From assembly GCA_947088765.1 (NCBI GenBank), contig CAMUHU010000011.1, forward strand, positions 1 through 33,995: a DNA stretch of 33,995 nucleotides, in the 5' to 3' direction. Source of the stretch: an uncultured Clostridium sp. (GTDB lineage: Bacteria; Bacillota; Clostridia; TANB77; CAG-508). A program made the translations under genes and the position numbers. Each line of letters opens with the position of its first letter. Within the stretch, counting starts at the first letter, position 1. This document shows, in pieces, positions 1 to 33,995 of this stretch. The notes under the pieces are model-generated. The model saw only the letters and a program-made list of their open reading frames with translations, was not told the DNA's origin and did no database searches.

Positions 1-344
1 TACCATAATTTCCGTTGGAGGCTAGTAAAATTTGCTTCGCAAATTTTCCACGCTCAAACGCTATTCTAATACTGTCTGCCCCATACTACCATAATTTCCG
101 TTGGAGGCTAGTAAAATTTGCTTCGCAAATTTTCCACGCTCAAACGCTATTCTAATACTGTCTGCCCCATACTACCATAATTTCCGTTGGAGGCTAGTAA
201 AATTTGCTTCGCAAATTTTCCACGCTCAAACGCTATTCTAATACTGTCTGCCCCATACTACCATAATTTCCGTTGGAGGCTAGTAAAATTTGCTTCGCAA
301 ATTTTCCACGCTCCAATGCTATTTTAATACTGTCTTCCCCATAC
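1..344. repeat. Four 86-bp tandem repeats over the 3' end of proS
   Basis: Units run 1-86, 87-172, 173-258 and 259-344, and the next unit starts (TACCATAAT) at 345 before diverging into proS. Units 1-3 are identical. Unit 4 is identical on its left side but differs at several bases on its right, which holds the real proS stop codon. Each unit has a palindromic part (AAAATTTGC-TTC-GCAAATTTT, inside weaker TTGGAG/CTCCAA-like arms) and about 36 bp matching the last codons of proS plus its stop. The array reaches base 1, so its true copy number is unknown. No other gene is seen in 1-323. Confidence 0.93.
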
Positions 345-1757
345 TACCATAATACTAGCATTGTCGCCACAGCATACACATTTGTTGCCTAGTTTTTCTT
401 GTGTGAATGGTATACATCTTGAGTGTGCTCCTGTTAGTTCTTTTATTTTGTTTTCACATTCTTCTTTTCCACACCACATTGTTTTTATATATCCTTGTTT
501 TTCATCTATATTTTTTACAAATTCATCTAAGTTTTCTGCTGTTGTCGTTCTTTCTTCTCTTATTTTTTTACATTCTTCATACATATTTTTTTGTATGTCT
601 TCTAATGTTTCTTTTATTTTTTCATTTAACTTGTCTAAGTCTACTGTTTCTTTTTCTAATGTGTCTCTTCTTACTATTACACATACATTGTTTTCTATGT
701 CTCTTGGTCCTAGTTCTATTCTTATTGGTACTCCTCTTAGTTCCCAGTCATTAAATTTATATCCTGGTGTATAGTTTTCTCTTAAGTCTATTTCTGCTCT
801 GAATTCTTGTTTTAATTTTTCATAAACTTCTGTTGTTTTTTCTACTACTCCTTCTTTTTTCATCATTACTGGTACTACTACTACTTGTATTGGTGCAACT
901 TTTGGTGGAAGTTTTAGTCCACGGTTGTCTCCATGTGCCATGATTGTAGCACCTATTAGTCTTGTACTTATTCCCCATGATGTTTGATATGGGTATTCGT
1001 CTTTTCCAACTCTATTTTGGAATTTCACATCATATGGTTTTGTAAAGTTTTGTCCAAAGTAATGTGATGTTCCCGCTTGAATGGCTCTTCCATCATGCAT
1101 TAATGTTTCTACTGTGTATGTAGCTTCTGCTCCTGCAAATTTTTCTTTTTCTGTCTTTTTTCCTTTTAATACTGGTATTGCAAGTATATTTTCTATTACT
1201 TCTGCATATATGTCTAACATTTGTAGTGTTCTTTCTTCTGCTTCTTCTTTTGTTTCATGTATTGTATGCCCTTCTTGCCATAAGAATTCTCTAGAACGCA
1301 AGAACGGTCTTGTTTCTTTTTCCCATCTTAATACATTACACCATTGGTTATATACAAATGGTAAGTCTCTCCAAGATTTTAACCATTTTGAGTATAAATC
1401 GCAAAACATTGTTTCAGATGTTGGTCTTATACATAGTTTTTCATCTAATTTTTTTCCTCCTGCTTCTGTAACTGTTGCTACTTCTGGTGCAAATCCTTCA
1501 ACATGATCTTTTTCTTTTTGTAATAAATTTTCTGGTATTAAAACAGGAAAATATACATTTTTTACTCCGTTTTTCTTGAATATCTCATCTGTATATTTTT
1601 GTATATTTTCCCAAATTGCATATCCATATGGTTTGATTGCTATACATCCTTTTGTTCCTGTGTAATCTGCTAAGTCTGCTTTTAATACTATGTCTGTATA
1701 CCATTTTGCAAAGTCTTCTTCTATGTTTGTTACCTCTTTTACAAATTCTTTGTCCAT
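324..1757 (-). CDS. proS: Prolyl-tRNA synthetase, archaeal/eukaryotic-type architecture
   Basis: Class II aminoacyl-tRNA synthetase that charges tRNA-Pro in the cytoplasm. At 477 residues it matches the short ProRS type without the inserted editing domain between motifs 2 and 3; the long bacterial type is about 570. Visible parts: RPTSE at residues 111-115, the motif 2 region around RWEKETRPFLRSREFLWQEG (144-163), an anticodon-binding domain from about 290, and a C-terminal zinc-type domain with Cys429, Cys434, Cys460 and Cys463. It ends in a hydrophobic VVWGRQY tail as in that type. The ATG is preceded by AAGGAG at good spacing. scpB lies 87 bp upstream. The last codons are duplicated in the downstream tandem repeat. 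Confidence 0.97.
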   Translation of the reverse strand: MDKEFVKEVTNIEEDFAKWYTDIVLKADLADYTGTKGCIAIKPYGYAIWENIQKYTDEIFKKNGVKNVYFPVLIPENLLQKEKDHVEGFAPEVATVTEAGGKKLDEKLCIRPTSETMFCDLYSKWLKSWRDLPFVYNQWCNVLRWEKETRPFLRSREFLWQEGHTIHETKEEAEERTLQMLDIYAEVIENILAIPVLKGKKTEKEKFAGAEATYTVETLMHDGRAIQAGTSHYFGQNFTKPYDVKFQNRVGKDEYPYQTSWGISTRLIGATIMAHGDNRGLKLPPKVAPIQVVVVPVMMKKEGVVEKTTEVYEKLKQEFRAEIDLRENYTPGYKFNDWELRGVPIRIELGPRDIENNVCVIVRRDTLEKETVDLDKLNEKIKETLEDIQKNMYEECKKIREERTTTAENLDEFVKNIDEKQGYIKTMWCGKEECENKIKELTGAHSRCIPFTQEKLGNKCVCCGDNASIMVVWGRQY

Positions 1758-1805
1758 GTTTATATTCTCCTTTTCTATTATTTTTAAAAAATTCCTTTGA
1801 AGTGC

Positions 1806-1829
1806 GGGCGATTAATAATCGCCCCTACA
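1806..1829 (-). repeat. Short palindromic repeat (TGTAGGGGC family), copy 1
   Basis: The core GGGCGATTAATAATCGCCC is a perfect 9-bp inverted repeat with one central base, followed on the plus strand by CTACA. It lies just after the scpB stop codon and reads TGTAGGGGCG in the gene direction. It could form a 3' hairpin in the mRNA, but no clear U-tract follows. Confidence 0.8.
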
Positions 1830-1844
1830 CTATAATATTTTATA

Positions 1845-2429
1845 TTATTCGACATTACCTGTTTTCTCACTATTTTTGATAATATCGTCTATTACGATTT
1901 GTTGGTTTTCGTCAATTTTATACTTCGGCAGTTCTGGTAATTCGTCTAAACTACTATATCCAAACATTCTTAAAAATTCATCTGTTGTTTTGTATGACAT
2001 TGGTTTACCTAATATATCAACTTTTCCTGCCTCTTCTATTAAATTGTATTCCAATAGTTTATATATTACTGCATCTGATGACACTCCTCTTATTGCTTCT
2101 ATTTCTGCTCTTGTTATCCTAGGATTATATGCTATTATTGCTAGTGCTTCTAGTGCTGCTTGTGAAAGTTTTGGTTTCATTCTTTTGTCTATTACTGGGT
2201 TAATATATTCATAATATTCTTTTTTAGTACACATTTGATATCCATCATTAACTCTAATAATTTCTATTCCTCTTGATATATCCTTATATTCTTTGTTCAT
2301 ATCACTAATTATTTCTATAATGTCTTTTTCATTAATTTCTACTGCTAATTCTAACTCTTTTATTTTTACAACTCTCCCTGCACAAAATAGTATTGCTTCA
2401 ATTATTCCTCTTATTTTGTCTATTTCCAT
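1845..2429 (-). CDS. scpB: Segregation and condensation protein B
   Basis: ScpB is the kleisin-interacting partner of ScpA in the bacterial Smc condensin complex, acting on chromosome organisation in the cytoplasm. The 194-residue length is typical. The N-terminal half (IIEAILFCAGRVVKIKEL) and the central segment with LSQAALEALAIIAYNPRITRAEIEAIRGV match the paired winged-helix layout and the best conserved part of the family. The C-terminal tail is polar. No scpA or smc gene is visible here, so it is separated from its usual partner within this window. A palindromic repeat separates it from proS downstream. Confidence 0.95.
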   Translation of the reverse strand: MEIDKIRGIIEAILFCAGRVVKIKELELAVEINEKDIIEIISDMNKEYKDISRGIEIIRVNDGYQMCTKKEYYEYINPVIDKRMKPKLSQAALEALAIIAYNPRITRAEIEAIRGVSSDAVIYKLLEYNLIEEAGKVDILGKPMSYKTTDEFLRMFGYSSLDELPELPKYKIDENQQIVIDDIIKNSEKTGNVE

Positions 2430-2479
2430 AAAGATTAATGTTTCCTTTCTTATATTATTAAAAATTTGCCTTCTAATAC

Positions 2480-2503
2480 GGGCGATTAATAATCACTCCT
2501 ACA
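2480..2503 (-). repeat. Short palindromic repeat (TGTAGGGGC family), copy 2, degenerate
   Basis: GGGCGATTAATAATCACTCCTACA on the plus strand is the same element as at 1806 with two changes in one arm. It lies after the stop of the 150-residue gene and upstream of scpB. Confidence 0.7.
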
Positions 2504-2545
2504 TTTTCTAATGTAGCTTATACGAAGAGGGAAAATCAAACATTT

Positions 2546-2998
2546 TTATTTTTTGAAAAAACTCTTTATTTTTTGCCATAAATTCATTTTTTCCCTTACT
2601 TTTATATTAGCTGTTGATGGAATATATTTTTCAATTTCGTTTATAATATATGCATTTCTATATCCTTCTTTGTCTTGTTCTTTTAATTCTTGTATTAATC
2701 TATATATGTTTCCATTTAATTGTTTTAGCCTGTCTTTATAACAGAAATCTTCACTATATGGATTATATTTACTTTCTAATACATCATCATTAATTACATT
2801 TTCATTTGTTTCATCTTCTGTTTCCAATATTCCTGGTTGTGCCGTTGCTTCTGCTTTTTCTATCATGTTTATTAATTTTTTTATTTTTGCTATGTATGCT
2901 TCTGTTTTTATTTCATTTTTTACTGAAAAGTCCTTTTCTGCAAATGCGTCTATTTTTTGACATAATTTTTCTACTTTTTCATATATTTCATTACTCAT
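2546..2998 (-). CDS. Hypothetical protein, 150 residues, charged and helical
   Basis: I do not recognise a family. The protein is rich in Glu and Lys, with heptad-like helical stretches at about residues 1-50 and 85-120, no signal peptide and no membrane segment. It ends in a basic, aromatic tail (LWQKIKSFFKK) that could be an amphipathic membrane-touching helix. An acidic, Asn-rich linker separates the two halves. It lies upstream of scpB in the same direction with a degenerate palindromic repeat between them, so co-transcription with scpB is possible. Coding is supported by its position in the minus-strand gene series. Function unknown. Confidence 0.7.
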   Translation of the reverse strand: MSNEIYEKVEKLCQKIDAFAEKDFSVKNEIKTEAYIAKIKKLINMIEKAEATAQPGILETEDETNENVINDDVLESKYNPYSEDFCYKDRLKQLNGNIYRLIQELKEQDKEGYRNAYIINEIEKYIPSTANIKVREKMNLWQKIKSFFKK

Positions 2999-3087
2999 CC
3001 CTAGTTCTCCATTTCATAATTTTTCTATTCTTGAAAAGTTATCATGGTATGATAATTTCTAAGAATATATTTCGTTTTTTATAATAT

Positions 3088-3216
3088 TTAATTTACTAGT
3101 TTTGTTAATGTTTCTTGTAATATCTTTTTACTTTTTTTTAGTGTTTTTTTATCTGCTTGCTTTAATTCTTCCTCTGTAAATTTTATGTTATAGTCTTCAA
3201 ATATAATTTCTTCCAT
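3088..3216 (-). CDS. Small hypothetical protein, 42 residues
   Basis: The short ORF starts MEEIIFEDYNIKFTEEEL and ends LTKLVN. Its ATG (3214-3216) is preceded by a strong GAAGGAG at good spacing, and its composition (acidic start, Lys-rich helix) looks like a real cytoplasmic peptide. It lies 89 bp upstream of the 150-residue gene on the same strand and may be the first gene of that unit. No family recognised. The rest of 2999-3346 contains only the LPxTG gene's terminator at its upper end. Confidence 0.6.
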   Translation of the reverse strand: MEEIIFEDYNIKFTEEELKQADKKTLKKSKKILQETLTKLVN

Positions 3217-3294
3217 AAGCTTTACTCCTTCACTACTACTTTTTAGATAATACTATAATTTCTCATTTTTTTCAATAGTTTCCTTAAAATATTC

Positions 3295-3326
3295 AAAAAA
3301 GGACACATTTGTTGTATGTGCCCTTT
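3295..3326 (-). terminator. Rho-independent terminator after the LPxTG gene
   Basis: On the minus strand, AAAGGGCACAT and ATGTGTCCTTTTT form a stem with one G-U pair around the loop ACAACAA, ending in a T run. It lies about 20 bp beyond the gene's stop codon. Confidence 0.85.
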
Positions 3327-3346
3327 AAAATTATATTTCTATTTTT

Positions 3347-3700
3347 CTACATATTATAATCTTTTACTTTTTTGAATGCATATATTCCAGCTATTGTACA
3401 AACTACCATTAATCCTATAATTATATTTTCATTAGTACCTGTCTTTGGTAATGTTTTATTAGTGTTTGTTGTATTGTTTGTTATACTAGTTATTGGTGTT
3501 GTATTTGCTGTATTTGTTGCAGTATTTCCTGTTGTATTAAATAATTCTGTTGATGTGTTTGTTTGTTGCAAATTACTTGTTTCATTTCCTTCTCCTAATA
3601 TTTGGTCTATTGTCTTAGCTCCAACTGTGCATGTTTGAATTATTATTAAACTTAAAACTAATAATAAAATGAAAATCTTTACTACCTTATTTCTACTCAT
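3347..3700 (-). CDS. Small LPxTG cell-wall-anchored protein
   Basis: The 117-residue protein has an N-terminal signal peptide (basic MSRNKVVK, then a hydrophobic run to about residue 27) and a Thr/Asn-rich low-complexity middle (about 40-82). A sortase signal follows: LPKTG at 84-88, a hydrophobic segment at 92-109 and a basic tail (KKVKD). Sortase would link it to peptidoglycan. No folded domain is evident, so it may be a spacer, adhesin stub or stalk. No sortase gene is in the window. It is last in a run of three exported proteins and has its own terminator. Confidence 0.85.
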   Translation of the reverse strand: MSRNKVVKIFILLLVLSLIIIQTCTVGAKTIDQILGEGNETSNLQQTNTSTELFNTTGNTATNTANTTPITSITNNTTNTNKTLPKTGTNENIIIGLMVVCTIAGIYAFKKVKDYNM

Positions 3701-3807
3701 ACCTTTTCTCCTTTTCTTTTATTATATAACACTTAATATAAGTTATACTATATTTTTATTTTTTTTGCAATAGTTTTTTTTACTTTTTTAGTTTTTTTTA
3801 CATTCTT

Positions 3808-5121
3808 TTAGAAATGTCTTCCGATTTTGCCTGTTTCTATTGCAATATTTTGATTTCTTACTTTTACACCTTTATCTTCTATATCATCTTCTATTATTAA
3901 ATCACCGTCTGTTGATTCATCAAACTCTTTACTAAGCATATATGAAAGGATTATATATCTTATTGCAATTATTCCTAATGAGCAAATCATTAATATAGAT
4001 AAAATTTCTTTTAAATTACCAGCTATAAATTTATTATTCCCATTATCTTTTTTATTATCAGTATCATCTGTCATTCCAACTATTTCTTGTTGTTCTGTTT
4101 CATTTTTCAAGTCTATAATATATACAGAACTTTCTTCTCCTAATGTTACTGTAATTTTTATTACATTATCTCCTTCTTTTAATTCAGTTGCTCCTTCTAT
4201 GTCTATTTTTGCATCCGCCATATTTGCTGTTGCATCAATTTCCAATTGTTTCATGTTTTTCACATTTGTTGTATAAGAGTAAATTTCTGGATTAAATTCA
4301 GGATTTAGTTCTACATCTTTTATTATTAATGTTGTCAATTTCGGTTTTGTTTCTTGTGTTATTGGTACATCTGGTATTTGTGTTTGGTCATCTATTATGT
4401 TTGGAACTGTAGCATCATCTGCTAATCTTATTATATTGACATTATATGTTTTTTTCGTTCCATTTTCAGCAGTTACATTTATTTGAAATTTATTTGTTTG
4501 CCCTGCTACTAATGATTTTGTTCCTGTCCCACTTACTGTTGCTTTACTATGATTTTTTGTTGCACTTATTTTTATTGAGTTTACTGATGATTCTGCTGTA
4601 TAACTAATTGTATTTTTTAATGATGAACCTGAGTATGTTTTTCCTCCAATTGTTATTGATTTTAATGTTGCATCACCTGATTTCGTAGTGCTTGGTTGAC
4701 TTGGTGTTGTCGGATTTGTTGGGTTTGATGGTTGATTTGGTGCTGGTGTGTTGTTTGCACTTACTGTTATTGTTACCGATTTTGGCGATGTTATTAAATT
4801 TAAGTCTGTATCTGAAACACTTACTGGTGTAACTGTTATTGTTGCTGTTCCTGCTCCTTTTGCTGTTAAAGTTATATTTTCACTACTCGATACCCATAAT
4901 GATGATGTTCCAACAGTCACTACACCTGGGTTTGATGATGTTACATTAAATTTTCCTTCCGCATTTGTAGTTTTTATAGTTAATGTTGCTGTTTTACCAG
5001 GTGTTAATGATTTTGATGATGCCGATACAGAGTAACTCCCAGCTGCATAAACTATAGATTGTAGCGAAATTAAAAACATTGTAATAATTATGAAAATTAG
5101 TATTTTTTTAACTGTTTTCAT
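3808..5121 (-). CDS. Membrane-anchored surface protein with Ig-like and cadherin-like domains
   Basis: The 437-residue protein has a signal peptide (about 1-27) and an Ig-like beta domain (about 30-120) with the TSSNPGVVTV pattern of bacterial Ig-like folds. A Pro/Thr/Ser linker follows at 122-147. Two beta-sandwich repeats come next (about 150-232 and 260-342), with LKSITIGG...TYNVNII and LTTLIIKD...VYIIDL signatures like the 'cadherin-like beta sandwich' family. A transmembrane helix (about 365-390) precedes an acidic cytoplasmic tail. It is probably extracellular and membrane-bound. It lies 51 bp downstream of the glucosaminidase gene, so they are likely co-transcribed. Ligand unknown. Confidence 0.85.
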   Translation of the reverse strand: MKTVKKILIFIIITMFLISLQSIVYAAGSYSVSASSKSLTPGKTATLTIKTTNAEGKFNVTSSNPGVVTVGTSSLWVSSSENITLTAKGAGTATITVTPVSVSDTDLNLITSPKSVTITVSANNTPAPNQPSNPTNPTTPSQPSTTKSGDATLKSITIGGKTYSGSSLKNTISYTAESSVNSIKISATKNHSKATVSGTGTKSLVAGQTNKFQINVTAENGTKKTYNVNIIRLADDATVPNIIDDQTQIPDVPITQETKPKLTTLIIKDVELNPEFNPEIYSYTTNVKNMKQLEIDATANMADAKIDIEGATELKEGDNVIKITVTLGEESSVYIIDLKNETEQQEIVGMTDDTDNKKDNGNNKFIAGNLKEILSILMICSLGIIAIRYIILSYMLSKEFDESTDGDLIIEDDIEDKGVKVRNQNIAIETGKIGRHF

Positions 5122-5172
5122 TTTTAATATCCTTCCTTTCTTAAGGTATATACCTTTTAACTTTTGTTTTAA

Positions 5173-6828
5173 TTACATTGTTATTGATGATGTACCCATT
5201 ATATGATTTTTAATTTTCATATAATCTCTTGCATCTATTATTCCATCTGAATGTACTTGTGATGCTTTTTGCTCTATTTCATTTAATGTTGAAATCCCCA
5301 TTATATGATTTTTGATTTTCATATAATCTCTTGCATCTATTACTCTGTCTGCATATATATCTCCTAATACTACTACTTCATATTCTATTCCATCTATAGT
5401 AAATTTATCCCCTGTTGTTAATGGATAATTCGATTCTAATGGTCTTAAATCTCCTGCTCTTGCTGAATAATTTGTTACTGATAGACTACTTGCTATTTCT
5501 GCTATTGTTTTCCCAGGTATTGCAATTAGATTTTTTCCTTCTATTTTCGCAATTTTGTTTCCTGCTCCATTATTACATGGTGCTAAGTATTTATTTGCTA
5601 TATATCCTACATTTCCGTTTGAAAGTTGTACTTTTGCCCACTGTAAGTTATTTGCTGTTCCTGCATTAAATTCTAATACTGTAACTACTTCATTTTTTTG
5701 TAGTGTCGCAAGTATACTTGATGATGTTGTTGGTGATTGTCTTAGTCTTACATCACTTCCGGTTAAATAATATGAGCTTGGATGTGTTGTGTCTATAGTT
5801 GTTGGTAAATTATTTGCTTGTGGCATATTGTTATAAACTGGTATTATAAAATTTAATGAAGAGTTCAGTAAATTATTTTTTGCATATGTATTAAATAAGT
5901 TTTTTGCTTGACTTGATGGGTCTTGAATATTTGTCATATATTGATGCTTGAATAATTGCGAAATTTCTGTACCTACAACATCCCATTTATAGAAATATGC
6001 TGTATTTTGTCCTGCATTTGTATATGAGTTTGCCATTTTTTTAGCACCTTCTATAATTGATATATATTGATTTGTCCATCCATTTGCTTTTGCATATTCT
6101 AGTCCATTTGCTATTGCATCTCCTGTGTCATATGCACCATAGTTGAAAAAGTTATAATAATTATCATATACTGTTCCATTTTTTGCTACATAATGTCCAG
6201 ATACTGAATTGCTTCCATTTCTTCCTACTTCTTGTATTATTTTTATTGCTATACTATATGGACTCATTTTGCTTTGTTTTGCTGCTTCCATTATTATCCC
6301 AGAGTATGGCATTGTACATTCTGTTCCATTTAAGTTAAATGTTACAGTTGTATTCATAAATGTTGAAGCTATAATTCCTTTAACTCCCTCTTCTGTTTGT
6401 GAATTTGGATTATATGTCATTTCTAAAAACTGAAATATTCCTGATTCGTTTAAAAAGTTTCTTGGATCTGAATAGTATTTTAATATTGGTGTTGAAGCAC
6501 ATGCATATCCACTAGCAACTTGTCCACAACTATCTAACCATAAACCATTTGAAGATTTTATAACTGTATTTCTTAAGTGTAGTGATGTTTCTTCTCTTAT
6601 AAATTCATCCCAATTTATTCCTGTATTAAATGCTGTAAATGTCCAGTTTGGGTATAGTGATTTTAATTCGTTTAATTTTGTTTGATAACTTGCTGGGAAA
6701 TTAGATATGCCTGTATTAGTTGTTTGCGTATATGTACTTGCTTTTACATTATCTGGAATATATATTATTTGAATTATTAATATTACACAAAATATCAAAA
6801 TTAATATTTTTTTCTTGTGTAGTTTCAT
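5173..6828 (-). CDS. Secreted glucosaminidase-type autolysin with SH3 and dockerin-like domains
   Basis: The 551-residue exported protein has a signal peptide (1-30) and a cell-wall hydrolase region (about 45-330) that opens with LNELKSLYPNWTF, a start typical of clostridial N-acetylglucosaminidase-like proteins. Further on, EVGRNGSNSVSGHY and YNFFNYGAYDTGDA fit that family. A bacterial SH3 domain follows (about 345-415), then a small beta domain. The end has two copies of IDARDYMKIKNHIMG, each after a calcium-loop-like Asp pattern, resembling a type I dockerin pair. The second loop lacks Asp at its first positions. It probably cleaves peptidoglycan glycan chains outside the cell. The dockerin-like tail suggests docking to a cohesin partner, which is inferred. 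It has its own promoter. Confidence 0.88.
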   Translation of the reverse strand: MKLHKKKILILIFCVILIIQIIYIPDNVKASTYTQTTNTGISNFPASYQTKLNELKSLYPNWTFTAFNTGINWDEFIREETSLHLRNTVIKSSNGLWLDSCGQVASGYACASTPILKYYSDPRNFLNESGIFQFLEMTYNPNSQTEEGVKGIIASTFMNTTVTFNLNGTECTMPYSGIIMEAAKQSKMSPYSIAIKIIQEVGRNGSNSVSGHYVAKNGTVYDNYYNFFNYGAYDTGDAIANGLEYAKANGWTNQYISIIEGAKKMANSYTNAGQNTAYFYKWDVVGTEISQLFKHQYMTNIQDPSSQAKNLFNTYAKNNLLNSSLNFIIPVYNNMPQANNLPTTIDTTHPSSYYLTGSDVRLRQSPTTSSSILATLQKNEVVTVLEFNAGTANNLQWAKVQLSNGNVGYIANKYLAPCNNGAGNKIAKIEGKNLIAIPGKTIAEIASSLSVTNYSARAGDLRPLESNYPLTTGDKFTIDGIEYEVVVLGDIYADRVIDARDYMKIKNHIMGISTLNEIEQKASQVHSDGIIDARDYMKIKNHIMGTSSITM

Positions 6829-6893
6829 TTTTTAATGTGTCCTCCTTTTGTATTTTTCTTTATAATATACATTTTATTTTCTTTTTCCTTCAT

Positions 6894-6923
6894 AGTATAA
6901 CATTTATTGACTTTTTTAGTCAA
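6894..6923 (-). promoter_or_regulatory. Sigma-A promoter of the surface-protein operon
   Basis: TTGACT (6923-6918), an 18-bp spacer and TATACT (6899-6894), followed by an AAGGAGG-containing leader to the glucosaminidase ATG. Confidence 0.7.
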
Positions 6924-6995
6924 TGGAAAATTTTATTTGTAATGGAAATGTAATATAATTTTAATATTACTGATTCTAATTTAAGTATTATAAAA

Positions 6996-7019
6996 GGAGC
7001 ACATTAATGTGCCCCTACA
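6996..7019 (-). repeat. Short palindromic repeat (TGTAGGGGC family), copy 3
   Basis: It contains the perfect palindrome GCACATTAATGTGC flanked by CCCCTACA on the plus strand. It begins within 5 bp of the glgP stop codon, and the minus strand continues CTCCTTTTATA, so it may serve as the glgP terminator. Confidence 0.75.
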
Positions 7020-7023
7020 GTTT

Positions 7024-9654
7024 CTAAATATTTTCTATATTTTTAACAATGTTTTCAACCTCTTGTTTTTCTTGTTCTGATATTTCTTCTTTTTCTTCTT
7101 CTTCAAGCCATTTTATTAAATTTAAGTTTTGTACATCTAATAACATTGGATGTTTTGGCATCACTCTAAATGTATAGCCATAGTCTCCCCCTGTTTTTAA
7201 TGTTATTTCTCCTGTATATAGATTATCTTCTTTTATATCTCTTATCATAGGTGTAATATTTATATCTTCAAATGTTCCATCTGACATTATTTTAGCTGAA
7301 TAAACTTCAACAGATATGCTATCTGGGCTAATATTTGGTAAATCTACTTTACAACTTACTTGTATCTTATTTCCAGCATCTATTGTAACATCTTTCATAT
7401 TGTTTGTTTGTGTTATTTTTATTTTTCCCCATTCGTTTTTTGCATTTGCTTTCCATTCATTATATCCAATAACTTTTTCTAAATCTTTATAATATGTATT
7501 ATAAAGGTTGCATAATGGTAAATATAGTTTCTCAGTATAATCCACAACCATTCTGGCAGTGCTATACATTCCTCCTGTAGATATAATTGAGTTTTTCATC
7601 ATTTGTATCCATTTGTTTGAAAAATCTTCTTCACATTCTCTATCATAATAAATCGGTATAATTTTATTTTCTAAAGTATTATATATGCTTTGACAGTCCG
7701 CATTATCTTGAATATCATAAGAATTATATTCATCATTAGTTCCTATTATCCAACCATTTTCCTTATTATATCCTTCTACCCACCAACCATCTAATATACT
7801 GAAATTTACTACTCCGTTTACTGAGGCTTTTTGTCCACTTGTTCCTGATGCTTCCATTGGTCTTCTTGGATTGTTTAGCCAAACGTCTACACCACTTACT
7901 AAATATCTTGCCATTTCGATGTCATAGTCTTCTAATAAAAATATTTTTCCTTTGAATTGTGGTTTCATTGATAGTTCATGTATTTGTCTTATTAATTCTT
8001 GACCTTCTATATCTCTTGGATGTGCTTTCCCTGCAAATATTAGTTGTACTGGTCTATCTTGATTATTTAAGATTTCTGTAATTCTTTCTAAATCCCTAAA
8101 TATTAATGTTGCTCTCTTATATGTAGCAAATCTTCTTGCAAATCCTATTGTTAATGCATTCGGATTAAGTTTTGATGTTATCTCCATTATTTCATCATAT
8201 GATGTTCCATTTCTTCTTAGTCTATTTGTTACATTTTCTTTTACTAATTTTAATAATTTTTCTTTTCTTGAAATATGAGCATTCCATAATTCTTCATTTG
8301 GTATATCTTGTATGTTTTTCCATGTTTCTTCTTCATGTATTTTGTCTTGCCAATATGGTGTTAAGTATTCATTATATAATTCTTTTAGTCTTGGAGCTAA
8401 CCATGAACATGTATGGATACCATTTGTTACATGTGTGATTGGCGATTCGTTTGAGGCAATGTCTGGCCAACATTCACCAAATAGTTCTCTTGATACTTCT
8501 CCATGTAGTTTACTAACTCCATTTTTCTTCCCTGCTATTTTTAGAGCTAGTATTCCCATATTGAAACCACTCTCTGTAGGTTGATTTGGTGCTACACCTA
8601 GTCTTAAAAATTCTTCTCTTTCTATTCCTAATGATGTCCAGAAATTTTTGAAGTATTTGTCTATTAAGTCTATATTAAATATATCATTTCCTGCTGGTAC
8701 TGGTGTGTGTGTTGTAAATACAGTTTGTGATGTTACTATATCTCTTGCTATTTTAAATGCTATTTTTTTGTCTTCTATTAGTTCTCTCATTAATTCTAAT
8801 AGTAAGAATGCAGAATGTCCTTCATTCATATGGTATACTGTTGGTTTTAACCCTAGTTCTCTTATTAATTTTGTTCCTGCCATTCCTAAAACAATTTCTT
8901 GTCTTATTCTCATGTCTTGGTCTCCACCATATAACCTTTTTGTGATTTCTCTTAAGTCTTCATCACTGTTTTCTTGAATGTCAGAGTCCATTAAGTATAG
9001 TTTTATTCTTCCTACATTTACTTGCCATACTTTTAAGTATACTCTTCTTCTTTGTATTTTTTCTGAAATGATTAAGTCATTTCCACTTGCATCTTTTGCT
9101 GGTATTATTGGAAGATTTTCTAAGTCTATATCTGTATAAACTGATTCTTGTCTTCCTTCTCTATTTATTACTTGGTGGAAATATCCATTTTTATATAGCA
9201 AACCAATTCCAACTAATGGAAGTTCTAAATCACTTGCTGCTTTTAAGTGGTCTCCTGATAGTATTCCAAGTCCTCCTGAGTATATAGATAAGATTTGGTC
9301 TAATCCATATTCTGCTGAAAAGTATGCTATTAAATCGTTTTTATTTTCTGGATATTTTTTACTAAACCAAGTTGTTTTACTTTTCATATAATTTTCAAAG
9401 TTTTCTACAACTTTGTCATATTCTTTCAAAAAGTTCGTATCTTTGGCATATTGCTCTAGTTTTTCTTGAGATATCAGTTTTAAAAATTTGACTGGGTTTT
9501 TGTTTACTTGTTCCCATAAATCAATGTCAATTTCTTTAAGTAGTTTTAATAAATCTGTGTTCCATGCCCACCAAAGATTATATGCCATGTCCATTAATTT
9601 GTTAATTCTTTTTGGTAATTGTGGATTAACTGTAATTCTATTAAATATATACAT
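7024..9654 (-). CDS. glgP: Alpha-glucan (glycogen) phosphorylase
   Basis: GT35 enzyme that releases glucose 1-phosphate from glycogen or maltodextrin ends in the cytoplasm, using pyridoxal phosphate. At 876 residues it is of the type with an N-terminal DUF3417 domain (PKRINKLMDMAYNLWWAWN at the start). Visible family parts are SAEYGLDQILSIYSGGLG, the catalytic stretch LNNPRRPMEASGTSGQKASV containing the likely PLP lysine region (GTSGQKAS), and GWWVEGYN. The acidic, Glu-rich C-terminus is a variable extension. It appears to be transcribed alone, from a promoter at 9708-9736 with an AGGAGG site upstream. No other glycogen genes are in the window. Confidence 0.96.
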   Translation of the reverse strand: MYIFNRITVNPQLPKRINKLMDMAYNLWWAWNTDLLKLLKEIDIDLWEQVNKNPVKFLKLISQEKLEQYAKDTNFLKEYDKVVENFENYMKSKTTWFSKKYPENKNDLIAYFSAEYGLDQILSIYSGGLGILSGDHLKAASDLELPLVGIGLLYKNGYFHQVINREGRQESVYTDIDLENLPIIPAKDASGNDLIISEKIQRRRVYLKVWQVNVGRIKLYLMDSDIQENSDEDLREITKRLYGGDQDMRIRQEIVLGMAGTKLIRELGLKPTVYHMNEGHSAFLLLELMRELIEDKKIAFKIARDIVTSQTVFTTHTPVPAGNDIFNIDLIDKYFKNFWTSLGIEREEFLRLGVAPNQPTESGFNMGILALKIAGKKNGVSKLHGEVSRELFGECWPDIASNESPITHVTNGIHTCSWLAPRLKELYNEYLTPYWQDKIHEEETWKNIQDIPNEELWNAHISRKEKLLKLVKENVTNRLRRNGTSYDEIMEITSKLNPNALTIGFARRFATYKRATLIFRDLERITEILNNQDRPVQLIFAGKAHPRDIEGQELIRQIHELSMKPQFKGKIFLLEDYDIEMARYLVSGVDVWLNNPRRPMEASGTSGQKASVNGVVNFSILDGWWVEGYNKENGWIIGTNDEYNSYDIQDNADCQSIYNTLENKIIPIYYDRECEEDFSNKWIQMMKNSIISTGGMYSTARMVVDYTEKLYLPLCNLYNTYYKDLEKVIGYNEWKANAKNEWGKIKITQTNNMKDVTIDAGNKIQVSCKVDLPNISPDSISVEVYSAKIMSDGTFEDINITPMIRDIKEDNLYTGEITLKTGGDYGYTFRVMPKHPMLLDVQNLNLIKWLEEEEKEEISEQEKQEVENIVKNIENI

Positions 9655-9707
9655 AAAAATATATTCCTCCTTTTGTTTTTTACAAGTCCTTTGTTTTTAA
9701 TATATTT

Positions 9708-9736
9708 ATTATCTATTAAAATAATGAAAATGTCAA
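9708..9736 (-). promoter_or_regulatory. Sigma-A promoter of glgP
   Basis: TTGACA (9736-9731), a 17-bp spacer and GATAAT (9713-9708), about 55 bp before the glgP ATG. Confidence 0.72.
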
Positions 9737-9770
9737 TTGCTTTTTGGTATTTTTTGTTCTTTTTAAATTT

Positions 9771-9809
9771 AAAAAAGCGACATGGCTCGGTATTAAACCA
9801 AGCCATGCC
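9771..9809 (-). terminator. Terminator of the spoIIIA operon
   Basis: On the minus strand, GGCATGGCTTGG and CCGAGCCATGTC pair around TTTAATA and are followed by GCTTTTTT. It lies 25 bp after the spoIIIAH stop and before the glgP promoter. Confidence 0.9.
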
Positions 9810-9833
9810 ACTCAAGAAAAAGGTATCATATGT

Positions 9834-10460
9834 CTATTTCACTGAAATATGTATATTGTCTGCACTTGCTTCTAATTCTCTAGATATTATGTTTTGGATT
9901 TGTGCAATTTCTTCTTGTGATAAATCTTGTTTTCCTATTATTACACTTATACTTTTATCATTTACAAATATTATACATTTATCAAATCCTTTTGCTAATA
10001 ATAAGTTTTCTGATATCATCACTGAATTTTGTTCTTTATTTACTCTTGCAATTTCTTGTGTAGTTATTGCCTTTTGTTCTTCTGATACATTTGGATTTTC
10101 TATTATTTTTTGATAGTTTTCTATTACTTGTGAATACATATTTGTTCTGTCTAATTTGGCTGATACGAAATATCCATCATCTTCTTTTTTATCTTTATTT
10201 TCTTCTTCTTTCTTCTCTTCTTCACTAAATACTTCTTGAGTTTGTTCTTGATTATCGCTTACTAATTTTGCATCTCCTAGTTTTGCTATTTCTTCTTGTT
10301 GTTCTTCTGTGTTTGGATTTGAAGCTACCTCTTCTTGATTTGTAATTTCTGAACTTACTTCCTCTGTTTTATTTTTTCCTATATAGTCTAAGTACCCTGC
10401 TGTTACTAACATTAATGCTATTACCAATATGGTTAATTCATTCTTTTTAATGATTTTCAT
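9834..10460 (-). CDS. spoIIIAH: Stage III sporulation protein AH
   Basis: Mother-cell membrane protein whose ring-forming domain binds forespore SpoIIQ across the septal space, completing the channel that supports the engulfed forespore. The 208-residue form starts at the ATG at 10460, which has TAGGAGGAAT at ideal spacing; a longer upstream frame lacks a site. There is one N-terminal membrane helix (LTILVIALMLVTAGYLDYI), a Glu/Gln-rich linker (about 35-95), then the conserved part with TTQEIARVNKEQNSVMISENLLLAKGFDKCIIFVNDKSISVII, typical of SpoIIIAH. It is the last gene of the cluster and is followed by a terminator. Confidence 0.95.
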   Translation of the reverse strand: MKIIKKNELTILVIALMLVTAGYLDYIGKNKTEEVSSEITNQEEVASNPNTEEQQEEIAKLGDAKLVSDNQEQTQEVFSEEEKKEEENKDKKEDDGYFVSAKLDRTNMYSQVIENYQKIIENPNVSEEQKAITTQEIARVNKEQNSVMISENLLLAKGFDKCIIFVNDKSISVIIGKQDLSQEEIAQIQNIISRELEASADNIHISVK

Positions 10461-10518
10461 AAATTTATTCCTCCTATTGTATATTTTTATTTTAAATGTG
10501 TATATTACACATATTTTA

Positions 10519-10545
10519 ATTGCAAAAGAATTGTTATTTTGCAAT
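10519..10545 (-). repeat. Hairpin with TAACAATTCTTTT motif between spoIIIAG and spoIIIAH
   Basis: ATTGCAAAA and TTTTGCAAT (9 bp, perfect) flank a 9-base loop. The minus strand reads TAACAATTCTTTTGCAA, one of four related copies in this operon. It starts right after the spoIIIAG stop. Confidence 0.75.
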
Positions 10546-10547
10546 TA

Positions 10548-11147
10548 TCAGTTCATTTCAAAGACTTGAACTTTGTATGTAGCGAGTCCTGTAATCGCTT
10601 CTACTGCTGATATTATATTGCTTTTTACAGTTGCATTTGAAGCACCTTCTGCAATTACTATTGCACCTTTTACTACTGGGTTTATTACTGTTTGTGTTTC
10701 TATTTTTGAACCATCTGAATATACAATTTCTTTTGATGTATCTTTTTCTTCTATAACTCTAGTGCCCCCCTCTGAGTCTGTTTCTTGTGTTGTTGATACT
10801 TTTGAGTTTTCATTTTGCATTGGTACTATTTCGCTTCCTTTTGAATATGTAAGCATTACATTTACTTTTCCTACTCCTTCCATTTTTGATAATATTTCTT
10901 CTAATTTTGTTTCCAATTCATCTACTGTTACTTTTTTCTTATCATCTTTATCATCTGCTAATATTTTGTAGCCTGAACTTTCTTCTGATTTGTCATCTTT
11001 TGTTTTTGTATCATCTTTCCAGATTGTATTTATTGCAATTAATGTTACTATTAGTATTATTATAAATACGACTAGACTTTCTATCTTCTTTTTATCTGTT
11101 TTTCCTTGATATTTGGATTTTATCATTTGCATTTTTTCTTTTAACAT
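10548..11147 (-). CDS. spoIIIAG: Stage III sporulation protein AG
   Basis: Forms the large ring of the SpoIIIA complex on the mother-cell face of the channel. It has 199 residues with one membrane helix near the N-terminus (SLVVFIIILIVTLIAINTI, about 25-43), an acidic Lys/Asp linker, then the ring-building region (ELETKLEEILSKMEGVGKVNVMLTYSKGSEIVP). The end matches the family closely: NPVVKGAIVIAEGASNATVK and AITGLATYKVQVFEM. The gene lies between spoIIIAF and spoIIIAH, separated from each by a short hairpin spacer carrying the same 17-base motif. Confidence 0.96.
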   Translation of the reverse strand: MLKEKMQMIKSKYQGKTDKKKIESLVVFIIILIVTLIAINTIWKDDTKTKDDKSEESSGYKILADDKDDKKKVTVDELETKLEEILSKMEGVGKVNVMLTYSKGSEIVPMQNENSKVSTTQETDSEGGTRVIEEKDTSKEIVYSDGSKIETQTVINPVVKGAIVIAEGASNATVKSNIISAVEAITGLATYKVQVFEMN

Positions 11148-11185
11148 ATTTCATACCATTCCTTTCTTTTATACCAACATTTGTT

Positions 11186-11206
11186 GGAAAAGAATTGTTA
11201 AAATTA
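11186..11206 (-). repeat. TAACAATTCTTTTCCAA motif between spoIIIAF and spoIIIAG
   Basis: The minus strand reads TAACAATTCTTTTCCAAC. It directly adjoins the palindrome CCAACA-TT-TGTTGG and lies just after the spoIIIAF stop. It is the second of four copies. Confidence 0.65.
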
Positions 11207-11216
11207 TTTTCATATA

Positions 11217-11828
11217 TCATCTTATTGAAATTTGCTTGTTGTTTATACCATATTCTTCACTTATAAACATTTTTATCTCACGCTCCTCTTCTTCTGTTAA
11301 TTCTTTTTTTATTGTTGAATTAGTTTGTTCTCCGATTTTTATTTTATTTACTCCTATTTCACCTTTTTCATTTTCATTGTTATCTTCATTTGCCTTTCTT
11401 GATATATTAAGTTCTATATTTTTGATTCTTCCATATTGTTCATTATTTTCTTCTAAATTAACTTCTAATTTTATATTGCTTATAATATAACCTTTTTCTC
11501 TTAATTTATTTTCCATATCTTGTTTTAAATTTAGTTTATATGTTTCTTCAAAACTATCAGTCTCAATTTTTGATACATTACTTTCTAAGTTTTGATATAT
11601 TTCACTACTTGTTAGATAATTTTCATAGTCTATATTTGCAAAGTCTAAATTTTTTCCTCCTATAAGTTTTAATCCTGGAGCAATAATTGTATATACAACA
11701 TATATTCCTATTACTGTTTTTATGTATTTTGTGCTTTTACTATTAGGAGATAATATCATTTCTAATATAATTGCAACTACGACACTTACTATTACTTGTC
11801 GTGCCCATGAACTAATATATGTAATCAT
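11217..11828 (-). CDS. spoIIIAF: Stage III sporulation protein AF
   Basis: Component of the SpoIIIA channel complex. From the ATG at 11828, which has GAAGGGAGA upstream, it has 203 residues, the usual size; the longer open frame overlaps the end of spoIIIAE and has no ribosome site. Two membrane helices lie near the N-terminus (ARQVIVSVVVAIILEMIL and YIKTVIGIYVVYTIIAPGLKLI), separated by SPNSKSTK, followed by a soluble, helical, Glu-rich ring-like domain ending in ISEEYGINNKQISIR. The start lies 17 bp downstream of the spoIIIAE stop, indicating translational coupling. Confidence 0.93.
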   Translation of the reverse strand: MITYISSWARQVIVSVVVAIILEMILSPNSKSTKYIKTVIGIYVVYTIIAPGLKLIGGKNLDFANIDYENYLTSSEIYQNLESNVSKIETDSFEETYKLNLKQDMENKLREKGYIISNIKLEVNLEENNEQYGRIKNIELNISRKANEDNNENEKGEIGVNKIKIGEQTNSTIKKELTEEEEREIKMFISEEYGINNKQISIR

Positions 11829-11845
11829 TATATTTCTCCCTTCTT

Positions 11846-12988
11846 TTATATGTTTGAAACTTTTATTACTATTGTTACTCCTATTATTAACATTACAGAT
11901 ATTGAGCATACCATTGCTAATAATACTTTAAATGTATCTCTCATCTGTTCTATAATATCTATTATTTTTTTATCTGCTATTGGTTGACATACTGCTGATA
12001 AAATATGATAAAGGACTGTAAGTACTGCTAGTCTAATTATTGGCATTGCACATATTCCTATTATTACAATTACACCAATTATTCCAACCGCATTTTTTAG
12101 TACTATTCCGCTTCCTAATACCATTTCTGTTGTATCACTTAAAATTTTACCTACTACTGGAATTGCATTTGAGACTACTGCCTTTGTAGTTTTTGTAGTG
12201 ATTTTATCAACATGTCCTGTTAAACTGCTTTCTAATGATAGTACACTTGTAAATACTGTTAACACTATTCCTAATATCCATACTACACTAGATTTAAAAG
12301 TTTTTGCTATTTTATCTATTTGGACTTTGTCAGATATTTTTGATATTATTCCTAGTGATGTTCCAATTAGTACCATAGGTAGTAAAAAGGCTGAAATAAA
12401 TTTTCCTATAAATGTTATCATTACTAGTAGAATAGTTTGTACTGTGCTTGCTGTTACTAGATTTCCAGTTATCATCATTAATGTTAGTAATAGTGGAATT
12501 AATGAATAGGAAAATCCAACTAAGTTTTGTATTGTATCTTTTATGCTAGATATTATTCCTGCAAAATTAGTCATTATTAATGTTACAATTAATATATACT
12601 GAACAAAATATGTAATTTGGCTTATTCCGCCATTCTCTAATCCATCACTTACACTTTTTAAGATGCTATGTACAACTATAATAATTATTATGCTAGCAAT
12701 CATTATAATCTGATTTTTTATTTCTATTCCTAAAAGATTTACTATTTTCTTTGCAATACTTGCTTCATCTATATCTCCTGTAACTGCAGAACTTAATACC
12801 TCCGAAAAATCTATGTCTTTAAATACATTGTCTGTGTATTTTTGTGCTTCTGTTATAAATGATGATATGTCTAACATCTCTTCTGCTGATTGTATTATTT
12901 CTTCACTTGCTAAAGTTGTAGTTGGTATCGCAAATACTAATATTACCATTATCAGTAAAATTCTTTTTAACTTCATTTCTACTCTCAT
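11846..12988 (-). CDS. spoIIIAE: Stage III sporulation protein AE
   Basis: Polytopic membrane protein of the SpoIIIA complex, proposed to be part of the translocase-like core. It has 380 residues, with a cleavable-looking N-terminal hydrophobic segment (ILLIMVILVFAIPTTTLA). A soluble segment follows, then about seven hydrophobic helices from residue 95 onward. Family signatures include FSYSLIPLLLTLMMITGN, NAIPVVGKILSDTTEMVLGSG and YHILSAVCQPIADKKIIDII. It sits between spoIIIAD, with a hairpin spacer at 13010-13045, and spoIIIAF. Confidence 0.96.
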   Translation of the reverse strand: MRVEMKLKRILLIMVILVFAIPTTTLASEEIIQSAEEMLDISSFITEAQKYTDNVFKDIDFSEVLSSAVTGDIDEASIAKKIVNLLGIEIKNQIIMIASIIIIIVVHSILKSVSDGLENGGISQITYFVQYILIVTLIMTNFAGIISSIKDTIQNLVGFSYSLIPLLLTLMMITGNLVTASTVQTILLVMITFIGKFISAFLLPMVLIGTSLGIISKISDKVQIDKIAKTFKSSVVWILGIVLTVFTSVLSLESSLTGHVDKITTKTTKAVVSNAIPVVGKILSDTTEMVLGSGIVLKNAVGIIGVIVIIGICAMPIIRLAVLTVLYHILSAVCQPIADKKIIDIIEQMRDTFKVLLAMVCSISVMLIIGVTIVIKVSNI

Positions 12989-13009
12989 TCCTTTTCAAAG
13001 GACTAATTA

Positions 13010-13045
13010 AATTGAAAAAAATTGTTAAAATTATTTTTCAATTTT
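13010..13045 (-). repeat. Hairpin with TAACAATTTTTTTCAA motif between spoIIIAD and spoIIIAE
   Basis: AAATTGAAAAA and TTTTTCAATTT (11 bp, perfect) flank AATTGTTAAAATTA. It is the third member of the operon's spacer motif family, lying after the spoIIIAD stop. Confidence 0.7.
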
Positions 13046-13051
13046 TCTTCT

Positions 13052-13438
13052 TTAGGGTAAAACATGTACAATAGTTTCTAGCAATGCTGATATTATAGGT
13101 ATTGACATTGATATTATTATTACTTTTCCTCCTAAATCTACTTTTGATGCAATAGCACTTTCTCCTGAGTCTTTACATATACTCACTGCAAACTCTGTTA
13201 GGAATGCAATACCTGTAATTTTTATCAGAACTGTTAAAAATCCATTTGTATCACTAACTTTGTTTGACAATTCTGTTAATAACTGTATTATTCCACTTAG
13301 TCTTGTCATAACAAGGCCTAAAATAATAATCCCAGCACAAATTGATACATATATTGTGAATTCTGGTTTATATTGCTTTAGAATAATAACTATTATTACT
13401 GCAATTAAGCCAATTCCAATAATTTTAATAATATCCAT
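13052..13438 (-). CDS. spoIIIAD: Stage III sporulation protein AD
   Basis: Small integral membrane protein of the SpoIIIA channel, related to spoIIIAC. It has 128 residues with four hydrophobic segments (IIGIGLIAVIIVIILKQY, FTIYVSICAGIIILGLVM, LTVLIKITGIAFLTEFAVSI, GGKVIIISMSIPIISALLETI). The conserved CKDSGESAIASKVDLGGK stretch is diagnostic. Unlike many operons, where spoIIIAC and spoIIIAD nearly touch, about 120 bp containing a palindromic repeat separate them here. Confidence 0.96.
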   Translation of the reverse strand: MDIIKIIGIGLIAVIIVIILKQYKPEFTIYVSICAGIIILGLVMTRLSGIIQLLTELSNKVSDTNGFLTVLIKITGIAFLTEFAVSICKDSGESAIASKVDLGGKVIIISMSIPIISALLETIVHVLP

Positions 13439-13492
13439 ATCTATATATCATTCCTTTTTTGATAAAACAATTTAGTATTTCCTATGAAGGAC

Positions 13493-13516
13493 GGGCGATT
13501 GATAATCGCCCCTACA
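13493..13516 (-). repeat. Short palindromic repeat (TGTAGGGGC family), copy 4, inside the spoIIIA operon
   Basis: GGGCGATTGATAATCGCCC is flanked by CTACA on the plus strand and preceded by CCTATGAAGGAC, much like the flank of copy 1. It lies between spoIIIAC and spoIIIAD, an unusual place for an insertion in a tightly packed operon. Confidence 0.8.
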
Positions 13517-13559
13517 TTACTCAGGCAATTTCTTTGAATAATAATTATTATTCAATCAA

Positions 13560-13754
13560 TTATAGATTGAATAATGTTCTAACCGTATCAAACAATGTGC
13601 TGATTTCTTTGATTACTAGACTTAATACTATAACTAGTCCTGCCAAAGTGGTCATCATTGCTTGATCTTCTCTACCTGCTCTTACAAGTACCTGATGTAA
13701 TACAGCAACTAAAATTCCTATTGCAGCAATTTTAAACAATAAATTAATATCCAT
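13560..13754 (-). CDS. spoIIIAC: Stage III sporulation protein AC
   Basis: Two-helix membrane component of the SpoIIIA complex. The ATG at 13754 (MDINLLFKIAAIG) is preferred because GGAGG lies 8 bases upstream; an earlier ATG at 13769 overlaps the ribosome site. This gives 64 residues, close to the usual 65-68. The conserved HQVLVRAGREDQAMMTTLAGLVIVLSLVIKEI block is present in full across residues 20-51. It follows spoIIIAB by about 60 bp. Confidence 0.95.
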   Translation of the reverse strand: MDINLLFKIAAIGILVAVLHQVLVRAGREDQAMMTTLAGLVIVLSLVIKEISTLFDTVRTLFNL

Positions 13755-13797
13755 GTGAATATCCTCCATTTTTATTTCATTACTTTATAAAAACTAT

Positions 13798-13818
13798 ATT
13801 GGAAAAGAATTGTTATAT
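13798..13818 (-). repeat. TAACAATTCTTTTCCAA motif at the spoIIIAB stop
   Basis: The motif TAACAATTCTTTTCCAAT begins with the TAA stop codon of the spoIIIAB C-terminal frame. It is the fourth copy in the operon. Confidence 0.65.
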
Positions 13819-14329
13819 TAAAATTATTACTAGTCCAACACCAGTAAGCATTCCTAGAGTCTTGTACAATTTTTTGTTTTTATTCTCTTCTGCTTGTGCT
13901 TGTTGTATTTGTGTTTCTAAAAATTCCTGTGTTAATCTTATTTTACCAAGTTGTCCTTGTAAATTAGTTTGTCCTAATATTTTTCCGAAAGTCTTTTATT
14001 ATGTCTATATCTTCTTTAAGCAAATTTGTTTGTGATATATCTACAGAGTGTTCCCATGCTTCTTTTGCAGATGTTTCCTTCATTTTTACTGCTGCTATTT
14101 TAAAAATGCTTCCAATTTCTCTTTTTATGTTATTGGAAATTTCTATAAAGATGTCTGCTATTGGCTCATATGTATATTCTATCTTCGCCTCAAAAAAATT
14201 GAGTGCTTTTTTCATTTCACATAATTGTATAGTTCTATTTTTATATTTATTAGATATCATTATTCCTACTAATGTGGAGCCACCAAATATTGAGCATAAT
14301 ATAATACCTTTTATAAATAACATACTCAA
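13813..14329 (-). pseudogene. spoIIIAB: Stage III sporulation protein AB with an apparent frameshift
   Basis: SpoIIIAB is a bitopic membrane protein of the SpoIIIA complex. The first frame (14329 down to about 13991) gives MSMLFIKGIILCSIFGGSTLVGIM and the helical middle up to IIKDF, then runs into RKNIRTN and a stop at 13964. Moving +1 at the TTT-CGG site (13990-13985) opens a frame reading FGKILGQTNLQGQLGKIRL, then TLGMLTGVGLVIILI, stopping at 13813. This is the family C-terminus with its last membrane helix. The joined product is 171 residues, the normal length. Either there is one extra base (mutation or assembly error), or ribosomes shift +1 there, helped by the rare CGG codon. The rest of the operon looks intact. 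Confidence 0.85.
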
Positions 14330-14353
14330 TTTCCCCTTTCTAAATATATATAT

Positions 14354-15283
14354 TCATTGCTTGTACTTTTTAGAACTATCTTTTTCTGATTTGTCTAAAT
14401 GATATATATTCTTTATTCTTCCTTTATTTGATTTATCAAGGAAAATTATTATTTCAAATATATTTAATTCTATTATTTTTCTTAAATATAAATTCATATT
14501 TATATCTTCTAGAGTTTCTCCATGTGCTGTAAAGATTCCCTTTACTCCACATGATGTAGCATAATTAATGGCATTTACATCTTCTATGTTTCCTATCTCG
14601 TCTGCAACTATTATTTGTGGTGCCATAGACCTTATTAGCATTTCCATTCCTACCCACTTAGGAACATTGTCTAAAATATCAGTCCTTATTCCCACATCGT
14701 TTTGTGGAATTCCTTTATACATTGCTGCTATTTCTCCTCTTTCGTCTGCTACTCCTATTGTTTTACCTTTAAAATTTATGTATTCAATACCTGTACTAAG
14801 TTGCCTTATTAAATCTCTTAAAATTGTAGTTTTCCCTGCTCCTGGAGGTGAAACTATTAAAGTAGTAAATATGTTGTTATTTTCTATATTAATAATATGT
14901 TTAATGACTTCATTCGCTGCTCCAATTTTTTGTTTTGATATTCTAAAATTTAAACTATATATGTGTGAAATATTTATTACTTTGTCGTTTTCTATAACAC
15001 AATTTCCTGTAATTCCTACTCTATGACCTCCTCTTATTGTTATATATCCATGGTTTATTTCATTTTGATAGGCATAGACTGAGTTTTCACATACAAATTG
15101 CAATATTTCTTTTGTATCTTCATTTGTAACTTTATGTTCAATTATTTCTTCTTTATTGTTAAATTTTAAAATTATTGGACAATTTACTCTTATTCTTATT
15201 TCTTCTAAATCATGATATTCTTGTCCTATTTTATTGTTTATTTTTTCTCTTATCCTTAATGGGAAATATTGTAAAATTTCCAT
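14354..15283 (-). CDS. spoIIIAA: Stage III sporulation protein AA (ATPase)
   Basis: Cytoplasmic secretion-type ATPase of the SpoIIIA complex in the mother cell. It has 309 residues, with the Walker A motif SPPGAGKTT at 145-153, the GVADERGEIAAMY block, the Walker B-like QIIVADEIGN and FTAHGETLEDI, all typical of this family. The N-terminal part has GGHRVGITG. The ATG follows AAAGGAGAAAAA. It is first in the sporulation cluster, and the 500-bp gap upstream fits the operon's promoter position. A sigma-E promoter is expected, but I could not pick one with confidence. spoIIIAB starts 24 bp downstream. Confidence 0.96.
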   Translation of the reverse strand: MEILQYFPLRIREKINNKIGQEYHDLEEIRIRVNCPIILKFNNKEEIIEHKVTNEDTKEILQFVCENSVYAYQNEINHGYITIRGGHRVGITGNCVIENDKVINISHIYSLNFRISKQKIGAANEVIKHIINIENNNIFTTLIVSPPGAGKTTILRDLIRQLSTGIEYINFKGKTIGVADERGEIAAMYKGIPQNDVGIRTDILDNVPKWVGMEMLIRSMAPQIIVADEIGNIEDVNAINYATSCGVKGIFTAHGETLEDINMNLYLRKIIELNIFEIIIFLDKSNKGRIKNIYHLDKSEKDSSKKYKQ

Positions 15284-15365
15284 TTTTTCTCCTTTAAATT
15301 TGTGTTTGTGGGTATTATTTTATATTTTTAAATTATTATATGAATTTTTTTAATATATGGATATA

Positions 15366-15390
15366 TGTAGGGGCACGGCGCACCGTGCCC
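15366..15390 (+). repeat. Short palindromic repeat (TGTAGGGGC family), copy 5, opposite orientation
   Basis: TGTAGGGGCACGG, CGCA, then CCGTGCCC. This copy is the only one reading TGTAGGGG on the plus strand. It is upstream of spoIIIAA. Confidence 0.75.
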
Positions 15391-15440
15391 TTGAAATTAC
15401 AGACATTTAAACATTTACATTTAATTATAATTTATTTTTT

Positions 15441-15467
15441 GGGGAACGCCCGAAGGGCGCCCCTACA
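15441..15467 (-). repeat. Short palindromic repeat (TGTAGGGGC family), copy 6
   Basis: GAACGCCC-GAA-GGGCGCCCCTACA on the plus strand: the stem is GCCC/GGGC with extensions, ending in the family's CCCCTACA. Confidence 0.7.
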
Positions 15468-15524
15468 ACCATTCATCTAACATTTATGTAAAAATCTAAT
15501 ATGTTACAAATTTCATTTTTGATT

Positions 15525-15549
15525 GGGCACGGTGCGCCATGCCCCTACA
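15525..15549 (-). repeat. Short palindromic repeat (TGTAGGGGC family), copy 7
   Basis: GGGCACGG-TGCG-CCATGCCCCTACA on the plus strand has an inner palindrome like copy 5 but in the opposite orientation. Confidence 0.7.
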
Positions 15550-15606
15550 TTTCTCTACAATTTTAAATTTGTATAAAAATTTATCATACATACACACCCC
15601 AATTTA

Positions 15607-15743
15607 GAACAAATAAGAAAAATCAAAGATTTTTCTTTAATTTGTTCTCGCCCGATTGAGTTTTCGACTGTAAGGAGAAAATCTCAAGGGCTAGCGATTA
15701 TAGCATTTATATAATAGGAAAGTATAACTTTCCTATTATATAA
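15607..15743 (-). repeat. Structured intergenic element A: hairpin, conserved core, hairpin
   Basis: A long hairpin (15607-15647, GAACAAAT-AAGAAAAATC pairing across AAA) is followed by a core at 15648-15704. In the core, GCCC-GA-TTGAG-TTTTC pairs with GAAAA-T-CTCAA-G-GGC, and AGCGATTATAGC follows. A perfect 17-bp hairpin with a 3-base loop comes last (15707-15743). The core resembles the one at 17309-17374. Strand is arbitrary. Together with the palindromes and terminator listed separately, this accounts for most of the 15284-15794 gap, where I see no gene. Confidence 0.6.
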
Positions 15744-15746
15744 AAT

Positions 15747-15790
15747 AAAAACCTAGCATATACATATTAATATGTATATGCTAGGTTTTT
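15747..15790 (-). terminator. Terminator of the radical SAM gene
   Basis: A perfect palindrome with AAAACCTAGCATATACATATT as one arm, centred between 15768 and 15769, ends in T runs on both strands. It begins 5 bp after the gene's stop. Confidence 0.85.
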
Positions 15791-15794
15791 ATTT

Positions 15795-16679
15795 TTAGAA
15801 CTCCCAATTTGGAACATATTCTTCTTCATGTTCTCCTAATTCTTGAATATATCCATTTTTTAAGTCTAATTTATATAAATAATTTTCTATTTCCTTATAT
15901 TCTTCTTTTGTTAATTTTCTGTTTAAGTCGCTTTGCATTGCTTTATATGTTGGAAAGTATTGTGCCATTATACTTACATAGACTTTATTTCCTAAATTAG
16001 TTTTTATCCACTTTAAAACCCTTTTTGAGTTTTCTATATGATTTGGTAGTACTAAATGCCTTATTATAACTCCTTTTTTTATAATTCCTTTTTCATCTAT
16101 ACTTGGACTTCCAACTTGTTTATACATTTCCTTTATAGCTTTTGTTGCTATTTCAAAATAATTTTTTACTTTTGAGTATTTTTCTCCTAGTTCATTATAA
16201 TAATATTTTAAATCTGGTAAGTATATATCTATATATCCTTCTAATCTTTTTATGGTTTCTATGGTTTCATATCCATTTGAGTTATATATTATTGGTATAT
16301 TTAATCCATTTTCCTTTGCAATTTTTATTGCCTCTATTATTTGATAAGCATAGATTGTAGGTGATACTAGGTTTATATTATTTGCTCCATTCTCTTGTTG
16401 TTTTATAAATATATTTGCTAATTCTTCTATTGTTATTTCTTTGCCTTTTCCCTTTTGGCTTATCTCATAATTTTGACAAAATATACAGTTTAAATTACAG
16501 TTAGAAAAAAATACTGTTCCTGAGCCGTTTTCTCCACTAATACATGGTTCTTCAAATTTATGTAATGAATATAATGCAATTTTGATTTTATCAGTCCCCT
16601 TACATCTTCCTACTTTTTCTTTTCTATTAATATTACATTTATGTGGACATGTATTACAATTTTCTAGTTCTGTTGACAT
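15795..16679 (-). CDS. Radical SAM protein, PflX-like (pyruvate formate-lyase activase homologue)
   Basis: Predicted iron-sulfur enzyme that splits S-adenosylmethionine to make a radical; substrate unknown. It has 294 residues. The radical SAM cluster motif is CNLNCIFC (Cys61, Cys65, Cys68). An N-terminal Cys cluster (CNTCPHKC at 8-15, Cys26) could bind another metal centre. Later parts (NLVSPTIYAYQI, PIIYNSNGYE, YLPDLKYY, IIRHLVLPNHIENS) match the COG1313-type family. It is 22 bp downstream of the RelE-like toxin gene, so it may share that transcript, but the functions seem unrelated. The end is marked by a strong terminator. Confidence 0.9.
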   Translation of the reverse strand: MSTELENCNTCPHKCNINRKEKVGRCKGTDKIKIALYSLHKFEEPCISGENGSGTVFFSNCNLNCIFCQNYEISQKGKGKEITIEELANIFIKQQENGANNINLVSPTIYAYQIIEAIKIAKENGLNIPIIYNSNGYETIETIKRLEGYIDIYLPDLKYYYNELGEKYSKVKNYFEIATKAIKEMYKQVGSPSIDEKGIIKKGVIIRHLVLPNHIENSKRVLKWIKTNLGNKVYVSIMAQYFPTYKAMQSDLNRKLTKEEYKEIENYLYKLDLKNGYIQELGEHEEEYVPNWEF

Positions 16680-16701
16680 TTTGGTTTAAGTCCTTTCTTT
16701 T

Positions 16702-16971
16702 TTATTTGCTATATACATCTCTTCTATGTCCAATTTCTAATACTAAAATTATAACTTCTTCATCTTGTATTTTACATATTACTCTATAGTCTCCAATTCT
16801 ATATCTCCATTGTCCAGATTTGTTTTCTACTAAACCTTTTCCGTGTATTCTTGGATTTTCACATCCTTCAATGTTTTTTTCTAACCACCCAATTATTAGC
16901 GATGAAATATGTTTATCTAATTTTTTTAATTGTTTCTTGGCTTTTTCGGAAAATATAACTTTATATTTCAT
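16702..16971 (-). CDS. RelE/ParE-family toxin
   Basis: 89-residue toxin of a type II toxin-antitoxin system. RelE-fold signs are the N-terminal YKVIFSEKAKKQLKKLDK, then GQWRYRIGDYRVICKI and the terminal EIGHRRDVY, with the Arg and Tyr residues expected at a RelE-type active site. RelE-like proteins usually cut mRNA on the ribosome, while ParE-like ones target gyrase; the sequence alone does not settle which. Its ATG overlaps the antitoxin's stop by one base (TAATG), the usual coupled arrangement. Confidence 0.92.
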   Translation of the reverse strand: MKYKVIFSEKAKKQLKKLDKHISSLIIGWLEKNIEGCENPRIHGKGLVENKSGQWRYRIGDYRVICKIQDEEVIILVLEIGHRRDVYSK

Positions 16972-17189
16972 TATAATCCCAACTCCTCTTTTATTTCCTG
17001 CATTGTATATGTTTTGGGATTTTTTTCATATTCTTCAACTGCTTTTTTATAGCATTCTAAGTCATATTCATCTTCAATTTTTTCTAGTACAGCCTTTCTA
17101 ATTAAATCTGATAAAGAGATGTTGTTTATTTGCGCATATGTTTTTATTAACTTTGTATCTTCTTCATTTAATCTTACTGAAATATTCAT
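16971..17189 (-). CDS. RelB-family antitoxin
   Basis: 72-residue partner of the downstream toxin. The N-terminal MNISVRLNEEDTKLIKTYA and NNISLSDLIRKAVLEKI pattern is a ribbon-helix-helix DNA-binding domain. The rest is an acidic helical tail (YEKNPKTYTMQEIKEEL) that would wrap the toxin. I choose the ATG at 17189, with AGGAG 9 bases upstream, over a TTG at 17198 that abuts the ribosome site. A perfect palindrome lies inside its promoter, consistent with self-repression. Confidence 0.9.
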   Translation of the reverse strand: MNISVRLNEEDTKLIKTYAQINNISLSDLIRKAVLEKIEDEYDLECYKKAVEEYEKNPKTYTMQEIKEELGL

Positions 17190-17209
17190 AGTTATCAACT
17201 CCTTTTATT

Positions 17210-17238
17210 ATTGTACTACACTGTAGTACACATGTCAA
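17210..17238 (-). promoter_or_regulatory. Toxin-antitoxin promoter with embedded operator
   Basis: TTGACA (17238-17233), a 17-bp spacer and TACAAT (17215-17210). The spacer and the start of the -10 hold a perfect inverted repeat, TGTACTACA-C-TGTAGTACA (17212-17230). A bound antitoxin dimer pair would block RNA polymerase. Confidence 0.85.
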
Positions 17239-17283
17239 TATTATTATATTATCCTTAGCATAATTTTGTGTTTTATTCTTAAT

Positions 17284-17374
17284 ACAAGAAAAGTGGCTTT
17301 ACCTTTTCTTTTGCCGATTTAAGTTTATACGAAAGTAAATGAGGAAATTTAAAAGCAATAGCGATTAGAGCCTT
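17284..17374 (-). repeat. Structured intergenic element B, related to element A
   Basis: A short hairpin (AAGAAAAG...CTTTTCTT) is followed by a core with GCCGATTTAAGTTT pairing loosely to AAATTTAAAAGC, then AGCGATTAGAGCC. Its order and several blocks (CCGATT, GTAA, GAG-AAAT, AGCGATTA-AGC) match 15648-15704. Paired bases differ between the two while pairing is kept. Strand is arbitrary. Confidence 0.5.
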
Positions 17375-17394
17375 TTATATATGAATACTATAAA

Positions 17395-17433
17395 AGCAGT
17401 TAAAACTAATATATTTCAATAGTTTTAACTGCT
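17395..17433 (-). terminator. Terminator of the rpsF-ssb-rpsR operon
   Basis: AGCAGTTAAAACT and AGTTTTAACTGCT form a perfect 13-bp stem, followed on the minus strand by TTTTATAG, 13 bp beyond the rpsR stop. Confidence 0.88.
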
Positions 17434-17446
17434 AATAATCTATTTA

Positions 17447-17725
17447 TTAATTCTGTGAATAAGGTAATAAAGCTATTTGTCTGCATCTTTTTACTGCTAA
17501 TGTTATATCTCTTTGATGTTTTGCACAAGCACCTGTAGCTCTTCTTGGTAGTATTTTCCCTTTTTCATTTATGAATTTTTTTAATTGTTCTGGATTTTTA
17601 TAATCTAATACTAAGTTTTTATCACTACAAAGTATGCATACTTTTTTTCTCATTCTTTTGAATTTCGGATTGAAATCTTCATCATTATTGTTATTGTTTC
17701 TTCTATTATTTTTTTTGTCTGCCAT
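17447..17725 (-). CDS. rpsR: Ribosomal protein bS18
   Basis: Small-subunit ribosomal protein that pairs with bS6 on the platform of the 30S subunit. It has 92 residues, with an Asn/Lys-rich start and a Cys-containing stretch [10 protein letters not shown]. The conserved core follows: [42 protein letters not shown]. It is the last gene of the canonical rpsF-ssb-rpsR operon, 23 bp after ssb, and is followed by a strong terminator. Confidence 0.98.
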
Positions 17726-17748
17726 TCTTCTTTCCCCCTATCTAATTT

Positions 17749-18180
17749 TTAAAATGGTAAATCATCACTAGGTGTAACCTCAAAATCAGGATTTGGATTT
17801 GGGTTTGTAGCAGTGTTTCCAAATGTGTCTTCAAAGTTTGAAGAAGTTCCTTCTGAATCTCTTTTTCCATCTGCAAAGTATGCTTCTTCTGCAACGACTT
17901 CAGTAACATAGTGTTTTTGTCCTTGTTCATCATCCCATGTTCTTGTTTGTATTCTTCCTATAATACCTACTTGTTGACCTTTTTTGAAATATTTACTACA
18001 AAATTCTGCAAGTTTACTCCATACTACAATATTTATAAAATCTGCTTGTCTTTCTTCTCCTTGCCTTACAAATCTTCTATTTACTGCTAAACTAAAGCTT
18101 GCTACCATTGTATTGTTTGTTTGTGTGTATCTAACTTCTGGATCTCTTGTTAATCTTCCCATTAAAATTACTTTGTTCAT
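17749..18180 (-). CDS. ssb: Single-stranded DNA-binding protein
   Basis: Binds single-stranded DNA in replication, repair and recombination. It has 143 residues. The OB fold (1-105) starts MNKVILMGRLTRDPEVRYTQ and contains FINIVVWSKLAEFCSKYFKKGQQVGIIGRI. The flexible tail is Asn/Pro-rich, and the acidic tip SDDLPF is where partner proteins dock. It lies between rpsF and rpsR, the standard arrangement. Confidence 0.98.
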   Translation of the reverse strand: MNKVILMGRLTRDPEVRYTQTNNTMVASFSLAVNRRFVRQGEERQADFINIVVWSKLAEFCSKYFKKGQQVGIIGRIQTRTWDDEQGQKHYVTEVVAEEAYFADGKRDSEGTSSNFEDTFGNTATNPNPNPDFEVTPSDDLPF

Positions 18181-18228
18181 ATTTAATTCCTTCTTTCTTT
18201 CTCAGTTTTGGCTCCCTAGCTTTTATTT

Positions 18229-18513
18229 TTAATCTTCTAATCTTACAGTTATAAATTTTATGACTTCGTCTGTTATTCTGTAGTTTCTTTCTAGTTCTGC
18301 TATTAGTTCTGGTTTTGCTTCGAAATTAAATACTACATAGTAACCTTCTGTGTTCTTTTTTACTTCATAGGCTAATTTTTTTCTTCCTACTTCTTGAACA
18401 TTTTCAACTTTTCCATCAGTATTAATCAAGTCTGTAAATCTAGCTATAAGAGCTTTGATTCCTTCTTCTGTAACATCTTGACCAATAATGACAACACTTT
18501 CGTATTTATTCAT
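18229..18513 (-). CDS. rpsF: Ribosomal protein bS6
   Basis: 30S subunit protein that binds bS18. It has 94 residues. The N-terminal KYESVVIIGQDVTEEGIKALIARFTDLI and the later GRKKLAYEVKKNTEGYYVVFNFEAKPELIAELERNYRI are diagnostic. A very strong AAAGGAGGTG site precedes the ATG. It is first in the rpsF-ssb-rpsR operon. Many relatives have an S6:S18-binding leader; the roughly 90-bp leader here has small hairpins (for example CGTAA/TTACG), but I could not identify that motif. Confidence 0.97.
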   Translation of the reverse strand: MNKYESVVIIGQDVTEEGIKALIARFTDLINTDGKVENVQEVGRKKLAYEVKKNTEGYYVVFNFEAKPELIAELERNYRITDEVIKFITVRLED

Positions 18514-18599
18514 TATTTTTCACCTCCTTTTGGGTATATATCCCGTAATCTAGTTACGAGAAAGGATGAAAAAAGTTTTTTCTCTTTTCAAACATGCTT

Positions 18600-18628
18600 A
18601 TTCTACCATATTTTACATATATTTTCAA
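18600..18628 (-). promoter_or_regulatory. Sigma-A promoter of rpsF-ssb-rpsR
   Basis: TTGAAA (18628-18623), a 17-bp spacer and TAGAAT (18605-18600), about 90 bp before the rpsF start. Confidence 0.75.
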
Positions 18629-18661
18629 GGGGTTTTAGAAAATATTTTTGCTATCTAAATT

Positions 18662-20182
18662 TTACATTAATGGTGCACCCAGTTTTAATACTGCTTGAAA
18701 TATGGATTTTATAAATCCTGGATTACTTTCTTTTTCTGAAATTAAATGACTTTTTTCCATTGTATCTAAAGCATCTCTTTTTATTTCTTCTATTACTTTT
18801 GATTCATAAATGTATATTCCACATTCAAAATGTAAATATAGACTTCTATAATCTAAATTAAGTGTTCCTACTGTTGCAATATTATCATCACATACAAATA
18901 CTTTTGAATGTAAAAATCCTGGTGTGTATTCATATATCTTTACACCATCTTTTTTTAACATTTTATAGTATGAACGTGTTAATGTGAATACTATCTTTTT
19001 ATCTGGAATTCCTGGTGTTACAATCCTTACATCTACTCCCCTTTTACTTGCTAAGGTTATTGCAGATAACATTTCACTATCTATAATAAGATAGGGGGTA
19101 AATATATACACATATTTTTTTGCTTGATTTATTATGTTTAAATAAACATTTTCTCCAACAATTTCATCATCTAATGGATTTTCTCCATATGGTAGTATAT
19201 ATCCATCTGCTTTTACATCTTTTATTGTTGGTCTAAATTTCTCAAAGGTGTCATCTTCTTCTCTATATGCATTCCAAATTTTTAGGAACATAACTGTAAA
19301 GTTCCATGTTGCTTCACCTTTTATCATTATTCCATTGTCTTTCCAATGTCCATATCTTTTCTTTTTGTTTATGTATTCATCCGCAATATTAATTCCTCCA
19401 CTAAAGGAAACATTTCCGTCTATTACCATTATTTTTCTATGGTCCCTATTATTCATAATAACTGCAATTATTGGCTTTAATTTATTAAATACAACACATT
19501 TTATTCCTTTAGATTCTAAAAATCTATAATATTTATTTGGTAATGTGCTTATACTTCCAACATCATCATATATTACTCTAACATCTACACCTTCTTTTAC
19601 TTTTTGCTCTAATATTTTTAATATGGTTTGCCACATCTCTCCTTCACCAATTATAAAATATTCTAAAAATATAAACTTTTTGGCTTTTTTTAATTCCTCT
19701 ATCATTACTGGATATACATCTTCTCCTAAAGGAAAGTATTTTATTTCAGTATTATCATATATTGGATATCCTACATAATTTGATATATATTGAACTTGCC
19801 CATATATATTTAAATCTTTCTTTTGAATATCCTCCATTATCTTTTGTTCTTGTACCAAATATTCTCTTGCTTTTTCTCTATTTGCATTTATCTTTTTTAA
19901 AATTGGTGTTGAGTAAAAGTTTGCACCAACAAATACATATAATAATCCTCCAAAAAAAGGGACTAATATTATTAATATAATCCATGGTAATTTATTATCT
20001 AAATGTCTTTCGTTTTTTATTATTGTCAATACTATTAGTATACTTAAAATAGTTAATATTACATTTAAAGGAATAAAGCCACTAAAGTTTGCAACTATTA
20101 ATAATAGCCAAACTATTTGCACTATTATACATATTGCTATAATTCCTATTCTACTAAATATTAATTTTAATATATTCCCCAT
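18662..20182 (-). CDS. cls: Cardiolipin synthase (phospholipase D family)
   Basis: Membrane enzyme that joins phosphatidylglycerol molecules to make cardiolipin. Its 506 residues are typical of Firmicute Cls. Two to three N-terminal membrane helices lie at about 10-90 (VQIVWLLLIVANF, WIILIILVPFFGGLLYVFVG). There are two HKD catalytic motifs: His248-Lys250-Asp255 (DHRKIMVID) and His425-Lys427-Asp432 (LHSKVFVCD). The block SGGINIADEY after the first is characteristic. The pgsA gene elsewhere in the window makes the precursor step of the same lipid pathway. It follows the CNNM-like gene by 13 bp, suggesting one operon. Confidence 0.94.
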   Translation of the reverse strand: MGNILKLIFSRIGIIAICIIVQIVWLLLIVANFSGFIPLNVILTILSILIVLTIIKNERHLDNKLPWIILIILVPFFGGLLYVFVGANFYSTPILKKINANREKAREYLVQEQKIMEDIQKKDLNIYGQVQYISNYVGYPIYDNTEIKYFPLGEDVYPVMIEELKKAKKFIFLEYFIIGEGEMWQTILKILEQKVKEGVDVRVIYDDVGSISTLPNKYYRFLESKGIKCVVFNKLKPIIAVIMNNRDHRKIMVIDGNVSFSGGINIADEYINKKKRYGHWKDNGIMIKGEATWNFTVMFLKIWNAYREEDDTFEKFRPTIKDVKADGYILPYGENPLDDEIVGENVYLNIINQAKKYVYIFTPYLIIDSEMLSAITLASKRGVDVRIVTPGIPDKKIVFTLTRSYYKMLKKDGVKIYEYTPGFLHSKVFVCDDNIATVGTLNLDYRSLYLHFECGIYIYESKVIEEIKRDALDTMEKSHLISEKESNPGFIKSIFQAVLKLGAPLM

Positions 20183-20195
20183 TTTTTACCTCTTA

Positions 20196-21509
20196 TTATT
20201 CCTCTATTTCATCATTTTCTATTTGTTCAACCTTACATGCTTTTACTTTTGAAATATGTCTATCTTTTACATTCTCAATTTTATATGCTACTTTTTCTGT
20301 TTCTATTACTACTCCTTTATCTTTCTCAGTTGGAATTCTGCCTAGTTCTTCGACTAAATACCCTGAAAGTGTATCATAATCTCCTTCTTCAATATCTATT
20401 CCTAATATATCTTCGACTTCATATATTGCTAATTTTCCATTTAGTACAAAGGTATTTTCATCTATTTGGTCAATTAATTTTTCAACTTTATCATATTCAT
20501 CATATATATCCCCAACAATTTCTTCTAATATATCTTCCATTGTTACAATTCCAGATGTCCCTCCATATTCATCTATTACTATAGCGATTTGTTTTCTGTT
20601 TTTTCTTAGTTCCTCAAATAATTCATTTACTGGTTTTGTTTCTGATACAAAAAATACCTCTTTCATTAGGTTTTTTATTTTAGTATTTTTATTTTTTGTA
20701 GATAATAAGATATCTTTTATATATACTATTCCTTTTATCTTATCTATTTTTTCATCATACACAGGAACCCTGCTATATCTTAAATCTTCTGATAATTCTT
20801 CTATTACCTCTGCAATTGACATATTCATATCTAAAGCAAATATCTCTGTTCTAGGTATCATAATTTCTGAAACAACTTTATCATTAAATTCAAATACATT
20901 GTTAAGCATATTTTTTTCTTCTTCATCTATTGTTCCTTTTTCCTTTCCAACATCTATCATCATTCTAATTTCTTCTTCTGTTACTGTTTCTTCTTCACCT
21001 TCGGATACTCCAAATAATTTTGAAACTATATTTGTAGAAAGTGTTAAAAATTTAACAAATGGTGATGTTATTACAGATATTGTTTTTATTATTCCAATAG
21101 AAGCAAAGGCTATCTTTTCACTATTTTTCATTGCAAGTCTTTTAGGTACTAATTCCCCAAATATTAATGTGAAATACGATAATATAATTGTAATTACTAT
21201 AATTGCGATATTATTCCATGCAGTTAAACTTATTGCTGGAATCCATTTATTTAATATTGGCGCTAATTCACTTGCGAAGGTTTCTGATGCAAAGGCACTA
21301 GACAAAAATCCTGCAAGAGTTATTCCTATTTGAATGGTTGCTAAAAACTTACTTGGGTTTACTAACATTTCCTTTATTTTTTTTGCTTTTTTATTTCCTT
21401 GTTTTGCCTGTAAATCTATTTTTGCATCATTTAATGATATAAACGCTATTTCTGCAGCTGCAAAAAAAGCATTTAATAATATTAAGATTATAATTACTAA
21501 TATTTGCAT
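20196..21509 (-). CDS. CNNM/HlyC-type membrane protein with CBS domains
   Basis: Member of the family once called 'hemolysin C', now linked in several bacteria to magnesium or other cation transport. It has 437 residues from the ATG at 21509 (AAAAGGAGAA upstream); a longer frame lacks a good site. The DUF21 membrane domain is at about 1-180 (ILILLNAFFAAAEIAFISLNDAKI, ATIQIGITLAGFLSSAFASETF). A pair of CBS domains follows at about 195-330 (VMIPRTEIFALDM, QIAIVIDEYGGTSGIVTMEDILEEIVGDI), then a C-terminal CorC/HlyC domain (LNGKLAIYEV...YDTLSGYLVEELGRIP). Substrate not shown by sequence. Confidence 0.93.
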   Translation of the reverse strand: MQILVIIILILLNAFFAAAEIAFISLNDAKIDLQAKQGNKKAKKIKEMLVNPSKFLATIQIGITLAGFLSSAFASETFASELAPILNKWIPAISLTAWNNIAIIVITIILSYFTLIFGELVPKRLAMKNSEKIAFASIGIIKTISVITSPFVKFLTLSTNIVSKLFGVSEGEEETVTEEEIRMMIDVGKEKGTIDEEEKNMLNNVFEFNDKVVSEIMIPRTEIFALDMNMSIAEVIEELSEDLRYSRVPVYDEKIDKIKGIVYIKDILLSTKNKNTKIKNLMKEVFFVSETKPVNELFEELRKNRKQIAIVIDEYGGTSGIVTMEDILEEIVGDIYDEYDKVEKLIDQIDENTFVLNGKLAIYEVEDILGIDIEEGDYDTLSGYLVEELGRIPTEKDKGVVIETEKVAYKIENVKDRHISKVKACKVEQIENDEIEE

Positions 21510-21686
21510 ATATATTCTCCTTTTTATTTTATATAATTTGTAGTTTACCACAATATATAAAATTTATCAATAATTTCTAATTTAATTTTATTATAAATTG
21601 TACATCAATATCTCTAAGTAATTTTTATTTTTGTTTATGCGATTTTTAATCTCCTTGATAATAACTATATTTATGCTAAAAATTTA

Positions 21687-21714
21687 GAGCAGACATAAAT
21701 CGTCTGCTCTACGA
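21687..21714 (-). terminator. Hairpin after the ZIP 3' fragment
   Basis: AGAGCAGAC and GTCTGCTCT pair around ATAAATC, 4 bp after the stop. On the minus strand it continues AAATTTTTAGC, so it may terminate transcription. Its CGTAGAGC edge recalls the other post-stop palindromes, but the sequence differs. Confidence 0.65.
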
Positions 21715-21717
21715 ATT

Positions 21718-22127
21718 CTATCCTAATGCAATGTCTAGTATCATCATTACTGCAAAACCTATAGTTACACCAATTACTCCTAACATAGACTTTTTTCCAC
21801 TATGCATTTCTGGAATTAATTCTTCTACTACTACAAATATCATAGCACCTGCTGCAAAGGCTAATAAATATGGTAATATTGGTACTACTATATTTGTTAA
21901 TAATACAGTTATAATAGCTGCAATTGGTTCAACTATACCTGACATTACTCCATATAAAAATGCCTTTCCTTTACTCATTCCTTTCATCTTCAAAGGCATT
22001 GAAATTATTGCACCTTCTGGGATGTTTTGAATTGCTATTCCTATCGCTAAAACAACTGCTTCTAGAAAGCTTATTCCTGCATTTCCTGCCAAAAATCCTG
22101 CAAAACATACACCTACTGCCATTCCTT
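21718..22127 (-). pseudogene. ZIP-family metal transporter, 3' fragment separated by the element
   Basis: The C-terminal 134 residues of a ZIP transporter run from MAVGVCFAGFLAGNAGIS to ILDIALG, with the metal-site segment AIQNIPEGAIISMPL and the later FVVVEELIPEMH. ZIP proteins carry zinc, iron or other divalent metals inward. The codons upstream of this ATG (PEG) belong to the same frame and, across the inferred crossover, continue the 5' fragment's LHNIPEG. The ATG at 22122 might still be used as a start, but half a transporter should not work alone. A hairpin follows the stop. Confidence 0.93.
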
Positions 22128-22147
22128 CTGGTTTTGGTTAAAGTAGA
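22119..22147 (-). other. Right attachment site (attR) of the 4.8-kb element
   Basis: On the minus strand, the element arm TCTACTTTAACC (22147-22136) is followed by AAAA-CCAGAAGG and the ZIP codons ATGGCAGTAGG. The shared core CCAGAAGG (22131-22124) is repeated at the other end. The half-site TCTACTTTAACC is the near-perfect inverse (11 of 12) of the arm at the other junction. Confidence 0.85.
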
Positions 22148-22209
22148 ATGTAATCTATTTTTTATTTTGACTAATTTAACATTGGATATTAGATTAATCA
22201 AATTGTTTA

Positions 22210-23142
22210 TTATTCTTTTAATAATTTTAAATATAAATTAATCATTTCTTCTACTTGATTTATAACCATAATTACAAAATCTGTATAGTTACCTGTCATA
22301 GCTCCGTTATCCAAAGCATCATAATATTTATGTCTTTCTTCTGTTTTTATTATTATTGGTGGATAACCATTTTTCATAACTTCAAAATTCATTAATAATC
22401 TTGCTGTTCTTCCATTTCCATCTATGAATGGATGAATTTTAACAAACTCTGCATGTAATAATGCTGATACAACAATTGGATGATATTTTTCTTTCCATTC
22501 ATAGTATCTATAAATCAGTTTTTCCATAAGTTCTGGTACAGTTACTGACTCTGGTGGTATATGAGTAGCACCTGATATAATCACATTTTCTGTTCGATAT
22601 CTTCCTGCATTTTCATTATCAATTCCTTTTAATACAATGGCATGGATATTTTTTATATCCATTTCTGTAAGTTCATTATTATCTTTTACTAATTCTTCTA
22701 AAAATTCAATTGCTTCCTTGTGATTAATTGCTTCTAAATGTTCTCTCATAGTTTTTCCACCAATTGTAATTCCTTCTAATACTACTTTCGTTTCTTTCAA
22801 TGTTAATGTATTTCCTTCAATAGCATTGGAATTGTATGTCCATTCTAATTTAAAATTTTCTTCTAATGATTTTAATGTTTCTTTTGGAAATGGCCTTTTA
22901 CTGTCTAATATATCTTTCTTTTTATCTAATTTATCGTAAACACTATTTGGTATATCTATAATAAATTTATCTTCTTCAATTTTATATCTTTTATCTCTTG
23001 GTTTATTTGTTTCTTCTGGTATATTCCAAGCATTTCCTATTTTTACAGCTCCGTCTATTCTATTCTCTTCAATTAATCTTCTAATTCTTCTTTCACTTAT
23101 ATTCCATAAGTCTGATGCTTGTTTTAACGAAATATATCCCAT
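22210..23142 (-). CDS. Fic-domain protein with N-terminal helix-turn-helix
   Basis: Fic proteins usually transfer AMP from ATP onto target proteins. From the ATG at 23142 it has 310 residues; a GTG 9 bases earlier is possible. The N-terminal domain (1-50) GYISLKQASDLWNISERRIR with GNAWNIPEE looks like a MerR/excisionase-type DNA-binding fold. The Fic core holds the catalytic HPFIDGNGR (237-245) and, upstream, SNAIEGN (105-111), which fits the (S/T)xxxE(G/N) self-inhibition motif. It sits at the end of the mobile element behind its own promoter with an operator-like palindrome. It could be a regulator, a toxin with built-in inhibitor, or a defence factor. Confidence 0.93.
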   Translation of the reverse strand: MGYISLKQASDLWNISERRIRRLIEENRIDGAVKIGNAWNIPEETNKPRDKRYKIEEDKFIIDIPNSVYDKLDKKKDILDSKRPFPKETLKSLEENFKLEWTYNSNAIEGNTLTLKETKVVLEGITIGGKTMREHLEAINHKEAIEFLEELVKDNNELTEMDIKNIHAIVLKGIDNENAGRYRTENVIISGATHIPPESVTVPELMEKLIYRYYEWKEKYHPIVVSALLHAEFVKIHPFIDGNGRTARLLMNFEVMKNGYPPIIIKTEERHKYYDALDNGAMTGNYTDFVIMVINQVEEMINLYLKLLKE

Positions 23143-23161
23143 TTTTCTCACCCCTGCACAT

Positions 23162-23191
23162 ATTGTACCACGTTTGGTATAATATAGTCAA
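23162..23191 (-). promoter_or_regulatory. Promoter of the fic gene with TACCA/TGGTA palindrome
   Basis: TTGACT (23191-23186), an 18-bp spacer and TACAAT (23167-23162). TACCA-AACG-TGGTA (23179-23166) overlaps the -10 region and is a candidate site for the Fic protein's own DNA-binding domain. Confidence 0.65.
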
Positions 23192-23196
23192 TATAA

Positions 23197-24759
23197 TTAT
23201 TCCAATATTGATATAATTTTATTCAATTTTTTAAAATTGAAATATATATCTATTTGTTTATCTTGATGGATTTTTATTCTACTTATAATTACTTTCATCA
23301 GTTCAGGAGTTGGTTCTTCTAGATTTAAAAACTCCTTAACTATCTTTGTAATTTCGTTGCTGTTATCTTCTTCTATATCTTTTTTATTTTGCTCTATTTC
23401 TTCATATTGCCTATATCTTTCTTTTATTTGTTCATTATATTTGTTTAGCACTCTTTCACAAATTTCCTCTGTAATTTTCCCTTCTAATTTATCCATATAC
23501 ATTTTATCAAGATGGCTTTTTATTAGTTCTATTTCTTTTTCTAGATTTTCTAGTAGTTTTTTGTAGTCATAGACTGTTTTACTATTTTTTATATTAAGTT
23601 CTATTTTTTTACTGTCTATATCTTGAAATAGCTCTTTTATATAGTTTAAAATTTTATTTTCTAAGCATTCATAACTAAAACCGTGACAAGTACAAATTTT
23701 AAGTTTTGAGTTCCTACGATAGTTATTACATATTGTAAAGTATTTCTCACTTCTTGTGTCCTTTTTTATTCCTATTTTATGCCCACATTCATAGCAATAC
23801 AACAGTCCATCTAATAAAGTATAATTCTTTTTTTCTTGCCTTTCGTATTTTTGAATAATTACCATTTTTTGCACTGCCTCATAAGTTTTTTTATCTATGA
23901 TTGGTTCATGGGTATTTTCTACAACATACCACTTTTCTTTTGGATTTTCTCTCATTTTTCTATTTTTATAACTTATTCTACTTCTTTTATTTTGCACTGT
24001 TACTCCTGTATATATTTCGTGTGATAATATGTTTTTTATAGTCTTATTACTCCAAAATGTAGCCTTATTATATCTTAAACTGCTCGCTGTTGGAATTTTG
24101 TTATAATTTAAATACTCTCTTATTGCTCCTACTTGATTTCCTGATTTTGCCATATCAAAAATAGTTCTTACAATTTCTGCTTCTTCTTCACAGATTACTA
24201 AATGATTTTTATCTTCTTTGTCTTGCACATAACCTAATGGTGTCTTTCCTCCTACCCATTTACCTTGTTTTTGCATTGTATGCAATGCTGTTCTTATCTT
24301 TTTTGATAGATCCTTAGAGTACATATCATTTAATATTGATTTGAATGGTGCAATGTCATTATTTCCGTTATTATCCAAAAAAGTATCTATTCCATCATTT
24401 ACTGAAACATATCTAATATTTTTCTCTGGAAACCAATTCTCTATATATTCCCCTGTTCCTATGTAATCACGACCTAAACGAGATAAATCCTTTGTTACCA
24501 CCATATTTATTTTATCTTGTTCAATATCATTAATCATTCTCGTAAACTCTGGCCTATTGAAATTTGTTCCCGTATAGCCTTGGTCTATATAGATGTCTAT
24601 TAGTTCATATTCTTCTCCTAGATTTTTTACATATTCTGTGAGTAGTATTTTTTGATTTTTAACGCTTTCACTATCGTCATATCCCCTGTCAATGTCTTCT
24701 TTAGATAATCTTATATAAATTGCAACTTTAAAAATCACATTCTTTATTCTTTCAAGCAC
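23197..24759 (-). CDS. Large serine recombinase (integrase)
   Basis: Site-specific recombinase that catalyses integration and excision of the element. It has 520 residues. The N-terminal catalytic resolvase domain runs to about residue 150, with Ser19 as the expected nucleophile in YIRLSKED; DQGYTGTNFNRPEF and TKDLSRLGRDYIGTGEYIE are typical. The recombinase domain (TPLGYV onward) is followed by a zinc ribbon (YCYECGHKI...CNNYRR...CTC) and a long coiled-coil region (about 380-470). It belongs to the clostridial Tn5397 TnpX / Tn4451-like group. The start is GTG, with AAGGAGG 5 bases upstream, and a hairpin spans both. Confidence 0.96.
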   Translation of the reverse strand: MLERIKNVIFKVAIYIRLSKEDIDRGYDDSESVKNQKILLTEYVKNLGEEYELIDIYIDQGYTGTNFNRPEFTRMINDIEQDKINMVVTKDLSRLGRDYIGTGEYIENWFPEKNIRYVSVNDGIDTFLDNNGNNDIAPFKSILNDMYSKDLSKKIRTALHTMQKQGKWVGGKTPLGYVQDKEDKNHLVICEEEAEIVRTIFDMAKSGNQVGAIREYLNYNKIPTASSLRYNKATFWSNKTIKNILSHEIYTGVTVQNKRSRISYKNRKMRENPKEKWYVVENTHEPIIDKKTYEAVQKMVIIQKYERQEKKNYTLLDGLLYCYECGHKIGIKKDTRSEKYFTICNNYRRNSKLKICTCHGFSYECLENKILNYIKELFQDIDSKKIELNIKNSKTVYDYKKLLENLEKEIELIKSHLDKMYMDKLEGKITEEICERVLNKYNEQIKERYRQYEEIEQNKKDIEEDNSNEITKIVKEFLNLEEPTPELMKVIISRIKIHQDKQIDIYFNFKKLNKIISILE

Positions 24760-24783
24760 TTAAGCCTCCTTCCCATGCTTGAA
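24751..24783 (-). promoter_or_regulatory. Hairpin enclosing the recombinase ribosome binding site and start codon
   Basis: On the minus strand, TTCAAGCA and TGCTTGAA (8 bp, perfect) enclose TGGGAAGGAGGCTTAAG. The Shine-Dalgarno sequence is in the loop, and the GTG start is partly in the 3' arm. This should limit translation of the recombinase. Confidence 0.7.
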
Positions 24784-24788
24784 ATTTT

Positions 24789-24845
24789 TGAATTCATACT
24801 TTGATTATAACTTTAGAAAAATATATAAGTCAAGCACTGAATTCA
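24789..24845 (-). promoter_or_regulatory. Recombinase promoter flanked by TGAATTCA palindromes
   Basis: TTGACT (24833-24828), an 18-bp spacer and TATAAT (24809-24804). TGAATTCA occurs on both sides (24789-24796 and 24838-24845). TCAAGCACT at 24830-24838 recurs over the start codon (24752-24760). Confidence 0.7.
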
Positions 24846-24868
24846 AATATAATTATTTAAGCATTAGG

Positions 24869-24970
24869 CTATTTACTTTCTAATAATTTCTTCAAATAGA
24901 ATGCCAATATACTTTCTAACTCTTCTCCTTCATCGTTAAAATAAACATTTATCTTAAAATCATTTTCCAT
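24869..24970 (-). CDS. Small ORF, 33 residues, upstream of the recombinase
   Basis: The peptide starts MENDFKINVYFNDEGEELES and ends AFYLKKLLESK. The ATG (24970-24968) follows a strong AGGAGGAAAGACAAT. It sits between the GNAT terminator and the recombinase promoter. Tiny ORFs just before the recombinase are common in clostridial elements, but I do not recognise this one. It could be an excision factor or regulator; no evidence separates these. Confidence 0.65.
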   Translation of the reverse strand: MENDFKINVYFNDEGEELESILAFYLKKLLESK

Positions 24971-25009
24971 ATTGTCTTTCCTCCTGATAAAATATATTAA
25001 GTGAAATAT

Positions 25010-25038
25010 AAAAAAAGAAGAGATTTTTTATTCTCTTC
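25010..25038 (-). terminator. Terminator after the GNAT gene
   Basis: On the minus strand, GAAGAGA and TCTCTTC (7 bp) pair around ATAAAAAA and are followed by a TTTTTT run, about 75 bp beyond the GNAT stop. Confidence 0.8.
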
Positions 25039-25111
25039 CATACTATTATTATAAATGATTTAATTATTAAAACAATGAAATGATTTTGAAGTGTTTTTGA
25101 AATTATCTGTT

Positions 25112-25588
25112 TTATACTATTCTCATTGAATATGCTATACTCTTTACTTTAAAACCAAATTTTTCATATATCTTTATTGCATTTTCATTTTCTTCATTAA
25201 CTGTTAAATACATATCAGTACAATTAATTTCTTTTCCAAATTCTTTAGTATATTGTAATATAGCTGTTCCAATTCCCTTGCCTCTATTTTTTTCATCTAC
25301 ACATATTGCATCAATTTGTAATTGTTTCCTGTATCTCATACTAGGATTATTTTTTTCTTGGATACTAAAAGTAATATATCCTACAATTTCACCTTGTAGT
25401 TTTGCCACTAATATGTTTTTGGCTTGTATCATCTCTTCAAAATTTTCTTTACTAATTACTTCATCTACATCTAAAAATAAATCTGGTCTCCAGTTTATAT
25501 GTATCTTATGTACTTGTTTTGCTAATTCATTTACTCTATTAAAATCTTTTATTTTCGGAATTTCTATTAGTAATTCCACTCTAAACAT
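25112..25588 (-). CDS. GNAT-family N-acetyltransferase
   Basis: Transfers an acetyl group from acetyl-CoA to an unidentified substrate. It has 158 residues. The CoA-binding motif A is IDAICVDEKNRGKGIGTAIL, with RGKGIG at 102-107. Motif B/C follows: YLTVNEENENAIKIYEKFGFKVKSIAYSM. The start follows GAGAGGGAG. It is cargo of the mobile element, between the Abi_2 gene and the recombinase, and may act as a resistance enzyme, a toxin-like acetylase or a metabolic passenger. Nothing in the sequence decides this. Confidence 0.9.
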   Translation of the reverse strand: MFRVELLIEIPKIKDFNRVNELAKQVHKIHINWRPDLFLDVDEVISKENFEEMIQAKNILVAKLQGEIVGYITFSIQEKNNPSMRYRKQLQIDAICVDEKNRGKGIGTAILQYTKEFGKEINCTDMYLTVNEENENAIKIYEKFGFKVKSIAYSMRIV

Positions 25589-25626
25589 CTCCCTCTCTAT
25601 TAAGTTATAGTTAGTATATTATCGCA

Positions 25627-25713
25627 AAAATTTCTTATTAATAACCCTCTATTAGTATCCTACGCAGGAAAGTGTTAATAAGAAACGCCCAAAACGCATA
25701 AAAGGTCAAGCCT
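25627..25713 (-). other. Structured non-coding stretch between the Abi_2 and GNAT genes
   Basis: On the minus strand, AAAAGG-CTTGA-CCTTTT forms a small hairpin. It is followed by an outer stem TTTCTTATTAA / TTAATAAGAAA that encloses a small inner stem TCCT-GCGT-AGGA. No ORF with a ribosome site fits. It may be the Abi_2 mRNA end plus a regulatory or RNA element. Confidence 0.45.
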
Positions 25714-25778
25714 TTTAGTTTATTAATTTTGATTTTTCCTATTAAGATTTAATAAATTTCCCGCCCGTGGTAATTTTA

Positions 25779-26714
25779 CTATTTCATATCATTTATTAAA
25801 TTTTCATAATCTCTTACAAAACCCATCTTATTTAAAATTTCTGAAAATTCGATTGACTTAATTTTATTTTCTAATTTTTTAATCTCATTAATTACTATAT
25901 CATAAAATTCCTTAAATTCTTCCTCATTTAACAATACTTTTAAAATTATCACTATTGAAAACAAATCCTTAAATCCCTTTGCATATTGACCATTCTGCAA
26001 TAATAAATTTAAATTTGTATGAATATCATTTTGCATTATAGTATTTTTTAATCTAATATCATATAATTTTTCGTCATGTGCACATATATTTCTAATAATA
26101 GCTAAATTGTGTATATATGTTTTTAATTCTTTTTCTCTTATTCCAAATTTTTTAGCAACTCTATTTTGGTCTTGCTGTTTCATTAGGTCATAAAATTTTG
26201 AAATTTGCCCAAATGTTATAATTCTAATTAACACCCATAATGGAATATATCCATATTGTGCCATATAATGTTTAAGCATTTCATTTCCATTTTTTCTTTG
26301 TGTATTTATATTACTGTTTATATCTGCAACAAGACTTTTAATTTTTAAATCTGTTATTTTGCTGTTATTATTAAAATTAGATACTACAAGATAATTTTGT
26401 TCTCCATATTGCTTTGAGAATTCATAAGCAATATATGTATCCATTCTTCTTTCTATTTTTAGAATATATTTCAAAAAAGCACTTCTTATTTCACTATCAA
26501 ATTTATATAGTGCAAATATTTCTTCAAGTGTTGCTCCTTCTATATATTTTTCTTCTTCACTGTTCTTATTCAAAAACAAGTCTTTATATCCATTTATTAA
26601 ATAATAGTAACTGTTATCTTTAAATATTTCTTTTGCCTTTTCTTCATTGATAATTAAATTACGTTCTTTTAAAATCTCTATTTGTTCTTCTATTGTTTTA
26701 AATTCTTTGTTCAT
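25779..26714 (-). CDS. Abi_2 family (AbiD/AbiF-like) HEPN protein
   Basis: Member of the abortive infection group, first known from lactococcal phage-resistance plasmids. It has 311 residues. The N-terminal KTIEEQIEILKERNLIINEEKAKEIF and YYYLINGYKDLF, then LYKFDSEIRSAFLKYILKIERRMDTYIAYEFS, are the family pattern. The HEPN RNase motif is present as RNICAH (Arg208 to His213, R-X4-H), followed by DEKLYD. This predicts an RNA-cutting activity that would stop growth on phage infection. A promoter and a terminator-like hairpin RNA lie immediately upstream of its TAGGAGC site. It is the first gene of the element. Confidence 0.93.
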   Translation of the reverse strand: MNKEFKTIEEQIEILKERNLIINEEKAKEIFKDNSYYYLINGYKDLFLNKNSEEEKYIEGATLEEIFALYKFDSEIRSAFLKYILKIERRMDTYIAYEFSKQYGEQNYLVVSNFNNNSKITDLKIKSLVADINSNINTQRKNGNEMLKHYMAQYGYIPLWVLIRIITFGQISKFYDLMKQQDQNRVAKKFGIREKELKTYIHNLAIIRNICAHDEKLYDIRLKNTIMQNDIHTNLNLLLQNGQYAKGFKDLFSIVIILKVLLNEEEFKEFYDIVINEIKKLENKIKSIEFSEILNKMGFVRDYENLINDMK

Positions 26715-26730
26715 TTAATTGCTCCTAACT

Positions 26731-26777
26731 AAAAAAACAACTCCGGGCCTCATAGGTTTCCGGAGTCTCGATCTACT
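26731..26777 (-). ncRNA. Candidate abiF-type small structured RNA upstream of the Abi_2 gene
   Basis: A predicted transcript of about 47 nt starts near 26777. It contains ACTCCGG-AAA-CCT-ATG-AGG-C-CCGGAGT, that is a 7-bp stem with an asymmetric internal loop and an upper CCT/AGG stem, then TG and seven Ts. It thus ends as a rho-independent terminator just before the Abi_2 ribosome site. From general knowledge, a conserved RNA motif named abiF is reported upstream of Abi_2-type genes; this assignment is by position and shape, not by a model search. Confidence 0.7.
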
Positions 26778-26783
26778 AAATAA

Positions 26784-26813
26784 AGTATAACATACTAAGT
26801 TTTAGTCTGTCAA
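26784..26813 (-). promoter_or_regulatory. Promoter of the RNA / Abi_2 unit
   Basis: TTGACA (26813-26808), an 18-bp spacer and TATACT (26789-26784). It sits about 7 bp before the predicted RNA start and inside the element, so the cargo does not depend on the ZIP promoter. Confidence 0.82.
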
Positions 26814-26889
26814 TACTCTACATTATATATTTTATTAAATTTTTAAGTATTTATCCCTATTTTTGTTAAGTTTTTGAATTCAAATTATT

Positions 26890-27279
26890 TCAAGCATTTT
26901 CATACACTCTACTTTTACCCATACCTTCTGGAATGTTATGTAGTGTAACTGAAAATAATAACATGTTTAGTTTTTTACCATTTGGCTTATTTTCAAACCT
27001 CTCAGCAATTTTGTTTATGAGAAGTAAAAATATAACTCCTAATAATAATCCAACTGTTGCTGGTATCCAAGATATTACTCCCTGATTTTCAGCCATTTCT
27101 ACAGCTGGAAGTATAAGCGACCATACACTTGCTGCAATCATGACCCCTGATGCAAATCCTACAATTATTTTTTGAAATCTTTCACTCATGTTTTTTTTCA
27201 TGAAAAATACAAAACCACTTCCAAAACTTGTTCCAATAAATGGAATTAAGATTCCTCCAATACTATATAATATATTCAA
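26890..27279 (-). pseudogene. ZIP-family metal transporter, 5' fragment truncated by the element
   Basis: 129 codons. Residues 1-119 are the ZIP N-terminal part, with three membrane helices, the loop region AERFENKPNGKKLN and the metal-site start LFSVTLHNIPEG. The last ten codons (MGKSRVYENA) are contributed by the element. The start is a TTG 10 bases after GGAGG. Joined to the fragment at 22122 the protein would be about 253 residues, the ordinary ZIP length. In the inserted state the transporter should be inactive; excision would restore it. Confidence 0.93.
26908..26935 (-). other. Left attachment site (attL) of the 4.8-kb element
   Basis: On the minus strand, the ZIP codons CATTCCAGAAGG are followed by TATGG and the element arm GGTAAAAGTAGA (26919-26908). 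The shared CCAGAAGG is at 26931-26924. After the junction the ZIP frame reads GKSRVYENA and stops at 26890. Confidence 0.85.
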
Positions 27280-27353
27280 TGTTTTTGTCCTCCTATATTA
27301 TATAATATTCTGTTTTTGTTATTATGTTAATTGAGTTTTTTAATTTATACTAT

Positions 27354-27381
27354 AGTGCCAAAATTCTCAGTCCCTATTGAC
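27354..27381 (+). repeat. Direct repeat flanking the DUF4143 ATPase gene, downstream copy
   Basis: ATAGTGCCAAAATTCTC, then AGTCCCTATTGACA. It matches 28785-28805 and its continuation over 27 bp with a few mismatches. The inverted-repeat arms seen in the other copy are degraded here. Confidence 0.75.
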
Positions 27382-27392
27382 ATTTTACCTTT

Positions 27393-28634
27393 TTATAAAT
27401 CCAAACTATTCTTATTTAATAAAAACTCTTGGATACCAATTATTAAAATTCCCTTTTCATTTCTCCATAATTTTATATCATCTTTAACAACAATAATTTT
27501 TTTGAAACTATCTCCTATATTATTTAAAGATTTAGATTCTTGTTCATTTTTTTCTCGTGTATCTATGTTTAAAGCAGATTGTATATAATATCGCTTACTA
27601 CCTTGATTACATACAAAGTCTACTTCTAATTGTTTTCTTTCTCCACCTTCTCTTATTTCTACAACTCCTATATCAACATTGTATCCTCTTACAATTAACT
27701 CATTATAAATAATATTTTCCATTAAATGATTTTCTTCTTGTTGTCTAAAATTAAGTCTTGCATTCCTTAGACCTATATCTGCAAAATAATATTTTTGTGG
27801 AGTTGTAATATATTTCTTTCCCTTAACATCATATCTTTCTACTTTTTCTAAAAGGAAGGAATCTAAAAGATAATCTAAATATGAAATAATTGTATTTTTT
27901 GATATTCCTGTAATTCCATTGCTTATAAAGGTATTATAAAGCTTTTGCGGATTTGTTAACGAACCAACTGATGATGATAACATATTTAATAGAGTCTCTA
28001 GTATATCATCTTTTTCTATTTTATTTCTCTCCACTATATCCCTTATATATGTTAAATTAAATAGTGTATTTAAATAGTTAGTTTTTTGTTCTTCTGAAAT
28101 ATTATCTAAAATTTGTGGCATTCCGCCATATGTTATATATTCTTTCCAAGCATTTTGCTTTTCACCTTCATAAGCATTATAAAATTCTGAAAATAATAAA
28201 GGAAATATTCTAATTTCATCTCCTCTTCCTCTAAATTCAGTTATTATATCTGATGATAAAAATTTTGAATTGCTTCCAGTTACATAGACATCTAAATTTC
28301 TTCTATGCAAAAATCCATTTAATACTGCTTCAAAATTATCTACCTTTTGTATTTCATCTATTAAAACATAATGCATTTCATTATCTACAGTATGCTCATC
28401 AACATATTTATCTAATTCCTCTGGATCTAAATATTTCATATTTTTTATATCATCTAGGTCTAATTTTATAATGTGATCTTCTTTTACTCCATCACTAATT
28501 AAATAATCTTTAAATATTGGATCTAATATGAATGATTTTCCACATCTTCTTATTCCTGTTAAAATCTTAATCATTCCATTTTCTCTTCTTGAAATTAGTT
28601 TATTTAAATATTCATTTCTTTCTATTATCTTCAT
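27393..28634 (-). CDS. AAA-type ATPase with DUF4143 C-terminal domain
   Basis: P-loop protein of the group that often occurs in many copies in gut bacteria and archaea; function not established. It has 413 residues from the ATG at 28634 (GAGGAAAAA upstream). The N-terminal ATPase has Walker A GIRRCGKS (about 27-34) and Walker B HYVLIDEIQKV, and TGSNSKFLSSD resembles a sensor region. The C-terminal DUF4143 domain has GLRNARLNF and HLMENIIYNELI. Near the end, EVDFVCN...YYIQSA resembles a PD-(D/E)xK-type nuclease core. It has its own promoter and is flanked by imperfect direct repeats, which suggests it may move or be exchanged as a unit. Confidence 0.92.
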   Translation of the reverse strand: MKIIERNEYLNKLISRRENGMIKILTGIRRCGKSFILDPIFKDYLISDGVKEDHIIKLDLDDIKNMKYLDPEELDKYVDEHTVDNEMHYVLIDEIQKVDNFEAVLNGFLHRRNLDVYVTGSNSKFLSSDIITEFRGRGDEIRIFPLLFSEFYNAYEGEKQNAWKEYITYGGMPQILDNISEEQKTNYLNTLFNLTYIRDIVERNKIEKDDILETLLNMLSSSVGSLTNPQKLYNTFISNGITGISKNTIISYLDYLLDSFLLEKVERYDVKGKKYITTPQKYYFADIGLRNARLNFRQQEENHLMENIIYNELIVRGYNVDIGVVEIREGGERKQLEVDFVCNQGSKRYYIQSALNIDTREKNEQESKSLNNIGDSFKKIIVVKDDIKLWRNEKGILIIGIQEFLLNKNSLDL

Positions 28635-28698
28635 TGGATTTTTCCTCTTTTCTATCCGTTGAATATTTTTACCATTTATGTCATTAATGTTCAATAAT

Positions 28699-28727
28699 AT
28701 TATACTACAATACATTTAATATTTCAA
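28699..28727 (-). promoter_or_regulatory. Sigma-A promoter of the DUF4143 ATPase gene
   Basis: TTGAAA (28727-28722), a 17-bp spacer and a consensus TATAAT (28704-28699). Confidence 0.78.
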
Positions 28728-28768
28728 TAACTTAATTGAACTTTTTTGACGTATATGTCATTTTTGTT

Positions 28769-28806
28769 TTGCCAATAGTGCCAAAATTCTCCGTCACCAT
28801 TGGCAA
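28769..28806 (-). repeat. Direct repeat with hairpin arms, upstream of the DUF4143 ATPase gene
   Basis: TTGCCAATAGTG and CACCATTGGCAA form a 12-bp inverted repeat with one mismatch around CCAAAATTCTCCGT. The part ATAGTGCCAAAATTCTC is identical in the copy beyond the other end of the ATPase gene. It may also act as the terminator region of the 78-residue gene. Confidence 0.78.
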
Positions 28807-29043
28807 TTAAGTATCATATTTATATTCCTTTTCCTCCATAAAATTATAAATCTCACTTAAATATTTTTTTGTAATCATTGCTAGTTTTGCTGGTGGATTT
28901 TTTGAGCCTTGATATATTAGCTTTTTTGTGTAACAGTTTTCTGTTGTTTTAAATACTAGGTATCTATTTTCAAGATATGTGAAATATACCTGATATCCTT
29001 TGTCTAGTATTTCTTCAAATTCATCAAATGTATGGTCTTGCAT
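28807..29043 (-). CDS. Hypothetical protein, 78 residues
   Basis: No family recognised with confidence. The protein is short and cytoplasmic, starting MQDHTFDEFEEILDKGYQVYFTYLENRYLVFKT, a beta-hairpin-like pattern, with a helical end (YLSEIYNFMEEKEYKY). It starts 10 bp after the ligA stop and so is very likely co-transcribed with ligA, with GGAGAGCAA upstream. Its stop codon lies directly at the edge of the inverted repeat that flanks the ATPase gene. Confidence 0.75.
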   Translation of the reverse strand: MQDHTFDEFEEILDKGYQVYFTYLENRYLVFKTTENCYTKKLIYQGSKNPPAKLAMITKKYLSEIYNFMEEKEYKYDT

Positions 29044-29053
29044 CTTGCTCTCC

Positions 29054-31730
<2,677 letters not shown>

Positions 31731-31817
31731 AAATATCTCTCCCTTGTTCTTGAATTTCCTCTATTATATTAAATAAAAGAAAAAAAATAAATAGTTTTAC
31801 CAAATTTTTATAAAAGC

Positions 31818-31841
31818 GGACGCCCAAAGGGCGTCCCTACA
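31818..31841 (-). repeat. Short palindromic repeat (TGTAGGGGC family), copy 8
   Basis: GGACGCCC-AAA-GGGCGTCC, then CTACA on the plus strand. It lies 4 bp after the thrS stop. On the minus strand GCTTTTATAAA follows, so it may terminate or attenuate thrS transcripts before pgsA. Confidence 0.78.
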
Positions 31842-31844
31842 GTT

Positions 31845-33617
31845 TTATTTGCTCATATTATTTGCTTCTTCTTTTATTTTTGAAATAAATTCTTTTTTAT
31901 TCATTGCTCCAATGTCTCCTTCTGCTCTTGAACGAACTCCTACTGTTTCTGTTTCTTCTTCTTTTTTACCTATTACTAACATATATGGTACTTTTTCTAA
32001 TTGTGCTTTTCTTATCTTGTATCCTATCTTTTCGTTTGAATCATCTAATTCAACTCTTATTCCTGCTAATTTTAATTCTTCTACAAAGTTTTCTGCATAT
32101 TCTTTGTTATCATCTGATATTGGTAATACTTTTACTTGTACTGGTGATAGCCATACTGGAAGTGCTCCTTTTGTTTCTTCTATTAATAATGACATAAATC
32201 TATCTAATGTTCCAAGTATTGCTCTATGAATTACTACTGGTCTATGTTCTTTTCCGTCTTCTCCTATATATTCTAGTTCAAATTTCTGTGGTAATAAGAA
32301 GTCTAATTGACATGTTGAAACAGTTACATCATGTCCTAATGCTGTTTTTATTTGAACATCTAATTTTGGTCCATAAAAAGCTGCTTCTCCTTTTGCTTCA
32401 TAAAATTCAACTCCAAGTTCTTCTAAGATTTCTCTTAACTGGCTTTCTGCATTGTCCCACATTTCATCATCATCATAGTATTTTACTTTGTCTTCTTTAT
32501 CTCTTAAAGAAAGTCTAAATGAATAGTCTTTAAATCCAAAGTCTTCATATACAGATAAAATTAATTCTACAACTTTTCTAAATTCTTCTTTAATTTGGTC
32601 TGGTCTTACAAAAAGATGTGCATCGTTTTGACACATTTCACGTACTCTTTCTAGTCCGCAGACTGATCCACTTGCTTCATATCTAAAGTCATGTGCAAGT
32701 TCTCCTATTCTTATTGGTAATTCTCTATATGAATGCATTTTGTTTTTATATACTAACATGTGATGAGGACAATTCATTGGTCTTAAAACTAATTGCTCGT
32801 TTTCCATTTGCATAATTGGGAACATATCATCTTTATAATGTGCCCAATGTCCACTTGTTTCATATAATTTTACATTTGCAAGTGATGGAGTGTATACATG
32901 TTTATATCCTAATTCTATTTCTTTGTCTTGAATATATCTTTCTAATATTCTTCTTATTGTAGCACCATTTGGTAAATACATTGGAAGTCCAGAGCCAACT
33001 AATTCATGTGTCATGAATAGTTCTAATTCTTTTCCTATTTTTCTATGGTCTCTTTGTTTTGCTTCTTCTAGTTTTGCTAGGTATTCATCTAGTTCAGATT
33101 GTTTTGGGAAAGAAATACCATAAATTCTTTTTAACATTTTATTATGCTCGTCCCCTCTCCAGTATGCCCCTGATGTAGATAATAATTTTACACATCTAAC
33201 ACATCCTGTTGATGGTAAATGTGGTCCTCTACATAAATCTGTAAATTCTCCTTGTTTATAAAATGATATTGTTTCACCTTCTGGTAATTCTTTTATTAAT
33301 TCTACTTTGTAGTCTTGTTTTTGTTCTTCCATTAGTTTTATTGCTTCTTCTCTTGGAAGTTCAAATCTTTCAATAACTAGATTTTCTTTTTCAATTTTTT
33401 TCATTTCTTCTTCTATTTTTAGTAAGTCTTCTTCTGAAAATGATTGTTCAATGTCAAAGTCATAATAAAATCCATTTTCTATTGATGGTCCTATTGCCAT
33501 CTTTGCTTCTGGAAATAGTCTTTTTACTGCTTGTGCCATAATGTGTGATGTTGTATGCCAATATACACTTTCTTCTACTTCTCTTGTTTTTCCACCTTCT
33601 AATTTAATTTTAAACAT
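31845..33617 (-). CDS. thrS: Threonyl-tRNA synthetase lacking the N-terminal TGS domain
   Basis: Charges tRNA-Thr and edits misloaded serine. The ATG at 33617 has GGAGG 8 bases upstream, giving 590 residues; an upstream frame reaching 33647 has no site and lies in the terminator. A short MFKIKLEGGKTREVEE start is followed directly by the editing domain (HTTSHIMAQA, later DLCRGPH). The TGS fold, normally about 60 residues, is therefore missing. The catalytic core has the zinc-site MNCPHHM, motif 2 (FRYEASGSVCGLERVR) and motif 3 region (VIHRAILGTLDRFMSLLIE), then the anticodon-binding domain. It is regulated by the T-box upstream. Confidence 0.96.
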   Translation of the reverse strand: MFKIKLEGGKTREVEESVYWHTTSHIMAQAVKRLFPEAKMAIGPSIENGFYYDFDIEQSFSEEDLLKIEEEMKKIEKENLVIERFELPREEAIKLMEEQKQDYKVELIKELPEGETISFYKQGEFTDLCRGPHLPSTGCVRCVKLLSTSGAYWRGDEHNKMLKRIYGISFPKQSELDEYLAKLEEAKQRDHRKIGKELELFMTHELVGSGLPMYLPNGATIRRILERYIQDKEIELGYKHVYTPSLANVKLYETSGHWAHYKDDMFPIMQMENEQLVLRPMNCPHHMLVYKNKMHSYRELPIRIGELAHDFRYEASGSVCGLERVREMCQNDAHLFVRPDQIKEEFRKVVELILSVYEDFGFKDYSFRLSLRDKEDKVKYYDDDEMWDNAESQLREILEELGVEFYEAKGEAAFYGPKLDVQIKTALGHDVTVSTCQLDFLLPQKFELEYIGEDGKEHRPVVIHRAILGTLDRFMSLLIEETKGALPVWLSPVQVKVLPISDDNKEYAENFVEELKLAGIRVELDDSNEKIGYKIRKAQLEKVPYMLVIGKKEEETETVGVRSRAEGDIGAMNKKEFISKIKEEANNMSK

Positions 33618-33644
33618 TAATAAAACCTCCTTTTTTATTGAATA

Positions 33645-33879
33645 CAAAAATCCCTATGGGATTTCTTGTATCCCATAGGGGTATATTTTCATATACGGTT
33701 CCACCCTAAGATTTCACTTCATTTTAGATTTTAACGCTAATCCTAAACGCTAGCATTTCTGCTAGAAACTCCGAGGTAGTTTTTCAAATATGTTTACTAA
33801 AATTAGCTTTCAGCCACGACTAATTATCTCTACTAGCAACCTTTATTTTACTTCCGTCCTCTTCACAGTTTACTAAATT
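33645..33879 (-). promoter_or_regulatory. Threonine T-box riboswitch leader of thrS
   Basis: The T-box sequence TAGGGTGGAACCG is on the minus strand at 33708-33696. The terminator pairs CCCTATGGGAT with ATCCCATAGGG (33680-33652) and ends in ATTTTTG. The T-box can pair with part of this arm to form the antiterminator. Stem I lies upstream, and a candidate specifier codon ACC (Thr) is at 33777-33775, in AACTACCTCGGAG. Uncharged tRNA-Thr should allow read-through into thrS. This fills the gap above thrS, where no gene is seen. Confidence 0.93.
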
Positions 33880-33885
33880 AATATA

Positions 33886-33914
33886 ATTATAATATTTTAT
33901 ATAAACCTTGTCAA
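33886..33914 (-). promoter_or_regulatory. Sigma-A promoter of thrS
   Basis: Consensus TTGACA (33914-33909), a 17-bp spacer and TATAAT (33891-33886). Transcription should start near 33879, just before Stem I of the T-box. Confidence 0.9.
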
Positions 33915-33995
33915 GGGAAAAATCTGTATATTTTTATATCATATGAAAGAAATGTGATAATGTCTTAAGTAAAGAAATGAGAAAATGTCCCAACC

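Follow-up and report, generated by a model that had tools for sequence, protein, structure and literature searches.

A predicted AbiF-type toxin-antitoxin module with a hairpin RNA distinct from the Rfam abiF motif, carried on a mobile element of an uncultured Clostridium

The locus, its toxin gene and the element that carries it

The window, by which is meant the whole stretch of 33,995 nucleotides that was analysed and that stems from a gut bacterium, holds on its minus strand a compact module in which a promoter is followed by a leader, a hairpin, TG, a T7 tract, the ribosome-binding site AGGAG and the ATG of a toxin gene at 26714. The features are as follows.

22124-26931, no strand assigned: mobile element of about 4.8 kb that carries Fic, large serine recombinase and GNAT genes and the AbiF module (from the uninterrupted site in same-genus genomes and from domains)
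25779-26714, minus: AbiF/AbiD-type HEPN toxin gene, 311 aa, intact (Pfam Abi_2, PADLOC AbiD, structural match 8vz6)
26076-26093, minus: RNICAH, the R-x4-H HEPN active-site motif, residues 208-213
26722-26726, minus: ribosome-binding site AGGAG (from sequence)
26731-26737, minus: T7 tract, terminator tail (from sequence; present in most close homologues)
26731-26778, minus: predicted short RNA of leader, hairpin and U-tract, about 42-48 nt, its ends placed from sequence and fold
26740-26766, minus: two-part hairpin ACTCCGG-AAA-CCT-ATG-AGG-C-CCGGAGT (covariation; R1 model match of 35.1 bits)
26770-26777, minus: unpaired 5' leader AGUAGAUC
26784-26813, minus: promoter TTGACA-18-TATACT with extended TG, 11 of 12 consensus bases

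The 311-aa product is, on its sequence profiles and modelled fold, a member of the AbiF/AbiD family. It matches Pfam Abi_2 (PF07751) at 9.2e-46 (156.9 bits, the cut-off being 25.6) and is labelled AbiD by PADLOC (5.6e-64), and R208, N209, A212 and H213 of the active-site motif are invariant across 26 homologues. The AlphaFold2 model (pLDDT 91.4) has a sole significant fold match in the PDB, the PbAbiF dimer with its ncRNA (8vz6; E 2.8e-11, TM 0.78/0.82), with which the sequence profile result agrees (1.3e-39). No ToxN fold was found among the significant domain and structure matches, the fold being that of AbiF/HEPN, and the protein has a single RNICAH rather than the two HEPN motifs that are a trait of Cas13. 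An Abi_2 gene with an R-X4-H motif behind a TTGACA-18-TATACT promoter had been recognised in an earlier note made from the sequence alone, and both identifications held up.

The element is bounded by CCAGAAGG repeats at 22124-22131 and 26924-26931 and interrupts a ZIP metal-transporter gene at HNIPEG-M, at what looks like an integration hotspot. The site is uninterrupted in genomes of the same genus (G057, G114 and G030), and G079 also has an uninterrupted gene. In L001 the AbiF is 83% identical and a ZIP gene or recombinase is absent within the 7 kb examined, so the toxin-RNA unit travels apart from the element too. The CCAGAAGG copies at the element ends are flanked by imperfect inverted arms (window 21718-27279). 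In the sister genome G097 a different serine-recombinase element occupies the same ZIP site (L137, G097:C63, about 3009-6003).

Conservation and structural class of the hairpin RNA

The hairpin has the geometry 7bp-3nt-3bp-3nt-3bp-1nt-7bp, with one unpaired nucleotide only on its 3' side. When the sequence is folded by itself the result stands out only moderately (z -2.49, with 5 of 200 shuffles equally good), so the case was built on comparison, and it is conservation that decides whether the hairpin is real. A simple terminator scan did not call the hairpin at the locus, probably on account of the internal loop.

Close relatives were defined by a protein identity of at least 50% (L001, L003-L007, L010, L017 and L029). 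The promoter, leader and hairpin were found in every one of these with the upstream region present, and the T-tract in most; both promoter hexamers are kept, in contrast to the promoter spacer and the more distant upstream DNA, which diverge. Across eight distinct rows, which had not been chosen for showing a hairpin, every row pairs throughout stem 1, three pairs have both sides changed and are compensated, and the leader bases A-G-x-A-G-A-T are invariant. The earlier note had described a two-part hairpin (ACTCCGG/CCGGAGT with an upper CCT/AGG) followed by T7 and had staked its reading in part on conservation upstream of close homologues; the structure is present at 26766-26731 on the minus strand and that conservation is seen.

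An examination of the wider class showed that 20 distinct hairpins align gap-free in the same geometry, with 95% of cells paired, a percentage that is inflated as some of the rows were selected by eye for the hairpin. Cells changed on both sides numbered 61 against 19.4 in shuffles, and the covariation score was 0.824 against 0.358, the signal dropping sharply once the partners were slid. The hairpin is conserved across genera and families. That it might be a chance structure or an assembly artefact without function, for which the moderate folding z-score could be cited, is very unlikely, this reading being largely refuted by the conservation results: there is compensatory change, the conservation extends over genera and families, and the RNA class tracks the toxin clade.

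The covariance search with Rfam abiF (RF03085) that the earlier note had proposed gave no match in the window at the gathering score, nor even at E 10, and none at the relatives tested; no other Rfam family matched in the window at the gathering score. The layout of RF03085 is 6-1-3-11-3-6-6 against 7-3-3-3-3-1-7 for the window RNA; each is a small hairpin of two stacked helices that precedes Abi_2 genes. Conversely R1, the model of the hairpin class built in the present analysis, had no match at loci with RF03085-like RNAs (L047-L058, L060, L061, L063 and L064, with L051 and L059 left out as other types). In a tree of 52 toxins those with an RF03085-like RNA, a label assigned by visual inspection of the upstream sequence, form a single clade (SH-aLRT 99), and the RNA class tracks the toxin clade with 9 changes against 27.9 in shuffles. 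A supported clade of seven Abi_2 toxins from the same bacterial family (L008, L009, L011, L012, L015, L020 and L021) has no recognisable upstream hairpin. The link to abiF drawn in the earlier note is sound as regards protein kinship (Abi_2, AbiD, 8vz6) but not as regards identity with the Rfam motif. In its leader and in the geometry of its internal loop the window RNA stands apart from Rfam abiF and forms a structural class of its own. AbiF with an RNA antitoxin is already known as a kind of system; what Rfam lacks is this RNA class.

A shorter GC-rich hairpin variant (GUCCUCCGGUGUCC...), which differs little among the three loci L037, L043 and L051, lies before Abi_2 genes there, with R1 scores of 15-16 bits only. 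Weak R1 matches in the class-wide search (E about 0.009 and up, e.g. L121-L129) mostly came without promoter and leader, look like chance and were rejected. A scan of viral_contigs found no close relatives.

Copies of the hairpin and loci without a toxin

The window has one R1 copy and no tandem-repeat antitoxin array of the kind that is a trait of classical type III toxin-antitoxin systems. The statement of the earlier note that there is no repeat array is accurate for the window but does not extend to all relatives, as two tandem hairpins occur in L003, L017, L084 and L099, two being the maximum number of upstream copies seen among relatives. Six loci of another clade (L013, L014, L018, L019, L023 and L028) have a further hairpin right after the toxin gene, and in the phage contig L069 a second hairpin with its own promoter-like sequence lies 3' of the toxin gene; the resulting arrangement in all seven is RNA-toxin-RNA. 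In another toxin clade (e.g. L038, L041, L069 and L070) the hairpin is followed by a further stem-loop, rich in GC and with a T-rich tail, which the scan called a terminator in L041 and not in L040. As the hairpin is kept despite a separate downstream terminator it is not merely a terminator.

A search with R1 of 195 genomes of the family gave 32 places in 27 genomes. About 14/32 had a sizeable Abi_2 frame downstream, others having short toxin remnants only (e.g. L077, L078, L098 and L101). Profile searches found no Abi_2 near the hairpin at L080, L083, L084, L087, L089, L090, L091, L094, L096, L099, L100 and L103. At seven loci (L080, L083, L084, L090, L091, L096 and L100) a promoter-like sequence, leader, hairpin and T-tract are present without an intact toxin gene, and some of these toxin-less hairpins adjoin a few codons of toxin remnant. 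Loss of the toxin with retention of the RNA is what an RNA antitoxin would predict and is suggestive only. A caveat that must be applied to the toxin-less loci is that the model search itself picks well-kept hairpins; conservation of the RNA at these loci was accordingly rejected as proof of selection.

These copies also bear on whether the hairpin acts in cis only, holding down toxin expression as a leaky terminator or leader with no role in trans. The hairpin with its T7 does resemble a terminator, and for AbiD1 of L. lactis plasmid pIL105 an abundant 50-b transcript ends at a terminator just before the gene, control being reported as translational via the phage protein Orf1 (PMC2661086). 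However, the unpaired leader is invariant, for which a terminator alone is an insufficient explanation, and hairpins are kept with a separate terminator, after the toxin gene, and at lost or truncated toxins. A purely cis-acting attenuator is thus considered rather unlikely.

Proposed mode of action and comparison with known systems

The preferred interpretation, with a probability of about 0.78, is that the locus is an AbiF-type toxin-antitoxin or abortive-infection module in which a short hairpin RNA restrains the HEPN toxin. The fold, the R-x4-H motif, the covariation, the invariant leader, the conserved promoter, the agreement of RNA class with toxin clade, the hairpin retained ahead of a separate terminator, the tandem, post-toxin and toxin-less copies and the precedents of RCd22 and AbiD1 all argue for it. 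The existence of a related toxin clade without such a hairpin argues against it, as does an RNA fold unlike those of RCd22 and RF03085. The earlier note had been reminded of RNA-antitoxin loci by the layout of the sequence, and the succession of promoter, short and apparently attenuated RNA and HEPN RNase gene, together with the conserved hairpin, makes that analogy a well-grounded one.

A single promoter would give rise to a short RNA consisting of the unpaired leader and the two-part hairpin and ending in a U-tract. To judge from the signals present, most transcripts would stop at the U-tract and the RNA would be in excess, whereas rare read-through would supply the toxin mRNA. By analogy with PbAbiF-ncRNA and RCd22-AbiFCd the RNA may bind the AbiF HEPN dimer and block the R-x4-H RNase site; were the supply of RNA to fail, e.g. 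after an infection or once the element has been lost, unbound toxin would be expected to cut RNA and growth to stop. The hairpin is a probable antitoxin as well as an attenuator, and homology makes it most likely that the window RNA combines attenuation with a trans-acting, protein-binding antitoxin role.

Among the most similar systems is AbiFCd-RCd22 of Clostridioides difficile phi027, likewise with a Sigma-A promoter, short RNA, terminator and Abi_2/HEPN toxin gene (PMC12373285). RCd22 acts as an attenuator of its abiF gene; it also neutralises AbiFCd, both in cis and in trans, and the RNA and the toxin co-purify (PMC12373285). RCd22 has two hairpins, as do the relatives L003 and L017. Unlike the window RNA, it contains RF03085 motifs and has its terminator as a separate element, whereas in the window a single hairpin with a different geometry also serves as the terminator. 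PbAbiF-AbiFr (8vz6) shares the protein fold, the HEPN motif and an associated small RNA, at about 20% protein identity. PbAbiF is reportedly inhibited by its ncRNA AbiFr through single-stranded bulge nucleotides (PMC12737573), and in contrast to the bulge described for AbiFr the window RNA has one unpaired 3' nucleotide. AbiD1 is alike in its AbiD/F-family protein and in an attenuated 50-b transcript before the gene, a likeness drawn from the published description. Type III systems (ToxIN and its kin) also combine an RNA antitoxin, a leaky terminator and an RNase toxin as one unit. The fold of ToxN is different and the ToxIN antitoxin is a tandem-repeat RNA processed by the toxin; the window locus lacks a repeat array and its toxin is of the AbiF/HEPN fold.

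It has also been reported that AbiF with its RNA is the ancestor of Cas13 (PMC12737573), which could favour a Cas13-like precursor in which the RNA leads the HEPN protein to its RNA targets, and the earlier note had allowed for such guidance. This suggestion was abandoned as highly improbable, the least likely of the readings considered: the single-stranded leader is conserved and not variable, an array or spacer-like segment is absent upstream of the gene, and the antitoxin RNA in studied AbiF relatives is non-guiding (PMC12373285). No part of the RNA shows the variability expected of a guide.

For an RNA that restrains the toxin, its fold, unlike those of RCd22 and RF03085, means that inhibitory contacts are not simply transferable from those RNAs, and with only one unpaired 3' nucleotide they are likely to be different. 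Such contacts could be made by the conserved leader and the 5' internal loop. A more tentative proposal, which we hold to be possible rather than probable, is that the hairpin represents an AbiF antitoxin RNA class of its own, which inhibits the HEPN dimer via the leader and 5' internal loop and not via the bulge of the AbiF RNAs studied so far, and that solitary and toxin-flanking copies, present in many genomes, protect the cell as antidotes against incoming AbiF elements. Having two RNA classes paired with one toxin fold provides a comparison set for RNA recognition by HEPN dimers, the solitary copies allow direct testing of small RNAs as antidotes to AbiF-bearing mobile elements, and a covariance model of the hairpin class detects AbiF-type loci that Rfam misses.

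The same RNA class was also seen before a MazF/PemK gene at L103 (1501-1527). A new pairing of the RNA with MazF (L103/L142) was rejected and the association treated as incidental, since a 97% identical MazF in G107 (L143) has a decayed hairpin only and others have none. In a single further case, L099 (G140, 1460-1527 and downstream), the same RNA class precedes an MntA-HepT pair.
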